NCBI RefSeq assembly: GCF_001425755.1
Contig: NZ_LMDH01000001.1
Coordinates: 1,496,060 to 1,560,059 of the forward strand
Source of the DNA: Aeromicrobium sp. Root344
Lineage (GTDB): Bacteria > Actinomycetota > Actinomycetes > Propionibacteriales > Nocardioidaceae
Direction of reading: 5' to 3'
Length of the DNA: 64,000 nucleotides
Part shown: piece after piece, positions 1 through 64,000 of the stretch
Layout of the letters: each line of letters opens with the position of its first letter
How positions within the stretch are numbered: the first letter of the stretch is position 1
Notes under the pieces: generated by a model
Told to the model about the DNA's origin: nothing
Seen by the model: only the letters and a program-made list of their open reading frames with translations
Database searches by the model: none
Translations under genes and position numbers: made by a program

Positions 1-61
1 GTGCAGAGACTATGCCACCTCGGCCGCACGTGACGCGGCCCACAGAAGCGCGTCTGGAACT

Positions 62-90
62 TTGACAGTGCTGGTGTCACAATCGAGGTT
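62..90 (+). promoter_or_regulatory. Candidate promoter of the fadAB operon
   Basis: A perfect -35 hexamer TTGACA at 62-67 is followed after 17 nt by GAGGTT (85-90), a weak -10 with the conserved second A and last T. It lies 50 nt upstream of the thiolase ATG. Inferred from spacing only. Confidence 0.35.
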
Positions 91-139
91 GTCGCTTCTG
101 CCGACACGTCTTTCACCTGAATTCTGCGAGGACCCAGTT

Positions 140-1351
140 ATGACCGAGGCCTACGTCTACGACGCCATCCGTACCCCGCGAGGGCGCGGCAAGAAGACCG
201 GATCACTGCACGAGGTCAAGCCGATCTCGCTGATCACGGGTCTGATCGAGGAGATCCAGAAGCGCAACCCGTCCCTTGACCCCAACGGCGTCGACGACGT
301 CGTGCTCGGCGTCGTGTCGCCCGTCGGCGACCAGGGCGGAGACATCGCCAAGACCGCGGCGCTCAACGCCGGACTGCCCGACACCGTCGCGGGCGTGCAG
401 CTCAACCGCTTCTGCGCCTCGGGTCTCGAGGCGGTCAACCAGGCCGCGGGTCGCATCCGCTCCGGCTGGGAGGACCTGATCCTCGCCGGTGGTGTCGAGT
501 CGATGAGCCGCGTGCCCATGGGCTCCGACGGTGGCGCCTGGGCCATGGACCCGCGCACCGCGTTCGACACCGACTTCGTGCCCCAGGGCATCGGCGCCGA
601 CCTCATCGCGACGATCGAGGGCTACAGCCGCACGGATGTCGACACCTTCGCCGCCGAGTCGCAGGCGCGCGCCGCCAAGGCGATCGCCAACGGCTACTTC
701 GCCAAGTCCGTCATCCCGGTCAAGGACCCCAACGGCCTGACGATCCTCGACCACGACGAGTTCGTCCGTGAGGGCACGACGGCCGAGAGCCTCGCCGGCC
801 TGCCCGCATCGTTCGCCGGCATCGGCGACATGGGCGGCTTCGACTCCGTCGCGCTGGAGAAGTACCACGGCATCGAGCGCATCAACCACGTCCACCACGC
901 CGGCAACTCGTCGGGCATCGTCGACGGCGCCGCACTCGTCGCGATCGGCAGCGAAGCGGCCGGCCAGCGCCACGGCCTGACGCCGCGGGCCCGCATCGTG
1001 TCGGCGGCCGTCTCCGGCGCCGACCCGACGATCATGCTCACCGGCCCCGCCCCGGCGTGCCGCAAGGCGCTCGACAAGGCCGGTCTCACGGTCGACGACA
1101 TCGACCTGCTCGAGATCAACGAGGCCTTCGCCGCGGTCGCGATGCGCCTGATGAAGGACCTCGACTTCCCGCACGAGCGCACCAACGTCAACGGCGGCTC
1201 GATCGCGATGGGCCACCCCCTCGGCGCGACCGGCGCCATGATCCTCGGCACCCTCATCGACGAGCTCGAGCGCCGCGACCTGCGCTACGGCCTCGCCACG
1301 CTCTGCGTCGGCGGCGGCATGGGCATCGCCACCATCGTCGAACGCATCTGA
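140..1351 (+). CDS. fadA: Acetyl-CoA C-acyltransferase (thiolase, FadA type)
   Basis: 403-aa thiolase that cleaves 3-ketoacyl-CoA with CoA in the last step of beta-oxidation. The nucleophilic Cys is in [10 protein letters not shown] (about Cys92). The [21 protein letters not shown] and CVGGGMG blocks near the C-terminus carry the other catalytic His and Cys. The start is ATG 140, preceded by GAGGA eight bases upstream, rather than the longer frame from 62, because homology to thiolases begins at [12 protein letters not shown]. It lies 19 bp before the fused hydratase/dehydrogenase gene, so the two should be one operon and probably form the alpha2beta2-type trifunctional complex known for mycobacterial FadA/FadB. 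Full length for the family; no anomaly seen. Confidence 0.95.
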
Positions 1352-1370
1352 AACGGACTAGGACCCACAC

Positions 1371-3572
1371 ATGACCAGCACCACTGAAGCAGTCCGCTAC
1401 GAGCTCGTCGACGGGATCGCGCACCTGATCCTCGACGACCCGAGCCAGAGCGCCAACACGATGAACCAGGCGTACGCCGACTCGATGGCCGCGGCCGTCG
1501 ACCGGCTCGCCGCCGACATCGCGGCCGATCCCGAGCAGGTCAAGGGCGCGATCGTCTCATCGGCCAAGAAGACCTTCTTCGCCGGCGGCGACCTCAAGCT
1601 CATGACGCAGGCCAAGCCGGAGGACGCGCAGCAGCTGTTCGACCACGTCGAGAGCATCAAGGCCACGCTCCGCAAGCTCGAGACGATCGGCAAGCCCGTC
1701 GTCGCGGCGATCAACGGCGCCGCCCTCGGTGGCGGCCTCGAGATCACGCTCGCGACGCACCACCGCATCGCGGTCGACGGCCGCTACGAGCTCGGCCTCC
1801 CGGAGGTCACGCTCGGCCTGCTGCCCGGCGGCGGCGGTGTCACGCGTACGGTCCGCATGTTCGGCATCCAGGACGCGCTCATGGGCGTCCTGCTCCAGGG
1901 CCCGCGCCTGAAGCCGGCGCAGGCCAAGGACAAGGGCCTGATCGACGAGGTCGTCGCGACGCAGGACGAGCTGATCCCGGCCGCCACGGCGTGGATCGAG
2001 GCCAACGCCGGCAACGAGGAGGCTGCGACGCAGCCCTGGGACCGCAAGGGCTACCGCATGCCCGGTGGCGTGCCGTCGAGCCCCAAGCTCGCCGCGTTCC
2101 TGCCGGCGTTCCCGGCGACCCTGCGCAAGCAGATCAAGGGCGCGGCCTACAAGGCGCCGCGCAACATCATGAGTGCCGCGATCGAGGGTGCGCAGGTCGA
2201 CTTCGACACCGCGTCGCGCATCGAGTCGCGCTACCTCGTCGAGCTCCTGATCGGCCAGCAGTTCAAGAACATGACGCAGGCGTTCTTCTTCGACCTCAAC
2301 GCGATCAACGCCGGCGGCTCCCGTCCGGCGGGCGTCGAGCCGCGGAAGTTCACCAAGGTCGCCGTGCTCGGCGCCGGCATGATGGGCGCCGGCATCGCGT
2401 ACGTCTCGGCCAAGGCCGGCATCGAGGTCGTCCTCAAGGACGTCAGCCTCGAGGCTGCCGAGAAGGGCAAGTCCTACAGCGAGAAGCTCCTCGACAAGCA
2501 GCTCGAGAAGGGCCGCATCACGCAGGAGAAGAAGGACGCCTTCCTCGCGCTCATCACGCCCACCGCGGACTACGCCGACCTCAAGGGCTGCGACCTGGTC
2601 GTCGAGGCCGTGTTCGAGTCGGTCGAGCTCAAGCACTCGGTGTTCGCCGAGCTCGAGCCGGTCGTCGACGCCGACGCGCTCCTCGGCTCCAACACCTCGA
2701 CGCTGCCGATCACCGGCCTCGCCGAAGGCGTCACGCGCCCCGAGGACTTCATCGGCATCCACTTCTTCTCGCCGGTCGACAAGATGCCGCTCGTCGAGAT
2801 CATCGCCGGCGCCAAGACCAACGACAAGACGATCGCGAACGCCCTCGACTACGTCCAGGCGATCAAGAAGACCCCGATCGTCGTCAACGACAGCCGCGGG
2901 TTCTTCACGAGCCGCGTCATCGGGCACTACATCAACGAGGGCCTCGGCATGCTCGCCGAAGGCGTCAACCCGGTCTCGATCGACCGCGCCGCCACGCAGT
3001 CGGGCTTCCCGACCGGCCCCATACAGATCAGCGACGAGCTCAACCTCGAGCTGATGAAGAAGATCCGCGTCGCGTCGCAGAAGGCGGTCGAGGACGAGGG
3101 CGGCACGTGGGTCCGCACGGGCTCCGAGGACGTCATCGACACGATGATCGAGCTCGGCCGCACCAGCAAGCTCGTGGGCAAGGGCTTCTTCGACTACGAC
3201 GACAACGGCAAGCGCACCGGCCTGTGGCCCGGCCTGGCCGAGCACTTCCCGGTCGCGGCGGAGCAGCCGGACTTCCAGGACCTCAAGGACCGCCTGGTGT
3301 TCGTCATGTCGCTCGACACGGTGCGCTGCCTCGAGGAGGGTGTGCTGCGTACGGTCGCCGACGCCAACATCGGCTCGATCTTCGGCATCGGCTTCCCGCC
3401 CGTGCTGGGTGGCGCGCTGCAGTACATCAACGGCTACGAGGCGCCCGACGGCCGCATCGGCGTCGAGGCGTTCACCGAGCGTGCGCAGGAGCTCGCCGCG
3501 AAGTACGGCGAGCGGTTCGAGCCCCCGGCCCTGTTGCTCGACAAGGCCAAGAACGGCGAGAAGTTCGCCTAG
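1371..3572 (+). CDS. fadB: Fused enoyl-CoA hydratase / 3-hydroxyacyl-CoA dehydrogenase (FadB type)
   Basis: 733-aa bifunctional beta-oxidation protein. The N-terminal crotonase domain (about 1-300) has the oxyanion-hole regions KKTFFAGGDLK and GAALGGGLEI. The NAD-binding domain starts near residue 325 with VAVLGAGMMGAGIAYVSAKAG, followed by SNTSTLPI and the catalytic-His segment IHFFSPVDKMPLVEI. A C-terminal 3HCDH domain (about 510-730) follows. It hydrates 2-enoyl-CoA and oxidises the L-3-hydroxyacyl-CoA with NAD+, feeding the adjacent thiolase. Length matches FadB/FadJ. A strong hairpin follows the stop, so this is the last gene of a two-gene operon. Confidence 0.95.
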   Translation: MTSTTEAVRYELVDGIAHLILDDPSQSANTMNQAYADSMAAAVDRLAADIAADPEQVKGAIVSSAKKTFFAGGDLKLMTQAKPEDAQQLFDHVESIKATLRKLETIGKPVVAAINGAALGGGLEITLATHHRIAVDGRYELGLPEVTLGLLPGGGGVTRTVRMFGIQDALMGVLLQGPRLKPAQAKDKGLIDEVVATQDELIPAATAWIEANAGNEEAATQPWDRKGYRMPGGVPSSPKLAAFLPAFPATLRKQIKGAAYKAPRNIMSAAIEGAQVDFDTASRIESRYLVELLIGQQFKNMTQAFFFDLNAINAGGSRPAGVEPRKFTKVAVLGAGMMGAGIAYVSAKAGIEVVLKDVSLEAAEKGKSYSEKLLDKQLEKGRITQEKKDAFLALITPTADYADLKGCDLVVEAVFESVELKHSVFAELEPVVDADALLGSNTSTLPITGLAEGVTRPEDFIGIHFFSPVDKMPLVEIIAGAKTNDKTIANALDYVQAIKKTPIVVNDSRGFFTSRVIGHYINEGLGMLAEGVNPVSIDRAATQSGFPTGPIQISDELNLELMKKIRVASQKAVEDEGGTWVRTGSEDVIDTMIELGRTSKLVGKGFFDYDDNGKRTGLWPGLAEHFPVAAEQPDFQDLKDRLVFVMSLDTVRCLEEGVLRTVADANIGSIFGIGFPPVLGGALQYINGYEAPDGRIGVEAFTERAQELAAKYGERFEPPALLLDKAKNGEKFA

Positions 3573-3583
3573 GCCCTGACGTC

Positions 3584-3619
3584 CACGAAAGCCCCGGTCA
3601 CCTGGCCGGGGCTTTCGTG
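3584..3619 (+). terminator. Rho-independent-like terminator after fadB
   Basis: A perfect 14-bp stem (CACGAAAGCCCCGG / CCGGGGCTTTCGTG) with an 8-nt loop begins 11 bp after the fadB stop. There is no long T-run after it, as is usual for GC-rich actinobacteria. Confidence 0.8.
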
Positions 3620-3703
3620 CGTCCGAGGTGGTGCGAGACAGTCGGTCTGCGGATAGCCTGACGCCACCGCTCATTGGGTGCGGAATTCGAGGGGAAAGGC
3701 AAC

Positions 3704-4552
3704 ATGATGTTCCGAATCCGTACTGCCCTGGCGGCGCTCGCCGCCACGGTTCTGGTCGGCGTCACGTCCGCCGGCCCGGCCACCGCGATCACGGGAGGCG
3801 AGCCGGACGGCAATGACCACCCCAACGTCGCGCTCATCCTGTTCTACGACGCGACCGGCCGCTTCCGCTGCACCGCGACCCTGATCAGTCCGACGGTGCT
3901 CATCACCGCGGCCCACTGCACCGACGGCGACGTCGGCAAGGTCCTGGTCGACTTCGACTCGGTCATCGCGGAGACGCCGCCGAACCCGTACCCGCTGGCG
4001 GCCGACCCGGCGATCGGCTACACCGCAGCGGAGATCGCTGCGATGGGCGAGCTCTCCGGCACCGCGTACGCGCACCCGGACTACTCCGACTTCACCGACA
4101 TGAAGAACTGGAACGACGTCGGCGTCGTCGTGCTCGACCAGCCCGTCGACATCGCGCCGGCGACGCTCGCTCCGCAGGACTACCTCAACCGCTTCGTTCC
4201 CAAGGTGCTCAACAAGACCGCGTTCGACGTGGTCGGCTACGGCACCGAGGTGCGCCAGGCCGAGTCGGGTCCGCAGAAGCCCACCCCGATGAGCTACCCG
4301 ATCATCCGCCGCCAGACGTCGGTCATCGGACAGAAGCTCACGTCGCAGATCCTGCAGGGCAACGGCAACGAGCACGACCCGCGTGCCGGTGGCGGTACGT
4401 GCTTCGGTGACTCCGGCGGTCCGGTCTTCCACCACGGCCTGATCGTGGGCGTCACGAGCTATGGCTACACCGACAACTGCCGCTATCTCGACGGTTACCA
4501 ACGCGTCGACATCCAAGGCGTGCAGAGCTGGGTGAGCTCGTTCACCGGCTGA
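3704..4552 (+). CDS. Secreted trypsin-like serine protease (S1 family)
   Basis: 282-aa exported protease. An N-terminal Sec signal (FRIRT then a hydrophobic ALAALAATVLVG, Ala-rich cleavage region ATAITGG) precedes the S1 domain, and the ITGG start of the mature region resembles the activated N-terminus of chymotrypsin-fold enzymes. The catalytic triad is visible: His in LITAAHC (about 71), Asp in NDVGVVVLD (about 138) and Ser in GTCFGDSGGPV (about 237). Two Cys pairs are placed as in S1 disulfides. An upstream TTG in frame at 3674 is less likely because GGGGAAAGG lies just ahead of ATG 3704, and ATG 3707 is also possible. It is a single-gene unit between two hairpins. Substrate cannot be told. 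Confidence 0.9.
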   Translation: MMFRIRTALAALAATVLVGVTSAGPATAITGGEPDGNDHPNVALILFYDATGRFRCTATLISPTVLITAAHCTDGDVGKVLVDFDSVIAETPPNPYPLAADPAIGYTAAEIAAMGELSGTAYAHPDYSDFTDMKNWNDVGVVVLDQPVDIAPATLAPQDYLNRFVPKVLNKTAFDVVGYGTEVRQAESGPQKPTPMSYPIIRRQTSVIGQKLTSQILQGNGNEHDPRAGGGTCFGDSGGPVFHHGLIVGVTSYGYTDNCRYLDGYQRVDIQGVQSWVSSFTG

Positions 4553-4565
4553 CCCGACCCGATGC

Positions 4566-4598
4566 GAAAGGCCCGCGGAGTTCATCCGCGGGTCTTTC
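4566..4598 (+). terminator. Terminator hairpin after the protease gene
   Basis: A 14-bp stem with one G-T wobble (GAAAGGCCCGCGGA / TCCGCGGGTCTTTC) around a 5-nt loop starts 14 bp after the protease stop. It is followed by a short pyrimidine-rich tail. Confidence 0.75.
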
Positions 4599-4655
4599 CG
4601 TTTCCCGGTGCAACCGGAGGTGACACGCTGACGTTTCTGTCAGTAGTCTCTGGTA

Positions 4656-4668
4656 TTCCTTTTAGGAA
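4656..4668. promoter_or_regulatory. Short inverted repeat upstream of the ABC exporter
   Basis: TTCCT-TTT-AGGAA is an inverted repeat 28 bp before the exporter ATPase start, in a locally AT-rich patch. It could be an operator for an unlinked repressor; no regulator gene is adjacent. Confidence 0.25.
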
Positions 4669-4695
4669 GAGATTCGCTCGAGAAAGAAGATCATC

Positions 4696-5685
4696 ATGAG
4701 CCGCCCCCTGGCCGTGGAAGCCATCGACCTCGTCAAGCGCTTCGGCGACAACACCGCCGTCGACGGCGTGAGCTTCGTCGTGCCCGAGGGCACGGTCCTC
4801 GGCCTGCTCGGCCCCAACGGCGCCGGCAAGACGACGACGGTCCGCATGCTCACGACACTGAGCGTCCCGACCAGCGGCACCGGACGGGTGGCGGGTCACG
4901 ACATCCTCAAGGAGCCCGACGCCGTGCGTCGCAGCATGGGTCTCACGGGCCAGGCGGCCACGGTCGACGAGCTGTTGACGGCCCGCGAGAACCTCAAGCT
5001 GATCGGCCGGCTCTACGGCCTGCCCAAGAAGTACGTCGCCACGACCTCCGACGAGCTGCTCGAGCGGTTCTCGCTGACCGAGGCGGCCGACCGCACGGCC
5101 AAGACCTACTCGGGCGGCATGCGCCGGCGCCTCGACCTGGCGGTCAGCCTGATCGCCGCCCCGCCGGTGCTGTTCCTCGACGAGCCCACGACCGGGCTCG
5201 ATCCACGCAGCCGCACCGAGCTGTGGGAGGTCCTCCGCGGACTGGTCCGCGACGGCACGACATTGCTGCTCACGACCCAATACCTCGAAGAGGCCGATCA
5301 CCTGGCTGACGACATCGTCGTGATCGACAAGGGCAAGGTCATCGCCTCGGGCACCCCGACCCAGCTCAAGGACCAGGCAGGCGCCGCGAGCGTCGTGGTC
5401 ACGGTGACCCACGCCGACGACCTCGAGCGCGCCGCCGCCCTGACCCGCACGGTCTCCGCGGAGGTCCACGTCGACGAGACCTCGCGTCGCATCACCGCCA
5501 AGGCGTCGGGGCTCAGCGACATGACCCGCATGGCCCACGTGTTCGAGGAGAGCGAGATCCCGGTCGACGACCTGGGACTCAAGCGCCCCAGTCTCGATGA
5601 CGTGTTCCTGCACCTCACCGGCCACAAGGCTGAAGAGGTCGACGACCTCGAGGCCCAGTTCGAAGAAGAGGAGGTGCTGTCATGA
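4696..5685 (+). CDS. DrrA-type ABC transporter ATP-binding protein
   Basis: 329-aa ATPase of an ABC-2 exporter. It has Walker A GPNGAGKTTT near residue 38, signature YSGGMRRR, Walker B LFLDEPTTGLD, and a C-terminal DUF4162-like extension ending in an acidic tail. This architecture is typical of the daunorubicin-resistance DrrA family, which exports hydrophobic drugs or lipids. ATG 4696 is preceded by AGAAAGAAG. The stop overlaps the permease start as ATGA, so the two genes are translationally coupled. The substrate cannot be inferred, and drug resistance is only one of the roles known for the family. Confidence 0.92.
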   Translation: MSRPLAVEAIDLVKRFGDNTAVDGVSFVVPEGTVLGLLGPNGAGKTTTVRMLTTLSVPTSGTGRVAGHDILKEPDAVRRSMGLTGQAATVDELLTARENLKLIGRLYGLPKKYVATTSDELLERFSLTEAADRTAKTYSGGMRRRLDLAVSLIAAPPVLFLDEPTTGLDPRSRTELWEVLRGLVRDGTTLLLTTQYLEEADHLADDIVVIDKGKVIASGTPTQLKDQAGAASVVVTVTHADDLERAAALTRTVSAEVHVDETSRRITAKASGLSDMTRMAHVFEESEIPVDDLGLKRPSLDDVFLHLTGHKAEEVDDLEAQFEEEEVLS

Positions 5686-6515
5686 CCACGATGACGTCCA
5701 ACACCCGCCCGCCCATCAGCCCGCCCTCGATGCTGCGTGCCTCGGCCACGGTCGTGTGGCGCAACCTGATCCACATCAAGCGGATGCCCGAGATGCTGAT
5801 GGACGTCACGGTCCAGTCCGTCATGTTCGTGCTGCTGTTCGCGTACGTCTTCGGTGGCTCGATCAACCCCCCTGGTCCGATTCCCTACAAGGAGTTCCTG
5901 CTCCCCGGCATCATGGTCCAGACCATGGTCTTCTCGTCCGCGGTCGTCGCCATGGGCCTGACCAACGACCTGCAGAAGGGCATCGTCGACCGGCTCAAGT
6001 CGCTGCCGATCTCACGCTCGTCGGTTCTCGTGGGCCGCAGCATGTCGAGCCTGATCCACTCCAGCATCGGCATCGCCGTGATGGGCGTGACCGGGCTCCT
6101 GATCGGCTGGCGCATCCGCGAGGGGTTCGTCGACGGCATCCTCGCGTTCGTGCTGCTGCTGCTCTTCGGCTTCGCGATGATCTGGCTCGGCATCTGGGTC
6201 GGCTCGCTGATGCGCACGGTCGAGGCGGTGCAGGGGTTCATGTTCACCGTGATGTTCCCGTTGACCTTCGTGGCCAACACGTTCGCGCCGACCCAGGACA
6301 TGCCGTCCTGGCTGCGTTTCGTGGCGGAGTGGAACCCGGTGTCGGGCCTGACGCAGGCGTGCCGTGAGCTCTGGGGCAACGCTCCGGCGGCGCCGTCGGA
6401 CGCCGCGTGGCCGTTGCAGCACGCGGTGCTCGTCTCGGTGCTGTGGCCGATCGTGCTCACGGCGATCTTCGCTCCGCTGGCGCTGCGGGCGTTCAAGCAG
6501 CGGTCCAAGGACTGA
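5682..6515 (+). CDS. ABC-2 type transporter permease (DrrB-like)
   Basis: 277-aa integral membrane protein with six predicted hydrophobic segments (beginning around VQSVMFVLLFAYVFGG) and the ABC-2 domain signature region with NDLQKGIVDRLKSLPISRSS before the second half. It forms the translocation pore for the preceding DrrA-like ATPase, with which it overlaps by four bases. Topology, length and pairing are standard for DrrB permeases. No gene for a dedicated regulator or substrate pathway lies next to the pair, so the exported compound is unknown. Confidence 0.9.
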   Translation: MTTMTSNTRPPISPPSMLRASATVVWRNLIHIKRMPEMLMDVTVQSVMFVLLFAYVFGGSINPPGPIPYKEFLLPGIMVQTMVFSSAVVAMGLTNDLQKGIVDRLKSLPISRSSVLVGRSMSSLIHSSIGIAVMGVTGLLIGWRIREGFVDGILAFVLLLLFGFAMIWLGIWVGSLMRTVEAVQGFMFTVMFPLTFVANTFAPTQDMPSWLRFVAEWNPVSGLTQACRELWGNAPAAPSDAAWPLQHAVLVSVLWPIVLTAIFAPLALRAFKQRSKD

Positions 6516-6542
6516 CGCGGTCGCGTGACAGGGGCCACGTAG

Positions 6543-6561
6543 AGAGGTAAGCCTCGCCTAA
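6543..6561. promoter_or_regulatory. IdeR/DmdR-like iron box
   Basis: On the minus strand the 19 bp read TTAGGCGAGGCTTACCTCT, a close match to the actinobacterial iron-box consensus TTAGGTTAGGCTAACCTAA. It lies 39 bp before the GTG of the siderophore-binding protein, where Fe(II)-loaded IdeR would block transcription. The match is seen; binding is inferred. Confidence 0.8.
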
Positions 6562-6599
6562 GTTAGGGTGCACTGAGTCCCCTGACGAAAGGCCGGTCC

Positions 6600-7607
6600 G
6601 TGTCCTACGTACGTCGTGCAGCGGGCGGAGCGATTGCCGCTCTGCTCGCCGCCACCGCTCTCGCCGGGTGCGGCACCAGCGCATCCTCCGATGACGGCGC
6701 CAAGGGCAGCGGGCCCTGGTCCTTCGTGTCCGGCAACGGCAAGACCGTCAAGCTCGACCAGACGCCCAAGCGGATCATCGCGAGCGGTGCCGAGGCTGCG
6801 GCGCTGATCTCGTTCGGCATCAAACCCGTCGGGATCTACGCCAGCACCACGATCAAGGACGACCCCAACCTCAAGGGCCTCGACCTGTCGGGCATCACGA
6901 TCCTCGGCGAGACCTGGGGCGAGATCGACGTCGAGAAGGCCGCAGCGCTCAAGCCGGATCTCATCGTCGCCGACTGGTGGCCGGCCGAGAAGGCCTACAG
7001 CGGGCTCGAGTCGGGAGTCAAGGCGTCGAGCAAGAAGCTCGCCGACCTCGCCCCGATCGTCGGGGTCGCCCAAGGCGACTCGATCGAGGCCCTCGCGCAG
7101 GGCTACGAGAAGCTCGCCGCGTCCTTGGGCGCCGACGTCGACGATCCCAAGATCGCCGCGGACAAGAAGGCGTTCGAGACCGCCAAGGCAGCGTTCAAGA
7201 AGGCCGTTGCGGCCAAGCCAGGCTTGTCGGTGCTGGCCGTCTCGCCCTCCGACGACGTGCTCTACGTCGCCAACCCGAAGTACGCCCCCGAGCTCCTCGA
7301 CTTCCAGCGCTGGGGCCTCGACGTCATCAACCCCGACAAGCCGGACAAGGGCTTCCCCTATTGGGAGAACCTGAGCTGGGAGAACGCCGACAAGTACCAG
7401 CCCGACCTGCTGCTGATCGACGACCGGGCGTACGCCTCGACGCTGAAGCAGGGCGAGAAGCAGCCGACGTGGAACAACATCAAGGCGGCCAACGCCAAGG
7501 CGTACGCACCGTGGCCCGCCTACTGGATGCACACCTACGGCGAGTACGCCGAGCAGCTGACCCAGCTGACGGCGGCGATCACCAAGGCTGACGACACCCG
7601 AGCATGA
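6600..7607 (+). CDS. Iron-siderophore ABC transporter substrate-binding lipoprotein
   Basis: 335-aa lipoprotein. The N-terminal signal ends in a lipobox LAGC with the lipidated Cys at residue 24. The rest is a periplasmic-binding-protein type III (FecB/FhuD-like) fold with the usual TPKRIIASGAEAAALI region and two lobes joined by a long helix. It would capture ferric siderophore outside the membrane and deliver it to the two FecCD permeases that follow. The GTG start at 6600 has GAAAGG upstream. The gene sits just downstream of an iron box and overlaps the first permease by four bases, so iron repression of the whole operon is expected. Siderophore identity is not deducible. Confidence 0.92.
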   Translation: MSYVRRAAGGAIAALLAATALAGCGTSASSDDGAKGSGPWSFVSGNGKTVKLDQTPKRIIASGAEAAALISFGIKPVGIYASTTIKDDPNLKGLDLSGITILGETWGEIDVEKAAALKPDLIVADWWPAEKAYSGLESGVKASSKKLADLAPIVGVAQGDSIEALAQGYEKLAASLGADVDDPKIAADKKAFETAKAAFKKAVAAKPGLSVLAVSPSDDVLYVANPKYAPELLDFQRWGLDVINPDKPDKGFPYWENLSWENADKYQPDLLLIDDRAYASTLKQGEKQPTWNNIKAANAKAYAPWPAYWMHTYGEYAEQLTQLTAAITKADDTRA

Positions 7608-8656
7608 CGCTGCTCGAGACGCCGACGCCCAGTCGTGAGGCCGCTCCCCGGCATCGTCCGGGAGCCGGTCTCGCGGCCGGGCTCGTCCTCCTGCTCGGCG
7701 TGCTGCTGGTCGTCTGCTTCTTCAGCATCACGCTGGGATCACGAGGTGTGGGCGTGCCGACGATCTGGAAGGCGTTCACCGACTTCGATCCCGGCTCGGC
7801 GTCCGAGACCGTGATCCGCGAGATGCGGGTGCCGAGGACACTCATCGGCGTCCTGGCCGGCGCCGCCCTGGGTCTCAGCGGCACGATCCTGCAGGGCGTG
7901 ACCCGCAACCCGCTGGCCGATCCCGGGATCATGGGCATCAATGCCGGCGCCGCGGCGTTCATCGTCTTCGGCATCATGATCCTCGGCGTGCAGGGCGTCA
8001 TCGGCTACGTCTGGCTGGCCTTCGCGGGTGCCGGGACGGCGACCGTGGTGGTCTACGGCGTGGCGTCGTTCGGCCGCGAGGGTGCGACGCCGGTCAAGCT
8101 CGCCCTGGCGGGAGCCGCCGTCACGGCGGTGCTGTCGTCGCTGACCTCGGCGATCGTCATGACCAACGTCGACGCGCTCAACGAGCTGCGGTTCTGGCAG
8201 GTCGGCTCGTTGGCGGGGCGCTACATGCCGGTGCTCTGGCAGACCGCGCCGTTCATCCTGGTGGGGCTCGTGATCGCGATGCTCACGGGTCGCGCGCTCA
8301 ACGGGCTGGCGCTCGGCGAGGACCTGGCTCTGGCGCTCGGCCAGCGGCTGCGGCTGACCCGCTTCGTCATGTTCGCGACCGTCGCGGTGCTCTGCGGAGC
8401 GGCGACGGCGGCCTGCGGTCCGATCGTCTTCGTGGGGCTGGTCGTCCCGCACCTCGCGCGCTTCATCTGCGGTCCCGACTACCGCTGGATCCTTCCGTAC
8501 GCCCTCGTGCTGACCCCCATCGTGCTGCTCGTCGCCGACATCGTGGGCAGGGTCGCGGTGTCGCCCGGCGAGCTGCAGGTCGGCGTCGTGCTCGGCGTGT
8601 TCGGAGCACCTGCGTTCATCGCCCTGGTCCGCTACCGGAACCTGGCCGAGCTGTGA
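7604..8656 (+). CDS. FecCD-family ABC permease for iron-siderophore uptake (first)
   Basis: 350-aa membrane protein with about ten transmembrane helices. FecCD hallmarks include RVPRTLIGVLAGAALGLSGTILQG early, RNPLADPGIMGINAGAA (the coupling region to the ATPase) and GPIVFVGLVVPHLAR late. It forms one half of the importer channel with the next gene product. ATGA overlap with the binding protein and GTGA overlap with the second permease indicate tight translational coupling. Confidence 0.93.
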   Translation: MTLLETPTPSREAAPRHRPGAGLAAGLVLLLGVLLVVCFFSITLGSRGVGVPTIWKAFTDFDPGSASETVIREMRVPRTLIGVLAGAALGLSGTILQGVTRNPLADPGIMGINAGAAAFIVFGIMILGVQGVIGYVWLAFAGAGTATVVVYGVASFGREGATPVKLALAGAAVTAVLSSLTSAIVMTNVDALNELRFWQVGSLAGRYMPVLWQTAPFILVGLVIAMLTGRALNGLALGEDLALALGQRLRLTRFVMFATVAVLCGAATAACGPIVFVGLVVPHLARFICGPDYRWILPYALVLTPIVLLVADIVGRVAVSPGELQVGVVLGVFGAPAFIALVRYRNLAEL

Positions 8657-9678
8657 TCGACGTCGTCGTCGCGGACCGGCGTACGCGCCGTACGCGCGCG
8701 GGCGCCGTCACCGGCGCACTGGCGCTCGTCGCGTTCGCGCTGTTCATCCTGACGATGATGGTCGGCAGCTACTACGTGCCGGCATGGGACGTCATCACCT
8801 CGGTGTTCCATCTGCGCAACGATCCGTCGGCCGACTTCATCGTGCGCGACCTGCGGTTGCCGATGGCGACGGCGGGACTCGCGGTCGGCTTCGCTCTGGG
8901 CGTCTCGGGCCTGTTGTTCCAGAAGCTGCTCGGCAATCCCTTGGCCTCGCCCGACTTCGTGGGCATCTCGTCCGGCGCCAGCATGTTCGCGGTGTCCGCG
9001 ATCATCCTGTTCGGCGCCGGCAGCACGATGATCTCGGCCTCGGCCCTCGCCGGCGCGCTGATCAGCGCGATCCTCATCTACCTGCTCGCGTGGCGGGACG
9101 GCATCTCGGGCTACCGGTTCATCCTGATCGGCATCGGCCTGTCGGAGTTCATGCTCTCGATCATCGGCTACATCGTGGCGCACGCCGAGCTGTACGAAGC
9201 GAGGCAGGCCATGACGTGGCTGGTCGGCACGATCGGCCAGGCCGGGTCGACCGAGCTGCGTACGCTTCTCGTCGCGCTGGTCGTCCTCGTGCCCGCCGCA
9301 CTCGTGCTGCAGCGACCCTTGCGGGTGCTCGAGCTCGGCGACGACACCGCCACGGCGCTCGGTGCTCGCGTCGAGCTCAGCAGGCTGGCCCTGATCGCGG
9401 TCTCGATCGTGCTGATCGGCTTCGCCACCGCGGTCGCCGGCCCCATCATGTTCGTCGCGCTCATCGCCGGACCCATCGCGCATCGCATCGTGGGGCACAG
9501 CGGCGGCGGCATCGTCGCGGCTGGTCTCGTCGGCTCCATCATCGTGCTGGGCGCCGACCTCGTCGCGCACCACCTCGTGCCGGTCGCCCTCCCGACCGGT
9601 GTCATCACGGGCATCATCGGTGCCCCCTACCTGATCTGGCTGCTCGCCACGGTCAACCGGGAAGGACGCGGCGGATGA
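8653..9678 (+). CDS. FecCD-family ABC permease for iron-siderophore uptake (second)
   Basis: 341-aa polytopic membrane protein paralogous to the preceding permease. It keeps RDLRLPMATAGLAVGFALG, GNPLASPDFVGISSGAS and GPIMFVALIAGPIAHRI. Together the two make a FepD/FepG-type heterodimer. The start is the GTG overlapping the upstream TGA; the stop overlaps the ATPase ATG. A longer open frame that continues from inside this gene into the ATPase gene on the same strand is a frame shadow and not a fusion. Confidence 0.92.
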   Translation: MIDVVVADRRTRRTRAGAVTGALALVAFALFILTMMVGSYYVPAWDVITSVFHLRNDPSADFIVRDLRLPMATAGLAVGFALGVSGLLFQKLLGNPLASPDFVGISSGASMFAVSAIILFGAGSTMISASALAGALISAILIYLLAWRDGISGYRFILIGIGLSEFMLSIIGYIVAHAELYEARQAMTWLVGTIGQAGSTELRTLLVALVVLVPAALVLQRPLRVLELGDDTATALGARVELSRLALIAVSIVLIGFATAVAGPIMFVALIAGPIAHRIVGHSGGGIVAAGLVGSIIVLGADLVAHHLVPVALPTGVITGIIGAPYLIWLLATVNREGRGG

Positions 9679-10493
9679 TCCACGACCTGCGTGCCACGAA
9701 CCTCACCCTCGGATATGCCGAGACCGACATCGTGCGGGACCTCGACGTCGTGATCCCCGACGGGCGGATCACGGTGATCGTCGGCGCCAACGCGTGCGGC
9801 AAGTCGACGCTGCTGCGCGGCCTGGCCCGGCTGCTGAGACCTCGCGGAGGCGACGTGCTGCTCGACGGCACCTCGGTGCAGGACCTCAGGAGCATCGACG
9901 TCGCCAAGGTGCTCGGCCTGCTGCCACAGTCGCCCGTCGCGCCCGACGGCATCACGGTCGCCGACCTCGTCGGTCGCGGCCGCTATCCGCACCAGAGCTG
10001 GTTCCGTCAGTGGAGCGCGGAGGACGAGCGCGCCGTCGCCGAGGCGCTCGAGGCCACTGGCACAGCCGACCTCGCCCACCGCAGCATCGCGGAGCTGTCG
10101 GGCGGTCAGCGCCAGCGGGTCTGGGTCGCCATGGCCCTCGCGCAGGACACCGACCTGCTCCTGCTCGACGAGCCGACGACGTTCCTCGACATCAACCACC
10201 AGGTCGAGCTGCTCGACCTGCTCACGGACCTCAACCGCGAGTCGGGCAAGACGATCGTCATCGTGCTGCACGACCTCAACCTGGCCTGCCGCTACGCCGA
10301 CCACATCATCGCGATGAAGCAGGGGGCGATCCTCGCCGAGGGCTCGCCGGTCGACGTGATCGACGCAGCGGTCGTCACCGAGGTGTTCGGGCTGGAGTGC
10401 GAAGTCGTGCCCGACCCGGTCAGCGGCACGCCGATGATCGTGCCCCGCGGCCGCCACCATGCGGCGCGGCGGCGGGTCACCGCGGCCTCCTAG
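9675..10493 (+). CDS. Iron-siderophore ABC transporter ATP-binding protein (FepC-like)
   Basis: 272-aa ATPase that powers ferric-siderophore import. Walker A is GANACGKSTLLRGL, with an uncommon Cys in the loop. The Q-loop is in LLPQSPVAPDG, the signature is LSGGQRQRVW, Walker B is LLLLDEPTTFLD and the switch His is in IVLHDLN. ATG 9675 overlaps the second permease stop as ATGA, so all four genes form one iron-uptake operon. The stop codon shares its CTAG with the stop of the convergent hydrolase gene. Confidence 0.93.
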   Translation: MIHDLRATNLTLGYAETDIVRDLDVVIPDGRITVIVGANACGKSTLLRGLARLLRPRGGDVLLDGTSVQDLRSIDVAKVLGLLPQSPVAPDGITVADLVGRGRYPHQSWFRQWSAEDERAVAEALEATGTADLAHRSIAELSGGQRQRVWVAMALAQDTDLLLLDEPTTFLDINHQVELLDLLTDLNRESGKTIVIVLHDLNLACRYADHIIAMKQGAILAEGSPVDVIDAAVVTEVFGLECEVVPDPVSGTPMIVPRGRHHAARRRVTAAS

Positions 10494-11227
10494 GCGAGAG
10501 CTTGGTCGACCGCGTCGGCGTACGAGCCGTGCCACGCGTCGCCGTGCCCGGGCAGCAGGACATCTCCGCTGAGCGACCCGAGCCGTCGAAGGGATCGACG
10601 GTTCTCGGCGGGGTCGTGGTGGAACATCCCGGCCAGCACCTGCGGTCCGGTACGTCCGACGGTGGCGTGCCCCGTGACCAGGGCGTCGCCGGTGAGCAAC
10701 ACGCCGGCGGCAGGCACGTGGTAGCAGGTGTGGCCGCTGGTGTGCCCCGGCGTCACGATCGGCACCGGCCGGCCCGGCACGTCGAGCGGACCGCCGGCGT
10801 ACGCCGTGGCCTGCGGGACCCCGGCCTTGGTCATGCCGCCGGCCGCCACGACGTGCAGCGACCAGGCCAGCACGCGCGGGCGCCACGAGGCGGCGGCGAC
10901 CTGCAGGGGCGTCGCCTGCTCGAGGAACTCCCGCCGGGCATGCCGCGCCTCGGTCGCAGAGGTCAGCACCGGTACGTTGCGACCGTCGAGCAGCTTGGGC
11001 AGCGAGCCGATGTGGTCGACGTGCGCATGCGTGACGAGAACGGCGGCGAGCTGGTCGAGCGTACGGCCGATCTGCTCGATCGACGACAGCACCGCGTCGA
11101 GGTCGCCCGGATAGCCGCCGTCGACGAGCGTGAACGCGTCGCCGTCGGTGATCAGCGTCCAGTTGACGGCCTTGCCCTGCACGAAGTGGACGCCGTCGGC
11201 GACCTCGGTGACGGTGGGGTTGCTCAC
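10490..11227 (-). CDS. MBL-fold metallo-hydrolase
   Basis: 245-aa metallo-beta-lactamase-fold enzyme. The zinc-binding motif is THAHVDH (HxHxDH), followed by the His of TPGHTSGH, the Asp of LLTGDALV and a late His in LLPGHGDAW. These are the residues expected for a dinuclear Zn hydrolase of the glyoxalase II/thioesterase type. The GTG start overlaps the stop of the upstream amino-acid permease (GTGA), so it is the last gene of a minus-strand operon. The fold is sure; the substrate is not determinable. Confidence 0.88.
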   Translation of the reverse strand: MSNPTVTEVADGVHFVQGKAVNWTLITDGDAFTLVDGGYPGDLDAVLSSIEQIGRTLDQLAAVLVTHAHVDHIGSLPKLLDGRNVPVLTSATEARHARREFLEQATPLQVAAASWRPRVLAWSLHVVAAGGMTKAGVPQATAYAGGPLDVPGRPVPIVTPGHTSGHTCYHVPAAGVLLTGDALVTGHATVGRTGPQVLAGMFHHDPAENRRSLRRLGSLSGDVLLPGHGDAWHGSYADAVDQALA

Positions 11228-12714
11228 TCGACGGAGGGTACTGCGTTCCCCTCGGCCGGCGCTTGCTTGAGGCCGCGACCCAGGCGCGAGCTCCGGTAGC
11301 CGTACGCGAAGTAGAGGACGAACCCGATCGCGAGCCACACCAGGAACCGGACCCACGTCTCGATCGACAGGTTCACCATCAGCCAGACACAGGCGAGGAT
11401 CGACAGCGCCGGGATCCACGGGACCGCCGGCACGCGGAAGGGGCGATGCAGGTCGCCACGGGTCCGGCGCAGGATGACGACACCGGCCGACACGAGCACG
11501 AACGCGAACAGCGTCCCGATGCTCACGAGCTTGGACAGCTCCGACAGCGGCACGACGCCGGCGAGGACGGCGACGAACACCCCGGTCAGGATCGTGATGC
11601 GGTACGGCGTGCCGAACCGCGGGTGGACCTTCGCCAGCCCGATCGGCAGCAGGCCGTCGCGCGACATCGCGAACAGCACCCGCGCCTGCCCGAGCATCAG
11701 GACCAGGACGACGGTCGTGAGCCCGGCCACCGCGCCGGTCGAGATGATCTTGGACGCCCACCCCGCACCGTTGGCGTCGAACGCCTCGGCCAGCGGCGCC
11801 GCGGTGTTCATCCGGTCGTCGCTGTACTTCAGCATCCCGGTGACCACGAACGACACCGCGACGTACAGCGCGGTGCAGATCGCGAGCGAGCCGAGGATGC
11901 CACGGGGGACGTCGCGCTGCGGGTTCTTGGTCTCCTCCGCCGACGTCGCCACGATGTCGAAGCCGATGTAGGCGAAGAACACGACCGAGGCCGCGGCGAC
12001 GATGCCGTACGCGCCGAACGCCGTCGGGTCGACACCGAAGATGCCCTGCAGCAGTGTCTGGTCGGCGCCCTTGCCGCCGGGAGCGGGCTCGGAGTCCGGG
12101 ACGAACGGCTTGTAGTTGGACCATTTGATGAAGAACAGCCCGGCGATCACGACGAAGGACACGACGGCGACCTTGATGATCACCAGCACGCCGGTGAACC
12201 GGCCGGAGAGCTTGGTGCCGAGCACACCGATCACGGTCAGCCCCAGCACGATCGCGATGGCGCCGAGGTCCGGCTTCGCCGAGTCGCCGGCGAGCCAGGT
12301 CGGCAGGTCGAACAGGTCCTGGAGGTATGCCGACCAGCCCCGGGCCACCACCGCCGCACCCAGGGCGAGCTCGAGCACGAGGTCCCAGCCGATGATCCAG
12401 GCGATGAGCTCACCCAGCGTCGCGTACGAGAAGGTGTACGCACTGCCGGCCACCGGCACGGTCGAGGCGAACTCGGCGTAGCAGAGCCCGGCGAGCCCGC
12501 AGGCGATCCCGGCGACGATGAACGAGATGACGATCGCCGGCCCGGCGTTGAGGTGTGCCTGCTGGCCGGTGAGCACGAAGATGCCCGTGCCGATCACCAC
12601 GCCGACGCCGAAGAACGTCAGGTCCCACGCCGAGAGCTCCTTGCGGAGGGTGTGCTCGGGCTCGTCGGTCTCCTCGATCGAGCGTTCCACGGACTTCGTA
12701 CGGAAGAGATCCAT
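11224..12714 (-). CDS. APC-family amino acid permease
   Basis: 496-aa membrane transporter with about 12-14 hydrophobic segments. The APC signature in TM1 reads FFGVGVVIGTGIFVLTG, and TM2-3 carry AGLCYAEFASTVPVAGSAY. This pattern fits the cationic amino-acid transporter/YfnA branch, importing amino acids by proton symport. An in-frame TTG at 12750 and ATG at 12723 exist, but ATG 12714 has CAGAGG nine bases upstream and starts at MDLFRTKS, a normal N-terminus for the branch. It is followed by the MBL hydrolase with a 4-bp overlap. Confidence 0.9.
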   Translation of the reverse strand: MDLFRTKSVERSIEETDEPEHTLRKELSAWDLTFFGVGVVIGTGIFVLTGQQAHLNAGPAIVISFIVAGIACGLAGLCYAEFASTVPVAGSAYTFSYATLGELIAWIIGWDLVLELALGAAVVARGWSAYLQDLFDLPTWLAGDSAKPDLGAIAIVLGLTVIGVLGTKLSGRFTGVLVIIKVAVVSFVVIAGLFFIKWSNYKPFVPDSEPAPGGKGADQTLLQGIFGVDPTAFGAYGIVAAASVVFFAYIGFDIVATSAEETKNPQRDVPRGILGSLAICTALYVAVSFVVTGMLKYSDDRMNTAAPLAEAFDANGAGWASKIISTGAVAGLTTVVLVLMLGQARVLFAMSRDGLLPIGLAKVHPRFGTPYRITILTGVFVAVLAGVVPLSELSKLVSIGTLFAFVLVSAGVVILRRTRGDLHRPFRVPAVPWIPALSILACVWLMVNLSIETWVRFLVWLAIGFVLYFAYGYRSSRLGRGLKQAPAEGNAVPSVE

Positions 12715-12765
12715 GGCCACCATCCTCTGATCGGGGCTGGGAGCCCGCAACCGCTGGCGGCGGCC

Positions 12766-13590
12766 TCAGCGCGTACGGACGTAGCGCGCCCACGCGAAGC
12801 AGAACAGCCCGAATGCCGCCAGGCCGAGCGCGACGAGACTCAGCAGATAGGGTCCGAACGGCTGGTCGCGCACGGTCTTGAGGGCGTCGTCGAGCCCGCC
12901 CGCCTTGTCGGCGTCGTAGGAGAGCGCGGCCCAGGCGAACAACACCCCGACGATGCCGATCGCCGCGCCCTTGCCGACGTACCCGCTGCGGCCCAACAGC
13001 CGGATCGTCGAGCCCGAGGCTCCGCTGGTGGCGCCGGCCTCCAGGTCGTGGGTGAAGTTGTCGGTGACCCCGCGGTGCACGTGCCGAGCCGCGACCACCA
13101 GGATCCCGATCCCGATCGCGGCGACGAGGACCCGGCCCGCAGGGGCCGAGAGCAGGTCCGCCGTGAGCCCCTCCCCTTTCTGGTCCTGGCTCTTGCCCCC
13201 GGAACCGGAGCCCGATGCGGTGCGGGCGGCCGAGAACCCGATCGCGGCGTAGACGACTGCCCGGCCGACTGCGGCGAGGCGCTTCATGGTGCGGCTCTTG
13301 TCGTCGGACTCCGAGCGATGCCCCCAGAGCGCGGTCATGACCTGCCAGATGGTCAGTGCCAGCAGTCCGGCGGCGACGATCCAGAGCAGGACCTCGCCGA
13401 AAGGCTCCTTGGCGACAGCTTGCAGGGCGCCCTGGCTGTCAGCCTTGCCGCCGTGGCCCCAGGCGATCTGCAGTGCGAGCCACGCGATCAGCAGGTGCAC
13501 CAGGCCGAACGCTGCGAGCCCGACCCGTGCGGCCGTGCGCATCGTGTCGCTGTGTCGTGCCTGCTCACCCTTGGCCTGGACGTCTCCCAT
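12766..13590 (-). CDS. DUF1206 membrane protein with three internal repeats
   Basis: 274-aa integral membrane protein with three repeats of roughly 80 residues, each with two hydrophobic helices. Repeats begin at AARVGLAAFGLVHLL, AAVGRAVVYAAIGFSA and GYVGKGAAIGIVGVL. This is the DUF1206 architecture found widely in actinobacteria; its function is unknown. ATG 13590 is preceded by GGGAGAGGGAG. A longer upstream frame running back into the epimerase gene is rejected. The gene lies 51 bp before the amino-acid permease and 28 bp after the epimerase fusion, and is probably cotranscribed. Confidence 0.88.
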   Translation of the reverse strand: MGDVQAKGEQARHSDTMRTAARVGLAAFGLVHLLIAWLALQIAWGHGGKADSQGALQAVAKEPFGEVLLWIVAAGLLALTIWQVMTALWGHRSESDDKSRTMKRLAAVGRAVVYAAIGFSAARTASGSGSGGKSQDQKGEGLTADLLSAPAGRVLVAAIGIGILVVAARHVHRGVTDNFTHDLEAGATSGASGSTIRLLGRSGYVGKGAAIGIVGVLFAWAALSYDADKAGGLDDALKTVRDQPFGPYLLSLVALGLAAFGLFCFAWARYVRTR

Positions 13591-13618
13591 GTCGCTCCCT
13601 CTCCCCCAAGGGATCGTC

Positions 13619-15127
13619 TCAGGAGTCGCGGGGTTCCGCCTGTCGAGCGACTCCGCCCTGCTCGAGCGCCTCGGCCGCCTTGGCGATGTTCTTCTGCATC
13701 GAGCCGAAGATGATGCCGTGGAACGGACAGATCGACCACCAGTAGAGGTGCCCGAGCAGCCCCTTGGGATGGAACAGCGCACGATGGTGGAACGTCGTCG
13801 TGCCCCCCTCGGTGGAGCCGACCTGCAGCTCGAGCCAGGCCAGTCCCGGCAGCTTCATCTCGGCGCGCAGACGCAGGAACGTACGGTCGTCGGTCTCCTC
13901 GACGCGCCAGAAGTCGAGGGCGTCGCCGACCACGAGGTCCCGGTCGTTGCGCCGGCCGCGCCGGAGCCCGGGGCCGCCGACCACGCGGTCGAGCAGCCCG
14001 CGCACCCACCAGGCCAGCGCCCACGAGTACCACCCGTTGCGGCCACCGATGCCCTCGATGATCGTCCACAGGTGCTCCGGGCTGGCGTGCACCTCACGCG
14101 TCCGTTCGTCGGTGTAGAGCGAGCCACCGGCCCAGTCGGGGTCGGTCGGCAGACCCTCGGCGGGTGCTCCGGCGGTCGACGCGGAGGACCAGCGGGTCGG
14201 CACGTCGAGGTCCTGGATCTTGGTGAGGGCGAGCTGCACCGACCGGTCGAAGCCGATCAGCCCCTCAGGTGGGTCAGGCACGTACGTCTTGAGGTCGGTC
14301 TCCGCCGCGACCACGGTGTTGCGGAGCGACTCGACGAGTGGCCGGGCGAGGCTCGCCGGAACCGGGGTGATGAGCCCGACCCAGTGGCTCGACAGTCCCG
14401 GCGACAGCACCGGCACCGGAAGCACCCGGCGCTTCGGCAGGCCGGCCACCGCGGCGTAGCGCTGCATCATGTCGAAGTACGTCAGCACGTCCGGTCCCCC
14501 GATGTCGAAGCGCCGGTTGACGTCGGGCGGCAACGACGCGCATGCCACGAGGTAGCGCAGGACGTCACGGATCGCGATGGGCTGGATGCGGGTGTGCACC
14601 CACTTCGGCGTGACCATGACCGGGAGGCGCTCGGTCAGGTAGCGCAGCATCTCGAACGATGCGGAGCCCGAGCCGATGATGACGCCGGCCTGCAGGACCG
14701 CGGTCGGCACGCCCGAGCGCAGCAGGATCTCGCCGACCTCCTCGCGGGAGCGGAGGTGCTCCGACAGCTCCTCGCCCTCCGGCGACATGCCGCCGAGATA
14801 GACGATGCGGCGTACGCCGGCAGTCCTGGCCGCCGCGGCGAACGTCTCGGCGATTCCGCGCTCGGTCTCGGCGAAGTCGCTGCCGCTGCCGATCGAGTGC
14901 AGCAGGAAGTAGGCGACGTCGATGCCGTCGAGCGCCGCCGCGACCTGGTCGGCATCGGTCGCGTCGGCCTTGGCGATCTCGACGTCGTCGGCCCAGTCGT
15001 GGGCCCGCGCCTTGCGCTCGTCACGGACCATGACGCGTACGGCGTGCCCGGCATCGACGAGCTGCGGGACGAGGCGACCACCGACGTAGCCGATCGCTCC
15101 GGTGACGAGGCTGCGGGTGGCGGGCAT
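13619..15127 (-). CDS. NAD(P)-binding epimerase-like protein with C-terminal DUF2867 domain
   Basis: 502-aa two-domain protein. The N-terminal half is an atypical SDR/NmrA-like Rossmann fold (TGAIGYVGGRLVPQLVDAG at about 9, GIDVAYFLLHSIGSG, YLGGMSPEG). The C-terminal half (about 330-490) matches DUF2867, with YSWALAWWVRGLLDRVVGGPGL and LAWLELQVGS. Such fusions are often labelled NAD-dependent epimerase or NADH-binding; the reaction is unknown. ATG 15127 is preceded by AAGACT and six bases, which could be a leaderless promoter. The gene heads a minus-strand run toward DUF1206. Confidence 0.85.
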   Translation of the reverse strand: MPATRSLVTGAIGYVGGRLVPQLVDAGHAVRVMVRDERKARAHDWADDVEIAKADATDADQVAAALDGIDVAYFLLHSIGSGSDFAETERGIAETFAAAARTAGVRRIVYLGGMSPEGEELSEHLRSREEVGEILLRSGVPTAVLQAGVIIGSGSASFEMLRYLTERLPVMVTPKWVHTRIQPIAIRDVLRYLVACASLPPDVNRRFDIGGPDVLTYFDMMQRYAAVAGLPKRRVLPVPVLSPGLSSHWVGLITPVPASLARPLVESLRNTVVAAETDLKTYVPDPPEGLIGFDRSVQLALTKIQDLDVPTRWSSASTAGAPAEGLPTDPDWAGGSLYTDERTREVHASPEHLWTIIEGIGGRNGWYSWALAWWVRGLLDRVVGGPGLRRGRRNDRDLVVGDALDFWRVEETDDRTFLRLRAEMKLPGLAWLELQVGSTEGGTTTFHHRALFHPKGLLGHLYWWSICPFHGIIFGSMQKNIAKAAEALEQGGVARQAEPRDS

Positions 15128-15172
15128 CCCACCAGTCTTCGGGCTGCGGCACGATGCCGCATGCCGAAACGG

Positions 15173-15493
15173 CTAGGCGAGGTGGTGCACGCCGGCGTCC
15201 TCGTACGCGAACCGGTTGGGGAACGCGTGTGGCGTCAGCGGACGGCCGGTCGGCATCGCGTCGCCCGGGCTGTCCGGAGTCGCGGGGCACGGTCGCTCGT
15301 ACCAGTCGTTGCGGCGCACGAGCCGGTCGTCCACGACGGTGCCCAGGTAGTGGCCGTCGCGGTCGACGGCATCGTGGTCGTCCCAGGGGAACCAGCCGAT
15401 CCAGTGACCGTGCAGGTCGAAGACGTAGGGGTCGGTCCAGGTTCGCCTGAACGCGATGGGTTCACCGTCCATGTCGAACAGGTAGACGCTCAT
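15173..15493 (-). CDS. Small repeat protein, possibly beta-flower-like
   Basis: 106-aa soluble acidic protein of unknown function. It contains three short tandem units with the pattern [LV]-[FD]-D-x-[DH]-G-x-x-[IL]-[AG]: LFDMDGEPIAF, VFDLHGHWIGW and AVDRDGHYLGT. The repeat resembles the short strand-turn repeats of small all-beta '4-fold beta flower' proteins; that assignment is a guess from pattern. ATG 15493 has AGAGGTTCC-like purines upstream only weakly. It is the first gene of the minus-strand run and faces the divergent glutamate-synthase-like gene across a 181-bp spacer. Confidence 0.65.
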   Translation of the reverse strand: MSVYLFDMDGEPIAFRRTWTDPYVFDLHGHWIGWFPWDDHDAVDRDGHYLGTVVDDRLVRRNDWYERPCPATPDSPGDAMPTGRPLTPHAFPNRFAYEDAGVHHLA

Positions 15494-15584
15494 CCGAGAG
15501 GTTCCTTCCAGCGCTTCCCTTCGACCGTACGACTGCGCGCCTGCGATTGCGGGCATTTGTTGCGTGCCAAGCAAAAATGACTCA

Positions 15585-15600
15585 AAAGGACTAGTCCTTT
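15585..15600. promoter_or_regulatory. Perfect 16-bp palindrome in a divergent promoter region
   Basis: AAAGGACTAGTCCTTT is perfectly self-complementary with no loop, so it looks like a dimeric-repressor operator rather than a terminator. It lies 75 bp before the FMN protein start and about 90 bp before the divergent small-protein start. It includes the rare CTAG. The regulator is not identified. Confidence 0.5.
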
Positions 15601-15674
15601 GCGGACGCCGAGATCGCGGGCTCGGACGGCGCGGCCAGATGGACAAGCCTTGGGCCTCGGAGTAGGACTTGGAC

Positions 15675-17273
15675 ATGAAGCTCAGCCGTGTCATCGGTGG
15701 GGTCGGCGTCGCTCTCGGTGCCGTCGCAGTGCGCGACCTGACGCAGAAGCGGCACGCCTTGCTGCGCAACTACCCGGTCATCGCGCATGCGCGCTACTGG
15801 CTCGAGACGATCGGACCGGAGCTGCGGCAGTACATCGTCACCGGCAACGACGAGGAGCGGCCGTTCAGTCGTGACCAGCGCTCGTGGATCTATGCGTCGT
15901 CGAAGCAGGAGAACAACTACTCCGGGTTCGGCACCGACAACGACATCGAGCACACCCCCGGCTACGCGATCATCAAGCACCGTACGTTCGCGGACTCCCT
16001 GCCCCACGACCACGCCGAGAAGGTCGGGCTGCCCAGCGCCAAGGTGCTCGGTGGGCCGCGTGGTCGCGCCAAGGCGTTCCGGCCGGACTCCCTGATCAAC
16101 GTCTCCGGCATGAGCTTCGGCTCGATGTCGGGCAACGCGATCCAGGCGCTCAACCGCGGCGCCAAGCTCGCCGGCAGCATGCACAACACCGGCGAGGGTG
16201 GTCTGTCGTCGCACCACCGCCAGGGCGGCGACATCGTGCTGCAGATCGGCACTGCGTACTTCGGGTGCCGCAACGAGGACGGCACGTTCTCGCTCGACAA
16301 GCTCAAGGCCGTCATCGAGTCGGCGCCGGTCCGGGCGGTCGAGATCAAGCTCTCGCAGGGCGCGAAACCGGGGCTCGGAGGCCTGCTGCCCGCCGCCAAG
16401 GTGACCCAGGAGATCAGCGAGATCCGCGGCATCCCGATGGGCCAGGACTGTGCGAGTCCCTCACGGCACACCGCATTCACGGACGTCGACAGCCTCCTCG
16501 ACTTCGTCGAGCTGATCGCCACCGAGACCGGGGTGCCGGTCGGCATCAAGAGCGCGGTCGGCGAGATGGAGTTCTGGCACGAGCTCACCCGGCTCATGGC
16601 GAAGCGGGATCGCGGCGTCGACTTCGTGACGATCGACGGTGGCGAGGGTGGCACCGGCGCCTCGCCGCCGATCTTCGCCGACTCCGTCGCCCTGCCGTTC
16701 CGGATGGGCTTCTCGCGGGTCTACGGCACGTTCGCCGACGCCGGCCTGACGGACGACGTGACGTTCATCGGCTCGGGCAAGCTGGGGCTGGTCGACAACG
16801 CCGTCGTCGCGTTCGCCCTCGGCGCCGACATGATGAACGTCGCCCGCGAGGCGATGATGTCGATCGGCTGCATCCAGTCGCAGAAGTGCCACACGGATCG
16901 TTGCCCCACGGGTGTCGCGACGCAGGACCCGTGGCTGTCCCACGGCCTCGACCCGACGTCCAAGGCAGAGCGCTGCGCGCAGTACATCCGTACGTTCCGC
17001 AAGGAGATCGTCAAGGTCTCCGAGTCGGTCGGCGTCGCGCACCCCAGCCTGATCACGGCAGACAACGTCGACATCATGTGCGGCGACTACGAGGCCCGGT
17101 CGCTGCGCACGGTCTACGGCTACCAGGAGGGCTGGGGCGAGCTGGGCAGCTCACTCGCTGCCGAGATCACCGAGCTGATGGCGCCGGGCGGCTCGCGGCC
17201 GGAGTCGCGGTCGATCGAGGAGGGCGAGGGCGAGAAGCCGCAGGGCCAGGACCTGACGACTGGGATCACCTGA
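15675..17273 (+). CDS. FMN-binding glutamate synthase family protein (GltB-like domain)
   Basis: 532-aa stand-alone glutamate-synthase-type flavoprotein. A short hydrophobic N-terminus (VIGGVGVALGAVAV) precedes the FMN/synthase domain. Visible are NVSGMSFGSMSGNAIQAL, EIKLSQGAKPGLGGLLPAAK and the substrate-loop IDGGEGGTGASPP. The Cys pattern GCIQSQKCHTDRCP (C-x5-C-x4-C) is the 3Fe-4S ligand motif of GltB. There is no glutaminase domain, so it is not a full glutamate synthase; such proteins are conserved but their reaction is unclear. ATG 15675 is chosen over the upstream TTG at 15669 because AGGA precedes it. Two GGAAATTCC palindromes follow the stop. Confidence 0.88.
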   Translation: MKLSRVIGGVGVALGAVAVRDLTQKRHALLRNYPVIAHARYWLETIGPELRQYIVTGNDEERPFSRDQRSWIYASSKQENNYSGFGTDNDIEHTPGYAIIKHRTFADSLPHDHAEKVGLPSAKVLGGPRGRAKAFRPDSLINVSGMSFGSMSGNAIQALNRGAKLAGSMHNTGEGGLSSHHRQGGDIVLQIGTAYFGCRNEDGTFSLDKLKAVIESAPVRAVEIKLSQGAKPGLGGLLPAAKVTQEISEIRGIPMGQDCASPSRHTAFTDVDSLLDFVELIATETGVPVGIKSAVGEMEFWHELTRLMAKRDRGVDFVTIDGGEGGTGASPPIFADSVALPFRMGFSRVYGTFADAGLTDDVTFIGSGKLGLVDNAVVAFALGADMMNVAREAMMSIGCIQSQKCHTDRCPTGVATQDPWLSHGLDPTSKAERCAQYIRTFRKEIVKVSESVGVAHPSLITADNVDIMCGDYEARSLRTVYGYQEGWGELGSSLAAEITELMAPGGSRPESRSIEEGEGEKPQGQDLTTGIT

Positions 17274-17280
17274 GCCGCCT

Positions 17281-17327
17281 GGGCGGTGGAAATTCCACGG
17301 TTTGGCTTGGGCGGTGGAAATTCCACG
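17281..17327. repeat. Two copies of GGGCGGTGGAAATTCCACG
   Basis: Two nearly identical 19-bp direct repeats, 28 bp apart start to start, each contain the dyad GTGGAA-a-TTCCAC (17286-17298 and 17314-17326). They lie between the glutamate-synthase-like gene and osmC. They may be repetitive extragenic palindromes, weak terminators or repressor sites. Confidence 0.75.
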
Positions 17328-17381
17328 CAAAGCGGTTTCATCAGGTGGAGAACTCACCGCCGAGGGTGGGCAGCGTCGAGA

Positions 17382-17387
17382 TAGCGT
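17382..17387 (+). promoter_or_regulatory. -10 element for a leaderless osmC transcript
   Basis: TAGCGT is followed by exactly six bases and then ATG 17394, with no Shine-Dalgarno. This is the layout expected when transcription starts at the A of the start codon. Confidence 0.55.
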
Positions 17388-17393
17388 CGCAGT

Positions 17394-17816
17394 ATGACGA
17401 CTGACACCGAGCGATCCGTTGAGCTGACCCGCACCGGCAAGGCCCGCTTCCGCGCGACCAACGTGCGCGGCAAGACGTTGGACTTCGGCGAGGGCAACGA
17501 CGACGACTTCACGCCGGTCGAACTGCTCCTCGTCGCGATCGCCGGGTGCAGCGCGATCGACGTCGACTACCTCGTCGGCAAGCGCGTCGACCCGGAGTCG
17601 TTCGACGTCTCGATCCGTGCCGACAAGATCCGCGACGAGCTGGGCAACCGGCTGACCGACATCCGCCTGACGTTCGACCTGACGTTCCCCGAGGGCGCTG
17701 ACGGTGACCGGGCCAAGGAGAGCCTGCCGCGTGCGGTGGCGCAGTCGCACGACCGGCTGTGCACCGTCACGCGTACGGTCGTCGTCGGTACGCCGGTGGA
17801 GTCGGTCGTCAGCTGA
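17394..17816 (+). CDS. OsmC/Ohr family protein
   Basis: 140-aa OsmC-fold protein, a family of thiol peroxidases that reduce organic hydroperoxides. It keeps the TPVELLLVAIAGCSAIDV segment with the first Cys (about 52) and a second Cys in SHDRLCTVTRT (about 122), the pair used for catalysis. No Shine-Dalgarno is present; TAGCGT six bases before ATG suggests a leaderless mRNA. The 3' end overlaps the convergent VOC gene by 8 bp. Whether it belongs to the OsmC, Ohr or YhfA-like branch was not resolved. Confidence 0.88.
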   Translation: MTTDTERSVELTRTGKARFRATNVRGKTLDFGEGNDDDFTPVELLLVAIAGCSAIDVDYLVGKRVDPESFDVSIRADKIRDELGNRLTDIRLTFDLTFPEGADGDRAKESLPRAVAQSHDRLCTVTRTVVVGTPVESVVS

Positions 17817-18174
17817 GCGGCGACATCCATCCCGGCCGGCGGATGAGGCAGAACGGGTGCCCGGCGGGATCGGCGTAGACGTCGTCCTCGAGATGCCGGG
17901 CGCCGAGCGCCACGACTTCGCGCCCCGCAGTGGTCGGGTCGTCCACGGCGACGTCGACGTGCACCTGCTGGCCGACGATCGGGTCGGGCCAGGTCGGCTC
18001 GACGTGGTTCGGAGCGCGTTGGAAGGCGATGCCGGAGGTCTTCTGGTCGACGGACACGACGACGAAGTCACCGTCGTCGTACGTGATGGGCTGACCCAGC
18101 AGCGCAGACCAGAACGCCGCCGAACCCTGAGGGTCGGCGGCGTCCAGGATGATGTGGTGCAGCCGGCCGATCAC
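17809..18174 (-). CDS. VOC family (glyoxalase/bleomycin-resistance) protein
   Basis: 121-aa one-domain vicinal-oxygen-chelate protein with GRLHHIILDAADPQGSAAFW at the N-terminus and HLEDDVYADPAGHPFCLIRRP at the C-terminus, including the metal-ligand-like His and the PxGHPFCL motif. GTG 18174 is preferred over ATG 18210 because TACGCT plus six bases precedes it (leaderless layout) and the fold begins there. From GTG 18174 the gene lies just below the PhnB-like gene (stop at 18191) with a 16-bp gap. Substrate unknown. Confidence 0.8.
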   Translation of the reverse strand: MIGRLHHIILDAADPQGSAAFWSALLGQPITYDDGDFVVVSVDQKTSGIAFQRAPNHVEPTWPDPIVGQQVHVDVAVDDPTTAGREVVALGARHLEDDVYADPAGHPFCLIRRPGWMSPLS

Positions 18175-18190
18175 GCGGCCAGCGTACGAC

Positions 18191-18649
18191 TCACCTGCCG
18201 TCGAACGCATCCTGAAGAGCCTGGAGGTCGAGGCGCTTCATCTGCATCATGGCGGCCTGGGCCCGGCCGGCCTTCTCGCGGTCGGGGTCGCTCATGAGCT
18301 GCATCAGCAGCGTCGGGACGACCTGCCACGACAGGCCGAACGCGTCGACGAGCCACCCGCAGGGTCCCTGCTCGCCGCCACCCGCGATGAGGGCGTCCGA
18401 GATCTGGTCGACCTCCTCCTGCGTCTCGACGCTGACCGACAACGAGAACGCGTCCGTGAGCTTGTGCATCGGTCCGCCGTTCATGAGCGTGAGCGTCGTG
18501 CCCTGGAGCCGGATCGTCGCGACGAAGAGCTGACCGTCGTGCAGCCGGTTCTCGTCGACGAGCTCGGCGTCGTCGAACACCGCGAGGTAGCGCTCGATGG
18601 CCTGCTCGGCATTGTCGTCGAACCAGAGGAACGGGGTGATCGTCGTCAT
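18191..18649 (-). CDS. PhnB-like VOC protein (3-demethylubiquinone-9 3-methyltransferase domain)
   Basis: 152-aa VOC-fold protein starting ITPFLWFDDNAEQAIERYLAVF, the PhnB-type signature in which W-F-D-x-x-A-E-A leads a beta-alpha unit. It continues with FSLSVSVETQEEVDQISDAL and CGWLVDAFGLSWQVVP. Despite the historical domain name, these proteins are not proven methyltransferases. The start overlaps the SRPBCC stop by four bases (ATGA), placing it third in an ArsR-SRPBCC-PhnB operon, a combination common in actinobacteria. Confidence 0.88.
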   Translation of the reverse strand: MTTITPFLWFDDNAEQAIERYLAVFDDAELVDENRLHDGQLFVATIRLQGTTLTLMNGGPMHKLTDAFSLSVSVETQEEVDQISDALIAGGGEQGPCGWLVDAFGLSWQVVPTLLMQLMSDPDREKAGRAQAAMMQMKRLDLQALQDAFDGR

Positions 18650-19140
18650 GACGCGTCCTCAACGGGTGTGTTGCGGAACTGCGGCGGCGTCGCGAGCAGG
18701 GCGTCGAGCTTGTAGAACGACTGGCTCCAGCCGAGCTCGCTCATCTCGCGCATCTGCTCGGGGAACGGTCCCTGGCGGAGCTCGAGTCGGGTGCCGTCGC
18801 CCTCGGGGATGAACTCGATCGACAGTGACATCTGGGTGCCGTCCTCGATGCCGGGGATCGACTCGGCCGTCTCGTAGCCGACGATGAGCTGGTTCTCGAC
18901 GACCTCGGTGAACGTCGCGTTGATCGGCGCGCGCCACTCGGGGTTGTCCTTGCCCACCATCGTGAGCTTCCAGTGACCACCGGGCCGTACGTCGACGTCG
19001 ACGGTGTCGATCGGCACGACGAACATCAGCGGGCCGAACCACTGGGCCAGCTGCTCAGGATCGGTGAACGCGCGGTAGACGAGCTCGGGGGCCGCGTCGA
19101 AGTAGCGTGAGATGTTGACCTCGTACGTGGTTTCAGTCAT
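18646..19140 (-). CDS. SRPBCC (AHSA1-like) domain protein
   Basis: 164-aa START/Bet-v-1-type protein of the activator-of-Hsp90 (AHSA1) branch. Motifs are VNISRYFDAAPELVYRAFTD, LAQWFGP and PGGHWKLTMVGKDN, with the long C-terminal helix containing ELGWSQSFYKLDALL. The family binds hydrophobic ligands and is typically encoded beside an ArsR repressor, as here. The start overlaps the regulator stop by eight bases. The ligand is unknown. Confidence 0.88.
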   Translation of the reverse strand: MTETTYEVNISRYFDAAPELVYRAFTDPEQLAQWFGPLMFVVPIDTVDVDVRPGGHWKLTMVGKDNPEWRAPINATFTEVVENQLIVGYETAESIPGIEDGTQMSLSIEFIPEGDGTRLELRQGPFPEQMREMSELGWSQSFYKLDALLATPPQFRNTPVEDAS

Positions 19141-19504
19141 CGTTCGTTTCCTCTTCCTTGTCGGTGTCTGTGGTGTCCTGCAGGGCCTTCATGGCGGCGA
19201 GATGCGCGTCGAGCCGGTCGAAGCGGTCATCCCACAGGTGGCTGAGATGTTCCATCCACGTCGTCGCCTCCTTGAGTGGCGCAGCCTCGAGGCTGTTCGT
19301 CCGCCACTGCGCTCGCTTGTCCCGGCTGATCAGACCCGCGGTCTCGAGCACCTTGAGGTGTCGCGAGATCGCCGGGAGGCTGATCGGGAACGGGTCGGCG
19401 AGCTCGGTGACGGTGGCATCGCCCTGACCCAGCCGCGTGAGGATGTCACGCCGCGTCGGGTCGGCGAGTGCCGAGAACACCTTGCTGAGCTGATCGGTTG
19501 CCAT
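19133..19504 (-). CDS. ArsR-family winged-helix repressor
   Basis: 123-aa transcription regulator with KVFSALADPTRRDILTRL and the recognition-helix region PISLPAISRHLKVLETAGLI. No CxC metal-binding motif is present, so it belongs to the metal-independent SdpR-like branch that pairs with SRPBCC proteins. ATG 19504 is chosen over an in-frame start at 19570 because the promoter -10 TACGTT ends six bases before it. A perfect dyad TTAACG-N4-CGTTAA overlaps that promoter, consistent with autorepression of the four-gene operon that also encodes SRPBCC, PhnB-like and VOC proteins. Confidence 0.9.
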   Translation of the reverse strand: MATDQLSKVFSALADPTRRDILTRLGQGDATVTELADPFPISLPAISRHLKVLETAGLISRDKRAQWRTNSLEAAPLKEATTWMEHLSHLWDDRFDRLDAHLAAMKALQDTTDTDKEEETNDD

Positions 19505-19508
19505 GCAT

Positions 19509-19524
19509 TTAACGTATTCGTTAA
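19509..19524. promoter_or_regulatory. ArsR-type operator overlapping the -10 box
   Basis: TTAACG-TATT-CGTTAA is a perfect 6+6 dyad. On the minus strand it contains TACGTT, which ends six bases before the regulator ATG. Repressor binding here would mask the -10. Confidence 0.75.
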
Positions 19525-19564
19525 TTAACCGATGTGTCAAGTACGGGTGCTCCGCACGGTAAAC

Positions 19565-19602
19565 AGCCACTCCGCAGAGCGCGTGCGCCCTGCGGAGTGG
19601 CT
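19565..19602 (-). terminator. Terminator hairpin after the SDR gene
   Basis: Thirteen-bp perfect arms (AGCCACTCCGCAG / CTGCGGAGTGGCT) around a 12-nt loop lie 27 bp beyond the SDR stop. On the minus strand they are followed by GTTTA. Confidence 0.75.
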
Positions 19603-19628
19603 GGTGTCCCTGCCCTCTTGGTAAACCG

Positions 19629-20486
19629 TCAGTGCAGCGTGAGTTCGGGGTTGTGCGGACCCTTGGGCTCGACCCAGAAGTCGAGCGCGAGCTCCTCCTC
19701 GGTGCCGCCGTTGAGGTAGATCGAGAAGTCGGTGACCCCGGCGTCCTCGAGCACGTCGTCGTCGATCAGGAACTGGCCGGTGTAGTCGCGGCTCGCCTTG
19801 GTGATGATCTCGTACGCGGCGTCGGCCATGATCGCGGGCGTGCGGGAGTGACTGACGAGCCCGGCGCCGACCACGTTGCGGACAGCGGCGGTGTCGATCG
19901 CGGTGCGGGGCCACAGGGAGTTGGCGGCGATGCCGAACGGGCGCAGCTCCTCGCTGAGGCCGAGCGTCACGAGGCTCATGCCGTACTTGGCGATCGTGTA
20001 GGCCGTGTGCTTCGTGAACCACTTGGGATCGAGGCTGATCGGCGGCGACAGCGTCAGGATGTGGGCGTTGTCGGACTGCTTGAGCCACTCGATCGAGGAC
20101 TTGGCCAGCAGGAACGAGCCTCGCGTGTTGATGTCGTTCATCAGGTCGTACTTCTTCATCGAGACCTCGGCCGTGTCGGTCAGGTCGATCGCACTCGCGT
20201 TGTTGACCACGATGTCGATGCCGCCGAACGCTTCGGCGGTCTTGGCGACGGCGTCGACGACGAACTCGTCGTCGCGGATGTCACCGACGAGCGGCAGCGC
20301 CTTGCCGCCGGCCTCCTCGATCGCGGCCGCGGCGGTGTAGATCGTGCCGGGCAGCTTGGGGTGCGGCTCGGTCGTCTTGGCGAGGAGCGCGACGTTGGCG
20401 CCGTCCCGAGCGGCGCGGAGCGCGATCGCCTCGCCGATCCCTCGGGATCCGCCGGACATGATGATGGTCTTTCCTGCAAGTGACAT
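19629..20486 (-). CDS. Short-chain dehydrogenase, HSDL2-like
   Basis: 285-aa NAD(P)-dependent SDR. The cofactor motif is SGGSRGIGEAIALRAARDGANV, NNASAIDL is the NNAG-like motif, and the catalytic Tyr-Lys lies in YTIAKYGMSL. The PKLPGTIYTAAAAIEEAGG insert and LDPKWF loop are typical of the hydroxysteroid-dehydrogenase-like 2 (HSDL2) branch, active on fatty or steroid substrates. ATG 20486 has AAGG seven bases upstream and beats GTG 20492. It starts nine bases after the sarcosine-oxidase-like stop and should share that operon, which ends at the following hairpin. Confidence 0.9.
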   Translation of the reverse strand: MSLAGKTIIMSGGSRGIGEAIALRAARDGANVALLAKTTEPHPKLPGTIYTAAAAIEEAGGKALPLVGDIRDDEFVVDAVAKTAEAFGGIDIVVNNASAIDLTDTAEVSMKKYDLMNDINTRGSFLLAKSSIEWLKQSDNAHILTLSPPISLDPKWFTKHTAYTIAKYGMSLVTLGLSEELRPFGIAANSLWPRTAIDTAAVRNVVGAGLVSHSRTPAIMADAAYEIITKASRDYTGQFLIDDDVLEDAGVTDFSIYLNGGTEEELALDFWVEPKGPHNPELTLH

Positions 20487-20495
20487 GGTCACACC

Positions 20496-21593
20496 TTAGA
20501 TAGTCGTGCGGTGGGCTGGGAGGGTGAAGCGGGGTTGGGACTCCGCGGTGCCGGCGACGAGGTCGGCGACCATGCGGCCGACGAGCGGGACGAACTTGAA
20601 GCCGTGCCCGGAGAACCCGGCGGCAACGGTGAGCCGGCCGCTGCGATCGATGACGAAGTCGTGCTCGGCGAGCCCGCCGTAGAGGCACGTGCCCGGGTCG
20701 AGGGTCGCCGCGTCGGCACCCGGCACCCACTGTCCGACGTACGCCCGGAGCTCGGCGACCTCGTCGGCGACGACCGTGAAGTCGCGGTCGTCGGGGTCGA
20801 CGACCTTGCCGCCGCCGTGGAACCCGACCTTGATGCCGTCCGGCGACGGCAGCCCGTAGGCCTCGGGCATCGGGGTGCCGTGCTCGTCGGTGCGGCGATG
20901 GATGAACGTCGGCCACGGCGTCGCGGGGTCGACGGGCGCGAAGTGTGCCGGCTGCACCTGGATCGCGGTGTCCGCGGGGAGGTCGGCGAGCCGGTGGCTC
21001 CAGATGCCGGCGGTGAGCACGACCTGGTCGGCGACGAACGTACGATCGCCGGCCGTCACGCGCATGCCTGCGGGTGTCTCGTCGATCGCGTCGACGCGGG
21101 TGTGCAAGTGCCACTCAGCGCCGTGGGCGATGGCGTCGCGCTGCAGCAGCGTCAGGGTGTTGTCCGGGTGGGCGACTCCGGCGTCGGGCTGGAACAGCAC
21201 GGCCTCGTCGAAGCGCAGCCCGGGCCATCGCAGCGCGGCTTCCTCAGCCGTGAGCCACTCGTACGCGACGCCGGCCTCGTCGAGCGCTGCCGCGAACGGC
21301 TCGAGCAGCTCGCGCGGGCCGTGGTCGACCCCACCGGTCCGGCGGAACACCTCGACCTCGCTCTGCTCCTGCAGCTCGTCCCACAGCGGTCGCGCCGCCA
21401 CTGCCAGGCGTACGTAGAACGGGTCGTCGTAGACGAGCCGCACGATGCGGGACGTGCCGTGAGAGCTGCCGTGCGCGTGCAGCATGTCGTGCTGCTCCAG
21501 GACCGTCACCGGGTGCCCACGACGGGCCAGCTCGCACGCGGCACTCGAACCCATGGCGCCGCCGCCGACCACGATGACGCTCGGCGGGTGCAT
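20496..21593 (-). CDS. FAD-dependent N-methyl amino acid oxidase (monomeric sarcosine oxidase / SolA-like)
   Basis: 365-aa DAO-fold flavoenzyme. The FAD site is VIVVGGGAMGSSAACELARRG, followed by HGSSHGTSRIVRLVYDDPFYVRL, a hallmark of monomeric sarcosine/N-methyltryptophan oxidases. The Cys in PGTCLYGGL is placed like the covalent-flavin Cys, and DHDFVIDR-like residues (EHDFVIDRSG) follow. It would oxidatively demethylate N-methyl amino acids with release of H2O2 and formaldehyde. AGGA lies six bases before ATG 21593. A strong 26-bp dyad lies directly upstream. The exact substrate is uncertain. Confidence 0.88.
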   Translation of the reverse strand: MHPPSVIVVGGGAMGSSAACELARRGHPVTVLEQHDMLHAHGSSHGTSRIVRLVYDDPFYVRLAVAARPLWDELQEQSEVEVFRRTGGVDHGPRELLEPFAAALDEAGVAYEWLTAEEAALRWPGLRFDEAVLFQPDAGVAHPDNTLTLLQRDAIAHGAEWHLHTRVDAIDETPAGMRVTAGDRTFVADQVVLTAGIWSHRLADLPADTAIQVQPAHFAPVDPATPWPTFIHRRTDEHGTPMPEAYGLPSPDGIKVGFHGGGKVVDPDDRDFTVVADEVAELRAYVGQWVPGADAATLDPGTCLYGGLAEHDFVIDRSGRLTVAAGFSGHGFKFVPLVGRMVADLVAGTAESQPRFTLPAHRTTI

Positions 21594-21616
21594 CGTTCGA
21601 TCCTGCCGCCCGCCCT

Positions 21617-21642
21617 ACTTACCGTCAATACTGACGGTAAGT
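21617..21642. promoter_or_regulatory. 26-bp operator-like dyad upstream of the sarcosine-oxidase-like gene
   Basis: Perfect 11-bp arms ACTTACCGTCA / TGACGGTAAGT flank a 4-nt spacer, 24 bp before the ATG on the minus strand. The size suits a TetR- or GntR-type dimer. No regulator gene is adjacent. Confidence 0.7.
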
Positions 21643-21650
21643 GAGCGGTC

Positions 21651-22952
21651 TCACCTCCGGATGGTGGACGTGGGGCCGGACATCGCGCTGCCCGGCTCGT
21701 ACGGTCCACGGAACGCGGTGACCCGTACGGAGAGGCGGTGGCCGGCATCCGCCGACCTGAGCGTGTAGGTCTTCCGGGTGGCCCCGGTGATCGCGGTGCC
21801 GTTGCGGTACCACCTGTAGGTGAAGTGCCCCGGCTTGTGGTTCCAGGTCCCGTTGGTGGCCTCGAGCACCTTGCCGACCTTGCGCGTGCCGAGGATCCGC
21901 GGACGCGTCACGAACTTCATGGAGGAGTAGACCAGCCGGGTGTTCACCGTCGTCGTGGCACTGGACTTCACGGTGAACAGCGGTGAGCCGGACTGCGTCG
22001 CGGACGGCCCGTACCACTGCTGGAGGTAGGCGTTGTCCGCGTAGTACGCCACGCGGTAGTCCGCCGGTGCGAGGTCGCTCAACGACCAGTAGCCGTTGGC
22101 ATCGGTGACGGTTGACCTGGCTCGGTGGCGGTAGCGGTCGAACAGCGTGATCCGCACGGGTGGCCGGGTGTTGGCGGTCGTCGGGTGCAGCACACGGCCG
22201 CCCATCGTTCCCGGCACCTGGAGCGTGATGTCGTTGTCGCTCTTCTGCTCACCCAACGCCACGGTGACCTTCGACGCGGTGTCGAAGTAGCTCGTCTGTC
22301 CGAGCCACGTCGGAGCTCCCGCCTGGGTGCTGGAGGCCTGGACGCGGTACGTCCCGGGGAGCAGCCCCGGGAACGAGTAGGAACCGCCCTGCACGGTCGT
22401 CCACAGAGATCCCCAGTCGCCGGACACCTGCTCCGGGTCGCCGGTGGCGGGGTAGGCCTGGATCGAGGTGCCCGTCGGAACCGGCGAGCCGTCCGGCTCG
22501 AGCACGCGTCCTGAGATGACGCCGCCCAGCTTCATGGTGACGTCGACGTGGCGAAGCGAGCTCGTGGACACCCGCAGCACCGTGGCGTCCGCCATCCGTG
22601 CCACGCCTGGATACCAGGTCGGCGCGTACTGGTTGGAGAGGAACTCATAGGCGACGAAGTGCACCTTGTAGGAGCCCAGGTGTCCGAGCTTGACCGAGTA
22701 GTTGCCGTCGGCGTCGGTGACTGCCGCGTCGTCCTCGCGCCACTGGCGCTCGCTGCTCGAGTACCAGTCCGCGAGCACCGTGATCGAAGGAATGCCCTTG
22801 CCGTCCGCGTCGACGACCCGACCGGAGATGACCCGTCCGGTCGCGGCATCGGCCGGCGCCACCCAGGCGGCACCGGCCAGTGCCGCGGTGATCGTGAAGA
22901 CAACAGACGCGACCGCCCAGCGGACGGAACCCCGAAAACTCATGGGAGCCAT
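21651..22952 (-). CDS. Secreted multi-domain protein with carboxypeptidase-regulatory-like and Ig-like repeats
   Basis: 433-aa exported protein. The signal peptide is SVRWAVASVVFTITAALAG with cleavage near ADA-ATG. Three carboxypeptidase-regulatory-like beta domains begin at GRVISGRVVDADGKGIPS, GGVISGRVLEPDGSPVPT and GTMGGRVLHP. A C-terminal domain with GTWNHKPGHFTYRWYRNG and GHRLSVRVTAFR is a bacterial Ig-like repeat common in actinobacterial surface proteins. No enzyme motif or anchor is seen. The start is uncertain: ATGs at 22955, 22952 and 22943 are all possible, and a much longer upstream frame is rejected because it buries the signal. Confidence 0.75.
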   Translation of the reverse strand: MAPMSFRGSVRWAVASVVFTITAALAGAAWVAPADAATGRVISGRVVDADGKGIPSITVLADWYSSSERQWREDDAAVTDADGNYSVKLGHLGSYKVHFVAYEFLSNQYAPTWYPGVARMADATVLRVSTSSLRHVDVTMKLGGVISGRVLEPDGSPVPTGTSIQAYPATGDPEQVSGDWGSLWTTVQGGSYSFPGLLPGTYRVQASSTQAGAPTWLGQTSYFDTASKVTVALGEQKSDNDITLQVPGTMGGRVLHPTTANTRPPVRITLFDRYRHRARSTVTDANGYWSLSDLAPADYRVAYYADNAYLQQWYGPSATQSGSPLFTVKSSATTTVNTRLVYSSMKFVTRPRILGTRKVGKVLEATNGTWNHKPGHFTYRWYRNGTAITGATRKTYTLRSADAGHRLSVRVTAFRGPYEPGSAMSGPTSTIRR

Positions 22953-23085
22953 CATGCCTCGGCACGAGCCCGGTCGTCTCCGGTTCCGAGACATCCTGGC
23001 GCATTCCCGCACCGACCTGAACGCGGTTCGGCTGAGTGCCTCGCCTAGAGTCGGCATGTACTGACGGCACGTGAGGAGGGCCGCG

Positions 23086-23946
23086 ATGACCCCAGGGACT
23101 CCTGCGTGGTTCACCGACGCCCTCGCGCAGACGTACGACTCGGCCGAGGTCGACGCCGACGGCGTACGCATCGCGTATCGCGCCTGGGGCAAGGGCGGGG
23201 ACCCGGTCGCGATCCTCGTGCACGGCGGTGCGGCGCATGCCGGCTGGTGGGACCACGTCGCGCCGCACCTCGCGGCAGGACATTGCGTCATCGCGGTCGA
23301 CCTGAGCGGCCACGGCGACAGCGGCCGGCGCGAACGCTACTCGCTGGATGCCTGGGCGGACGAGCTCATGGCCGTCGCGCGTGCGGAGTCCGACGGCCCG
23401 CCGGTCCTGCTGGGTCACAGCATGGGCGGGTTCGTCGTGCTGACCGCAGCGCAGCGCCACGGCTCCGCTATTCGCGGCGCCGCCGCGATCGACTCACCGG
23501 TGCGTGAGATGTCGCCCGAGGCGCGCGAGTGGGTCGCCAAGGAGCACGTGCCGGGCAACAAGACCTATCCCGATCGCGAGTCCATCCTGGCTCGTTTCCG
23601 TACGCTTCCGGCCGACACCGCGACGCTGCCCTACATCCACCAGCACATCGCCGAAGGCTCGATCCACGAGGTCGAGGGCGGCTGGACCTGGAAGTTCGAT
23701 CCCCGCATCTTCCTGCGGGCCCGGATGGAGCCCGAGGACCTGGCCGAGGCGACCTGCGACATCGCGCTGATCCGTGGCGAGCGCGGCATGGCGACGACGG
23801 ACATCACCGACGTCGTGGCCGAACGCCTCGGCCGCAACGTGCCCGTCACGGTCATCCGCGACGCCGGTCACCACATCATGCTCGACCAGCCCATCGCACT
23901 CATCGCGGTGCTGCAGACCCTGCTCGGCCAATGGAGGAACCCATGA
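23086..23946 (+). CDS. Alpha/beta hydrolase
   Basis: 286-aa single-domain hydrolase. The oxyanion strand is ILVHGGAAHAGWW, the nucleophile elbow GHSMGGF (Ser about 112), and the catalytic His is in RDAGHHIMLDQP, an arrangement typical of esterases or epoxide-hydrolase-like enzymes. ATG 23086 has GAGGAGGG five bases upstream, so the in-frame GTG at 23071 is rejected. Its stop overlaps a 27-codon ORF, which in turn overlaps the enoyl-CoA hydratase start, indicating a coupled unit. The substrate is unknown; pairing with a crotonase suggests acyl-CoA or ester catabolism. Confidence 0.88.
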   Translation: MTPGTPAWFTDALAQTYDSAEVDADGVRIAYRAWGKGGDPVAILVHGGAAHAGWWDHVAPHLAAGHCVIAVDLSGHGDSGRRERYSLDAWADELMAVARAESDGPPVLLGHSMGGFVVLTAAQRHGSAIRGAAAIDSPVREMSPEAREWVAKEHVPGNKTYPDRESILARFRTLPADTATLPYIHQHIAEGSIHEVEGGWTWKFDPRIFLRARMEPEDLAEATCDIALIRGERGMATTDITDVVAERLGRNVPVTVIRDAGHHIMLDQPIALIAVLQTLLGQWRNP

Positions 23947-24026
23947 GTGAGCGCCAGCGAACGACCATCGGGCACTTCATGCCGATGCTGCCTTACCGTT
24001 GCTTCTTGATGGGAGCAGCGGCATGA
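23943..24026 (+). CDS. 27-codon ORF coupled to both neighbours
   Basis: A short ORF starting MSERQRTTIGHF begins at the ATGA that ends the alpha/beta hydrolase and stops at the ATGA that begins the enoyl-CoA hydratase. It has no recognisable domain, and its basic, Met-rich sequence shows no hydrophobic helix. It might be translated only to couple the two genes, encode a real microprotein, or be repeat-derived filler (the GTGAGCGCCAGCGAACG region looks repeat-like). Seen: frame and overlaps. Inferred: expression. Confidence 0.4.
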   Translation: MSERQRTTIGHFMPMLPYRCFLMGAAA

Positions 24027-24775
24027 CTGAGTCAGTGCTGTTCGACACCACAGATGGCGTCCTGACGATCACGTGGAACGAGCCGGATCGGCTCAACGCC
24101 CTCACGGCTGACATGCTCGACGCCGCCGCAGCCGCGATCGAGACCGCGTCGGACCTACGCCTCATCGTCATCACCGGCAGCGGTCGCGCCTTCAGCTCCG
24201 GGGCCGCGCTCGGCCCGGGCTTCGACGGCACCGCGACCCTCGACGGTGCGAACCGGCTGGTCCGGGCCATCACGCGCACGCCCGTCCCGGTCGTCAGCGC
24301 GGTCAACGGCATCGCCGCTGGCGTCGGCGTCTCGATCGCGATCGCCGCCGACCTCACGCTGGCGAAACGGTCTGGCTACTTCCTGCTCGCGTTCGTCAAC
24401 ATCGGCCTGATGCCCGACGGTGGGGCGACCGAGCTCGTGGCAGCCTCGATTGGCCGGGCCCGCGCCAACCGCATGGCGATGCTCGGCGAGCGGCTCTCCG
24501 CCGAGGTCGCAGCCGAGATCGGTCTGATCCACAAGGCGCTCGACGACGAGGAGTACGACGCTGAGCTCGCCATGCTCGTCGACAAGCTCGGCAACGGGCC
24601 CACGGTCGCCCTCGGGGCGACGAAGGCCGCGATCAACGCCACGACGCTGAGCCACCTCGACGAGGCGCTCGACCGCGAGCGCGCAGGTCAGATCGCCCTG
24701 TTCTCGACCGCCGACTTCGCCGAGGGTGGCCAGGCTTTCGTCGACAAGCGCACGGCGACCTTCACGGGTCGCTGA
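24023..24775 (+). CDS. Enoyl-CoA hydratase/isomerase family protein
   Basis: 250-aa crotonase-fold protein. The first oxyanion-hole segment is SGRAFSSGAALG and the second NGIAAGVGVSIAIAADLTLA. FVNIGLMPDGGATELVAASIG follows, where many hydratases have a catalytic Glu; here Asp occupies the GxPD-G position, so the precise reaction (hydratase or isomerase) is open. ATG 24023 overlaps the upstream short ORF stop. A large inverted repeat lies 12 bp beyond the stop. Confidence 0.88.
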   Translation: MTESVLFDTTDGVLTITWNEPDRLNALTADMLDAAAAAIETASDLRLIVITGSGRAFSSGAALGPGFDGTATLDGANRLVRAITRTPVPVVSAVNGIAAGVGVSIAIAADLTLAKRSGYFLLAFVNIGLMPDGGATELVAASIGRARANRMAMLGERLSAEVAAEIGLIHKALDDEEYDAELAMLVDKLGNGPTVALGATKAAINATTLSHLDEALDRERAGQIALFSTADFAEGGQAFVDKRTATFTGR

Positions 24776-24787
24776 CTCCCGTGGCCA

Positions 24788-24845
24788 ACTTTTGAAGCCT
24801 TGCGCAGGTAGAACCGGCCGGGAACCTGCCCAACGCTTCAAAAGT
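24788..24845. repeat. Long inverted repeat with ACTTTTGAAGC arms
   Basis: Perfect 11-bp outer arms ACTTTTGAAGC (24788-24798) and GCTTCAAAAGT (24835-24845) enclose a second dyad, GCAGGT (24804-24809) / ACCTGC (24824-24829). It lies between the stops of two convergent genes, so it could act as a bidirectional terminator, but the A/T-rich arms are unlike the GC-rich terminators nearby. The word ACTTTTGAAG recurs at 48871. Confidence 0.7.
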
Positions 24846-24862
24846 CGGCAGGTCGGCCGGGG

Positions 24863-26281
24863 TCAGCCCCGCAGCGCGCCGATGCCCAGCACGGCGGCGA
24901 GGCCCAGTGCGCTGCGCGGGTGATAGGCCGTCGTCCAGAGCCCGCCGTGTGCGGCGTTGACCGCCTCGTCCTGCCACGGCTCGGGCTGTGAGGCTGCGCC
25001 GCACCTCAGGTCGTACGCCATGAGGGCCGCCATCAGCGTGTTGCTCGTGGCGGGCTCGAAGACCTCGACGCCGAACCGGTGTGCTCCGGCGTACGCAGCA
25101 GCGAGGGCCTTGTTCTTGACCACCGATCGCGTACGTGTCGCGGGCGCGACGTTGAGCGAGACCGTCGTGCCCTGCGCGCGGGCCGCGGTGGCGCGCCACC
25201 GCTGCAGCCGCTTGGCGAGGGCGTAGTTGGGCCCCTGCTGCGGCACCAGTGCGTCGCACACCCCGGGATCCGCGCCGGGCGGGTAGTTGCGCTGCAGGAG
25301 CCGGCCGCCGCTGATCATCCGCAACGGGGCGCGGAGCATCCGGGACGACTCGGCGTAGGCCCGGTTGGCGTACGCGACCTCGGCTGCCGGCACGGCGAAC
25401 GTGTCGGTCGGCGTCGCGAGGAACGCGAGCGCGGTGTCGTGCCGCTGCTGCACGAGGTGCGCGGCGAGCGCGTCGGCGGCCATCGACACGCGTACGTGCG
25501 AGGCGCCATCTGCGTAGCAGTAGTTGCCGAGCACGAGCCGGCCCGTGAACCCGTCGAGCCAGTGCGCGACGGCGGACAGCTCGGTGACGAGGTCGGCGCC
25601 GGAGTCGTCGTCGCCGTTCGTGACGATCCTCGCCGGTACGTGGACACGGCTGGCGGACTGCTCGGCGTGCCTGCGGACGCGCTCCTGCACGTCAGGCCGG
25701 GGCAGGTCGATCGCCACGACCTCCGCGCCCCAGCGGAGCAGCGCGCGGTAGGGCGCCATCTCCGCGCCGGCGCCGAGCACGACGACCGTGTCGCCGTCGA
25801 GCCGCAACCACTCGGGGTTGTCCTGGACGGTCTGGATCGCCTCGGAGCACGACTGCGTGATGACGCCCCGGTCGACCCACGTGTCGAGCTGGTCCAGCAA
25901 CGCCTGGCCGCGGAGCCGCTCGCCGCGGTAGGGGACCGACAGCTCGGTCTCCGGCTCGGCGCCTCCGGTCACGGTGCGGGTGTGGAACACCTGTGACAAC
26001 GCGGTGCCGGTGATCGCGTCGTCGAGCGCCACGTCCCCGAATCGCATCAGCTCGTGGGCGCTGCGCAGCCCTTCGATCGCGATCGACTGTGCGGCGGTCG
26101 CCTCGCCGATGCCGGCCTCGAGGGCGCGGCGGAAGTGGTTGAGGTAGTTGCGCCGCCAGTTGGTCTCGTTCTCGACCGCGCGGGCCCCGACCGGGTCGGC
26201 CTTGCGCAACGCGTCGGACAGGATCGTCCGGGCCGCTGCTGACGTGCTCTCCGTTGGAAACGACACTCCCTCAAGTCCCAT
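24863..26281 (-). CDS. Conserved-looking protein of unknown function with a Rossmann-like motif
   Basis: 472-aa protein that I do not recognise. The N-terminal ~150 residues are helical (WRRNYLNHFRRALEAGIGEATAAQS). A nucleotide-binding-type segment VVVLGAGAEMAPYRALLRWGAEVVAIDLPRP sits near residue 170-200, like an NAD(P) or SAM Rossmann fold. Later motifs are LVLGNYCYADGASHVRVSMAADALAAHL and YHPRSALGLAAVLGIGAL. No membrane span is clear. Codon bias is normal for the window, so it is a real gene. ATG 26281 follows TAGTCT by six bases (leaderless layout), and the divergent histidine-phosphatase promoter is 70 bp away. A dehydrogenase or methyltransferase role is speculation. Confidence 0.75.
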   Translation of the reverse strand: MGLEGVSFPTESTSAAARTILSDALRKADPVGARAVENETNWRRNYLNHFRRALEAGIGEATAAQSIAIEGLRSAHELMRFGDVALDDAITGTALSQVFHTRTVTGGAEPETELSVPYRGERLRGQALLDQLDTWVDRGVITQSCSEAIQTVQDNPEWLRLDGDTVVVLGAGAEMAPYRALLRWGAEVVAIDLPRPDVQERVRRHAEQSASRVHVPARIVTNGDDDSGADLVTELSAVAHWLDGFTGRLVLGNYCYADGASHVRVSMAADALAAHLVQQRHDTALAFLATPTDTFAVPAAEVAYANRAYAESSRMLRAPLRMISGGRLLQRNYPPGADPGVCDALVPQQGPNYALAKRLQRWRATAARAQGTTVSLNVAPATRTRSVVKNKALAAAYAGAHRFGVEVFEPATSNTLMAALMAYDLRCGAASQPEPWQDEAVNAAHGGLWTTAYHPRSALGLAAVLGIGALRG

Positions 26282-26287
26282 CCGCTC

Positions 26288-26293
26288 AGACTA
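26288..26293 (-). promoter_or_regulatory. -10 element of a leaderless promoter for the unknown 472-aa gene
   Basis: On the minus strand TAGTCT is followed by six bases and then ATG 26281. No Shine-Dalgarno is present. Confidence 0.5.
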
Positions 26294-26353
26294 GGAGCGA
26301 ATTTCAGTTACTGACGAGTCATGTGACCCAAACTTTTGCGCGGAGCCCCCCGA

Positions 26354-26359
26354 TAGGCT
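26354..26359 (+). promoter_or_regulatory. -10 element of a leaderless promoter for the histidine-phosphatase gene
   Basis: TAGGCT, six bases, then ATG 26366. There is no ribosome-binding site between them. Confidence 0.55.
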
Positions 26360-26365
26360 CCGCGC

Positions 26366-27007
26366 ATGGGATCCGTCCACCTCATCCGTCATGGTCAGGC
26401 GTCGTTCGGGTCCGACGACTACGACCAGCTCTCGCCGATCGGCATGCAGCAGTCGACCGCCCTCGGGACGTCGTGGGAGGCGTCCGGCTGGGCACCCGCC
26501 ATCGCCGTCGCCGGTTCGATGAAGCGCCACGCCCAGACCGCGATCGCCGCGATCGACGCCTGCGGGCAGGGCGACGGCTACGACATCGACGACGGGTGGA
26601 ACGAGTACGACCATCTCGCGATCGCCCGCGCGCACGACCCGGCCTCACTGACCCTCGACGCCAAGGCCTTCCAGCGGCAGCTCAACGCCGCACTCGACGG
26701 CTGGATCGCCGGCGAGGGCGGTCACGCCGAGACCTACCGGGACTTCGTGGGACGGGTCATGACGTCGTTCGGCAAGACCACCGCCGCTGCCGGGCCCGGG
26801 CGCTCGATCGCGGTCTTCACCTCGGGCGGACCGATCGCGATGGTCGCCTCGCACCTGCTGACGGGTGACGACTCGGCGTTCCAGCGGATCAACGATGTCA
26901 TGATCAATGCCGCCGTCACGACCGTCATCGTCGGCTCGACGGGTCCGCGACTGCTGGCCCTCAACGAGAGCACCCACCTCCCGCGCGACCTCGTGACGTA
27001 CCGCTGA
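26366..27007 (+). CDS. Histidine phosphatase superfamily protein with an altered second His site
   Basis: 213-aa phosphoglycerate-mutase-like protein. The phospho-acceptor motif LIRHGQASFG is at residues 6-15 and a Glu appears in GWNEYDHL. Where canonical members have a second catalytic His in a SHGG-type motif, this sequence has VFTSGGPIAM, so that His is replaced by Ser. It may use another residue or be a divergent branch; I believe TSGGP variants exist among annotated family members but cannot confirm. It is likely leaderless. The two SDR genes that follow begin 26 bp downstream behind their own operator. Confidence 0.85.
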   Translation: MGSVHLIRHGQASFGSDDYDQLSPIGMQQSTALGTSWEASGWAPAIAVAGSMKRHAQTAIAAIDACGQGDGYDIDDGWNEYDHLAIARAHDPASLTLDAKAFQRQLNAALDGWIAGEGGHAETYRDFVGRVMTSFGKTTAAAGPGRSIAVFTSGGPIAMVASHLLTGDDSAFQRINDVMINAAVTTVIVGSTGPRLLALNESTHLPRDLVTYR

Positions 27008-27008
27008 A

Positions 27009-27031
27009 TCCAGATACCGCTAGTATCTGAA
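27009..27031. promoter_or_regulatory. Operator TCCAGATA-N7-TATCTGAA overlapping a leaderless promoter (copy 1)
   Basis: A dyad with arms CAGATA/TATCTG and 7-nt spacer. The -10 TAGTAT (27021-27026) lies inside it, six bases before ATG 27033. A second copy with the same asymmetric flanks is at 38442-38464. Size and form suggest a TetR-type repressor. Confidence 0.75.
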
Positions 27032-27032
27032 C

Positions 27033-27833
27033 ATGTCGATCGCACCCGAGTCCCGCATCCTCGTCACCGGAGCGGCGTCCGGTCTCGGGCTCGCGCTCGT
27101 ACGCCAGCTGGCTGACCGCGGCTGCCGCGTCCTCGCCACCGACGTGCACACCGAGCTGCCCGCGCCGTTGCGTGGCCTCGACCACGTCTCGTACCTGAGC
27201 CTCGACGTCACCCAGGACGTCGACTGGGCCAAGGCGCGCGACTGGGTCGTCGAGGAGTGGGACGGTCTGGACTACCTGTTCAACAACGCCGGAGTCGCCG
27301 CGGGTGGGCGGATCGAGCTGTCCGAGATGGACCAGTGGCAGTGGATCGTCGACATCAACCTGCTGGGCGTCGCGCGCGGCTGCCGTACGTTCGCGCCGAT
27401 GCTCAAGGAGCAGGGCAGCGGCCACATCGTCAACACCGCCTCGGCGGCCGGGCTGGTGCACCCGCCACGCATGAGCGAGTACAACGCGGTCAAGGCCGGT
27501 GTGGTGGCGCTGAGCGAGACGCTGTTCCACGAGCTCAAGCCGTACGGCGTCAAGGTGTCGGTGATCTGCCCGACGTTCTTCAAGACCAACCTCACCGAGT
27601 CGCTGCGCGGCAAGGACGAGTCGGCCAACAAGTCGGCGGCCAAGCTGATCGACAACGCGAAGCTCAGCGCCGACGTCATCGCCGGCCGGGTCATCGCGGG
27701 TGTCGAGAAGGGCCGGCACATCATCCTCACCGATCGCGACGGCAAGATCGCCTACGCCGCCAAGCGATTTGCCCGGCCGCTGTACTACTCGATGATGGCC
27801 AAGGCCTCCGTCCAGATGTCGAAGAAGGACTGA
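27033..27833 (+). CDS. Short-chain dehydrogenase/reductase (first of pair)
   Basis: 266-aa classical-type SDR. The cofactor site is ILVTGAASGLGLALVRQLADRG, NNAGVAAGG is the NNAG motif, and the active site is Ser in NTASAAGLV with YNAVKAG supplying Tyr and Lys. It oxidises or reduces a hydroxyl/keto substrate with NAD(P). The start codon follows TAGTAT by six bases inside an operator-like dyad shared with the BVMO gene at 38.4 kb, so both may be induced together. It is followed one base later by a second SDR gene. Substrate unknown; lipid or steroid alcohols are plausible. Confidence 0.9.
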   Translation: MSIAPESRILVTGAASGLGLALVRQLADRGCRVLATDVHTELPAPLRGLDHVSYLSLDVTQDVDWAKARDWVVEEWDGLDYLFNNAGVAAGGRIELSEMDQWQWIVDINLLGVARGCRTFAPMLKEQGSGHIVNTASAAGLVHPPRMSEYNAVKAGVVALSETLFHELKPYGVKVSVICPTFFKTNLTESLRGKDESANKSAAKLIDNAKLSADVIAGRVIAGVEKGRHIILTDRDGKIAYAAKRFARPLYYSMMAKASVQMSKKD

Positions 27834-27834
27834 C

Positions 27835-28593
27835 ATGCGCAAGAACGTTCTCATCACCGGCGCCAGCTCCGGGCTCGGCGCCGGCATGGCCCGCATCCTC
27901 GCGGCCAGTGGCCACCACCTCGCCCTGACGGCCAGGCGGCTCGACCGGCTCGAGGCGCTCCGCGACGAGCTGGTGGCGGCCCATCCCGCCATCGAGGTCG
28001 TCGTGCACGAGCTCGACGTCAACGACCACGACCGGGTCTTCGCGGTGTTCAAGCAGGCGATCAAGGACCTCGGCGGGCTCGACCGCGTCATCGTCAACGC
28101 CGGGCTCGGCAAGGGTGGGCGCATCGGCACCGGCAAGTTCCACGCCAACAAGCAGACTGCGGAGACCAACTTCATCGCGGCGATCGCGCAGTGTGAGGCG
28201 GCCATGGAGCACTTCTACGAGCGCAAGTCCGGGCACCTCGTCGTCATCTCGTCGATGTCGGCGATGCGTGGCATGCCGTCGTCGATGACCACGTACGCCG
28301 CGACCAAGGCCGGCATCGCCGCGATCGCCGAGGGCATCCGCTCCGACCTGATCGGCCGCAAGGGGCTCGACATCAAGGTCACGACGCTCTATCCGGGCTA
28401 CATCGCGTCGGAGATGAACGAGGGCGTGCAGCAGGAGGCCAAGATGATGGTCGACACCGAGACCGGCTGCCGGGCGCTCGTGAAGAACATCGAGAAGGAA
28501 GTCGTCGACGCTGCCGTGCCCGCGTGGCCGTGGGCTCCGCTAGGGCAGGTCATGAAGCACGCGCCGCTCAGCATCGTCCGCCGGATGGTCTGA
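27835..28593 (+). CDS. Short-chain dehydrogenase/reductase (second of pair)
   Basis: 252-aa SDR with VLITGASSGLGAGMARILAASG, VNAGLGKGG, ISSMSAMRGMPSS and the Tyr-Lys motif YAATKAGIAAI. It starts one base after the upstream SDR stop and is cotranscribed with it. The two share only general family similarity, so they may act on successive or paired substrates. The last 54 bp overlap a small membrane-protein ORF on the opposite strand. Confidence 0.9.
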   Translation: MRKNVLITGASSGLGAGMARILAASGHHLALTARRLDRLEALRDELVAAHPAIEVVVHELDVNDHDRVFAVFKQAIKDLGGLDRVIVNAGLGKGGRIGTGKFHANKQTAETNFIAAIAQCEAAMEHFYERKSGHLVVISSMSAMRGMPSSMTTYAATKAGIAAIAEGIRSDLIGRKGLDIKVTTLYPGYIASEMNEGVQQEAKMMVDTETGCRALVKNIEKEVVDAAVPAWPWAPLGQVMKHAPLSIVRRMV

Positions 28594-28740
28594 CGGATCC
28601 GAGTCCTTGGGGCTCCACTGCTTCTGCTTGGGACGGCCCGAGAACACGATCCTGCTGACCACGAACGCCACGGCGGCGGCGTGCGTCGCCAGGAGCACCG
28701 CCGCGAGGACGATCAGCCCGATCAGGATCCACTCGGTCAT
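28540..28740 (-). CDS. Small single-span membrane protein
   Basis: 66-aa ORF with one long hydrophobic helix (WILIGLIVLAAVLLATHAAAVAFVV) and a charged, Pro/Asp-rich C-terminal tail. No family recognised. Its last 54 bp overlap the convergent SDR gene. The ATG is preceded by TAAAAT and six bases, matching the leaderless promoter layout seen elsewhere in the window, and codons upstream of the overlap look coding. It may be a membrane anchor or regulator; it could also be shorter or not expressed. Confidence 0.55.
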   Translation of the reverse strand: MTEWILIGLIVLAAVLLATHAAAVAFVVSRIVFSGRPKQKQWSPKDSDPSDHPADDAERRVLHDLP

Positions 28741-28874
28741 CCCTCCATTTTACGTGGGCCGTGTACGGATGGCGTCCGAAAGCGGGACACCTCACACGGG
28801 TCACGGGTGCGACAGGCTGTGCGGCGTGGGACGGTATGGAGGCCGATCCGATGTCATCGAACGAGGGGAACGAC

Positions 28875-29501
28875 ATGACTTCCACGCCACCGCCGCAGGA
28901 GCCTGACCAGCCCGGACCCGGCGGCTATCCCGCCTACCCCGGAGCCGGCGCCCAGCCGGCCGGTCCTGGCGGCTACCCGGCGCACCCCGGCACACCAGCG
29001 GGCGGCGGCCATCCCGCGACGCCTCGGCCGGAGGTGCCTCAGCCGGGACCGATTCGACTGGCTGTGCGCCTCATGTGGACGGGCGCAGCGGTCAGCCTCA
29101 TCTCGCTGGTCGTCGGACTGGCCACCCTCGGCGACGCCAAGGACCAGATTCGCGACGACCTCGTCAAGGACGACCCCAACGTCAGCCAGTCGACGATCGA
29201 CGCCGCGTACGCCGTCGGCATCGTTGTCGTTGTCGTCATCGGGTCGGTCGGCGTGTTCCTGTGGCTGTGGATGGCCTGGAAGAACGGCCAGGGACGGTCG
29301 TGGGCCCGCATCGTGGCGACGGTACTCGGCGCTCTCAACCTGCTGTTCACGCTGTTGTCCTTCACGCAGCCGTCGACCGAGTCGGCGAGCCTCGCGCTGG
29401 CCCTCGTCAACGTCGTCCTCGCGATCGCGATCCTGACGCTGTTGTGGCGCAAGGAGTCGAGCGAGTTCTACGACGCCCGGTCACGTCCCCAGTACGGCTG
29501 A
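28875..29501 (+). CDS. Proline-rich four-helix membrane protein
   Basis: 208-aa protein. Residues 1-60 are a Pro/Gly-rich cytoplasmic tail with imperfect repeats ([16 protein letters not shown]). Four hydrophobic helices follow (for example [16 protein letters not shown] and [23 protein letters not shown]), with a charged loop [16 protein letters not shown] between the first two. This layout is common in uncharacterised actinobacterial membrane proteins. ATG 28875 is supported by GAGGGG six bases upstream; starts further upstream in the same frame lack support. Function unknown. Confidence 0.8.
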
Positions 29502-29533
29502 CGGTGAGGGGAATGCGGCAGGCCACACCGCTG

Positions 29534-29550
29534 TTGACAATGGTTGTCAA
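29534..29550. promoter_or_regulatory. Zur-like box upstream of rpmG
   Basis: TTGACAA-TGG-TTGTCAA is a 7+7 dyad with the spacing of actinobacterial Zur boxes (TGAAAATGATTTTCA type). It lies 20 bp before the L33 start. The gene encodes the Zn-free form of L33, which supports zinc-dependent repression. Confidence 0.7.
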
Positions 29551-29569
29551 TCAACGAGAGGTGACCACC

Positions 29570-29737
29570 ATGGCTCGTCATGCTGATCTCAGGCCCATCA
29601 TCAAGCTGCGCTCGACCGCCGGCACCGGATACACGTACGTGACCCGCAAGAGTCGTCGGAACGATCCGGACCGCATGGGGCTGCGCAAGTACGATCCCAT
29701 CGCGCAGCGCCACGTGGAGTTCCGCGAGGAGCGCTAA
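29570..29737 (+). CDS. rpmG: Ribosomal protein bL33, zinc-independent paralog
   Basis: 55-aa 50S subunit protein. The L33 pattern is clear: [36 protein letters not shown]. There is no Cys at all, so the Zn-ribbon CxxC pairs of the 'C+' form are missing; this is the 'C-' version that replaces the zinc form when zinc is scarce. Actinobacteria usually keep it in Zur-regulated units with other C- ribosomal proteins; here it stands alone behind its own Zur-like dyad. GAGAGGTG precedes ATG 29570. Its stop shares CTAA with the convergent methyltransferase stop. Confidence 0.93.
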
Positions 29738-30372
29738 CCGCGGCGCACGGCCCGCAGGACGGCATCGACCGCGACGGCAGGACGCCCGTCGCGGTCGATC
29801 CATTCCCGCTCGAGCCGCAAGCCGTCGATCGTGGCCCACTCGGCGGGGTCCAACGTCGAGGCGACCTCGTCGCCCGTGAACCGGATGTCGTCGAACGTCG
29901 TCCCCTCCGGAGCGTGGCCCACGTCGTCCGGGTGGTGCCCCACGATCAGCAGGGTGCCGCCCGGACCAACGGACGCTGCCAGCTCCTGGTGGAGCCGGGT
30001 GAGCGCCGGCCGCGGCAGGTGCATGAACTGCGCCGACACCAGGTCGTACGTCTGGTCGGCCGACCACTCGAACGCATCAGCTTGCCGGCAGGTCAGCGCG
30101 AGGCCCAGCCGCTCCGCGCGCACCGAGACGCCCTCGAGCGCGACCGGTGAGATGTCGATCGCGGTGACCTGCCAGCCCTGCTCCGCGAGCCAGATCGCGT
30201 CGGCACCCTCACCGCTGCCGAAGTCGAGCGCGGTTCCTGGCGGCAGCTGAGCGGCGTACGTGACGAGATGCGGGTTGGGGTTGCCGCTCCAGACCTGCTC
30301 GCCGGAGTAGCGCTCGTCCCAGAACTCGCGGGTGAAGTAGTCCTCTGGGTGTTCGGTGTGCTGATGTGTCAT
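29734..30372 (-). CDS. Class I SAM-dependent methyltransferase
   Basis: 212-aa methyltransferase. Motif I is [20 protein letters not shown], motif [15 protein letters not shown], and the post-II region [21 protein letters not shown], with [17 protein letters not shown] at the N-terminus. This layout resembles the thiopurine/tellurite-resistance branch of small-molecule methyltransferases. ATG 30372 is chosen as the first Met of the domain; a Met at 30393 is also in frame. A TTGCC-N5-GGCAA dyad sits 43 bp upstream, identical in form to the one at the XRE-cupin promoter, so it may be under that regulator. Confidence 0.87.
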
Positions 30373-30414
30373 ACCGGCCAGCGTGCGTGACATCGCGACG
30401 AAGCGCAAAGATCC

Positions 30415-30429
30415 TTGCCGCGCTGGCAA
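30415..30429. promoter_or_regulatory. TTGCC-N5-GGCAA dyad (copy 1, before the methyltransferase)
   Basis: Lies between the stop of the XRE-cupin regulator and the methyltransferase start. Same 15-bp architecture as the dyad at 31029-31043. Confidence 0.6.
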
Positions 30430-30430
30430 A

Positions 30431-31027
30431 CTACTGCCTGGAACGCGGTTTCGCGCGCACGTGCATGCGTTCGCCCTGGCTGCCGAACAGGGTGAGCAGC
30501 TCGACCGGGCGCTTGCCGGCGTTGCTCAGCCCGTGCGGCAGGCGGGTGTCGAACTCGGCGGCCTCGCCGGTGCCGAGCACGAGGTCGTGCTCGCCGATCC
30601 GGAGGCGCAGGCGTCCCGACAGGACGTAGAGCCACTCGTACCCTTCGTGAGTCTTGAGGTCGTCGGTGTCGGGCTCGGTGGCGGGCGGGATGACGACCTT
30701 GTACGCCTGCAGGCCGCCGGCCTGACGGGTGAGCGGCACGAAGGTCCGGCCGTGCCGGTGGATCGGGTCGGCCTGGATGCGGGGGTCGTCCGTGGGCTGC
30801 GCCTCGACCAGCTCGTCGAGGGTCACGCCGTGGGCCTTGGCCAGGGGCAGCAGGAGCTCCAGGGTCGGCTTGCGCTGCCCAGACTCGAGCCGCGACAGCG
30901 TACTGACGGAGATGCCCGTCGTGGCGGACAGCTGTGCGAGCGTCGCCTCCCCGAGCTGGCGCAGGGCGCGCAGGCGGGGCCCGACCGAGGTGAGGGCGGT
31001 GGCGAGATCGTCAGTCATGGCGATCAT
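30431..31027 (-). CDS. XRE-family regulator with C-terminal cupin domain
   Basis: 198-aa regulator. The N-terminal helix-turn-helix is LRQLGEATLAQLSATTGISVSTLSRLESGQRKP (key residues Q-x3-T-x-S-x2-L-S-x2-E-x-G), followed from about residue 100 by a cupin beta-barrel with HEGYEWLYVLSGRLRL and LPHGLSNAGK. Such proteins sense small ligands through the cupin. ATG 31027 is six bases after CACTGT; ATG 31018 is an alternative. TTGCC-N5-GGCAA abuts the start, supporting autoregulation and control of the divergent thioredoxin-reductase-like gene. The much longer upstream frame overlaps that gene and is rejected. Confidence 0.85.
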   Translation of the reverse strand: MIAMTDDLATALTSVGPRLRALRQLGEATLAQLSATTGISVSTLSRLESGQRKPTLELLLPLAKAHGVTLDELVEAQPTDDPRIQADPIHRHGRTFVPLTRQAGGLQAYKVVIPPATEPDTDDLKTHEGYEWLYVLSGRLRLRIGEHDLVLGTGEAAEFDTRLPHGLSNAGKRPVELLTLFGSQGERMHVRAKPRSRQ

Positions 31028-31028
31028 C

Positions 31029-31043
31029 TTGCCACAGTGGCAA
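31029..31043. promoter_or_regulatory. TTGCC-N5-GGCAA dyad (copy 2, divergent promoter)
   Basis: TTGCCAC-A-GTGGCAA lies between the XRE-cupin gene (start 31027) and the divergent flavoprotein gene (start 31085), overlapping the regulator's presumed -10. A good candidate for the operator of the XRE protein. Confidence 0.7.
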
Positions 31044-31084
31044 AGACATTTGCCCTCAGCGCATCGGCGCCGAACACTGAGGAC

Positions 31085-32008
31085 ATGAACTCCTACGACA
31101 CCATCGTCATCGGGGCCGGCGCGGCCGGTCTGTCCGCCGCCCTCGTGCTCGGGCGTGCACGTCGGCGCGTCCTCGTCCTCGATGGCGGGCCGCCGCGCAA
31201 CGCGCGGGCCGCGCACGTCAACGGCTACCTCGGCATCGACGGGCTGAGCCCGCTCGAGCTGCTCGAGGTCGGCCGTGTGCAGGTCGAGAAGCTCGGCGTC
31301 GAGATCGTTGCAGGAGCCGCGTCGCTCGTCGAAGCCGAGGGCGACGGGTTCGCCGTCGTGGCTGGGGGCGAGCGCTGGCACGCGAAGCGGCTCGTCCTCG
31401 CCGCCGGCATCACCGACGCGTTGCCCGACATCCCCGGCGTGGCGGAAGGCTTCGGCGTCGACGTCTTCCACTGCCCCTACTGCCACGGGTACGAGGTCGC
31501 TGGCCGGCGCCTCGCCGTCATCGGGACGCAGCCGATGTCGGGTCACCAGGTGCGCATGGTGCGGCAGTGGACCGACGATCTCGTGCTCTTCACGAACGAC
31601 ACGATCGAGCTCGATGCAGCAGAGCGCCGGCTGTTCGCCGCTCGTGGAGTGGAGGTGGTCGACGGACCGGTCAGCGAGATCGTCCGCCGGGACGGCGCAC
31701 TGCAGGGCGTACGAGCTGGCGGTTCGGTCCACGAGGTGGCCGCGGTGTTCGTCGCCCCGACGATGGTGCTCAACCTCGACGCGTTCGCCGGGTTCGACCT
31801 CGAGATGACCGACACGCCGATGGGGCCCGTTGTCGCGACCGATCAGGTGGGTGCGACCAACGTGCCCGGGCTGTGGGCGGCCGGCAACGTCGCCGACGCG
31901 GGATCGCAGGTCATCGCGGCGGCGGCGCAGGGCGCACGAGTCGGCGCCGCGATCAACGGCTCACTCGTCGAGGAGGACTGGGCCGCGGCAGCTCAGCCCA
32001 GCAGCTGA
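31085..32008 (+). CDS. Thioredoxin-reductase-like FAD/NAD(P)H oxidoreductase
   Basis: 307-aa flavoprotein of the TrxB-like branch. The FAD motif is TIVIGAGAAGLSAALVLGRARR, the redox centre HCPYCHGYE (CxxC about 135-138), the NAD(P)H segment RRLAVIGTQPMSG with a degenerate GxGxxx, and the final FAD motif GLWAAGNVADAGSQVIAAAAQG. The CPYCHGYE form is typical of small actinobacterial TrxB-like proteins, not the main thioredoxin reductase. GAGG precedes ATG 31085. It is divergent from the XRE-cupin regulator across a shared dyad. The electron partner is unknown. The 3' end overlaps metX by 16 bp. Confidence 0.88.
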   Translation: MNSYDTIVIGAGAAGLSAALVLGRARRRVLVLDGGPPRNARAAHVNGYLGIDGLSPLELLEVGRVQVEKLGVEIVAGAASLVEAEGDGFAVVAGGERWHAKRLVLAAGITDALPDIPGVAEGFGVDVFHCPYCHGYEVAGRRLAVIGTQPMSGHQVRMVRQWTDDLVLFTNDTIELDAAERRLFAARGVEVVDGPVSEIVRRDGALQGVRAGGSVHEVAAVFVAPTMVLNLDAFAGFDLEMTDTPMGPVVATDQVGATNVPGLWAAGNVADAGSQVIAAAAQGARVGAAINGSLVEEDWAAAAQPSS

Positions 32009-33102
32009 CGCGCCAGCTCGCCCACCTGGTCGGACTCGACGAGGAACCCGTCGTGACCGTGGTCGGACTTCACGACCTCGAGCGACCCGGATCCCGGGAT
32101 GCCGTCGGCGAGCTCCTGCTGCTGGTGGAGCGGGTACAACCGGTCGGAGTCGATGCCGGCGACGATCGTACGAGCGGTGATCCGCGACAGCGCAGCGGCG
32201 ATGCCACCGCGATCGCGGCCGACGTCGTGGCTGTTCATCGCCGCACTCAGCACTACGTACGAGTTGGCGTCGAAGCGGCGGACCAGCTTGGCGCCGTGGT
32301 GCTGCAGGTAGGACTCGACGGCGAACCGGCCGTCGTCCTGCACCGATCGGCCGAACCGCGCGGCGAGCTCGTACTCGCTGCGGTAGCCGATGTGGGCGAT
32401 GCGTCGCGCCAGGTCGAGACCTTGGAGCGGTCCTTGCGGCCCGTCGTAGTAGTCGCCGCCGAAGTACGCCGGGTCGGCCCGGATCGCGTCGATCTGCGTC
32501 GCGGAGAGCGCGATCTGCTCGGCCGAGGCAGCGGCGCTGGTGGCGAGCAGGAACAGGCGTTCGACGCGCTCCGGCTGCCCGATCGCCCACTCGAGCGCGC
32601 GCATGCCGCCGGCCGAGCCGCCGATGACGCCTCGCCAGCGGTCGATCCCCATCCTGTCGGCGAGGGCGACCTCGGCGCGCACCTGGTCGCGGACCGTCAG
32701 CGGCGGGAACGAGCCACCCCACGGCAGCCCGTCGGGATCGCGCGAGGCCGGCCCGGTCGAGCCCTGGCAGCCCCCGAGGATGTTGGCCGCCACGACGTAC
32801 AGCCGATTCGTGTCGATGGCCTTGCCCGGTCCGACCACGGCGTCCCACCAGCCCGGAGTGGGGTGGCCGGCGCGGGCCCGCCCGGCGACGTGGCTGTCAC
32901 CGGTCAGGGCGTGCAGCACCAGCACCGCGTTCGACCCGTCGAAGCGTCCCCACGTCTCGTACGCCAGGCGTACGTCCGGCAGCGTCGCCCCCGAGTCGAG
33001 CGTGACGTCGCCGATGTCCGCGAGCTTCCTGGCGCCCAGCGGATCCCCCTCCCGCCACGCACCCGTGACGAGAGAGGAATCGATGCTGGGGCTGATCGTC
33101 AC
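31993..33102 (-). CDS. metX: Homoserine O-acyltransferase (MetX)
   Basis: 369-aa alpha/beta-hydrolase-fold enzyme that acylates homoserine (acetyl-CoA expected) in methionine synthesis. The N-terminal block is LAYETWGRFDGSNAVLVLHALTG, the nucleophile elbow GGSAGGMRALEW, the catalytic Asp in DSDRLYPLHQQQEL and the His in DHGHDGFL. GTG 33102 is the start; the MetY stop is only 10 bp upstream, so translation is probably coupled. Acetyl versus succinyl specificity cannot be assigned by inspection, but pairing with MetY (O-acetylhomoserine sulfhydrylase) favours acetyl. Confidence 0.93.
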   Translation of the reverse strand: MTISPSIDSSLVTGAWREGDPLGARKLADIGDVTLDSGATLPDVRLAYETWGRFDGSNAVLVLHALTGDSHVAGRARAGHPTPGWWDAVVGPGKAIDTNRLYVVAANILGGCQGSTGPASRDPDGLPWGGSFPPLTVRDQVRAEVALADRMGIDRWRGVIGGSAGGMRALEWAIGQPERVERLFLLATSAAASAEQIALSATQIDAIRADPAYFGGDYYDGPQGPLQGLDLARRIAHIGYRSEYELAARFGRSVQDDGRFAVESYLQHHGAKLVRRFDANSYVVLSAAMNSHDVGRDRGGIAAALSRITARTIVAGIDSDRLYPLHQQQELADGIPGSGSLEVVKSDHGHDGFLVESDQVGELARQLLG

Positions 33103-33112
33103 GCTCGGTCGA

Positions 33113-34402
33113 TCACTTCGCCGCGCGGAAGCCGGCGTCGAGGTCGGCGAGGATGTCGTCGATGCCTTCGAGGCCGACCGCGAGGCGTACGAGCCCGGGG
33201 GTCACGCCGGTCGCGGCCTGCTCCTCCGCCGACAGCTGCGAGTGCGTCGTGCTCGCCGGGTGGATCGCCAGGCTGCGCACGTCGCCGATGTTGGCGACGT
33301 GGCTGAACAGCTCGAGCGAGTCGATGAACGCCTTGCCGGCCTCGAGCCCCCCGGGCAGCTCGAAGGTCAGCACGGCGCCGGCGCCCTGCGGGACGTACTT
33401 GTCCGCCAGCGCCTTGTACGGGCTGGAGTCGAGGCTGGCCCACGTCACGGTGCTGACGTCCTCACGGGCCTCCAGCCACTCGGCGACCCGGCGGGTGTTG
33501 GTGATGTGCCGCTCGACCCGGAGGCTCAGCGTCTCGAGTCCCTGGGCCAGCAGGAACGCGCTGAACGGGCTGATGGCCGCACCGATGTTGCGGAGGTACT
33601 GCACGCGCAGCTTGGCGATGTAGGCCGCCGGGCCGAGCGCCGCGGCGTACTGGAGGCCGTGATAGCTCGCGTCGGGCTCGGTGAACCCGCCGAACTTGTC
33701 GCCGTGTGCGCCGTAGTCGAACGTCCCGCCGTCGATCACGACGCCGGCGATCGTGGTGCCGTGGCCGCCGATGTACTTGGTCGCCGAGTGCACGACGGTG
33801 TCGGCGCCGTGCTTGAGCGGGTTGAGGAGGTACGGCGTCGCGATCGTGTTGTCGACGATGAACGGGACGCCGACCTCCTTGGCGACCGCCGAGATGGCCT
33901 CGAGGTCGAGGATGTCGCCCTTGGGGTTGCCGATCGTCTCGCCGAAGTAGGCCTTGGTGTTGGCCTTGGTGGCGGCGCGCCACTGCTCGGGATCGTTGGG
34001 GTCGGCGACGAAGCTGACCGCGATGCCGAGCTTGGGGAAGCTGTGGCGCAGCAGGCTGTCGGTGCCGCCGTAGAGGCTCGACGACGCGACGATGTGGTCG
34101 CCGGCCTCGGCGACGTTCGTCAGCGCACCGGTCGTGGCGGCCTGGCCGGAGGCGAACAGCAGCGCGCCGACGCCACCCTCGAGGGCGGCGAGCCGCTCCT
34201 CGACGACACCCTGGGTCGGGTTGATGATGCGGGTGTAGATGTTGCCCGGCTCGGCGAGCGAGAACAGCGCCGCAGCGTGGTCCGTGTCGCGGAACTGGAA
34301 CGACGTCGTCTGATAGATCGGCAGCGCGCGGGCTCCGGTCGTGGGGTCAGGGGTCTGGCCCGCGTGGATCTGCTTGGTCTCGAAGGACCACTGGTCGCTC
34401 AT
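33113..34402 (-). CDS. metY: O-acetylhomoserine sulfhydrylase (MetY)
   Basis: 429-aa PLP enzyme of the Cys/Met metabolism family that makes homocysteine from O-acetylhomoserine and sulfide. The internal-aldimine Lys is in HSATKYIGGHG (about 210), the phosphate-binding loop is in FASGQAATTGAL, and YTRIINPTQGVVEERLAALEGG identifies the MetY branch by length and inserts. ATG 34402 has GGGAG about eight bases upstream. It is the first gene of the metY-metX operon. A dyad GTCGAAGGTC/GACC-TCGAC lies 14 bp before the start. Confidence 0.95.
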   Translation of the reverse strand: MSDQWSFETKQIHAGQTPDPTTGARALPIYQTTSFQFRDTDHAAALFSLAEPGNIYTRIINPTQGVVEERLAALEGGVGALLFASGQAATTGALTNVAEAGDHIVASSSLYGGTDSLLRHSFPKLGIAVSFVADPNDPEQWRAATKANTKAYFGETIGNPKGDILDLEAISAVAKEVGVPFIVDNTIATPYLLNPLKHGADTVVHSATKYIGGHGTTIAGVVIDGGTFDYGAHGDKFGGFTEPDASYHGLQYAAALGPAAYIAKLRVQYLRNIGAAISPFSAFLLAQGLETLSLRVERHITNTRRVAEWLEAREDVSTVTWASLDSSPYKALADKYVPQGAGAVLTFELPGGLEAGKAFIDSLELFSHVANIGDVRSLAIHPASTTHSQLSAEEQAATGVTPGLVRLAVGLEGIDDILADLDAGFRAAK

Positions 34403-34415
34403 GATGGTGTCTCCC

Positions 34416-34437
34416 GTCGAAGGTCTGTGACCTCGAC
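34416..34437. promoter_or_regulatory. Imperfect dyad in the metY leader
   Basis: GTCGAaGGTC-TGT-GACCTCGAC, nine paired bases with one bulged A, just upstream of the metY ribosome-binding site. It could be an operator for a sulfur-metabolism regulator or an RNA hairpin. I see no convincing SAM-riboswitch sequence. Confidence 0.35.
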
Positions 34438-34527
34438 AGTGACAGCGGATTCGTGCGCCGCGACGGCATCTCACGATGCGAAAGTCGCGGGGCCGCCAGC
34501 AGTGATGGTGCTACGAGGGAAGCGCCC

Positions 34528-35847
34528 TCAGCACATCGAGAACGGCTGCGCGGTGCTCTCGAGGACCGACAGCCAGAGGTCGCCGTCGGGCGAGACGCTG
34601 TGCGAGCCGGAGGTGACGAACGGGATCGGCACGTGCACGAAGCGGTGGCGCCGGCGGCCGACGACCATGTCCGTACGCCCGGCCATCGCGGCGTGGACGG
34701 CGGTCTGGGCCAGGCGCGCGCAGTAGACCGAGTCGGAGGCGTCGGCCGGCACGGAGCGGATCGCGTAGCCGGGGTTGAAGTAGCGCATCGTCAGCGGCTG
34801 GTTGCGGTTGGCGAAGTCCTTGCTGATCTGCTCGCGCAGGAACCCGGCGATGTCACCCAGCACGGCGTTGCCGCTGGCGTCGCGGCGGTCGCTGGCCGGG
34901 ATGAGGTCCTGGCCGGCGCCCTCGGCGAGCACGATGACGGCGCTGCCGCGCTCGGCGACCCGTCGCTCGAGCAGTGCCAGCAGGCCGTTGTCGCCGTCGA
35001 GCGAGAAGCCGACCTCGGGGATCAGGACGAAGTCGGCGTCGTGGTTGGCCAGCGCCGCGTAGCACGCGATGAACCCCGCGTGGCGGCCCATGACCTTGAC
35101 GATGCCGACACCGCCGACGGCGGCCTCGACCTCGACGCGGGCGGCCTTGATCGACTCGGCGGCCTTGGCGAACGCCGTGGAGAAGCCGAAGCTCTGGCCG
35201 ATGTGCGGGATGTCGTTGTCGATCGTCTTGGGCACACCGACGACACCGATCGAGAGTCCGCGCGCGGCGATCTCGGCGCCGATGTTGTGGGCCCCACGCA
35301 TCGAGCCGTCGCCGCCGATGACCATGAGGATGTCGATGTCGAGCTCGACGAGCCGGTCGACGATCGCGGAGGGGTCCTGGGCGCCGCGCGACGAGCCGAG
35401 GATCGTGCCGCCGCGCTCGCTGATGCGGGACACGAAGTCGGGCGTCAGCTCGACGACGTCGTGGCCGTTGGACTCGATGAGGCCGGCGTAGCCGTGCTGG
35501 AAGCCGACCACGTCGCGTACGCCGTAGTGGGTGTTGAGCTCGAGGACGATCGCCCGGATGACGTCGTTGAGGCCGGGACACAGGCCGCCGCAGGTCACGA
35601 CGCCGACCTTGGTCGTGGCCGGGTCGAAGAAGATCTTCTGGCGTGGTCCACCGGACTCGAACGTCGGCAGCTCGGCGAGCGGCACGCCGCGCGACGCGAT
35701 CAGCTCGAGCGTGTCGTCGTAGAGGATGCGGTCGGTCTCGCCGACGTAGTACTCGTTGGTCGTTCGGCCCTCGACGTAGAGCGCGAGAGGCGAGTCGACG
35801 GTGCATGCACCGAGCGAACGGACCTGGAGATCGGAGAGGGAGACCAC
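34528..35847 (-). CDS. ATP-dependent 6-phosphofructokinase, plant/trypanosome-like
   Basis: 439-aa phosphofructokinase. The donor-binding motif is GGDGSMRGA (Gly at the key position, unlike the GGDD of pyrophosphate enzymes), and PKTIDNDIP has Lys where classic ATP enzymes have PGTIDND. That Gly/Lys pair plus the ~90-residue N-terminal extension marks the long group seen in plants, trypanosomes and some bacteria, which use ATP. MGRHAGFIA and GFSTAF complete the substrate site. The start GTG 35847 follows TAGCAT by six bases, a leaderless layout. It phosphorylates fructose 6-phosphate in glycolysis. Exact donor remains to be tested. Confidence 0.88.
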   Translation of the reverse strand: MVSLSDLQVRSLGACTVDSPLALYVEGRTTNEYYVGETDRILYDDTLELIASRGVPLAELPTFESGGPRQKIFFDPATTKVGVVTCGGLCPGLNDVIRAIVLELNTHYGVRDVVGFQHGYAGLIESNGHDVVELTPDFVSRISERGGTILGSSRGAQDPSAIVDRLVELDIDILMVIGGDGSMRGAHNIGAEIAARGLSIGVVGVPKTIDNDIPHIGQSFGFSTAFAKAAESIKAARVEVEAAVGGVGIVKVMGRHAGFIACYAALANHDADFVLIPEVGFSLDGDNGLLALLERRVAERGSAVIVLAEGAGQDLIPASDRRDASGNAVLGDIAGFLREQISKDFANRNQPLTMRYFNPGYAIRSVPADASDSVYCARLAQTAVHAAMAGRTDMVVGRRRHRFVHVPIPFVTSGSHSVSPDGDLWLSVLESTAQPFSMC

Positions 35848-35853
35848 AGGACA

Positions 35854-35859
35854 ATGCTA
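35854..35859 (-). promoter_or_regulatory. -10 element of a leaderless promoter for the phosphofructokinase gene
   Basis: On the minus strand TAGCAT is followed by six bases and GTG 35847. No ribosome-binding site is present. Confidence 0.5.
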
Positions 35860-35899
35860 TCCGAGGAAAACCTCACGTTTGACCGCGATGTCGGCCGTA

Positions 35900-36400
35900 T
35901 CAGGGAGTGAACACGAGACAGGTTGACGTCGCGGTGGCGAGCAGGCGCCCGGCCGCATCCTTGATGTCGGCCTCGACGAATGCCGCGCGCGAACCCGGTT
36001 TGGTGACCCGCCCCTCGGCCGTCACGAGCCCGGTCTCGGTCGTCATGCCGCGGAGGTAGTTGATGGTGAGGTCGAGCGTCGTGTAGGCCATGCCGGCCGG
36101 CAGCGTCGACTGCACGGCACAGCCGCACACCGAGTCGAGCAGCGTCGCCGCGAACCCGCCGTGGACCGAGCCGATCGGGTTGTAGTGCGACTCGTCGGGC
36201 GTCGCCGTCATCGTCGCGACGCCAGGGCTGACGCTGGCCAGCTCGAGGTTGATGTGGCTCGCGATCGGTGGCGCGGGGAACTTCCCGTCGATCATCGCCT
36301 GCAGGTAGTCGAGGCCGGACATCGTGAGCGCCTCGATGGCCTGGGGCCGCGGATCGACCCAGGTGATGGTCTTGTGCTGGGCTGCCTGGTCGAGCGTCAT
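35900..36400 (-). CDS. PaaI-family hotdog thioesterase
   Basis: 166-aa hotdog-fold protein. The family motif HYNPIGSVHGGFAATLLDSVCG sits in the middle (about 90-110), followed by YTTLDLTINYLRGM and an acid-rich strand. It would hydrolyse acyl- or aryl-CoA thioesters. ATG 36400 has GAGGCGCGAC upstream; the longer frame to 36457 crosses the divergent HxlR promoter and is rejected. It is divergent from the HxlR regulator across 46 bp, which makes it a likely target. Confidence 0.88.
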   Translation of the reverse strand: MTLDQAAQHKTITWVDPRPQAIEALTMSGLDYLQAMIDGKFPAPPIASHINLELASVSPGVATMTATPDESHYNPIGSVHGGFAATLLDSVCGCAVQSTLPAGMAYTTLDLTINYLRGMTTETGLVTAEGRVTKPGSRAAFVEADIKDAAGRLLATATSTCLVFTP

Positions 36401-36446
36401 GTCGCGCCTCTTCTCGTACGGGGTCACAGCAGCGTACCATCTGGGT

Positions 36447-36941
36447 ATGGAATCCAAACCCAGCGCTTCGGAGCCCGTGATGGCCGACTACGACTCGGGC
36501 ACCTGCTCGATCGCGAGGACCGCGCAGATCCTCGGCGATCGCTGGTCCGTGCTGGTCGTCCGCGACCTGTTCAACGGCGTGCGCCGGTTCGACGCCCTGC
36601 AGCAGCATCTCGGCGTCGCGCGGGACGTCCTCACCAAGCGGCTCGCGCTCCTGGTCGACGAAGGTCTTGTGGCGAAGCGTCCCTACCGCCCCGAGGGTGA
36701 GCGCGCTCGGCACGAGTACGTCCTCACGCCGGCCGGTCGCGACCTGCGCACCGTCATGGTGGCGCTGATGGACTGGGGCGACACCCACCGTCCTGGCCAG
36801 GACGGGCCACCGATGTCGCTGCGGCATCGCGACTGCGGCGCCGAGATCCACGCGCACCTGACGTGCGCCGCAGGTCATGAGATCGACTCGACGACTCGTG
36901 CCGAGCTCGTCGCACTCCCCGGCGCCAGGCTCGCGGGGTGA
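36447..36941 (+). CDS. HxlR-family winged-helix regulator
   Basis: 164-aa regulator. The HxlR core is MADYDSGTCSIARTAQILGDRW, with GVRRFDALQQHLGVARDVLTKRLALLVDEGLV forming the wing-helix and a Cys at GTC near residue 19. Some family members sense electrophiles through such a Cys. TACCAT plus six bases before ATG 36447 suggests a leaderless mRNA; ATG 36480, with GGAG upstream, is the alternative and gives the usual family N-terminus. It is divergent from the thioesterase and convergent with the monooxygenase. Confidence 0.87.
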   Translation: MESKPSASEPVMADYDSGTCSIARTAQILGDRWSVLVVRDLFNGVRRFDALQQHLGVARDVLTKRLALLVDEGLVAKRPYRPEGERARHEYVLTPAGRDLRTVMVALMDWGDTHRPGQDGPPMSLRHRDCGAEIHAHLTCAAGHEIDSTTRAELVALPGARLAG

Positions 36942-36942
36942 C

Positions 36943-38427
36943 TCAGGCGTACGTGTAGTCGTCGAGGGGGAAGCTGCCGGCTTCGCGGAACGCGTTGATC
37001 GTCGAGGTGGGCCGCAGCAACGTCGCCATGCCGTGCTGGTTGAAGTAGTACGACCGCGAGGTGGCGCAGCTGCCGTTGACGAACACGGAGTCCTCGAGCC
37101 GGTCCGTCATCCGGGCGAGGAACTCGGCGTTGGCGTGCTCCGTGACCTCGAAGGTCGCGGCTCCGCGCCGGTCGACCTCGCGGAGCAGGCGTTTGAGGTG
37201 TTTCATCTGCGACTCGATCGTCGTGAAGTAGGACAGCCCCGAGTACGAGTAGGGGCTGTTGAGCGACACGAAGTTGGGGAAGCCCGGCACGGCAACCCCC
37301 TCGTACGCCTGGAACTGCTGCTCGCGCCAGAACTTCCCGAGGTCCTTGCCACCGCGTCCGATGACCTCGAACGCCGGGAAGTTGGTGTCCCACAGGTTGA
37401 AGCCGGTCGCGAGCACGAGGGTGTCGATCTCGGTCTTCGAGCCGTTCTCGGTGACGATCCCGTCGGGTTCGATGCGCGCGATCGGCGTGGTCTCGAGGTG
37501 CACGTTGGCACGGTTGAACGTCGGGAAGTACGTGTTGGAGAACGTCGGCCGCTTGCAGCCGAACGTGTAGTCGGGCGTGAGCTTGCGGCGCGTCTCGGGG
37601 TCCTCGACCTGCCGCGCGAGGTGCCGCAGCGCCAGCTTCTCGACGCTGCGGTTGAGCAGCTTGGCGCGGCGATACTTGAGCACCCCGGCGACCATGATCA
37701 GCTCGAGGATTCCGCTGCCGATCGTGCGTACGAGGCGCTGGGCGAGCGGCACCCGGGCATAGAGCTTCTGCACGCGCTCCGGGATCGCGCGATCACCCTT
37801 GGGCGTCACCCAGATCGCCGTGCGCTGATAGACCGTGAGCTCCGCCAAGCGGGGCGCGATCTCCGGGATCAGCTGCACGGCGGTCGCCCCGGTGCCGATC
37901 ACCGCGGCCCGCCGGCCCTCGAGCTCGATCGAGTCGTCCCAGCGCGTCGTGTGGATCACGGTCCCGGCGAAGGTGTCGATGCCCGCGATCGCCGGGAACG
38001 CCGGCTGCGACAGGAAGCCCGTCGCGGTCAGGAGCAGGCGGGCGTGCAACCGCTCCCCGCCGGCGATGTTCACGGTCCAGTGCTTCCCGTCGTCGTCCCA
38101 GACCGCGCCGTCGACGACGGTGTCGAACCGCATGTGCCGCCGGACGTCGTACTTCTCGGCGACGTGTGTCGCGTACGCCTTGAGCTCGGCCCCAGGTGCG
38201 TAGAGCCGCGACCACGAGGGATTGGGCTCGAACGAGTAGGAGTAGGTCGACGACGGGATGTCGACCGCGAGGCCGGGGTAGCGGTTGACGTGCCAGGTGC
38301 CGCCCAGGTCGCTCTCGCGCTCGAGGATCACGAGATCGTCGCGGCCGAGCTTCCGCAGCTGGATGGCCGCACCGATCCCGCCGAATCCTGCGCCCACGAT
38401 CACCGCGTCGTGGATGGTCTCGGCCAT
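36943..38427 (-). CDS. Flavin-containing monooxygenase, Baeyer-Villiger type
   Basis: 494-aa class B flavoprotein monooxygenase. The FAD site is AVIVGAGFGGIGAAIQLRKLG, the fingerprint FAGTVIHTTRWDD fits FxGxxxHxxxWD of Baeyer-Villiger monooxygenases, and the NADPH site is RAAVIGTGATAVQLIPEIA. It would insert oxygen into ketones or oxidise sulfides; EthA and MymA are mycobacterial relatives of this kind. GGGAGGACTC precedes ATG 38427. The promoter contains the second copy of TCCAGATA-N7-TATCTGAA, linking it to the SDR pair at 27 kb, so an alcohol-ketone-ester route is a reasonable hypothesis. Confidence 0.9.
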   Translation of the reverse strand: MAETIHDAVIVGAGFGGIGAAIQLRKLGRDDLVILERESDLGGTWHVNRYPGLAVDIPSSTYSYSFEPNPSWSRLYAPGAELKAYATHVAEKYDVRRHMRFDTVVDGAVWDDDGKHWTVNIAGGERLHARLLLTATGFLSQPAFPAIAGIDTFAGTVIHTTRWDDSIELEGRRAAVIGTGATAVQLIPEIAPRLAELTVYQRTAIWVTPKGDRAIPERVQKLYARVPLAQRLVRTIGSGILELIMVAGVLKYRRAKLLNRSVEKLALRHLARQVEDPETRRKLTPDYTFGCKRPTFSNTYFPTFNRANVHLETTPIARIEPDGIVTENGSKTEIDTLVLATGFNLWDTNFPAFEVIGRGGKDLGKFWREQQFQAYEGVAVPGFPNFVSLNSPYSYSGLSYFTTIESQMKHLKRLLREVDRRGAATFEVTEHANAEFLARMTDRLEDSVFVNGSCATSRSYYFNQHGMATLLRPTSTINAFREAGSFPLDDYTYA

Positions 38428-38441
38428 GAGTCCTCCCAGAC

Positions 38442-38464
38442 TTCAGATAATCAGAATATCTGGA
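38442..38464. promoter_or_regulatory. Operator TCCAGATA-N7-TATCTGAA (copy 2, before the BVMO)
   Basis: Read on the minus strand, it matches the 27009-27031 site at both 8-bp ends including the outer asymmetric bases. It lies 15-37 bp before the monooxygenase ATG, over candidate -10 sequences. Confidence 0.75.
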
Positions 38465-38518
38465 CCCAGTGAACCACCTCTCGCGGCGCGTGACAACCGG
38501 CACGGGGCGACGATGCGG

Positions 38519-38524
38519 CAAGAT
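38519..38524 (+). promoter_or_regulatory. -10 element of a leaderless promoter for the SIMPL gene
   Basis: CAAGAT, six bases, ATG 38531; no Shine-Dalgarno. Confidence 0.4.
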
Positions 38525-38530
38525 GGCCGC

Positions 38531-39193
38531 ATGACGCTCGACATCACCGTGCGCGGCTCAGCCGAGCAGCACTATCCCGCCGAACGCGCGATCGTGTCGA
38601 TGGCCGCGGCCGTCGAAGGACCCGATCGGCAGCAGGTCTTCCAGGACGCCGTCGCGATCCACGATCCACTGGTCTCGCAGCTGCGTGAGCTGGTCGAGCT
38701 CCGCGCGGTCGGCCCGTGGTCGAGCGACCAGGTGCGGGTCTTCAGCCACCGGCCGTGGGACGCGGAGGGCAAGCGCGGTGAGCCCGTGCACGTCGCCCGG
38801 GTGCAGGTCGGCGCCGAGTTCACCGACTTCGAGCGGCTCAGCGGATTCCTCGACTTCTGGTCGGGCAAGGACGGTGTCGAGGTCGCCGGCATCGGGTGGG
38901 ACGTGGGTGTCAAGAACCGCCGGTCGTACGAGGCCGAGGTCCGCAAGGCGGCCGTGGACGACGCCGTCAACAAGGCCCAGTCCTACGCCAACGCCGTCCG
39001 GCGCGGCAAGGTCATGGCGGTCCAGCTCGCCGACCCCGGAATGCTGACCCACCACATCGAGAGCCCGGCCGCGTTCCCGATGCTGGCCAAGTCGGGCTTC
39101 GCCGACACCTCCGACGGCGGGCCGGAGCTCGACCTGACCCCCGCCGAGATCGTCATCCACGTCGACGTCGACGCCCGCTTCGTCGCGGAGTGA
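38531..39193 (+). CDS. SIMPL (DUF541) domain protein
   Basis: 220-aa SIMPL-family protein. It begins with the family strand ITVRGSAEQHYPAERAIVSMA, continues with KNRRSYEAEVRKAAVDDAVNKAQSYANAVRRG (the long helix) and ends in a conserved strand EIVIHVDVDARF. Unlike many relatives, it has no signal peptide, so it should be cytoplasmic. The function of the family is unclear. The ATG follows CAAGAT by six bases. Convergent with the TSUP permease 9 bp away. Confidence 0.85.
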   Translation: MTLDITVRGSAEQHYPAERAIVSMAAAVEGPDRQQVFQDAVAIHDPLVSQLRELVELRAVGPWSSDQVRVFSHRPWDAEGKRGEPVHVARVQVGAEFTDFERLSGFLDFWSGKDGVEVAGIGWDVGVKNRRSYEAEVRKAAVDDAVNKAQSYANAVRRGKVMAVQLADPGMLTHHIESPAAFPMLAKSGFADTSDGGPELDLTPAEIVIHVDVDARFVAE

Positions 39194-39202
39194 TCGCGCC
39201 GG

Positions 39203-39970
39203 TCAGTCGAAGAACACGATCTTGACCAACGCCACCACGCCGATCACCAGGATCACCGCGCGGAGCACGGGCGGTGGCAGGCGGCGGCCGATCCTCGCGC
39301 CCAGCTGACCACCCAGCAGGCTGCCGGCGGCGATGAGCCCGACGACCTTCCAGTCGATCTTGTCCCACGCCACGATCATGAACGCGAGGGCCGCGACCGC
39401 GTTGACGATCGTCGCCAGCACGTTCTTGATGCCGTTGATGTCCTGCAGCCCGATCGTGAGCAGGACACCGAGCAGGCCGACGAGCAGGATGCCTTGGGCG
39501 GCGCCGAAGTAGCCGCCGTAGATCCCGGCGGCGTACACGCCGAGCGGCAGGACCCACTCGGAGGCACGCGGCGGGGCGCCTGGCTCGGCCCTCCGGCGAG
39601 CCGTGCGGCGTTGGACCGCCGGCCCGGCGACGACCATGACGAGCCCGATCGAGATCAGGACCGGGACGATGGCCCGGAACGAGTCGGCCGGCAGCACCAG
39701 CAGGAGGATCGCGCCGCTCAGGGCACCGAGCACGGAGGCCGGTGCGAGTCGCAGCAGGAGTGCACGGTGACGGAGCGCCTCGGCACGGTAGCCGTGGACG
39801 CCGGAGAGCCCGCCGGCGACCAGGCCGATGTTGTTCGAGACGTTGGCCGTGAGCGCCGGGTAGCCGAACAGCAGCAGCGTCGGGAACGTGATGAGCGTGC
39901 CAGAGCCGACGATGACGTTGATCATGCCGGCCCACACGCCGGCCGCGAAGATCACGATCGCCTCGATCAC
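39203..39970 (-). CDS. TauE/SafE (TSUP) family sulfite/organic anion exporter-like permease
   Basis: 255-aa membrane protein with eight predicted helices arranged as two repeats, each led by a Gly/Asn-rich stretch: IVGSGTLITFPTLLLFGYPALTANVSNNIGLVAGGLSG in the first, GIYGGYFGAAQGILLVGLLG in the second. This matches the TSUP family that transports sulfite, sulfoacetate or related organic anions. The start is GTG 39970 with GGGAGGTGA four bases upstream. The substrate is not evident from neighbours. Confidence 0.87.
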   Translation of the reverse strand: MIEAIVIFAAGVWAGMINVIVGSGTLITFPTLLLFGYPALTANVSNNIGLVAGGLSGVHGYRAEALRHRALLLRLAPASVLGALSGAILLLVLPADSFRAIVPVLISIGLVMVVAGPAVQRRTARRRAEPGAPPRASEWVLPLGVYAAGIYGGYFGAAQGILLVGLLGVLLTIGLQDINGIKNVLATIVNAVAALAFMIVAWDKIDWKVVGLIAAGSLLGGQLGARIGRRLPPPVLRAVILVIGVVALVKIVFFD

Positions 39971-40008
39971 GCGCTCACCTCCCGTCGCCCGACCCGAGTC
40001 TCGCGCAG

Positions 40009-40031
40009 CCGGCCACAGGCGAGGTGGCCGG
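40009..40031. other. Hairpin in the divergent spacer before the esterase
   Basis: Perfect 8-bp arms CCGGCCAC / GTGGCCGG around AGGCGAG. It lies 38 bp upstream of the TSUP gene start and 79 bp before the esterase. It is upstream of both genes, so a terminator role is unlikely; purpose unknown. Confidence 0.4.
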
Positions 40032-40091
40032 GCCTGACAAGGGCCTCTGACCTGCGCAAACGTGGCTCACCGATTTGAGCCCGGAACATAC

Positions 40092-40105
40092 CGAGCGTAC
40101 GCTCG
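40092..40105. promoter_or_regulatory. Perfect palindrome over the esterase promoter
   Basis: CGAGCGTACGCTCG is a perfect 14-bp palindrome. It contains TACGCT (40098-40103), which lies six bases before ATG 40110 and looks like a leaderless -10. Repressor binding would block it. Confidence 0.55.
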
Positions 40106-40109
40106 AAGC

Positions 40110-41255
40110 ATGTGGTCCTCGCTGCACGACCGGTTCGCGACGCTCCTGGGTGCCGCCAAGCTGCCGCGACGGCGGGTGCGCCTGAGCCTGCCCGGCCGCG
40201 GCCCGATGAGGGTCGTCTACGACAAGGCCGTGGTCCACGAGAGCTACAGCGTCAGGGCCCGGGTGCTCCAGCGGACGATCCGCATCGTGTTCAAGCCGGT
40301 GCTGCGCTTCACCCCGATCAGCGAGCGCACGTTCGCCGCGATCCGGACGATCGACGGGCTCCAGTCGCGTCGCAAGCGCTCGCCGCACATCACGTTCGAG
40401 GTCTATGAGCTCGGCGGGGTGCGGGTCGAGCAGATGCGGCACCGCTACGGCCCCGAGAGCGACATGACGCTGCTCTACCTGCACGGCGGCGGGTTCTTCT
40501 CCGGCAGCATCACGACGCATCGCCGCATCTGCGAGCGACTCGCGCTCAGGACCGGCGCGACGGTCATCTCCGTCGACTACGTCCAGCTGCCCGAGGGCAC
40601 CGTGGCCGACTCGGTCCAGGACGCGATCTCCGCGTACGCCGCACTCGTCGACGCGAGCGAGCACCCGGACAAGATCGTGGTCGCCGGCGACTCGGCCGGC
40701 GGCTACCTCACGATGAAGGTCGCCGAGCTCGCCACCCGTCGCGGGCTGCCCGCGCCGGCCGCCCTGATCGGCTTCTCGCCCCTGCTGAGCGTCGACCCGG
40801 ACCGCGAGGACAAGGCGGTCGAGCGCGTCGCGAGGGCCCGCGACGCCTATCTGCCGATCACCCGCATCGCGCACATCCGCGAGCGCTGGCTGCCAGAGGA
40901 CGGCGCCCCGATCGAGGGGTATGCGTCACCGCTGCACGCGTCGGCCTACATCACCTCGCCGACGTTCCTCGTCGCGGTCGAGGACGAGCTCCTGCGGCCG
41001 GAGGTCGAGGCCATGGCGCTGCTGCTGTCAGAGCGCGGCGTCGAGGTCGAGACCCACCTGTGGCGCAAGCAGGTGCACGCCTTCCCGGTGCTCGTCGACG
41101 TCCTGCCCGAGAGCGAGATGGCGATCCAGCTCGCCGCCGACTTCGCGCGTCGGGCCGTCGGCGAGCTCGACCGCGCCCCGATCGAGGACCCGGACAGCCA
41201 CGAGGAGGTCCTCACCGGCGAGATCGTGCCGGACGAGGACGACTCCGCAGCCTGA
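40110..41255 (+). CDS. Alpha/beta hydrolase, hormone-sensitive-lipase-like esterase
   Basis: 381-aa esterase. The HSL signature LLYLHGGGFFSGS (HGGG oxyanion loop, about 145) is followed by the nucleophile VAGDSAGGYLTMKVA. The acid/His region ends VEDELLRPEVEAM and KQVHAFPVL. The N-terminal 100 residues form an extra cap-like region starting MWSSLHDRFATLLG, and the C-terminus is acidic. ATG 40110 is preferred over the in-frame upstream start at 40062 because the promoter -10 and palindrome lie just ahead. It probably hydrolyses short or medium acyl esters or hydrophobic lipids. Confidence 0.87.
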   Translation: MWSSLHDRFATLLGAAKLPRRRVRLSLPGRGPMRVVYDKAVVHESYSVRARVLQRTIRIVFKPVLRFTPISERTFAAIRTIDGLQSRRKRSPHITFEVYELGGVRVEQMRHRYGPESDMTLLYLHGGGFFSGSITTHRRICERLALRTGATVISVDYVQLPEGTVADSVQDAISAYAALVDASEHPDKIVVAGDSAGGYLTMKVAELATRRGLPAPAALIGFSPLLSVDPDREDKAVERVARARDAYLPITRIAHIRERWLPEDGAPIEGYASPLHASAYITSPTFLVAVEDELLRPEVEAMALLLSERGVEVETHLWRKQVHAFPVLVDVLPESEMAIQLAADFARRAVGELDRAPIEDPDSHEEVLTGEIVPDEDDSAA

Positions 41256-41271
41256 CGTTCTTCGATCCGCC

Positions 41272-42810
41272 CTACTCGTCGAAGGTGATCCGCAGCGAGC
41301 CGCGCACCAGCTTGCCGTCGTCCTTGGACGTCACGGAGAGCCCGGCCGCCTTGAGCGGCTTCATCTGGTTGAGCCCGTCCTCGATGTCCCCGGGCGGATC
41401 CGCCTTGAGCAGTGCGGACACGATCGCGTCGATGTCGACGTACAGCGCGGTGAAGGCATGTTCGGGGTCGGGGATGACCTCGGTGAACGACTTCTGCTTC
41501 CCCAGACCCCCGTCACGGGCCATCGAGCCGGCCATGTCGGAGTTCGTGGCGATGACGTTCTCCTGACCGCTCAGCTGGACTCCGAGGAGGTCGGCCCACT
41601 TGACCAGGCCCGTGACCAGCCGGGCAGCCTCGTCCTTGTCGGTCTGGAGCGCGACTCCGACATCGAGGCTGCCGAAGTCGGCGGGACCGGTGAGCGTCGG
41701 CAGGATGTCGAGGTTCTTCGCACCGATCGCGGCGGTGAACCCGTCCATGAAGATGGCTTCGAGATCGTCCGGCAGCTTGAGGTTGAGCTCGTCCTCCAAG
41801 GGTGCGAGAGAGGCACTCGTCCCGTCCTCGCCGAGCTCGCTGTTGAACCCCTCCCGGAACGCGCTCCTGAGCTCGTCCTGTGCTTCCTTCGGGAAGGCGG
41901 ACAGACCCGGGAAGGACAGGCCGATCGCGGTGTCGTCGGGGAGCCGGCCGATCGTTGACGGCTTGTAGGTCACGTCAGCCTTGGGAGAGCGGGTGATGCT
42001 GAGCAGCTCGAGCGCCGATCCTTGCGCGCGGAGCGTCAGCGCGGTCGACGACTGATCGACCTGGCTCTCGAGACCCGGCACGCCGAGCCCGGCGACTGCG
42101 GCCGAGCCGAAGATGCCCTTGATGTCGGCCCATGCCGAGAACACGCCTTGATTCCCCAGGTCCGCCATGTCCTTCGTGAACTTCTTCGACGTGCTCAGAG
42201 GCGCCTTCTTGGCGTCCTTGACCGCTTCGTCCGCCGTCGCCTGCTTCTCGGCGACGATCGCGTAGCCATCGAGGAACGCGACTCCGGCGGTGTCATCGGC
42301 ACACGCGAAGAGCGCCTTGAGGCCCTTCTTGGCCTTGCCCTCGTCGTCGACCTGCACCGCGAAGACGGGGGTCTCGCCGTCCTTCTCGAGGGCGAGGCCG
42401 ATGCGGTTCCCGATCCACGGCTCGATGTCCTTGTCGTACGACAGGTCGCAGCCGCCCTGGTCGAGGATCTCCGTGAAGATGAGCTTGCGGACGTCCTGGT
42501 CGGCACTCTTGATGCCGACCGACTCCGCGGCCTTGGGGAACTTCCGGATCAGCTTGAACAGGGCGATCTTCTGGCTCGCGGAAGGATCGAGGTCCAGGCG
42601 CGCGTACGCGATGACCGAGGCCGGGAGGACGTCGTGGGGCTGGGCACCGCCGCCGTCGAGCTTCTTGACGACGGCGAACGCGCCACCGGCCAGCGCGAGG
42701 ACGACGACCGCGGCGATCGCGCCGATCACGAGTCGCTTGACGCTGCGGCCACCCTCCGGAGGCTCGGAGGGCGTCGAGAGCTCGTCGGCGATCGGGGGCT
42801 GCTCGGTCAT
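41272..42810 (-). CDS. DUF3352 membrane-anchored protein
   Basis: 512-aa protein. A Pro/Glu-rich cytoplasmic N-terminus (1-24) leads to one transmembrane helix, RLVIGAIAAVVVLALAGGAFAVV, then a large extracytoplasmic domain. That domain starts HDVLPASVIAYARLDLDPSASQKIALFKLIRKFP, the typical opening of DUF3352 proteins. Two Cys (GGCDLS, ALFACADD) could pair. It ends in LVRGSLRITFDE. Function is unknown; the topology is N-in, C-out. It is convergent with the esterase gene with 16 bp between stops. Confidence 0.85.
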   Translation of the reverse strand: MTEQPPIADELSTPSEPPEGGRSVKRLVIGAIAAVVVLALAGGAFAVVKKLDGGGAQPHDVLPASVIAYARLDLDPSASQKIALFKLIRKFPKAAESVGIKSADQDVRKLIFTEILDQGGCDLSYDKDIEPWIGNRIGLALEKDGETPVFAVQVDDEGKAKKGLKALFACADDTAGVAFLDGYAIVAEKQATADEAVKDAKKAPLSTSKKFTKDMADLGNQGVFSAWADIKGIFGSAAVAGLGVPGLESQVDQSSTALTLRAQGSALELLSITRSPKADVTYKPSTIGRLPDDTAIGLSFPGLSAFPKEAQDELRSAFREGFNSELGEDGTSASLAPLEDELNLKLPDDLEAIFMDGFTAAIGAKNLDILPTLTGPADFGSLDVGVALQTDKDEAARLVTGLVKWADLLGVQLSGQENVIATNSDMAGSMARDGGLGKQKSFTEVIPDPEHAFTALYVDIDAIVSALLKADPPGDIEDGLNQMKPLKAAGLSVTSKDDGKLVRGSLRITFDE

Positions 42811-42918
42811 ACGGGTTCCTTCGGAGGATTCGCGGGGGAGTCAGAGGACTCTATCGGAGTCTCGCCGGGCATCTGGCCGGTTTGGACCGAATGGGAACGT
42901 CCTGTCTGCGAGATCGCT

Positions 42919-42946
42919 CACAAACAATCAGGCTTGACTGTTTGTG
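42919..42946. promoter_or_regulatory. TetR operator upstream of the Atu-like operon
   Basis: CACAAACA-N12-TGTTTGTG has perfect 8-bp arms and further internal symmetry (20 of 24 central bases pair). It ends 22 bp before the GTG of the TetR gene, consistent with autoregulation and control of the downstream operon. Confidence 0.75.
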
Positions 42947-42968
42947 GAAATGTCCGCATGCTGGGGGC

Positions 42969-43580
42969 GTGACGGATTCGGGCACCTCGGTGCGTACGCC
43001 CCAGGGTGAGCGCACCCGAGCCATGCGGCTGCGGCTGATGGAGGCCACGGTCGACTGCCTCGTCGAGCTGGGCTGGGCCGGCACGACCACCACGGTCGTG
43101 AGCAAGCGCGCGGGCGTGAGTCGCGGGGCGCAGCTGCATCACTTCCCCAGCAAGCAGGACCTCGTGGTCGCTGCGGTCGGCCACCTGACCGAGCGTCGGC
43201 GCGAGGACATGAAGCGGGCGGCAGCAGATCTGCCCGAGACCGGCCGCACGCGGGCCGTCCTCGAGATCCTCAGCCAGCAGTTCGTCTCTCCGGTGTTCTT
43301 CGCGGCGCTCGAGCTGTGGGTCGCCGCGCGCACCGACGCCGGCCTGCGCGCCGAGGTCGCCCCGTTGGAACGGCGAGTCGGGCGCGAGACACATGCGTAC
43401 GCGCTCGAGCTGCTGGCGATCGACGAGTCACGCGGCGACAACCGGCGCCTGGTGCAGGCGACCCTCGACCTGCTGCGTGGCCTCGGCCTCGCGGCCTCCC
43501 TCAGTGACGACGCCAAGCGTCGAGCCGCCGTGCTCGACTCGTGGGCCGTCGTCCTCGACGACGAGCTGGAGCTCTCATGA
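42969..43580 (+). CDS. TetR-family repressor of the AtuA/acyl-CoA carboxylase operon
   Basis: 203-aa regulator. The N-terminal helix-turn-helix is MEATVDCLVELGWAGTTTTVVSKRAGVSRGAQLHHFPSKQDLV (conserved G-x2-T-x4-V and LHHF-x-SKxxLV). The C-terminal half is the ligand pocket. GTG 42969 with GGGGG immediately before is the start; longer upstream frame contains the operator and is rejected. The stop overlaps the next gene as ATGA. Likely inducer: a CoA thioester from the pathway, by analogy with catabolic TetR repressors. Confidence 0.87.
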   Translation: MTDSGTSVRTPQGERTRAMRLRLMEATVDCLVELGWAGTTTTVVSKRAGVSRGAQLHHFPSKQDLVVAAVGHLTERRREDMKRAAADLPETGRTRAVLEILSQQFVSPVFFAALELWVAARTDAGLRAEVAPLERRVGRETHAYALELLAIDESRGDNRRLVQATLDLLRGLGLAASLSDDAKRRAAVLDSWAVVLDDELELS

Positions 43581-44368
43581 CCATCCTTGACGGACTGTTG
43601 TCCGACCTCGCTGACGAGAGCCTGCAGCTCGACACGTGGGTTGCGGGTCTGCCCGCCGCCGGCTGGGAGACGGTCACGACGCCCGAGGGCTGGACCGTGG
43701 CGCACCAGATCGGCCACCTGCACTGGACCGACGCGGCCTCGCTCGCGGCGATCACCGACCAGGACGAGTTCGGCCGCGGCATGAAGCGCGCCGCCGCCAA
43801 CCCCGAGGGATACGTCGACGAGGGCGCCGAGGAGATGGCGATGCTGCCGCCCGAGGAGCTGCTCGCGACGTGGCGTGAAGGACGGGTTGCCCTCGACGCA
43901 GCACTGCGGGCAGTGCCCGACGGCGAGAAGATCCCCTGGTACGGCCCGCCGATGAGTCCGGCCTCGATGGCCACGGCTCGGATCATGGAGACCTGGGCGC
44001 ACAGTCATGACGTCGGCGAGGCGCTGGGTCTCACGATCCCGCAGACCTCGCGGGCCAAGCACGTGTGCCACATCGGCGTACGCGCACGCGGCTACGCCTA
44101 CCTCGTCCGCGGCGAACCCGTGCCGGAGACCGACGTACGCGTCGAGCTGACCGGGCCCGACGGCGACCTGTGGACGTGGGGGCCGGACGACTCCGCCGAA
44201 CGGGTCACCGGCTCGGGCTACGACTTCGCGCTGCTCGCGACCCGTCGCCGGCATCTCGACGACGTCGACGTACGGGCCGAGGGCGAGCACGCGGCGCACT
44301 GGCTGACGATCGTGCAGGCGTTCGCCGGGCTTCCCGGCAACGACCCGGCCAGGCTGGCGGACCGATGA
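43577..44368 (+). CDS. TIGR03084-family protein (DinB/maleylpyruvate-isomerase-like N-terminus)
   Basis: 263-aa protein with LDTWVAGLPAAGWETVTTPEGWTVAHQIGHLHWTD at the N-terminus and ETWAHSHDVGEALG in the middle. His residues in HQIGHLHW and WAHSHD are placed like the metal ligands of DinB-fold, mycothiol-dependent enzymes. The C-terminal part, RVELTGPDGDLWTWGPDD, resembles the SCP2-like domain of maleylpyruvate isomerase relatives. TIGR03084 genes commonly accompany AtuA and acyl-CoA carboxylase genes in actinobacteria. Coupled to the TetR and AtuA genes by ATGA overlaps. The reaction is unknown. Confidence 0.83.
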   Translation: MTILDGLLSDLADESLQLDTWVAGLPAAGWETVTTPEGWTVAHQIGHLHWTDAASLAAITDQDEFGRGMKRAAANPEGYVDEGAEEMAMLPPEELLATWREGRVALDAALRAVPDGEKIPWYGPPMSPASMATARIMETWAHSHDVGEALGLTIPQTSRAKHVCHIGVRARGYAYLVRGEPVPETDVRVELTGPDGDLWTWGPDDSAERVTGSGYDFALLATRRRHLDDVDVRAEGEHAAHWLTIVQAFAGLPGNDPARLADR

Positions 44369-46128
44369 CGGCCCCGATGATCCGAGTCGGCAACTGCTCG
44401 GGCTACTACGGCGACCGCATCTCGGCGATGCGGGAGATGCTCGAGGGCGGGGACCTGGACTACCTGACCGGCGACTACCTCGCCGAGCTCACGATGCTGA
44501 TCCTCGGCCGTGACCGGATGAAGGACGAGTCGCTCGGCTATGCCAAGACGTTCGTGCGACAGATGACCGAGTCGATGGGACTCGCCAAGGAGCGCGGTGT
44601 CAGGATCGTCGCGAACGCCGGCGGTCTCAACCCCGCCGGACTCGCAGCGAGGCTGCGCGAGATCGCTGCGTCGCAGGACCTCGACGTCACGATCGCCCAC
44701 GTCGAGGGCGACGACCTGCTGGGCCGCGCCGCCGAGCTCTCGTTCGGCGAGGTCATGACCGCCAACGCCTATCTCGGCGCCTTCGGCATCGCGACCGCCC
44801 TGCGGGCCGGAGCCGACATCGTCGTGACGGGCCGGGTCACCGACGCGTCCGTTGTCGTCGGGCCCGCCATCGCGGAGCTCGGCTGGGGTCGCGACGACCT
44901 CGACCAGCTCGCCGGCGCGGTCGTCGCCGGACACGTCATCGAGTGCGGCACCCAGGCGACTGGCGGCAACTTCTCCGGGTTCGCGAATGTCGACATGTCG
45001 ACACCTTTGGGATTCCCCATCGCCGAGATCTCCGAGGACGGCTCGGTCGTCATCACGAAGCACGAGGGCACCGGCGGCGCCGTCACGGTCGACACCGTCA
45101 CGGCGCAGCTCGTCTACGAGATCGGCGGCCCGTCCTACCTCGGCCCCGACGTCTCGACCCGGCTCGACACCATGACCCTGACCCAGGAGGCGCCCGACCG
45201 GGTCGCCATCACCGGCGTCGTCGGAGAGCCGCCACCGGAAACGACCAAGGTCTGCCTGAACGCGTTCGGCGGATTCCGCAACAGCGTGGAGTTCCTGCTG
45301 ACCGGGCTCGACATCCCGGCGAAGGCCGACCTGATCCAGCGCCAGATGGAAGCCGCGCTGGCTGCCGGGACGGTCCCCGAAACCGTCGAGTGGCAGCTCG
45401 ACCGCACGGACGCACCCGACCCGGCGACCGAGGCGCAGGCGACCTCGCTGCTGCGGTGTCACGTCAAGAGTGCGGCGCCGGAGCCGGTCGGCCGGGCGTT
45501 CAGCGACGCGGCGATCCAGCTCGCGCTCGCCTCCTACCCCGGCTTCAGCGTCACCCGGCCACCCTCCGCGGGCACGCCGTACGGCATCTATCGCCCGGCG
45601 TACGTCCCGCAGTCGGAGGTCCCGCACGTCGTCGTGCACGCGGACGGTCGTCGTGAGGAGGTCACGCCACCACCGGTCCGTGAGCCTGTCGAAAAAACAA
45701 CGGACGTCCCTTCGGCAGGCGCAGGGACCGAGGACCTCGGCGACTGGGCGGCCGAGACCGTACGGGCGCCGTTGGGACGACTCGCGTACGCGCGATCGGG
45801 CGACAAGGGCGGCGACGCCAACATCGGCGTGTGGATCCCCGTCGACCATCCGGCCCGCGACGACGCGTACGCGTGGCTCTCCGGGTTCCTCGACGAGGCG
45901 ACCGTGCGTGAGCTGATCGACGAGGCGGCGACGCTCGATCTCGAGATCCACCCGCTGCCCAACCTCGCCGCGGTCAACATCGTCGTCCACGGCCTGTTGG
46001 GCGAGGGTGTGGCCTCCTCGACACGACTGGACCCCCAGGCCAAGGGCGTCGGCGAATGGCTGCGGGCCCGTGACTGTGCGATCCCGGCCTCGCTGCTGTC
46101 CGACCCGATCGGGGAGGCAGCGCTGTGA
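44365..46128 (+). CDS. Acyclic terpene utilisation AtuA-family protein
   Basis: 587-aa two-domain protein. Residues 1-440 are the AtuA (DUF1446) domain with VGNCSGYYGDRISAMREMLEGGDLDYLTGDYLAELTM and VIECGTQATGGNFSG. Residues about 475-587 are the AtuA-like ferredoxin-fold domain, with LAYARSGDKGGDANIGVW. In Pseudomonas, AtuA is needed for citronellol and geraniol breakdown, but its reaction is not established. ATG 44365 overlaps the upstream stop. The linker VREPVEKTTDVPSAGAGTED is encoded by a repeat-like hairpin sequence and differs in character from the flanking domains. Confidence 0.88.
   Translation: MTAPMIRVGNCSGYYGDRISAMREMLEGGDLDYLTGDYLAELTMLILGRDRMKDESLGYAKTFVRQMTESMGLAKERGVRIVANAGGLNPAGLAARLREIAASQDLDVTIAHVEGDDLLGRAAELSFGEVMTANAYLGAFGIATALRAGADIVVTGRVTDASVVVGPAIAELGWGRDDLDQLAGAVVAGHVIECGTQATGGNFSGFANVDMSTPLGFPIAEISEDGSVVITKHEGTGGAVTVDTVTAQLVYEIGGPSYLGPDVSTRLDTMTLTQEAPDRVAITGVVGEPPPETTKVCLNAFGGFRNSVEFLLTGLDIPAKADLIQRQMEAALAAGTVPETVEWQLDRTDAPDPATEAQATSLLRCHVKSAAPEPVGRAFSDAAIQLALASYPGFSVTRPPSAGTPYGIYRPAYVPQSEVPHVVVHADGRREEVTPPPVREPVEKTTDVPSAGAGTEDLGDWAAETVRAPLGRLAYARSGDKGGDANIGVWIPVDHPARDDAYAWLSGFLDEATVRELIDEAATLDLEIHPLPNLAAVNIVVHGLLGEGVASSTRLDPQAKGVGEWLRARDCAIPASLLSDPIGEAAL
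45681..45720. repeat. REP-like hairpin inside the AtuA coding sequence
   Basis: GCCTGTCGAA (45684-45693) pairs with TTCGGCAGGC (45711-45720), 10 bp with one wobble and a 17-nt loop. Its complement contains TTTCGACAGGCTCA, 13 of 14 bases identical to TTTCGACAAGCTCA at 50866. It is translated in frame as the interdomain linker. Confidence 0.6.
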
Positions 46129-47279
46129 GCGCCTGGGACACCCCGGAGCGCCGGGCACTGCGTGAGATGGTCACCGCGTTCACCGAGAAGGAGGTCGTCC
46201 CGCACCTGCCGGCGTGGGAGGACGCCTGCGAGGTGCCGCGTGACCTGCACCAGAAGGCCGCCGAGGCCGGGCTGCTCGGCGTCGCGTTCCCCGAGGAGGT
46301 CGGTGGCCAGGGCGGCGACCTGGTCGACTCGGCGATCGTCACCGAGGCCGTGCTCGAGGCCGGGGGCTCGACGGGCCTCATCGCCGCCTTGTTCACCCAT
46401 GGCATCGCGCTGCCGCACATCGTGGCATCCGGCAACGCCGAGCTGATCGACCGCTACGTGCGTCCGACGCTCGCGGGCGAGCTGATCGGCTCGCTCGGCA
46501 TCACCGAGCCCGGGGGCGGCTCGGACGTCGCCAACATCCGTACGAAGGCCGTCCGCGATGGTGACGACTTCGTGGTCAACGGCGCCAAGACCTTCATCAC
46601 CTCGGGCGTGCGCGCCGACTTCGTGACGACTGCCGTGCGTACCGGCGGCGAGGGCTACGGCGGCATCAGCCTGCTGGTCATCGACAAGGGCACGCCCGGG
46701 TTCACCGTCGCGCGGCCGCTCAAGAAGATGGGCTGGCACTGCTCCGACACCGCCGAGCTGAGCTTCGACGACGTACGTGTGCCCGCGAGCAACATCGTCG
46801 GCGACGTCGACGGTGGGTTCGTGCTGGTGATGCAGCAGTTCGTCAGCGAGCGGCTCGGCCTGGCCGTGCAGGCGTACTCGACGGCACAGCGGTCCCTCGA
46901 CCTCGCTGTGGCGTACGCCCGGGAGCGCGAGACGTTCGGCAAGCCTCTGATCGCGCGCCAGGTCATCCGTCACAAGCTCGTGGACATGCACCGGCGTACG
47001 GCCGCGGCGCGGGCGCTGACCCGGCAGGCGGTCGAACGAGCCGTCGACGGCGACCGCACCGATCCGGCGATCATCCTCGACGCCGTGCTCGCCAAGAACC
47101 AGTCGGTCGAGGCGTGCGAGTGGGTCGTCTCCGAAGCCGTGCAGATCTTCGGCGGCATGGGCTACATGCGCGAGTCCGAGATCGACCGGCACTACCGCGA
47201 TGCCCGCATCCTCGGCATCGGCGGTGGCGCCACCGAAGTCCTGAACGACCTGGCCGCCAAGCTCCTGGGGTACGCATGA
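46125..47279 (+). CDS. Acyl-CoA dehydrogenase (first of two in the operon)
   Basis: 384-aa FAD enzyme that introduces a 2,3 double bond in acyl-CoA. Signature 1 is GSLGITEPGGGSDVANIRTKA (FAD/substrate contact), signature 2 QIFGGMGYMRESEIDRHYRDARI. Start GTG 46125 overlaps the AtuA stop. Its position between AtuA and the carboxylase beta subunit fits oxidation of a branched acyl-CoA (citronellyl- or isovaleryl-like) before biotin-dependent carboxylation. The chain specificity cannot be read by eye. Confidence 0.92.
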   Translation: MSAWDTPERRALREMVTAFTEKEVVPHLPAWEDACEVPRDLHQKAAEAGLLGVAFPEEVGGQGGDLVDSAIVTEAVLEAGGSTGLIAALFTHGIALPHIVASGNAELIDRYVRPTLAGELIGSLGITEPGGGSDVANIRTKAVRDGDDFVVNGAKTFITSGVRADFVTTAVRTGGEGYGGISLLVIDKGTPGFTVARPLKKMGWHCSDTAELSFDDVRVPASNIVGDVDGGFVLVMQQFVSERLGLAVQAYSTAQRSLDLAVAYARERETFGKPLIARQVIRHKLVDMHRRTAAARALTRQAVERAVDGDRTDPAIILDAVLAKNQSVEACEWVVSEAVQIFGGMGYMRESEIDRHYRDARILGIGGGATEVLNDLAAKLLGYA

Positions 47280-48865
47280 AAACCACTGTCGACCCGTCCA
47301 CCGAGACGTACGAGACCAACCGGACGCTGATGCTCGAGCGGCTCGCCGACCTGGCCGAGCAGCACGCCGAGGCGCTGGCCGGCGGCGGTGAGCGCTACGT
47401 CCAGCGCCACCACGAGCGCGGCAAGCTCACCGCCCGTGAGCGCATCGAGCTGCTGATCGACCCCGACTCACCGTTCCTCGAGCTGTCGACCCTGGCGGCG
47501 TGGGGCACCGACTTCGCCGTCGGGGCGTCGATCGTGACCGGCATCGGCGTGGTCGAAGGCGTCGAGTGCATGATCGTCGCGAACGACCCGACGGTGAAGG
47601 GTGGTTCGTCGAACCCCAGCACCCTCAAGAAGGGGCACCGGGCCGCGCAGATCGCGCACGAGTGCGGGCTGCCGACGATCAACCTCGTCGAGTCCGGGGG
47701 CGCGGACCTGCCGACGCAGAAGGACATCTTCATCCCCGGCGGCGGCTCGTTCCGCAGCATCACCAAGGCCAGCGCGGATCGCCGTCCCACCGTCGCGCTG
47801 GTGTTCGGCAACTCGACCGCCGGCGGGGCGTACATCCCGGGCATGAGCGACTACGTCGTGATGGTCAAGGGTGGCGCCAAGGTGTTCCTCGGCGGCCCGC
47901 CGCTGGTCAAGATGGCGACCGGTGAGGAGTCCGACGACGAGTCGCTCGGCGGCGCCGAGATGCACGCGCGTACGTCCGGCCTCGCCGACTATCTCGCCGT
48001 CGATGAGCTCGACGCGATCCGCATCGGCCGCTCGATCGTGCGGCGGCTCAACTGGCGCAAGCACGGGTTCACGCCCGAGCCGACGTACGCCGAACCGGTG
48101 CTCGATCCCGAGGAGCTGCTCGGCATCGTGCCGACGGACCTCAAGATCCCGTTCGACCCTCGCGAGGTCATCGCAAGGGTCGTCGACGGGTCCGAGTTCG
48201 ACGAGTTCAAGCCGCTCTACGGCACGTCGCTCGTGACCGGTTTCGCGCAGCTGCACGGCTACCCGATCGGCATCCTCGCCAACGCCCAGGGCGTGCTGTT
48301 CAGCGAGGAGGCGCAGAAGGCGACGCAGTTCATCCAGCTCGCCAACCAGACCGACACGCCGTTGCTGTTCCTGCACAACACCACGGGCTACATGGTCGGC
48401 GCCGAGTACGAGCAGGGCGGCATCATCAAGCACGGCGCCCAGATGATCAACGCGGTGTCCAACTCGACGGTGCCGCACCTCTCGGTCGTGATCGGCGCGT
48501 CCTACGGCGCCGGGCACTACGGCATGAGCGGCCGGGCGTACGACCCGCGGTTCATGTTCAGCTGGCCCAACGCGAAGTCCGCCGTCATGGGTCCCGCCCA
48601 GCTCGCCGGGGTCATCTCGATCGTCGCGCGCGGCGCCGCCGAGGCGAAGGGCCAGCCGTACGACGAAGAGGGCGACAAGGCCATGCGGGCCTACGTCGAG
48701 GAGCAGATCGAGAAGGAGTCCCTGGCCTACTTCACGTCGGGGATGCTCTACGACGACGGCGTGATCGACCCGCGCGACACCCGCACGATCCTCGGCATCT
48801 GCCTGTCCGCGATCAACACGCGCCCCGTCGAAGGTGCCAAGGGATACGGAGTGTTCCGCCTGTGA
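47276..48865 (+). CDS. Biotin-dependent acyl-CoA carboxylase, beta (carboxyltransferase) subunit
   Basis: 529-aa carboxyltransferase of the methylcrotonyl/geranyl-CoA type. The N-terminal domain has HHERGKLTARERIELLIDPDSPFLEL and NDPTVKGGSSNPSTLKKGHRAAQIA; the C-terminal domain has GASYGAGHYGMSGRAYDPRF, which includes the GAGxYGMxGRAxxP oxyanion region. The Gly-Ala-Gly run and size match MccB/AtuC rather than AccD5-like propionyl-CoA carboxylases. ATG 47276 overlaps the preceding stop by four bases. It pairs with the biotinylated alpha subunit 76 bp downstream. Confidence 0.92.
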   Translation: MKTTVDPSTETYETNRTLMLERLADLAEQHAEALAGGGERYVQRHHERGKLTARERIELLIDPDSPFLELSTLAAWGTDFAVGASIVTGIGVVEGVECMIVANDPTVKGGSSNPSTLKKGHRAAQIAHECGLPTINLVESGGADLPTQKDIFIPGGGSFRSITKASADRRPTVALVFGNSTAGGAYIPGMSDYVVMVKGGAKVFLGGPPLVKMATGEESDDESLGGAEMHARTSGLADYLAVDELDAIRIGRSIVRRLNWRKHGFTPEPTYAEPVLDPEELLGIVPTDLKIPFDPREVIARVVDGSEFDEFKPLYGTSLVTGFAQLHGYPIGILANAQGVLFSEEAQKATQFIQLANQTDTPLLFLHNTTGYMVGAEYEQGGIIKHGAQMINAVSNSTVPHLSVVIGASYGAGHYGMSGRAYDPRFMFSWPNAKSAVMGPAQLAGVISIVARGAAEAKGQPYDEEGDKAMRAYVEEQIEKESLAYFTSGMLYDDGVIDPRDTRTILGICLSAINTRPVEGAKGYGVFRL

Positions 48866-48870
48866 GCGCG

Positions 48871-48915
48871 ACTTTTGAAGACTTCCGGCCCACTCGGACC
48901 CGCGTTCGTGGGCCG
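48871..48915. other. Intergenic word ACTTTTGAAG and hairpin between carboxylase subunits
   Basis: ACTTTTGAAG (48871-48880) is the same word as one arm of the 24788 repeat. It is followed by CGGCCCAC (48886-48893) / GTGGGCCG (48908-48915), an 8-bp dyad around 14 nt. In the longest gap of an otherwise overlapping operon, it could tune expression of the downstream genes. Confidence 0.45.
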
Positions 48916-48941
48916 CAACCCATCACGTGGGGAGTCCTCGC

Positions 48942-50900
48942 ATGATCACGTCCATCCTCGTCGCCAACCGGGGGGAGATCGCTCGCCGCATCTTCCGGAC
49001 GTGCCGCGAGCTCGGCATCCGCACCGTCGCGGTGCACTCGGACGCCGATGCGGGGGCGCCGTTCGTCGCGGAGGCCGACGTCGCCGTACGCCTGCCGGGC
49101 AACGCGCCGACCGACACCTACCTGCGCGGAGACCTGGTCGTCGCCGCTGCGCTCAAGGCCGGCGCCGACGCGATCCACCCCGGCTACGGCTTCCTGTCCG
49201 AGAACGCCGAGTTCGCCCGCGCCGTCACCGACGCCGGTCTGACCTGGATCGGTCCCGCGCCCGAGACGATCGACGCGATGGGGTCCAAGATCCGTGCCAA
49301 GGAGCTCATGGCCGCCGGCGGCGTGCCGATCCTGTCAGTCGACGCGTCGACCGCACGTGCTGAGGACTTCCCGCTGCTGGTCAAGGCATCCGCCGGAGGT
49401 GGCGGTCGCGGCATGCGCGTCGTCAGCGATCCGGCCGACCTCGAGGGCGAACTCGCGGCTGCCGGCGCCGAGGCGCTGTCGGCGTTCGGCGACGCCACGG
49501 TGTTCGTCGAGCCCTATCTGCCGACCGCGCGCCACATCGAGGTGCAGGTCATGGCCGACACCCACGGCACGTGCTGGGTCGTCGGCGACCGCGACTGCTC
49601 GATCCAGCGGCGGCACCAGAAGGTCGTCGAGGAGGCGCCCGCCCCCGCGGTGAGCGATCCCGTACGCACGACGCTGCACGATGCAGCGCGCGCTGCGGTC
49701 AAGGCCGTGGACTACGTCGGCGCCGGCACCGTCGAGTTCCTCGTCGCCGACGCGCACCTCGACACCGGCAAGGCGTACTTCCTCGAGATGAACACCCGCC
49801 TCCAGGTCGAGCACCCGGTGACCGAGGAGGTGTTCGGCGTCGATCTCGTCGCCCAGCAGATCCGGGTCGCCGAGGGCGCGCAGCTCGGCGAGGAGCCGAC
49901 AGGTCCGCAAGGGCACGCCATCGAGGTGCGGCTCTACGCCGAGGACCCGGCGGACGACTGGCAGCCCCAGACCGGCACCGTCCGTACGTTCGAGGTTCCC
50001 GACGGCGTGCGGGTCGACTCCGGCGTCGAGTCGGGATCAGTCGTCGGCATCCACTACGACGCGATGATCGCCAAGGTCGTCGCGCACGGGGCGGACCGCA
50101 CGACGGCGATCCGCAAGCTGGGCGACGCCCTCCGGCGTATGCGGGTCCACGGCGTGCGGACCAATCTCGACTTCCTCCGGTCGATCCTCGCCGACGAGGA
50201 GTTCGGCGCAGCGCGGATCCACACCGCGCTGCTGGACGAGCGACTGGACCAGTGGGTCACGCCGGCTCTGGACAGGCAGCAGATTCACACGGCGGCGCTC
50301 GCTGCGGCGTTGGCAGAGGCGACGACCGCGACCGCGAACGCCAAGGTGCTGGGTCGCATCCCGACGGCGTACCGCAACGTCCCGAGCCGGGACCGCGTCC
50401 GGAACTACGCGGTGGACGCGGACCATCACATCGGGATCATGTATGAGAGTCGAGGCGGCCGGCTGGTCACGGGTGCCCACCACACGTCGACCGTCGTCGA
50501 GGCGACGCCCACGAGGGTGGTGCTCGACGTCGCCGGGATCGTCGAGACGTACGCCGTCGCCGTCGGTGACGGCTGGGTCGACGTCGACGGGCCGCACGGT
50601 TCGATCACGCTGACACCGGTGCCGACGTTCGTCGACCCCGCCGACGTCATCGCCGAGGGATCGCTGCTGGCCCCGATGCCGGCAGCCGTCATCAGCGTCG
50701 CTGTCGCCGACGGGCAGCACGTCAGCAAGGGCGACGTGGTCGTCGTCCTCGAGGCCATGAAGATGCAACACACCATCACCGCGCCGACCGACGGCGTCGT
50801 GTCCGGGCTCTCGGTCACCCCCGGCAGCCAGGTCGAGTCGGGCGCCGTGCTCGCAGTCATCCACGTTTCGACAAGCTCAACGAGCGAAGGGTCATCATGA
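48942..50900 (+). CDS. Acyl-CoA carboxylase alpha subunit (biotin carboxylase + BCCP)
   Basis: 652-aa biotin protein. The biotin-carboxylase domain (1-450) has ILVANRGEIARRIFRTCRELGI, the ATP-grasp loop ASAGGGGRGMRVV and EMNTRLQVEHPVTE. The C-terminal biotinyl domain has the attachment motif VVVLEAMKMQHTI (Lys about 608). ATG 48942 with GGGGAG seven bases upstream is the start. With the AtuC/MccB-like beta subunit it carboxylates a branched enoyl-CoA. The last residues, VSTSSTSEGSS, are encoded by a repeat-like TTTCGACAAGCTCA sequence and look like an added tail after the biotin domain. Confidence 0.92.
   Translation: MITSILVANRGEIARRIFRTCRELGIRTVAVHSDADAGAPFVAEADVAVRLPGNAPTDTYLRGDLVVAAALKAGADAIHPGYGFLSENAEFARAVTDAGLTWIGPAPETIDAMGSKIRAKELMAAGGVPILSVDASTARAEDFPLLVKASAGGGGRGMRVVSDPADLEGELAAAGAEALSAFGDATVFVEPYLPTARHIEVQVMADTHGTCWVVGDRDCSIQRRHQKVVEEAPAPAVSDPVRTTLHDAARAAVKAVDYVGAGTVEFLVADAHLDTGKAYFLEMNTRLQVEHPVTEEVFGVDLVAQQIRVAEGAQLGEEPTGPQGHAIEVRLYAEDPADDWQPQTGTVRTFEVPDGVRVDSGVESGSVVGIHYDAMIAKVVAHGADRTTAIRKLGDALRRMRVHGVRTNLDFLRSILADEEFGAARIHTALLDERLDQWVTPALDRQQIHTAALAAALAEATTATANAKVLGRIPTAYRNVPSRDRVRNYAVDADHHIGIMYESRGGRLVTGAHHTSTVVEATPTRVVLDVAGIVETYAVAVGDGWVDVDGPHGSITLTPVPTFVDPADVIAEGSLLAPMPAAVISVAVADGQHVSKGDVVVVLEAMKMQHTITAPTDGVVSGLSVTPGSQVESGAVLAVIHVSTSSTSEGSS
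50865..50890. repeat. REP-like sequence at the 3' end of the carboxylase alpha gene
   Basis: GTTTCGACAAGCTCAACGAG-type sequence containing the small dyad GCTC-AAC-GAGC (50875-50885). It encodes the terminal Ser-rich tail of the alpha subunit and ends at the next gene's ribosome-binding region. Related to the element at 45681-45720. Confidence 0.5.
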
Positions 50901-52057
50901 ACAACTTCACCGAGTCAGACGAGCGCCTCGCGCTGCGCAAGGCCGTGGCCGACCTCGGGGCGAAGTACGGCCGCGACTACTTCGAGCGAGCCGCCAAGGA
51001 AGGACGCAAGACCACCGAGCTGTGGGAGGAGGCCGGCAAGCTCGGCTACCTCGGCGTCGCGGTGCCGGAGGAGTTCGGCGGCGGCGGCGGTGACATCGGC
51101 GACCTCGCGGCGGTCTGCGAGGAGCTGGCGGCAGCCGGCAGCCCGCTGCTGCTCATGGTCGTCTCGCCGGCGATCGTCGGCACGATCATCGCGCAGTACG
51201 GCACGCAGGAGCAGAAGGAGCGCTGGCTGCCCGGGCTCGCCGACGGCACCTCGACGTTCGCGTTCTCGATCACCGAGCCCGACGCGGGCTCCAACTCGCA
51301 CAAGATCATCACGACGGCGTACCGGGAGGACGACGGCTGGCGGCTCAAGGGCACCAAGACGTACATCTCCGGCGTCGACGAGGCCAGCCACGTCCTGGTG
51401 GTGGCGCGCACGGAGGACGCCAAGACCGGCAACCTCAAGCCGGCGCTGTTCCTCGTGCCGACCGACGCCGAGGGCTTCACCCATCAGCAGATCGACATGG
51501 GCATCACCTCGCCGGAGAAGCAGTTCACGCTGTTCTTCGACGACGTACGCGTGCCCGCCGACACCCTGATCGGCAGCGAGGACGCCGGGATCGACCAGCT
51601 GTTCGCCGGGCTCAACCCCGAGCGCATCATGGGCGCGGCATTCGCGACCGGCACCGCCCGCCTCGCGCTGGCCAAGGCATGTGAGTACGCCAAGCAGCGC
51701 CAGGTCTGGAAGGCGCCGATCGGCTCCCACCAGGCGATCGCCCACCCGCTGGCGCAGACGTTCATCGAGATCGAGATGGCCCGGCTCATGACGCAGAAGG
51801 CCGCGGCGCTCTACGTCGCCGGTGACTTCATGGCGGCAGGCGAGGCGGCCAACATGGCGAAGTACGCCGCCGGCGAGGCCGTGTGCAACGCGGTCGACCG
51901 GGCGATCCAGACGCATGGTGGCAACGGCCTGGCCGACGAGTACGGTCTGGTGCAGATGCTGGCCGGCTCGCGGCTGTCCCGCATCGCACCGGTCAGCAAG
52001 GAGATGGTGCTCAACTTCATCGCCCAGTTCTCGCTGGGCCTCCCCAAGTCCTATTGA
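50897..52057 (+). CDS. Acyl-CoA dehydrogenase (second of two in the operon)
   Basis: 386-aa FAD enzyme. It has FAFSITEPDAGSNSHKIITTAYR and, near the C-terminus, AIQTHGGNGLADEYGLVQMLAGSRLSRIAPVSKEM. It is clearly different from the first dehydrogenase in the operon, so the two probably act at different points of the pathway. ATG 50897 overlaps the carboxylase stop as ATGA. A strong 17-bp inverted repeat lies 12 bp after the stop. Confidence 0.92.
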   Translation: MNNFTESDERLALRKAVADLGAKYGRDYFERAAKEGRKTTELWEEAGKLGYLGVAVPEEFGGGGGDIGDLAAVCEELAAAGSPLLLMVVSPAIVGTIIAQYGTQEQKERWLPGLADGTSTFAFSITEPDAGSNSHKIITTAYREDDGWRLKGTKTYISGVDEASHVLVVARTEDAKTGNLKPALFLVPTDAEGFTHQQIDMGITSPEKQFTLFFDDVRVPADTLIGSEDAGIDQLFAGLNPERIMGAAFATGTARLALAKACEYAKQRQVWKAPIGSHQAIAHPLAQTFIEIEMARLMTQKAAALYVAGDFMAAGEAANMAKYAAGEAVCNAVDRAIQTHGGNGLADEYGLVQMLAGSRLSRIAPVSKEMVLNFIAQFSLGLPKSY

Positions 52058-52068
52058 GAACTTCCCGC

Positions 52069-52126
52069 TGAGCCTGACGTTTCTGTCGCGACACGCCGCG
52101 GCACCAGAGCAGAAACGTCAGGCTCA
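52069..52126. repeat. Long inverted repeat TGAGCCTGACGTTTCTG / CAGAAACGTCAGGCTCA
   Basis: Perfect 17-bp arms (52069-52085 and 52110-52126) with a 24-nt loop fill most of the gap before the enoyl-CoA hydratase. As RNA it is a very stable hairpin. The first arm shares the 14-mer CTGACGTTTCTGTC with 4628-4641 upstream of the ABC exporter. Confidence 0.8.
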
Positions 52127-52146
52127 CGGTGAACGAAAGGAAACGT

Positions 52147-52893
52147 ATGACTGAGCTGGTGCACCTCGAGGTGGCCGACCAGGTCGCCACGATCACGCTC
52201 GACAGCGAGCGCAACCGCAACGCCCTCAGCAAGCAGCTCGTCACCGAGCTCGCGGCTCACCTGACGACGGCCGACGCCGATGCGGACGCCAAGGCGATCC
52301 TGATCCGCTCGGCCGGCACCGTGTTCTGCTCCGGTGCCGACATGACCGAGGCCGTCAGTGGTGGCATGGCCGAGGGGGCCAAGGCGATCGTCGCCCTGCA
52401 GCGCCAGATCGCGACCGCGGCCAAGCCCGTCGTCGTCGAGCTGGGCGGGCCGGTACGCGCCGGGGGGCTCGGCATCGTCGGTGCCGCCGACATCGTCATC
52501 GCGGCCGAATCGGTGTCGTTCCAGCTGACCGAGGTACGACTCGGACTGGCGGCAGCGATCATCTCGCTCAGCCTGATCCCGCGGTTCAGTGACCGAGCCG
52601 CGGCGGACCTGTTCCTCACGGCCCGGAAGTTCGATGCCGCCGAAGCAGCCGAGGTCGGGCTGGTCACCCGGGCGGTCCCCGACGCGGAGCTCGGGGCCGC
52701 GGTCGCCGAGGTCCTCGCCGATCTCGGCAAGGCCTACCCGCAGGGCCTCCGCGAGAGCAAGAAGATCCTCAACCGTGACCTGGTCGCCCGCATCGACGAG
52801 CGCGGTGACGAGGTCGCGGCGCTGTCGGCCGAGCTGTTCGCGAGTGACGAGGCGCGTGAGGCGATGACGGCGTTCCTGGGCAAGAAGGCGTAG
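52147..52893 (+). CDS. Enoyl-CoA hydratase family protein (last gene of the Atu-like operon)
   Basis: 248-aa crotonase. The first oxyanion element is SAGTVFCSGADMTEAV and the second ELGGPVRAGGLGIVGAADIVIAAES, followed by TEVRLGLAAAIISLSLIPRF. The Glu and the GG turn are less canonical than in true hydratases, so methylglutaconyl-type hydratase, lyase or isomerase activity is possible. ATG 52147 with AAAGGAAAC upstream is the start. It would complete an AtuA-ACAD-carboxylase-ACAD-hydratase route. Confidence 0.88.
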   Translation: MTELVHLEVADQVATITLDSERNRNALSKQLVTELAAHLTTADADADAKAILIRSAGTVFCSGADMTEAVSGGMAEGAKAIVALQRQIATAAKPVVVELGGPVRAGGLGIVGAADIVIAAESVSFQLTEVRLGLAAAIISLSLIPRFSDRAAADLFLTARKFDAAEAAEVGLVTRAVPDAELGAAVAEVLADLGKAYPQGLRESKKILNRDLVARIDERGDEVAALSAELFASDEAREAMTAFLGKKA

Positions 52894-52965
52894 TCCGGGA
52901 TCCGGACGCGGCATGCGCGACCCCGCTGACGGTCGTACGGTCGAGGGACCGACCTGAGGAGATGC

Positions 52966-54432
52966 ATGCGGCACGTGCTGAGGGCGTTCGCCCTGGTCCT
53001 GCTGATGGTGGCTGTTGCCTCGTCGTGCACGACGGACGGCTCCGACGATCGGCCGGTCGTCCGGGTCGGCACCGAGGGGACCTATCCCCCGTTCTCGTTC
53101 CACGACCCCGACAGCAAGCAGCTGACCGGCTACGACATCGACGTCATCAAGGCCGTCGCCAAGCAGGCCGGATGGCGCCTGGAGTTCGTCGAGACCCAGT
53201 TCGACGCGATCTTCGCGGCCCTGCAGGCCAAGCGCATCGACGTCATCGCCAACCAGGTGTCGATCAACCCCGAGCGCGAGGGCAAGTACGGACTGTCGAG
53301 TGCCTACACGTACTCGCACGGCGTCATCGTCGTGAAGAAGGGCACGAAGGGCATCACGTCCCTCGCGGACCTGAAGGGCAGGACCACGGCCCAGTCGACG
53401 ACGAGCAACTGGTCCGCCGTCGCCAAGAAGGCCGGAGCGAAGGTCGAGGGGGTCGAGGGCTTCGCGCAGGCGGCCGCGCTGGTCTCGCAGGGCCGCGTGG
53501 ACGCGATCGTCAACGACAACATCGCCGTGCTCGACTACCTCAACACCACGGGCTCGGACAAGATCGAGATCGCCGGCAACGCGGGAGACGAGGTCAGCAA
53601 GCAGGCGCTCGCGTTCCGCAAGGGTGATCCGCGTCTTGAGGAGGCCGACCGCGCCCTGCAGGAGCTGCGAGCCGACGGCACCCTGACGAAGATCTCCCAG
53701 AAGTACTTCAAGGCCGACGTCTCGGCCGCGAACGACGGCACGGTCGACGTCTCCGGCGGCCGCAAGGGCAAGAGTGACGCCGACACGGTCAAGGACGCGG
53801 CGTGGCCCATGCTGCGCGGTCTGCTCAAGGCGACGATCCCCATCACGATCATCAGCTTCGCGATCGGGCTGGCGCTCGCGGTGGCTGCGGCACTGGCACG
53901 TCTCTCCGGCAAGCTGCTCCTGAGTGGCATCGCGCGGACGTACGTGTCGATCATCCGTGGCACCCCGCTCCTGGTGCAGCTGTTCATCGTGTTCTACGGG
54001 CTCCCCGAGATCGGGATCGACCTCGCCCCGTGGCCTGCGGCGATCCTCGCGCTCAGCCTCAACGTCGGCGGATACGCCGCGGAGATCGTCCGGTCGGCGA
54101 TCCTGTCCGTCCCTCGTGGCCAGTTCGAGGCGGCCTCGACGATCGGCATGGGCTATTGGCAGACCATGCGCCGGATCGTCTTCCCCCAGGCCGCGCGCAT
54201 CGCCGTGCCGCCGCTGTCCAACACCTTGATCTCGTTGGTCAAGGACACGTCGCTGTTGTCCGTGGTGCTGGTCACCGAGCTGTTCCGCGAGGCGGTATAC
54301 GCCGCTTCGGCGGCGCAGATCTTCATGCCGCTCTACACCGTCGCGGCGCTCTACTACTGGATCGTCTGTGCTGGTCTCTCCCTCGTGCAGGGCCGGCTCG
54401 AGACCCGACTGAACAGGTTCGTGGCGTCATGA
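52966..54432 (+). CDS. Fused substrate-binding protein and permease of a polar amino-acid ABC importer
   Basis: 488-aa fusion. An N-terminal lipoprotein-like signal ends at Cys21 (VASSC). Residues about 30-255 are an SBP_bac_3 solute-binding domain: VRVGTEGTYPPFSFHDPDSKQLTGYDIDVIKAVAKQAGW with the Arg/Asp ligand pattern. From about 275 to 488 is a BPD_transp_1 permease with an EAA loop (AASTIGMGYWQTMRRIVFPQA). The linker is short and charged. Fusing receptor and pore is known but uncommon. GAGGAG four bases upstream fixes ATG 52966. ATGA overlap with the ATPase gene. Likely cargo: cystine, glutamine or arginine class. Confidence 0.9.
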   Translation: MRHVLRAFALVLLMVAVASSCTTDGSDDRPVVRVGTEGTYPPFSFHDPDSKQLTGYDIDVIKAVAKQAGWRLEFVETQFDAIFAALQAKRIDVIANQVSINPEREGKYGLSSAYTYSHGVIVVKKGTKGITSLADLKGRTTAQSTTSNWSAVAKKAGAKVEGVEGFAQAAALVSQGRVDAIVNDNIAVLDYLNTTGSDKIEIAGNAGDEVSKQALAFRKGDPRLEEADRALQELRADGTLTKISQKYFKADVSAANDGTVDVSGGRKGKSDADTVKDAAWPMLRGLLKATIPITIISFAIGLALAVAAALARLSGKLLLSGIARTYVSIIRGTPLLVQLFIVFYGLPEIGIDLAPWPAAILALSLNVGGYAAEIVRSAILSVPRGQFEAASTIGMGYWQTMRRIVFPQAARIAVPPLSNTLISLVKDTSLLSVVLVTELFREAVYAASAAQIFMPLYTVAALYYWIVCAGLSLVQGRLETRLNRFVAS

Positions 54433-55199
54433 CCGGTCCTCTCGTACGCGCTGCCGGTGTCCACAAGTCGTTCGGCGACCACCACGTCCTCCGCGGCGTC
54501 GACCTCGACGTCGACGCCGGCACGACGACCGCGATCATCGGGCCCTCCGGCTCGGGCAAGACCACGATCCTGCGTTCGCTGAACGTGCTCGAGCGCCCGG
54601 ACTCCGGCACGATCCGCATCGACGACGTCGAGGTCGACTTCGCGACCTTGCCGCCCAAGGGTGGTGCAGCCGGCCAGCAGATCGCTGCGTTGAGAGCACA
54701 GAGCGGCATGGTGTTCCAGGCTCACAACCTGTTCCCGCACAAGACCGTCATCCAGAACGTCCTCGAGGGTCCGGTCCAGGTGCAGAAGCGTCCGCTCGAG
54801 CAGGCGGTCGACGAGGCCACGGCACTCCTCGACCAGGTGGGCCTGGGCGACAAGGCGGACCAGTACCCGTTCCAGCTGTCCGGCGGTCAGCAGCAGCGCG
54901 TCGGCATTGCCCGGGCGCTGGCGCTCAAGCCTCGCGTCATGCTGTTCGACGAGCCGACGTCGGCGCTCGACCCTGAGCTCGTCGGCGAGGTGCTGTCGGT
55001 CATCAAGGACCTCGCGGCTGAGGGCTGGACCAGTGTGCTCGTCACGCACGAGATCCGCTTCGCCGAGCATGTCGCCGACCAGGTCCTGTTCCTCGACCAC
55101 GGTGTCGTGGTCGAGCGCGGCCCCAGCGCGCAGGTCATCGGCGACCCGCGCGAGGAACGTACGCAACAGTTCCTCAAGCGGATCCTCGACCCAGCCTGA
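54429..55199 (+). CDS. Polar amino-acid ABC transporter ATP-binding protein
   Basis: 256-aa GlnQ-type ATPase. Walker A is GPSGSGKTTILRSLNVLERPDSG, the Q-loop is in MVFQAHNLFPHKT, the signature LSGGQQQRVGIARALA, Walker B MLFDEPTSALDPELVGEVL, and the switch His is in VLVTHEIRFA. ATG 54429 overlaps the fusion permease stop, so one operon supplies a complete importer with only two proteins. No separate permease is next to it, so the fusion probably forms a homodimer pore. Confidence 0.92.
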   Translation: MTGPLVRAAGVHKSFGDHHVLRGVDLDVDAGTTTAIIGPSGSGKTTILRSLNVLERPDSGTIRIDDVEVDFATLPPKGGAAGQQIAALRAQSGMVFQAHNLFPHKTVIQNVLEGPVQVQKRPLEQAVDEATALLDQVGLGDKADQYPFQLSGGQQQRVGIARALALKPRVMLFDEPTSALDPELVGEVLSVIKDLAAEGWTSVLVTHEIRFAEHVADQVLFLDHGVVVERGPSAQVIGDPREERTQQFLKRILDPA

Positions 55200-55200
55200 G

Positions 55201-56184
55201 TCAGCGCAGCGGGGCGGACGCCGACCCCGGCTGCACGTGCTTGGTGCCGAGGTAGCTGACCTTGACCTTCTTGCCCAGTCTCGGTGAGCCGTCGGCGGAC
55301 CCCAGGAGGGTGAGGCTCGTGCGCCCCTTCGTCAGCGGCAGCTCGACGCCGAACCGCTTGGTCGTCACCCGCACCGAGCCGTTGGCGCGGACGCCGGTCG
55401 CGCGCTCCGTGACCCGGATGCCGACGATCGCCTTCTTGCGACGGACCTCGACGTCGAGGTCGACGGCGGCGGCGGACGCCAGCGTGATGTCGACATGGCG
55501 CCGGGTCCTGCCTTCCCTGACCTCGAGGAACCCGCCGCGGGCAAGTGCGGAGCTGTCGTGCCACCCGGCACCGAAGTCGCCGTCGAGCTCGTCCGTCGCC
55601 ATCACGCGATAGGCGCCCGGGGGAACGTCCTCGGCGATGAACACCCCGTCGGTGCCCGTGACGGACGTGGCGATGACCTGCCAGTGCTCGTCCAGCACGA
55701 CGACCTGCATGTCGCGAAGCCCGCGGCCGCGCGTGCTGCGCACCGTACCGCTGATGGCGCTGTGCTCACGGCGGTGCTTCCCCGGCGCGGCGGCCTGGGG
55801 AGCGGCGGCGTCCGCAAGGTCCTCGACGTCGGAGACCGGTCGCGGCTTGACGGGAGACGCAGGGTGCAGGACGCGTACGTTCCCTGGTTCGGGGGCCAGG
55901 GCGTGCCTGGGCACGTACTCGTCCGGACTCGCGTCGACGTCCGGCGGGTCCGGGTCCGGAGTCGCGACGACGTCGACCTCGTCGGGTCTTGCTTCGGAGG
56001 TCTCGGTGGACTGGGCCTGGGACCGGAACCCGAGGCCGCGTGAAGGCGGGACCATCGGCGCCGGCCCGAAGGTGTGTCGCAGGCCTGACGGGGTGACGGC
56101 GACCGGGACCTCGTCCGGGGTCCCGCGGTCGTCACCGGTCACCACGACCTCGCCTCGTCCACACGTGCCATCGACATCCCTCAC
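55201..56184 (-). CDS. Proline/aspartate-rich protein with carboxypeptidase-regulatory-like domain
   Basis: 327-aa protein with a disordered N-terminal half rich in Pro, Asp and Glu (for example TPDPDPPDVDASPDEY) and a C-terminal beta half. The latter includes a carboxypeptidase-regulatory-like domain, ISGTVRSTRGRGLRDMQVVVLDEHWQVIATSVTGTDG then PPGAYRVMA, and an Ig-like strand set ending GKKVKVSYLGTKH. No signal peptide is visible from GTG 56184 (GGAG seven bases upstream), which is odd beside its secreted neighbour. Function unknown. Confidence 0.7.
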   Translation of the reverse strand: MRDVDGTCGRGEVVVTGDDRGTPDEVPVAVTPSGLRHTFGPAPMVPPSRGLGFRSQAQSTETSEARPDEVDVVATPDPDPPDVDASPDEYVPRHALAPEPGNVRVLHPASPVKPRPVSDVEDLADAAAPQAAAPGKHRREHSAISGTVRSTRGRGLRDMQVVVLDEHWQVIATSVTGTDGVFIAEDVPPGAYRVMATDELDGDFGAGWHDSSALARGGFLEVREGRTRRHVDITLASAAAVDLDVEVRRKKAIVGIRVTERATGVRANGSVRVTTKRFGVELPLTKGRTSLTLLGSADGSPRLGKKVKVSYLGTKHVQPGSASAPLR

Positions 56185-56273
56185 ACCAGAGCTCCGACCC
56201 CAGTATGGGCTGTCATTGCAGGTATGCGGTGTCGCTTCGACGTGTCGTACGTCCTACGAGCCGCTGGCCCCGC

Positions 56274-57590
56274 TCAGCGGATCGTCGTGACGAACTGTCG
56301 CGTCACGGGAGCCGTGCTGCCGGATCCGCCGTAGGAGACGGTGAAGGTGTGCTTGCCGGCCGCCAGGCTGGTGAGTTTGATGGTCGCCTGGCCGTTGACC
56401 AGGGTCGCCGACTTCGTGTTGTCACCGAGTGCCGCGGTGACCTGGCCCGTCACCCGGCTCCCGGACACCTTGCGGGTGACCGTGATGGCGAACGTCACCG
56501 AACCCTTGCCCGGCGTCACGGTGGCCTGCAGGACGCCTCGGGACTTGAGCTTGATCGCGACATCGTCGATCTTCTCGCCCGGGCTGAGGTCGAACAGCGT
56601 GGCTGTCGCGGCGCTGGTGCCGCCGACGTGCTGCGACGCCCAGATGCCGGTCGGGTCCTTGGCAAACAGCCGCCACTGCCCGGCGGGGAGCGGACCGCGG
56701 TTGAAGACGCCGGCGGCTGTGGTGGCCTGGCCGTAGTCGCCCCACGGGCCGGAGTCCGCACTCACGGGGTACGGCGTGACGACGATGCCCTGCAGTGGGG
56801 CGTTGGCTCCGTTGGTCACCGTGCCGCCGAGATAGGCAGCCGCGTGGTGGAGCACTTGGTCGTCGAGCGTCTTGGTCGCGTTCGCCGTCACCGTGACGAC
56901 CTCGGCAGCCGGAGCCTCGGCCTTGTCGCAGGTCGGCTCGATGCTCAGCGCCGCGACGGTGTCGTCGTAGCACTGGTCGAGGTAGGTGCCCTTGGTGTCG
57001 GTGTAGCGCAGGGTGTAGTCGCCTGCAGGCAGCCCGGTGAACGAGTAGGTGCCGTCCGCCGCGACGCCACGATCGTCGTCGTACGCGGAGATGGGCTTGT
57101 CCGGCGTGCCGATGTCGAGCTTGGGACCGATCAGGTGGACGCGGGTGGTCGTCGGCGAGGCGCCGTCCTGACGCAGGACCTTGCCGGTCAGCGCACCAGC
57201 CGGGTAGAGCGTCGCGTCGCGCGTCACGGTCTTGCCGAGCACGACCTTGAAGGCCCGCACCGTCGTGACGAACTTGCCCTTGGGGTCGCTCACCTTGATG
57301 CGGTAGCTGTACCAGTCGCCCCACCGGTCGGTCTGCGGCAGGCCGGTGAACGAGTAGCCACCCGACGCGTTGGTGGTCTTGGTCGCGATCGTGTCGAAGT
57401 GGTCGCTGTCGTAGTCGGCGCGGGTCAGCTCGACCTTGAGCCCTGGCAGCAGTGCCCCGTGCGAGGAGATCGTGCCCTTGACGGCGCCGGTCGTCGCGGC
57501 CGAGGCCGGCGCCGCCAGTGCCGGCAGCAGCAGCGCGACCCCAGCAAGCAGCAGCGTGAGGAACGTCGTGACGGTGCGGCGGGTGGTCAT
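56274..57590 (-). CDS. Secreted Ig-like / carboxypeptidase-regulatory-like repeat protein
   Basis: 438-aa exported protein. The signal peptide is RRTVTTFLTLLLAGVALLLPALAAPASA-ATT. Several carboxypeptidase-regulatory-like modules follow: GAVKGTISSHGALLPGLKVEL, GALTGKVLRQDGASPT and LGGTVTNGANAPLQGIVV. The C-terminal Ig-like module has GKGSVTFAITVTRKVSGSRVTGQVTA, the pattern of bacterial Ig-like domain 3 repeats. ATG 57590 has GGAGGATCC upstream; the longer frame is rejected because it hides the signal. Similar to the 21.7 kb protein in build but not collinear. Probably cell-surface; no enzyme motif. Confidence 0.82.
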   Translation of the reverse strand: MTTRRTVTTFLTLLLAGVALLLPALAAPASAATTGAVKGTISSHGALLPGLKVELTRADYDSDHFDTIATKTTNASGGYSFTGLPQTDRWGDWYSYRIKVSDPKGKFVTTVRAFKVVLGKTVTRDATLYPAGALTGKVLRQDGASPTTTRVHLIGPKLDIGTPDKPISAYDDDRGVAADGTYSFTGLPAGDYTLRYTDTKGTYLDQCYDDTVAALSIEPTCDKAEAPAAEVVTVTANATKTLDDQVLHHAAAYLGGTVTNGANAPLQGIVVTPYPVSADSGPWGDYGQATTAAGVFNRGPLPAGQWRLFAKDPTGIWASQHVGGTSAATATLFDLSPGEKIDDVAIKLKSRGVLQATVTPGKGSVTFAITVTRKVSGSRVTGQVTAALGDNTKSATLVNGQATIKLTSLAAGKHTFTVSYGGSGSTAPVTRQFVTTIR

Positions 57591-57716
57591 GGATCCTCCG
57601 GGACGGCGAACGAGTGGTGAAGGCATGTCTCGAACGTACGTGCCGATGCGGCGAGGATCAACCCGGCCGATGTCCGCGAACCGGGCAACTGCCTGCGGAA
57701 TATTTCCCGCACGCAA

Positions 57717-57722
57717 TAGACT
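57717..57722 (+). promoter_or_regulatory. Candidate -10 element for helD
   Basis: TAGACT lies 31 bp before GTG 57754, leaving room for a short leader that contains AAAAGGAG. An imperfect dyad TGCGGAATATTTCCCGCA sits just upstream, at 57694-57711. Confidence 0.4.
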
Positions 57723-57753
57723 TGTGAGTTCTCTAGGACGGAAAAGGAGTCGG

Positions 57754-59865
57754 GTGAGCTCGAACAACGCGGAACAGCGCGAGATCGACGCGGAGCAGGC
57801 GTACGTCGACGCTGTCTACGAGCGCCTCGACGCCTCCGCCAAGGTCGCGCAGTCCTTGGTCGTCGAGGGCATGGCGCGCGGTCACGTCGGCAACGAAGGT
57901 GGCCTCGTCGAGCGAGACGCGATGGTCTACCAGGCGTCGCTCCGACTCTCCGCGCTCAACGCCGCCCACGACGGGCTGGTCTTCGGCCGGCTCAACATGC
58001 TCGACGGCGACTCGCGCTACATCGGCCGCATCGGCGTACGCGATGCCGATCGCGAGATCCTGCTCATCGACTGGCGTGCCCCGGCCGCCGCGATCTTCTA
58101 CCAGGCCACGGCGCAGGAGCCGGCCGGCGTGATCCGTCGCCGGGTGCTGCGCTGCGCCAACGACAAGGTCATCGGCATCGAGGACGACCTGCTCGACGCC
58201 GACAACGCGCCCGACGACCTGGTCGTCATCGGCGAGGGCGCGCTGCTGGCGAGCCTGACGCGTGCGCGGGACAGCTCGATGCACTCCGTCGTCGCGACGA
58301 TCCAGAAGGAGCAGGACGAGGCGATCCGCGCACCGAGCCGCGGCGCCACGACGATCGGCGGCGGGCCCGGCACCGGCAAGACCGTCGTCGCCCTGCACCG
58401 CGCGGCCTACCTGCTCTACACCGATCGCCGGCGCTTCGAGTCCGGCGGCGTGCTGGTCGTGGGCCCGTCGACGGTGTTCATGAACTACATCGAGCGGGTG
58501 CTCCCGAGCCTCGGCGAGACGAGCGTGACGCTCCGGTCGCTCGGCGAGGTCGTCGACGGGTTGCGCGCCATGCGCCACGACGAGCCCGTCGCCGCTGCGG
58601 CCAAGGGCTCGTCGCGCATGCCGGCGTTCCTCAACCGTGCGGCAGCCGCGCCGATGCCGGGATCGCCGACGGAGTTCCGCTACTTCTACAAGGACGACGT
58701 CCTGCGGCTCGACGCCGGCCAGCTCGCCCGCATCCGGCGCAACCTGCTGTCGGGCGGCAAGCGCAACCGGGCCTACCTCAAGGCGCCCGCCGCCCTCGTC
58801 GACGCCCTGTGGGCCCAGGTCGCCGGAGACCGTGCCCTCGAGAAGGGCGAGGAGGAGTTCGTCGAGACCATCACGACGGACGACCGCTTCGTCGACTTCG
58901 TCGAGGACTGGTGGCCACCGGTCGAGCCGATCGACGTGTGGCGCACGCTGCCCGACGTCATCGACGAGCTGGCCCGCGGCGCGTTCGACGCCGTGGAGCT
59001 GGCAGCGCTCAAGGCCTCGTGGCAGGTCGGCGAGCCCAGCATCGAGGACGTCCCGCTGATCGACGAGCTCCGCTACGTCATCGGCGAGGTGCCCTCGACC
59101 GGCGGCGACGAGGACGACGTGCCCAAGCAGCTCATGAGCTTCGAGCGACGTGAGCGCGAGGACCGCAACGACCGCAACCGGACGACCCAGAGCATCGAGG
59201 ACGACGGCTTCGCCCACGTGCTGGTCGACGAGGCGCAGGACCTGTCGCCGATGCAGTGGCGCATGCTCGGCCGCCGTGGTCGTTACGCCAGCTGGACGAT
59301 CGTCGGTGACGAGGCTCAGTCGTCGTGGCCGCACCCCCAGGAGTCGGCGGCAGCGCGCAAGGCCGCTCTCGAGGGCAAACCCGAGCACGCGTTCCGGCTG
59401 TCGACCAACTACCGCAACTCCGCGGAGATCTACGATCTCGCCGCGCAGGTCGCCGCCGTGGCGGTGCCGCACCCCGACCTCGCCGACGCCGTACGCCGCA
59501 CCGGTGAGCTGCCCGTGCACCTCACGGTGGGCCCTGCCGAGCTCGTCGACACCGCCCGCCGCAGCGCCGAGGAGATCCTCGACCGCGTCGAGGGCACCGT
59601 CGCCATCGTCGCGGCGACCGACCGGCAGGCCGAGCTGGCCGATCAGCTCTCCGACCTGCTCGCACAGCATCCCGACCGCCTCCGGCTGCTCGACGGCCTC
59701 GCCACCAAGGGCCTGGAGTTCGACGGTGTCGTGGTGGTCGAGCCCGACGCCATCACGGCCGAGTCCAGCGCCGGCTGGCGCACCCTCTACGTCGTCCTGA
59801 CCCGCGCGACGCAGCTGCTGACGACCGTCGGCACGACAGACGGCTGGTTGTCGCGGATCGCATGA
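57754..59865 (+). CDS. helD: HelD-family RNA polymerase recycling ATPase (UvrD-like)
   Basis: 703-aa SF1-type ATPase. The N-terminal coiled region EQREIDAEQAYVDAVYERLDASAK matches the HelD secondary-channel arm. Motif I is IGGGPGTGKTVVALHRAAYLLY, motif II VLVDEAQDLSPMQWRML, with GRYASWTIVGDEAQSSWPH and the C-terminal TKGLEFDGVVVVEPD and YVVLTRATQLL motifs. Actinobacterial HelD removes stalled or rifampicin-bound RNA polymerase from DNA. GTG 57754 has AAAAGGAG six bases upstream. The stop overlaps the metallophosphoesterase start. Confidence 0.9.
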   Translation: MSSNNAEQREIDAEQAYVDAVYERLDASAKVAQSLVVEGMARGHVGNEGGLVERDAMVYQASLRLSALNAAHDGLVFGRLNMLDGDSRYIGRIGVRDADREILLIDWRAPAAAIFYQATAQEPAGVIRRRVLRCANDKVIGIEDDLLDADNAPDDLVVIGEGALLASLTRARDSSMHSVVATIQKEQDEAIRAPSRGATTIGGGPGTGKTVVALHRAAYLLYTDRRRFESGGVLVVGPSTVFMNYIERVLPSLGETSVTLRSLGEVVDGLRAMRHDEPVAAAAKGSSRMPAFLNRAAAAPMPGSPTEFRYFYKDDVLRLDAGQLARIRRNLLSGGKRNRAYLKAPAALVDALWAQVAGDRALEKGEEEFVETITTDDRFVDFVEDWWPPVEPIDVWRTLPDVIDELARGAFDAVELAALKASWQVGEPSIEDVPLIDELRYVIGEVPSTGGDEDDVPKQLMSFERREREDRNDRNRTTQSIEDDGFAHVLVDEAQDLSPMQWRMLGRRGRYASWTIVGDEAQSSWPHPQESAAARKAALEGKPEHAFRLSTNYRNSAEIYDLAAQVAAVAVPHPDLADAVRRTGELPVHLTVGPAELVDTARRSAEEILDRVEGTVAIVAATDRQAELADQLSDLLAQHPDRLRLLDGLATKGLEFDGVVVVEPDAITAESSAGWRTLYVVLTRATQLLTTVGTTDGWLSRIA

Positions 59866-61382
59866 ACCGGGCTCTCAAGGTCCTGCTCCTCGTCCTCCTC
59901 GCGGTGGGCGTCGCGCTGCCGACCGCGTACTCGACGTTCATCCACAGCGAGCGCGACGTCGTCATCGGCGCGCACGAGGCCACGGTGCAGCCGACGTTCA
60001 GCGGCTATGCGCGCATCGACTTCGGCACCCTCATCCCGCAGATCCGACTGCCCGCCGAGGCTCCGCTCGGGCTCGGTGTCGACGTACGCCTCGGTGACAG
60101 CGAGATCACCAACCTCGACCAGCTCGTCGCCCGCGACGCCGTGATCGCGTCGCAGCCGCAGGGCGAGATCGCGTCCGTACGCTCGACGATCACGTCGATG
60201 CTGATCGACGCGGCGATGCGAGGCGTCGGCGCAGGGCTGCTCGCCGTCATCATTGCGACGCTGGCCTGGCTCGCGATCGGCCAGGCGCGACGCCGGGCCA
60301 TCTGGGCTGCGGCACGTCATCCGGGGCGTCGCCAGGTCCTCGGCGGAGTGGGCGTGGCAGTCGTCACGATCGCCGCCCTGGTCCTCGTCGCTGCGCCCGA
60401 GCGCCCGCACTCCTCCGACGAGGCGTGGGTCCCGATCGACTCGGTGTTCCCGGAGCTGCCGTCGGACCAGGTGCTCGACAAGGTCGAGATCGCCCAGGGT
60501 GCGTCGACCAGCGGCAGCAAGGCCATCGTCGAGGGGGCTCTCGCGACCTATCGCACCTCGGTGTCGTTCTACGGCAAGCTGGCGGTCAACGCCGCGACGA
60601 CCCAGGTGCGTACGCCGTCGGAGGGCGAGACGACGGCGCTCGTCGTGACCGACCGGCACGACAACATCGGCATGGATCCGGTCGCGCGGGCGATCGCCGA
60701 CCGGGCCGGTGCGCGCCTGCTGATCGATCTCGGCGACGACACCTCCAACGGCGCGAGCTGGGAGACGTTCAGCATCAACTCGCTGGCCCGGGAGTTCCGC
60801 GACTTCGACGTCGTGTCGGTGGCCGGCAACCACGACACCGGGCCGACGGTGCGCCAGCAGATGAAGGACAAGGGGTTCACGGTGCTCGACGGCGAGCCCG
60901 TCACGGTCGGCGGTGTCCGGTTCCTCGGCAGCAGCGATCCCCGAAGCTCCGGCCTCACCGCCGGCTACAACGGCAACCCGACCGACAACACGCACTCGCT
61001 GCGCCAGCAGGACGACGAGCTCGAGAAGGCGGCCTGCGACGCCGGTGAGGTCAGCGTCATCGCCGTCCACTCACCGTCGTCGGCCACGCGCGCTGCCGCG
61101 TCGGGATGCGCTGACCTGGTGCTCTCGGGGCATCTGCACCGCCAGGTCGGCCCGACGACCATCAACGGCACCAACGGACGTACGACCACGACCCTGACGA
61201 CCGGCACGACCGGCGGCGCCGTCTACGCCTTCGCGCTGGGCAGCAAGCTCCGTCGCGAGGCGCAGGTGACGATCGTGACGTTCGCCGACGGCAGGCCGGT
61301 GGGACTCCAGCCGGTCAGCTTCGAGCCAGGCGGGATCATCCGGGTTGCGGACTACACGCCGGTCACGACGTCCTCGCGCTAG
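59862..61382 (+). CDS. Membrane-anchored metallophosphoesterase
   Basis: 506-aa membrane protein. Three hydrophobic segments (residues 5-25, about 115-138 and about 160-182) place the C-terminal phosphoesterase domain outside the membrane. Metal ligands appear in order: VVTDRHDN, LIDLGDDTSNG, VAGNHDTGP, AVHSPSS and LSGHLHRQVGP, matching the dimetal calcineurin-like family. ATG 59862 overlaps the helD stop (ATGA), so it is cotranslated with helD. A functional tie between RNA polymerase recycling and this enzyme is unknown. Substrate unknown. Confidence 0.88.
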   Translation: MNRALKVLLLVLLAVGVALPTAYSTFIHSERDVVIGAHEATVQPTFSGYARIDFGTLIPQIRLPAEAPLGLGVDVRLGDSEITNLDQLVARDAVIASQPQGEIASVRSTITSMLIDAAMRGVGAGLLAVIIATLAWLAIGQARRRAIWAAARHPGRRQVLGGVGVAVVTIAALVLVAAPERPHSSDEAWVPIDSVFPELPSDQVLDKVEIAQGASTSGSKAIVEGALATYRTSVSFYGKLAVNAATTQVRTPSEGETTALVVTDRHDNIGMDPVARAIADRAGARLLIDLGDDTSNGASWETFSINSLAREFRDFDVVSVAGNHDTGPTVRQQMKDKGFTVLDGEPVTVGGVRFLGSSDPRSSGLTAGYNGNPTDNTHSLRQQDDELEKAACDAGEVSVIAVHSPSSATRAAASGCADLVLSGHLHRQVGPTTINGTNGRTTTTLTTGTTGGAVYAFALGSKLRREAQVTIVTFADGRPVGLQPVSFEPGGIIRVADYTPVTTSSR

Positions 61383-62590
61383 CGGCAGCGGGCGAGGATC
61401 AGCTCGGCGTACGCCCGCGCGCACGTGACGACCTCGGCGATCGCCACGCGCTCGTCGACGGCGTGGGCGTTCGCGACGTCGCCGGGACCGTACTGCACCG
61501 TCGGGATCCCGAGCGCGGAGTACTGCCGCAGGTCTGACCCGTACGGTGCCCCTGTCAGGCGGGGTCGGGGCTCCCCGGCGGCGACGACGGCATCGACGAC
61601 CTGCTCGCCGAACGGATCCCCCTCGGGCAGGCGCCCCGCGGCGAAGTGTCCGCCGGGCCACGTGACGGTCGGCGGGTTGTCGGCCAGCCACGAGTCGGCG
61701 GCGGCCGCGGAGGCCAGGGCGTTCTCGAAGGCCGCCTTGGCGTCGGCGAACGACTCGCCGGGCATGACGCCGTATCGCCCTTCGGCCACCAGCAGGTCGG
61801 GAACCGTGCTGGCCCAGTCGCCGGCGTGCACGATGCCGACGCTGATGGGCCACGGCAGCTCGCCGAACGGGTGGGGCGGAGCCGCGTTGCGTACGTCCTC
61901 GAGCTCGGCGAGTGCGCGGTGCAGCCGCTCGAACGCGGTGATCGCGCTGTGTCCCGTGGCACGCATCGAGCCGTGCGTCGCCCGGCCGACGACCTCGATG
62001 CGGAACGTCAACGAGCCCGCGTTGGCCGCCACGACCTGCCCGTCGGTCGGCTCGGCGATGACGCACGCGTCGCCGACGTGCCCGCGACGCAGGGTCGCGT
62101 ACGTCCCGAGGCCGCCGTCCTCCTCGCCGATCACGGTGTGCACGGCGAAAGGCCGGCGGAGCTCGACGCCGCTGAGCGCGCGTGCCGCCGCGATGATCGC
62201 GACGACGCCGCCCTTCATGTCGCAGACGCCCCGGCCGAACCATTGACCGTCGACCTCGCGGAGGAGCCACGGGTCGGCGTTGGTCCAGGTCGCGGGCTCG
62301 CCGGGCGGCACGACGTCGACATGGCCGTTGAGGACCAGCGCCGGCGTGCCGGGCCCGGAGACACCGACGCAGCCCAGTGCCTCGTCGCGGTCGACCTCCT
62401 CGCCGGGGTAGCCGTCGCTGCTGCGGAGGTCGTCGAGGTCGATCGTCCACTGGTCGACGTCCATGCCGAGGCCGGTCAGGGTCGCGGCGCACCACCGTTG
62501 GACGGCGACCTCGGCGTCTGCGCCGCCCGTGCTGGGAATGTTGACGATCTGCGCCAGGTCACGCCGGATCAGGTCGACATCGATGTCCAT
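61379..62590 (-). CDS. M20-family peptidase / acetylornithine-deacetylase-like metallohydrolase
   Basis: 403-aa co-catalytic zinc hydrolase. Metal-binding blocks are LVLNGHVDVVPPGEPATW (His and Asp), GRGVCDMKGGVVAIIAAARAL (bridging Asp), the general base Glu in TVIGEEDGGLG and a late His. The dimerisation lid lies between about 190 and 300. It fits ArgE/DapE-like amidohydrolases acting on N-acyl amino acids, but no arginine or lysine genes are nearby, so substrate is open. The ATG follows CATGCT by six bases. Its stop shares CTAG with the convergent metallophosphoesterase stop. Confidence 0.9.
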   Translation of the reverse strand: MDIDVDLIRRDLAQIVNIPSTGGADAEVAVQRWCAATLTGLGMDVDQWTIDLDDLRSSDGYPGEEVDRDEALGCVGVSGPGTPALVLNGHVDVVPPGEPATWTNADPWLLREVDGQWFGRGVCDMKGGVVAIIAAARALSGVELRRPFAVHTVIGEEDGGLGTYATLRRGHVGDACVIAEPTDGQVVAANAGSLTFRIEVVGRATHGSMRATGHSAITAFERLHRALAELEDVRNAAPPHPFGELPWPISVGIVHAGDWASTVPDLLVAEGRYGVMPGESFADAKAAFENALASAAAADSWLADNPPTVTWPGGHFAAGRLPEGDPFGEQVVDAVVAAGEPRPRLTGAPYGSDLRQYSALGIPTVQYGPGDVANAHAVDERVAIAEVVTCARAYAELILARCR

Positions 62591-62627
62591 GCCGCCAGCA
62601 TGGCAGTGTGCGAGTTCAGCCCGCGGC

Positions 62628-63782
62628 TCAGGAGAGCTTCACCGGAGTGTTGCGCTGGTCGGCGTCGTCCAGCCCGAGCTGCCCGACGTTGTTGAGGCCC
62701 CAGCAGTAGATGGCGCCGGTCGAGTACTTGGCGCACGTGTGGAAGCCGCCGGTGTCGACACTGGCCCAGTGCGTGGAGATGCCGACCTTCGTGGGCAGCG
62801 TGCGCTTGTTGAGATTGTCGCCGAGCCCCAGCCGCCCGTTCTCGCCGTCGCCCCAGCAGTACAGCGAACCGGTCTTGTACTTCGCACACGTGTGGTCCGT
62901 GCCGGCGTTCACGCTGAGCCAGTTCGTGGAGATGCCAACCTTCTGGGGGGTCCCGTGGTTGTCGAGGTCGTCCTTGCCCTGGCCGAGCTCTCCGTTGCCG
63001 CCGAAGCCCCAGCAGAAGATCGAGCCGGTCTGGTGGCGCGCGCAGGTGAACGTGCCGCCTCCGCTGACGCTGCTCCACCGAGTCGAGGTGCCCACCTTTC
63101 GCGGGGTGTTCTTGTCGGAGCCCGCGCCGATTCCCAGCTGGGTGTACGAGTTGTCACCCCAGCAGTAGAGGGAACCTGAGCTGAGCCGTGCGCAGGTGTG
63201 CGATCCGCCGGCCGAGACACTCGTCCAGTTCGTCGAGGCCCCGACCCGCGTGGGCTGGTAGTGGTCGTCGAAGTCGCCGACGCCGAGCTGGCCGTCGGCG
63301 TCGTAGCCCCAGCAGTAGAGGGCACCGGTCGTGAGCCGACCGCAGGTGTGCTCCTGCCCGGCCGAGACGCTGGCCCAACGCGTCGAGGTGCCGACCCGCT
63401 GCGGGGTGTTGTACTGCTTCGTCAGGTTGCTGCCGAGGCCCAGGTTGCCCTCGTAGTTGTAGCCCCAGCAATAGAGCGCGCCCGTGGTCTTGATGGCGCA
63501 CGTGTGATAGTCGCCGATCGTCACCTTGGCCCAGTTGGTGTCGGTGCCGACCTGCTGGGGGATGTAGCGCGGGTTGAGGTCGTCGCCGACTCCCAGCCCG
63601 CCGTACGTGTTGCCGCCCCAGCAGTAGAGCGAGTGGTTCGTGGTGATGCCGCAGGTGTGGACGAACCCTGACGAGACGGACAGCCACGTCTTGGGCGTGG
63701 CCGCCTGTGCGTTGCCGGACGTGGCGAGCGACATCGTGAGCGTCACCGCGATGGCGGCGCAGATGCGGAGGAGGGTCTTCAT
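62628..63782 (-). CDS. Secreted RCC1-repeat protein
   Basis: 384-aa exported protein. The signal peptide (KTLLRICAAIAVTLTMSLA, cleavage near AQA-ATP) is followed by seven RCC1-like blades of about 50 residues. Each blade has HTC[AG] and then a turn such as TGALYCWG followed by GxLG. The paired Cys in most blades (HTC and YCWG) may form disulfides outside the cell. RCC1 propellers usually bind partners; the role of bacterial secreted versions is unknown. ATG 63782 is used because the longer frame covers the upstream promoter dyad. Confidence 0.88.
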   Translation of the reverse strand: MKTLLRICAAIAVTLTMSLATSGNAQAATPKTWLSVSSGFVHTCGITTNHSLYCWGGNTYGGLGVGDDLNPRYIPQQVGTDTNWAKVTIGDYHTCAIKTTGALYCWGYNYEGNLGLGSNLTKQYNTPQRVGTSTRWASVSAGQEHTCGRLTTGALYCWGYDADGQLGVGDFDDHYQPTRVGASTNWTSVSAGGSHTCARLSSGSLYCWGDNSYTQLGIGAGSDKNTPRKVGTSTRWSSVSGGGTFTCARHQTGSIFCWGFGGNGELGQGKDDLDNHGTPQKVGISTNWLSVNAGTDHTCAKYKTGSLYCWGDGENGRLGLGDNLNKRTLPTKVGISTHWASVDTGGFHTCAKYSTGAIYCWGLNNVGQLGLDDADQRNTPVKLS

Positions 63783-63872
63783 GGCGGGTGCCTTCCGGGC
63801 GTCGAGCAAGCGGGTCGAGGTGTGGCCGTGCTCGGCGCTGATCGGAATCCGAGAGGATCTCCGCCGATGTCG

Positions 63873-63907
63873 CCACACTGTGCCAGTACGGCACAGGGCC
63901 CGTGTGG
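63873..63907. promoter_or_regulatory. Nested inverted repeat in the RCC1-gene upstream region
   Basis: An inner dyad CTGTGCC-AGTAC-GGCACAG (63878-63896) lies inside outer arms CCACAC (63873-63878) / GTGTGG (63902-63907), about 90-125 bp before the RCC1 gene start. Possible operator or cruciform in a divergent promoter region. Confidence 0.45.
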
Positions 63908-63949
63908 TGTTTCGGGATATTGGTGCCAATCGTTCACGAATGCCTGCGC

Positions 63950-63955
63950 TAGGCT
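63950..63955 (+). promoter_or_regulatory. -10 element of a leaderless transcript at the window end
   Basis: TAGGCT is followed by exactly six bases and ATG 63962, the layout seen for many genes here. It would start an mRNA whose first codons are the short ORF at the window end. Confidence 0.5.
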
Positions 63956-63961
63956 CCTGTC

Positions 63962-64000
63962 ATGACAGTTCAGCCCTCCAGCTGGTGGCTCCACCTGTAG
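63962..64000 (+). CDS. Candidate 12-residue tryptophan-type leader peptide
   Basis: A complete ORF encoding MTVQPSSWWLHL and a TAG stop that is the last base of the window. Two adjacent Trp codons in a short ORF directly at a presumed leaderless start suggest transcription attenuation of a downstream aromatic-amino-acid gene (a trp or DAHP-synthase-type operon). The downstream gene and terminator hairpins lie outside the window, so this rests on the ORF alone. It could also be a chance ORF. Confidence 0.45.
   Translation: MTVQPSSWWLHL

Follow-up and report, generated by a model that had tools for sequence, protein, structure and literature searches.

Genes and Dyads at the Locus

The window analyzed here is the whole 64-kb stretch of DNA from Aeromicrobium sp. 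Root344. The gene under study (30431..31018, minus strand) encodes a 195-amino-acid protein that matches the Pfam families HTH_3 (residues 16-70) and Cupin_2 (residues 121-177) above their gathering scores; an N-terminal HTH_3 and a C-terminal Cupin_2 domain are thus combined in one small protein, as is typical of XRE-cupin regulators. An in-frame ATG at positions 31025-31027 is an alternative start of this gene. Divergent from the regulator, on the plus strand, lies a gene (31085..32008) for a 307-amino-acid TrxB-like flavoprotein with a Pyr_redox_2 domain and a CPYCHGYE motif that is related to dithiol oxidases (hereafter, the flavoenzyme). On the regulator strand, a gene located at 29734..30372 codes for a 212-amino-acid class I SAM methyltransferase (MT) that is TPMT/TehB-like at the Pfam level. 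The identities proposed for the three genes in the initial annotation are therefore retained, the domains being HTH_3 and Cupin_2 in the regulator, Pyr_redox_2 in the flavoprotein and a class I methyltransferase fold in MT.

Inspection by eye places these genes beside met-like and ribosomal-protein-like genes, with no evident biosynthetic cluster. The genes next to the flavoenzyme gene (31993-34474) appear metX-like and metY-like. On the other side, a palindrome, TTGACAA-TGG-TTGTCAA (29534-29550), lies shortly ahead of the gene for an L33-like ribosomal protein (29570-29737), and it resembles the Zur box of zinc-independent ribosomal paralogues.

The regulator gene had been described as bracketed by twin TTGCC-N5-GGCAA dyads, and both are indeed present, as exact matches to the pattern, at 31029-31043 (TTGCCACAGTGGCAA) and 30415-30429 (TTGCCGCGCTGGCAA). 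These are the only two exact matches to this pattern (TTGCCNNNNNGGCAA) in the 64-kb window, while none was found in any of 100 dinucleotide shuffles; they lie within 629 bp and flank a single regulator gene. Each dyad is extended by a third half-site, which makes the element larger than the 15-bp one described earlier. We refer to the extended elements as O1 (31029..31054, plus strand; third half-site TTTGCC at 31049-31054) and O2 (30404..30429, minus strand; third half-site TTTGCG at 30404-30409). Read towards the flavoenzyme gene, O1 is TTGCCACAGTGGCAA-AGACA-TTTGCC and its dyad overlaps the start region of the regulator gene; read towards the MT gene, O2 is TTGCCAGCGCGGCAA-GGATC-TTTGCG. The two elements have the same orientation relative to their own enzyme genes, and their dyad centers are located 49 and 50 nucleotides before the respective start codons. 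Very probably, judging from the sequence, both are operators of the regulator encoded between them and together cover all three genes, with O1 serving the start region of the regulator as well as the TrxB-like gene and O2 serving the MT gene.

How special the sites are was assessed in the whole 3.87-Mb genome. The exact dyad occurs there at four places, and so does the reversed control pattern; a single 15-bp dyad is therefore unremarkable, but a pair within 629 bp around one regulator is not. The other two exact dyads look like chance occurrences: by eye, one (L004) adjoins a tRNA-like stretch at the end of an integrase-like gene, and the other (L003) precedes a secreted-protein-like gene without a third half-site. 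A 25-bp pattern, TTGCC-N5-GGCAA-N5-TTTGC, was composed after the window sites had been seen and is matched by both of them with no mismatches. With up to two mismatches allowed, only two further places were retrieved from the genome, each with two mismatches and one of them overlapping O1 on the opposite strand; the reversed control of this pattern also gave two places at this threshold. A larger regulon in the same genome was considered and set aside, as no additional place lies fewer than two mismatches from the 25-bp pattern, a search that could miss a weaker site. Five other regulator-like matches are present in this genome, and none of them is located at any of the four exact dyads.

Conservation of the Dyads at Regulator Loci

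Related regulators were collected from 110 loci, of which 30 come from a longer list of matches in a genus search and the other 80 are the best of 302 stretches confirmed in a scan of genome contigs. The set includes the window itself (L005), apparently one species twice (L006 and L035) and one member of a sister clade (L034). The initial annotation proposed to check whether the dyads are conserved with the regulator in orthologous loci, and this was borne out: a dyad with at most one mismatch is present within 150 nucleotides upstream of the regulator in 97 of the 110 loci, compared with 9 of 2,200 mononucleotide-shuffled stretches put through the same test. An exact dyad is present in 69 loci (0 of 2,200 shuffled stretches). 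With up to two mismatches the number rises to 105, but since 167 of the 2,200 shuffled stretches also pass, about 8 of 110 are expected by chance at this threshold, so the count of 105 may include meaningless cases and the one-mismatch count is safer. The five loci in which no upstream dyad was found within two mismatches are L010, L012, L013, L033 and L087; in L012, a dyad is located before the divergent flavoenzyme gene instead. When all 5-mer dyads with spacers of 0 to 12 nucleotides were compared, TTGCC-5-GGCAA was the commonest (69 loci), and the runner-up (26 loci) is the inner part of the same element. In three close relatives aligned with the window, both dyads are kept with at most one mismatch each. 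The promoters of genes neighboring the regulator thus carry a palindromic site, recognizable as conserved sequence, as is expected for an XRE-cupin system.

A different explanation for the lower dyad is that O2 is the terminator of the regulator transcript, or a palindrome that arose by chance, and that O1 is the sole operator. O2 does lie one base past the regulator stop codon, and the genome contains single dyads as often as it contains the reversed control pattern. However, no terminator-like structure was found at 30300-31150, and O2 shares its orientation and distance to the gene with O1. Furthermore, its motif columns are conserved across the four species in which O1 was also aligned. 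One of the genomes, that of A. ginsengisoli, is particularly informative in this respect. It contains a regulator that is 96-97% identical to that of the window, but about 2.4 kb of other genes lie between the regulator and the MT gene, and the latter keeps its own site at -50, TTGCTGGACTGGCAAGAATGTTTGC (TTGCT-N5-GGCAA plus TTTGC). Since the site stays with the MT gene despite the distant regulator, it belongs to the MT promoter and not to the end of the regulator gene. We therefore consider a terminator or chance origin of O2 highly improbable.

The block inserted in A. ginsengisoli (L035, 3586-5983), between the regulator stop codon and the MT operator, appears by eye to encode ribosomal proteins S14, L33, L28, L31, L32 and L36 and a COG0523-like protein, and looks like a zinc-starvation island.

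In a sister clade of XRE-cupin proteins (36-39% identity), the site TTGCG-N5-CGCAA lies over the regulator's own start codon in five of six genomes (L179, L181, L182, L183 and L186). The spacing is the same as in the main dyad and one base is changed, which suggests, as far as sequence can indicate, a changed specificity. At L034, which comes from the same genome as L186, the neighboring gene encodes a methyltransferase with a His-rich start.

Gene Arrangements around the Regulator

Linkage of the enzymes to the regulator was called by tblastn at an E-value of 1e-8, so that the following counts miss distant forms and genes outside the fetched stretches. In 16 of the 110 loci, the flavoenzyme and MT are fused, their common open frame running divergently from the regulator gene, and in four they are adjacent but separate. 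The layout seen in the window, with the flavoenzyme gene divergent and the MT gene on the regulator strand, is also found in four loci, among them L035 with its long insertion. MT is present alone in 30 loci, the flavoenzyme alone in 24, and neither was detected in 32.

In L092 and L098, a gene divergent from the regulator encodes an MFS transporter, and in one Streptomyces plasmid an MFS gene follows the MT gene. The annotations of three plasmid regions, and of the matches from a plasmid search with the flavoenzyme, offered only generic names or none at all.

Putative Operator Copies Away from the Regulator

Because the 25- and 26-bp patterns were composed after the window and related sites had been seen, their matches in the window (O1, no mismatches to either pattern; O2, none to the 25-bp and one to the 26-bp pattern) and at linked genes are no independent test, while unlinked matches in genomes searched with the pattern alone are. 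We searched in this way, with the 26-bp pattern, 28 genomes that belong to the 32 loci without a linked enzyme; the genomes of the other four loci (L010, L013, L032 and L034) were covered by the genus search. The motif-only search retrieved 62 matches, compared with 13 for the reversed control. Twenty-two of them are located at regulators (one also at a flavoenzyme gene), 21 more at flavoenzyme or MT genes, five at genes of His-rich methyltransferases, and 14 elsewhere, the last figure being close to the control number. Counted by genome, 20 of the 28 have a TrxB-like or MT target, five more have a His-rich methyltransferase target, and three have neither; the recognizer for His-rich methyltransferases was written after such genes had been seen. 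One of the 20 genomes (G055) has a second regulator copy, from which its target is divergent. The earlier proposal of a three-target module is thus supported, as regulator, TrxB-like and MT genes are all preceded by this element, whether they are linked or not.

In the genus search, 34 of 49 genomes contained the 26-bp pattern, with 43 matches in total, compared with 7 matches to its reversed control. Judged by eye, 25 of these matches have a regulator no more than 4 kb away. The other 18 lie farther off and outnumber the 7 control matches; seven of these 18 have one repeated sequence in common.

Several individual sites from these searches deserve mention. In L161, L162, L171, L190 and L209, unlinked operator copies precede the gene of a different class I methyltransferase, one with a long His-rich N-terminus. 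In L170 (G065), a copy with no mismatches precedes a 148-amino-acid open frame that resembles a stand-alone cupin. In L203 (G062), an operator-like site with one mismatch is found before the gene of another XRE regulator of about 40% identity, a hint of possible cross-regulation between XRE regulators. In L184 and L185 (G007 and G026), about 2.7 kb separate the operator from the gene of the regulator, and the same 6.5 kb also contain a gene for a flavoenzyme.

Predicted Promoter Architecture at the Target Genes

Among 74 target-gene rows with a dyad of at most two mismatches, 38 have the dyad center at -49 to -51 relative to the start codon, start codons having been picked automatically and a few of them wrongly (e.g., in L026 and L074). 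Of the remaining 36 rows, 34 have a longer distance, many of them with what appears by eye to be a Shine-Dalgarno-like leader; in seven further target rows no dyad was found within two mismatches. Both window targets belong to the short-distance type. Downstream of O1, a predicted weak -10 hexamer, AACACT (31073..31078, plus strand), begins 18 nucleotides after TTTGCC and ends 6 nucleotides before the ATG of the TrxB-like gene; downstream of O2, the predicted weak hexamer CACGCT (30380..30385, minus strand) follows TTTGCG by 18 nucleotides and precedes the ATG of the MT gene by 7. Both hexamers were assigned from sequence and spacing. Given that only 6-7 nucleotides separate these -10-like hexamers from the start codons, the flavoenzyme and MT transcripts may both be leaderless.

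The alignment of unlinked sites (n = 26) contains A in 88% of sequences at +39 and T in 88% at +43 from the dyad center, i.e., at -10 positions; since 10 of the 26 sites are from near-identical relatives, these percentages are inflated. The -10 signal is weaker at linked sites (n = 75), where 56% of sequences have T at +43 and the column at +39 does not stand out, partly because of a one-base variation in spacing. The dyad at target promoters is placed just upstream of the -35 region, and the third half-site covers the -35 region. The third half-site keeps TTGYC; at its fourth position, the consensus -35 base A is absent from all 26 unlinked sites and present in about 1% of the 75 linked ones. 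Such avoidance of A suggests that the third half-site is read by the regulator. The arrangement differs at the regulator's own promoter, where the dyad overlaps the presumed spacer and -10 region, in many loci after a TTGACA -35 element; this placement is a repressing position as judged from the sequence. Taken with the window sites themselves, these data speak against dyads arisen by chance: although the rate of single dyads equals that of the control, the pairing, conservation and geometry of the sites do not fit chance.

The promoter geometry bears directly on the sign of regulation. The position of the dyad upstream of the -35 region at target promoters is also compatible with activation, and the main rival to repression is that the regulator represses itself but activates the enzyme genes, recruiting RNA polymerase from just upstream of the -35 region to promoters with weak -10 elements. 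The nearly fixed distance between dyad and promoter in a large proportion of the targets, both linked and unlinked, would be explained in this way, as would the poor -10 hexamers proposed in the window, where no consensus σ70 site was found at the target promoters; self-repression would agree with the dyad in the spacer and -10 region of the regulator's own promoter. On the other hand, the conserved TTGYC on the -35 region, with its near absence of A at the fourth position, fits reading by the regulator and occlusion of the promoter, and the studied XRE-cupin proteins of P. aeruginosa are all described as inhibitors in the excerpted text of PMC7901475. The position of the dyad at the regulator's own promoter, the third half-site on the -35 region and the inhibitory role of the studied proteins together favor repression, which we regard as likely at the target promoters on the strength of sequence and analogy; activation of the enzyme genes appears unlikely, though it should be kept in mind.

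Identity of the Flavoenzyme and the Methyltransferase

The redox enzyme had been called TrxB-like. It is a flavoprotein with a Pyr_redox_2 domain but not a classical TrxB (85.2 bits with TIGR01292, whose equivalog cut-off is 343.45); rather, it is a relative of dithiol oxidases. Its best PDB match is 4ntd (E-value 2.1e-70, 240.7 bits), followed by 3fbs, DepH, 4fk1 and GliT. We take 4ntd to be the holomycin dithiol oxidase HlmI; the PDB record names it only as a thioredoxin reductase. Of the 62 distinct flavoenzyme sequences, 61 contain a CHG-type CxxC motif (CxxCHG), and none contains a GGGDSA-like string, which is a TrxB-type motif.

A tree was built from 69 rows, 66 from operator-related loci and three from solved structures. 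With midpoint rooting, all operator-related flavoenzymes and 4ntd stand together against DepH and 3fbs (support 100/100), and 4ntd groups with seven unlinked, site-bearing flavoenzymes (100/97). The window clade forms a long branch (0.83) that diverges earlier than the HlmI group, at a weakly supported node (80/87). As only operator-related loci and three structures were chosen as rows, with HlmI-like genes lacking the operator not among them, the nesting of 4ntd inside the operator-linked flavoenzymes may reflect sampling and is suggestive only.

The MT passes the Pfam gathering scores of both PF05724 TPMT (35.1 bits, cut-off 26) and PF03848 TehB (35.4 bits, cut-off 20.4), as do all three linked or fused MT domains that were scanned. 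The two His-rich methyltransferases scanned match neither TPMT nor TehB and exceed the thresholds only of general methyltransferase families and PCMT.

We consider dithiol or thiol detoxification to be the function of the pair with about even confidence, from sequence and by analogy with known enzymes. A serious rival keeps the same regulon but assigns it other chemistry, with the enzymes handling tellurite, selenite, another metalloid or small thiols generally. The families of both enzymes are broad, the Pfam assignments of the MT and its relatives agree with such chemistry, and five unlinked targets are His-rich methyltransferases. However, the MT is far below the cut-offs of TehB equivalogs (48.5 versus 303, 45.8 versus 218 and 40 versus 219.5 bits), so it was rejected as a TehB tellurite methyltransferase, and the flavoenzyme, with 4ntd as its closest solved relative and the motif pattern given above, points elsewhere. 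Metalloid or general thiol chemistry is accordingly possible but on the unlikely side.

The Regulator and Its Cupin Domain

The predicted structure of the regulator (mean pLDDT 81.9) has a helical N-terminus and a beta C-terminus. Among the PDB matches of the model, the iron enzyme HppE is first and the V. cholerae HTH_3 regulator 1y9q is fourth; the low whole-chain TM score (about 0.4) we put down to domain orientation in the model. HppE has a 2-His-1-Glu iron site. In the regulators, H124 and H162 are present in 110 of 110 sequences, and residue 128 is always acidic (E in 103, D in 7). The conservation of H124, E128 and H162, together with the HppE match, makes a metal-bearing cupin plausible.

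Two other assignments were rejected. Sensing by cysteine does not agree with the 92 of 110 regulators that have no cysteine, and identity with PuuR is contradicted by a score of 29.5 bits against an NCBIfam equivalog cut-off of 211.

Proposed Mechanism

The proposal outlined below builds on computed features: site conservation, promoter geometry, association with linked and unlinked targets, and family-level similarity. The dyads would form the core of the operators recognized by the XRE-cupin regulator whose gene they flank. TTGCC-N5-GGCAA would be bound by a dimer of this regulator, and the adjacent YTTGYC half-site, located at the -35 region of the target promoter, is probably contacted by one more subunit. 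Through O1, the regulator would control itself and the divergent flavoenzyme gene, and through O2 the MT gene. Like the XRE-cupin regulators studied in Pseudomonas, it most likely holds the promoters off as long as no inducer is present. Binding of a small molecule in the cupin, perhaps via a metal on His124, Glu128 and His162, would release it. The induced flavoenzyme would then close reactive dithiols to disulfides, and the MT would cap dithiols by S-methylation. As a whole, a local XRE-cupin switch that acts on its own operators, probably as a repressor, and governs dithiol oxidation and S-methylation is our best reading of the locus, and we hold it with reasonable but far from full confidence.

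Comparison with Known Systems

The studied P. aeruginosa XRE-cupin proteins (ErfA, PsdR, PauR and others) are presented in excerpts of PMC7901475 as inhibitors of neighboring genes that act at palindromic sites. The regulator described here resembles them in its XRE and cupin domains, palindromic sites and small local regulon, and some of theirs autoregulate, according to the same excerpts. It differs from them in its phylum and its targets, in the third half-site next to the dyad and in the unlinked location of target genes in many genomes. MsrR of Corynebacterium glutamicum, an actinobacterium, is likewise an XRE-family regulator with a divergent promoter; excerpts of PMC7532634 describe it as autorepressing, as controlling stress genes and as sensing by Cys62. 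By contrast, most regulators of the present family have no cysteine, and the MsrR paper nowhere uses the word "cupin" in its main text.

For the enzyme pair, the closest parallels are found in dithiol metabolism. HlmI of Streptomyces clavuligerus oxidizes reduced holomycin with O2, and the hlmI mutant accumulates S-methylated intermediates, as reported in excerpts of PMC3826145; oxidation and, as a back-up, S-methylation act there on the same dithiols, which parallels the flavoenzyme and MT pair. The window flavoenzyme shares with HlmI its CPYCHGYE motif but, unlike hlmI, which is part of a biosynthetic cluster, its gene lies beside met-like and ribosomal-protein-like genes and has an XRE-cupin neighbor. 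In Aspergillus fumigatus, GliT and GtmA carry out dithiol oxidation and S-methylation of gliotoxin (PMC5356443, in excerpt), again a dithiol oxidase paired with an S-methyltransferase, with one dithiol as the substrate; this system is fungal, however, and GliT is distant from the window flavoenzyme (92.7 bits, compared with 240.7 for 4ntd). DnoP (PA4170) of P. aeruginosa is, according to excerpts of PMC11317636, a defense dithiol oxidase induced via zinc starvation in a bacterium that makes no such toxin, the signaling to dnoP being reported there as not yet elucidated. It is similar in being an inducible defense enzyme but, unlike the window flavoenzyme, it falls in the DepH group, and "S-methyl" and "XRE" are absent from the paper's main text.

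Reduced dithiol gliotoxin and holomycin are thought to act by zinc chelation, as stated in excerpts of PMC10500201 and PMC11317636. A regulon that combines an oxidase with a methyltransferase, with no evident biosynthetic cluster around it, fits defense against such dithiols. We found no description of this regulator-operator-enzyme module in the open-licence PMC literature, judged mostly by titles and the beginnings of abstracts. A bolder and rather doubtful extension is that actinobacteria have in this regulator a dedicated sensor for dithiol antibiotics that chelate metals: the dithiol would bind or strip the metal of the 2-His-1-Glu cupin, thereby freeing the regulator and turning on the (often fused) oxidase and S-methyltransferase outside biosynthetic clusters. 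Were this true, HlmI of the holomycin cluster would be an offshoot of an older defense regulon. A link to zinc starvation, the reported DnoP signal, would explain the apparently zinc-independent ribosomal genes beside the module in Aeromicrobium.

The module is probably a widespread, little-studied defense switch against reactive sulfur compounds. Conserved in many actinobacterial genera, it would provide a tractable system for studying how bacteria sense and disarm dithiols, and the operator sequence would offer a means to find further genes of the response.
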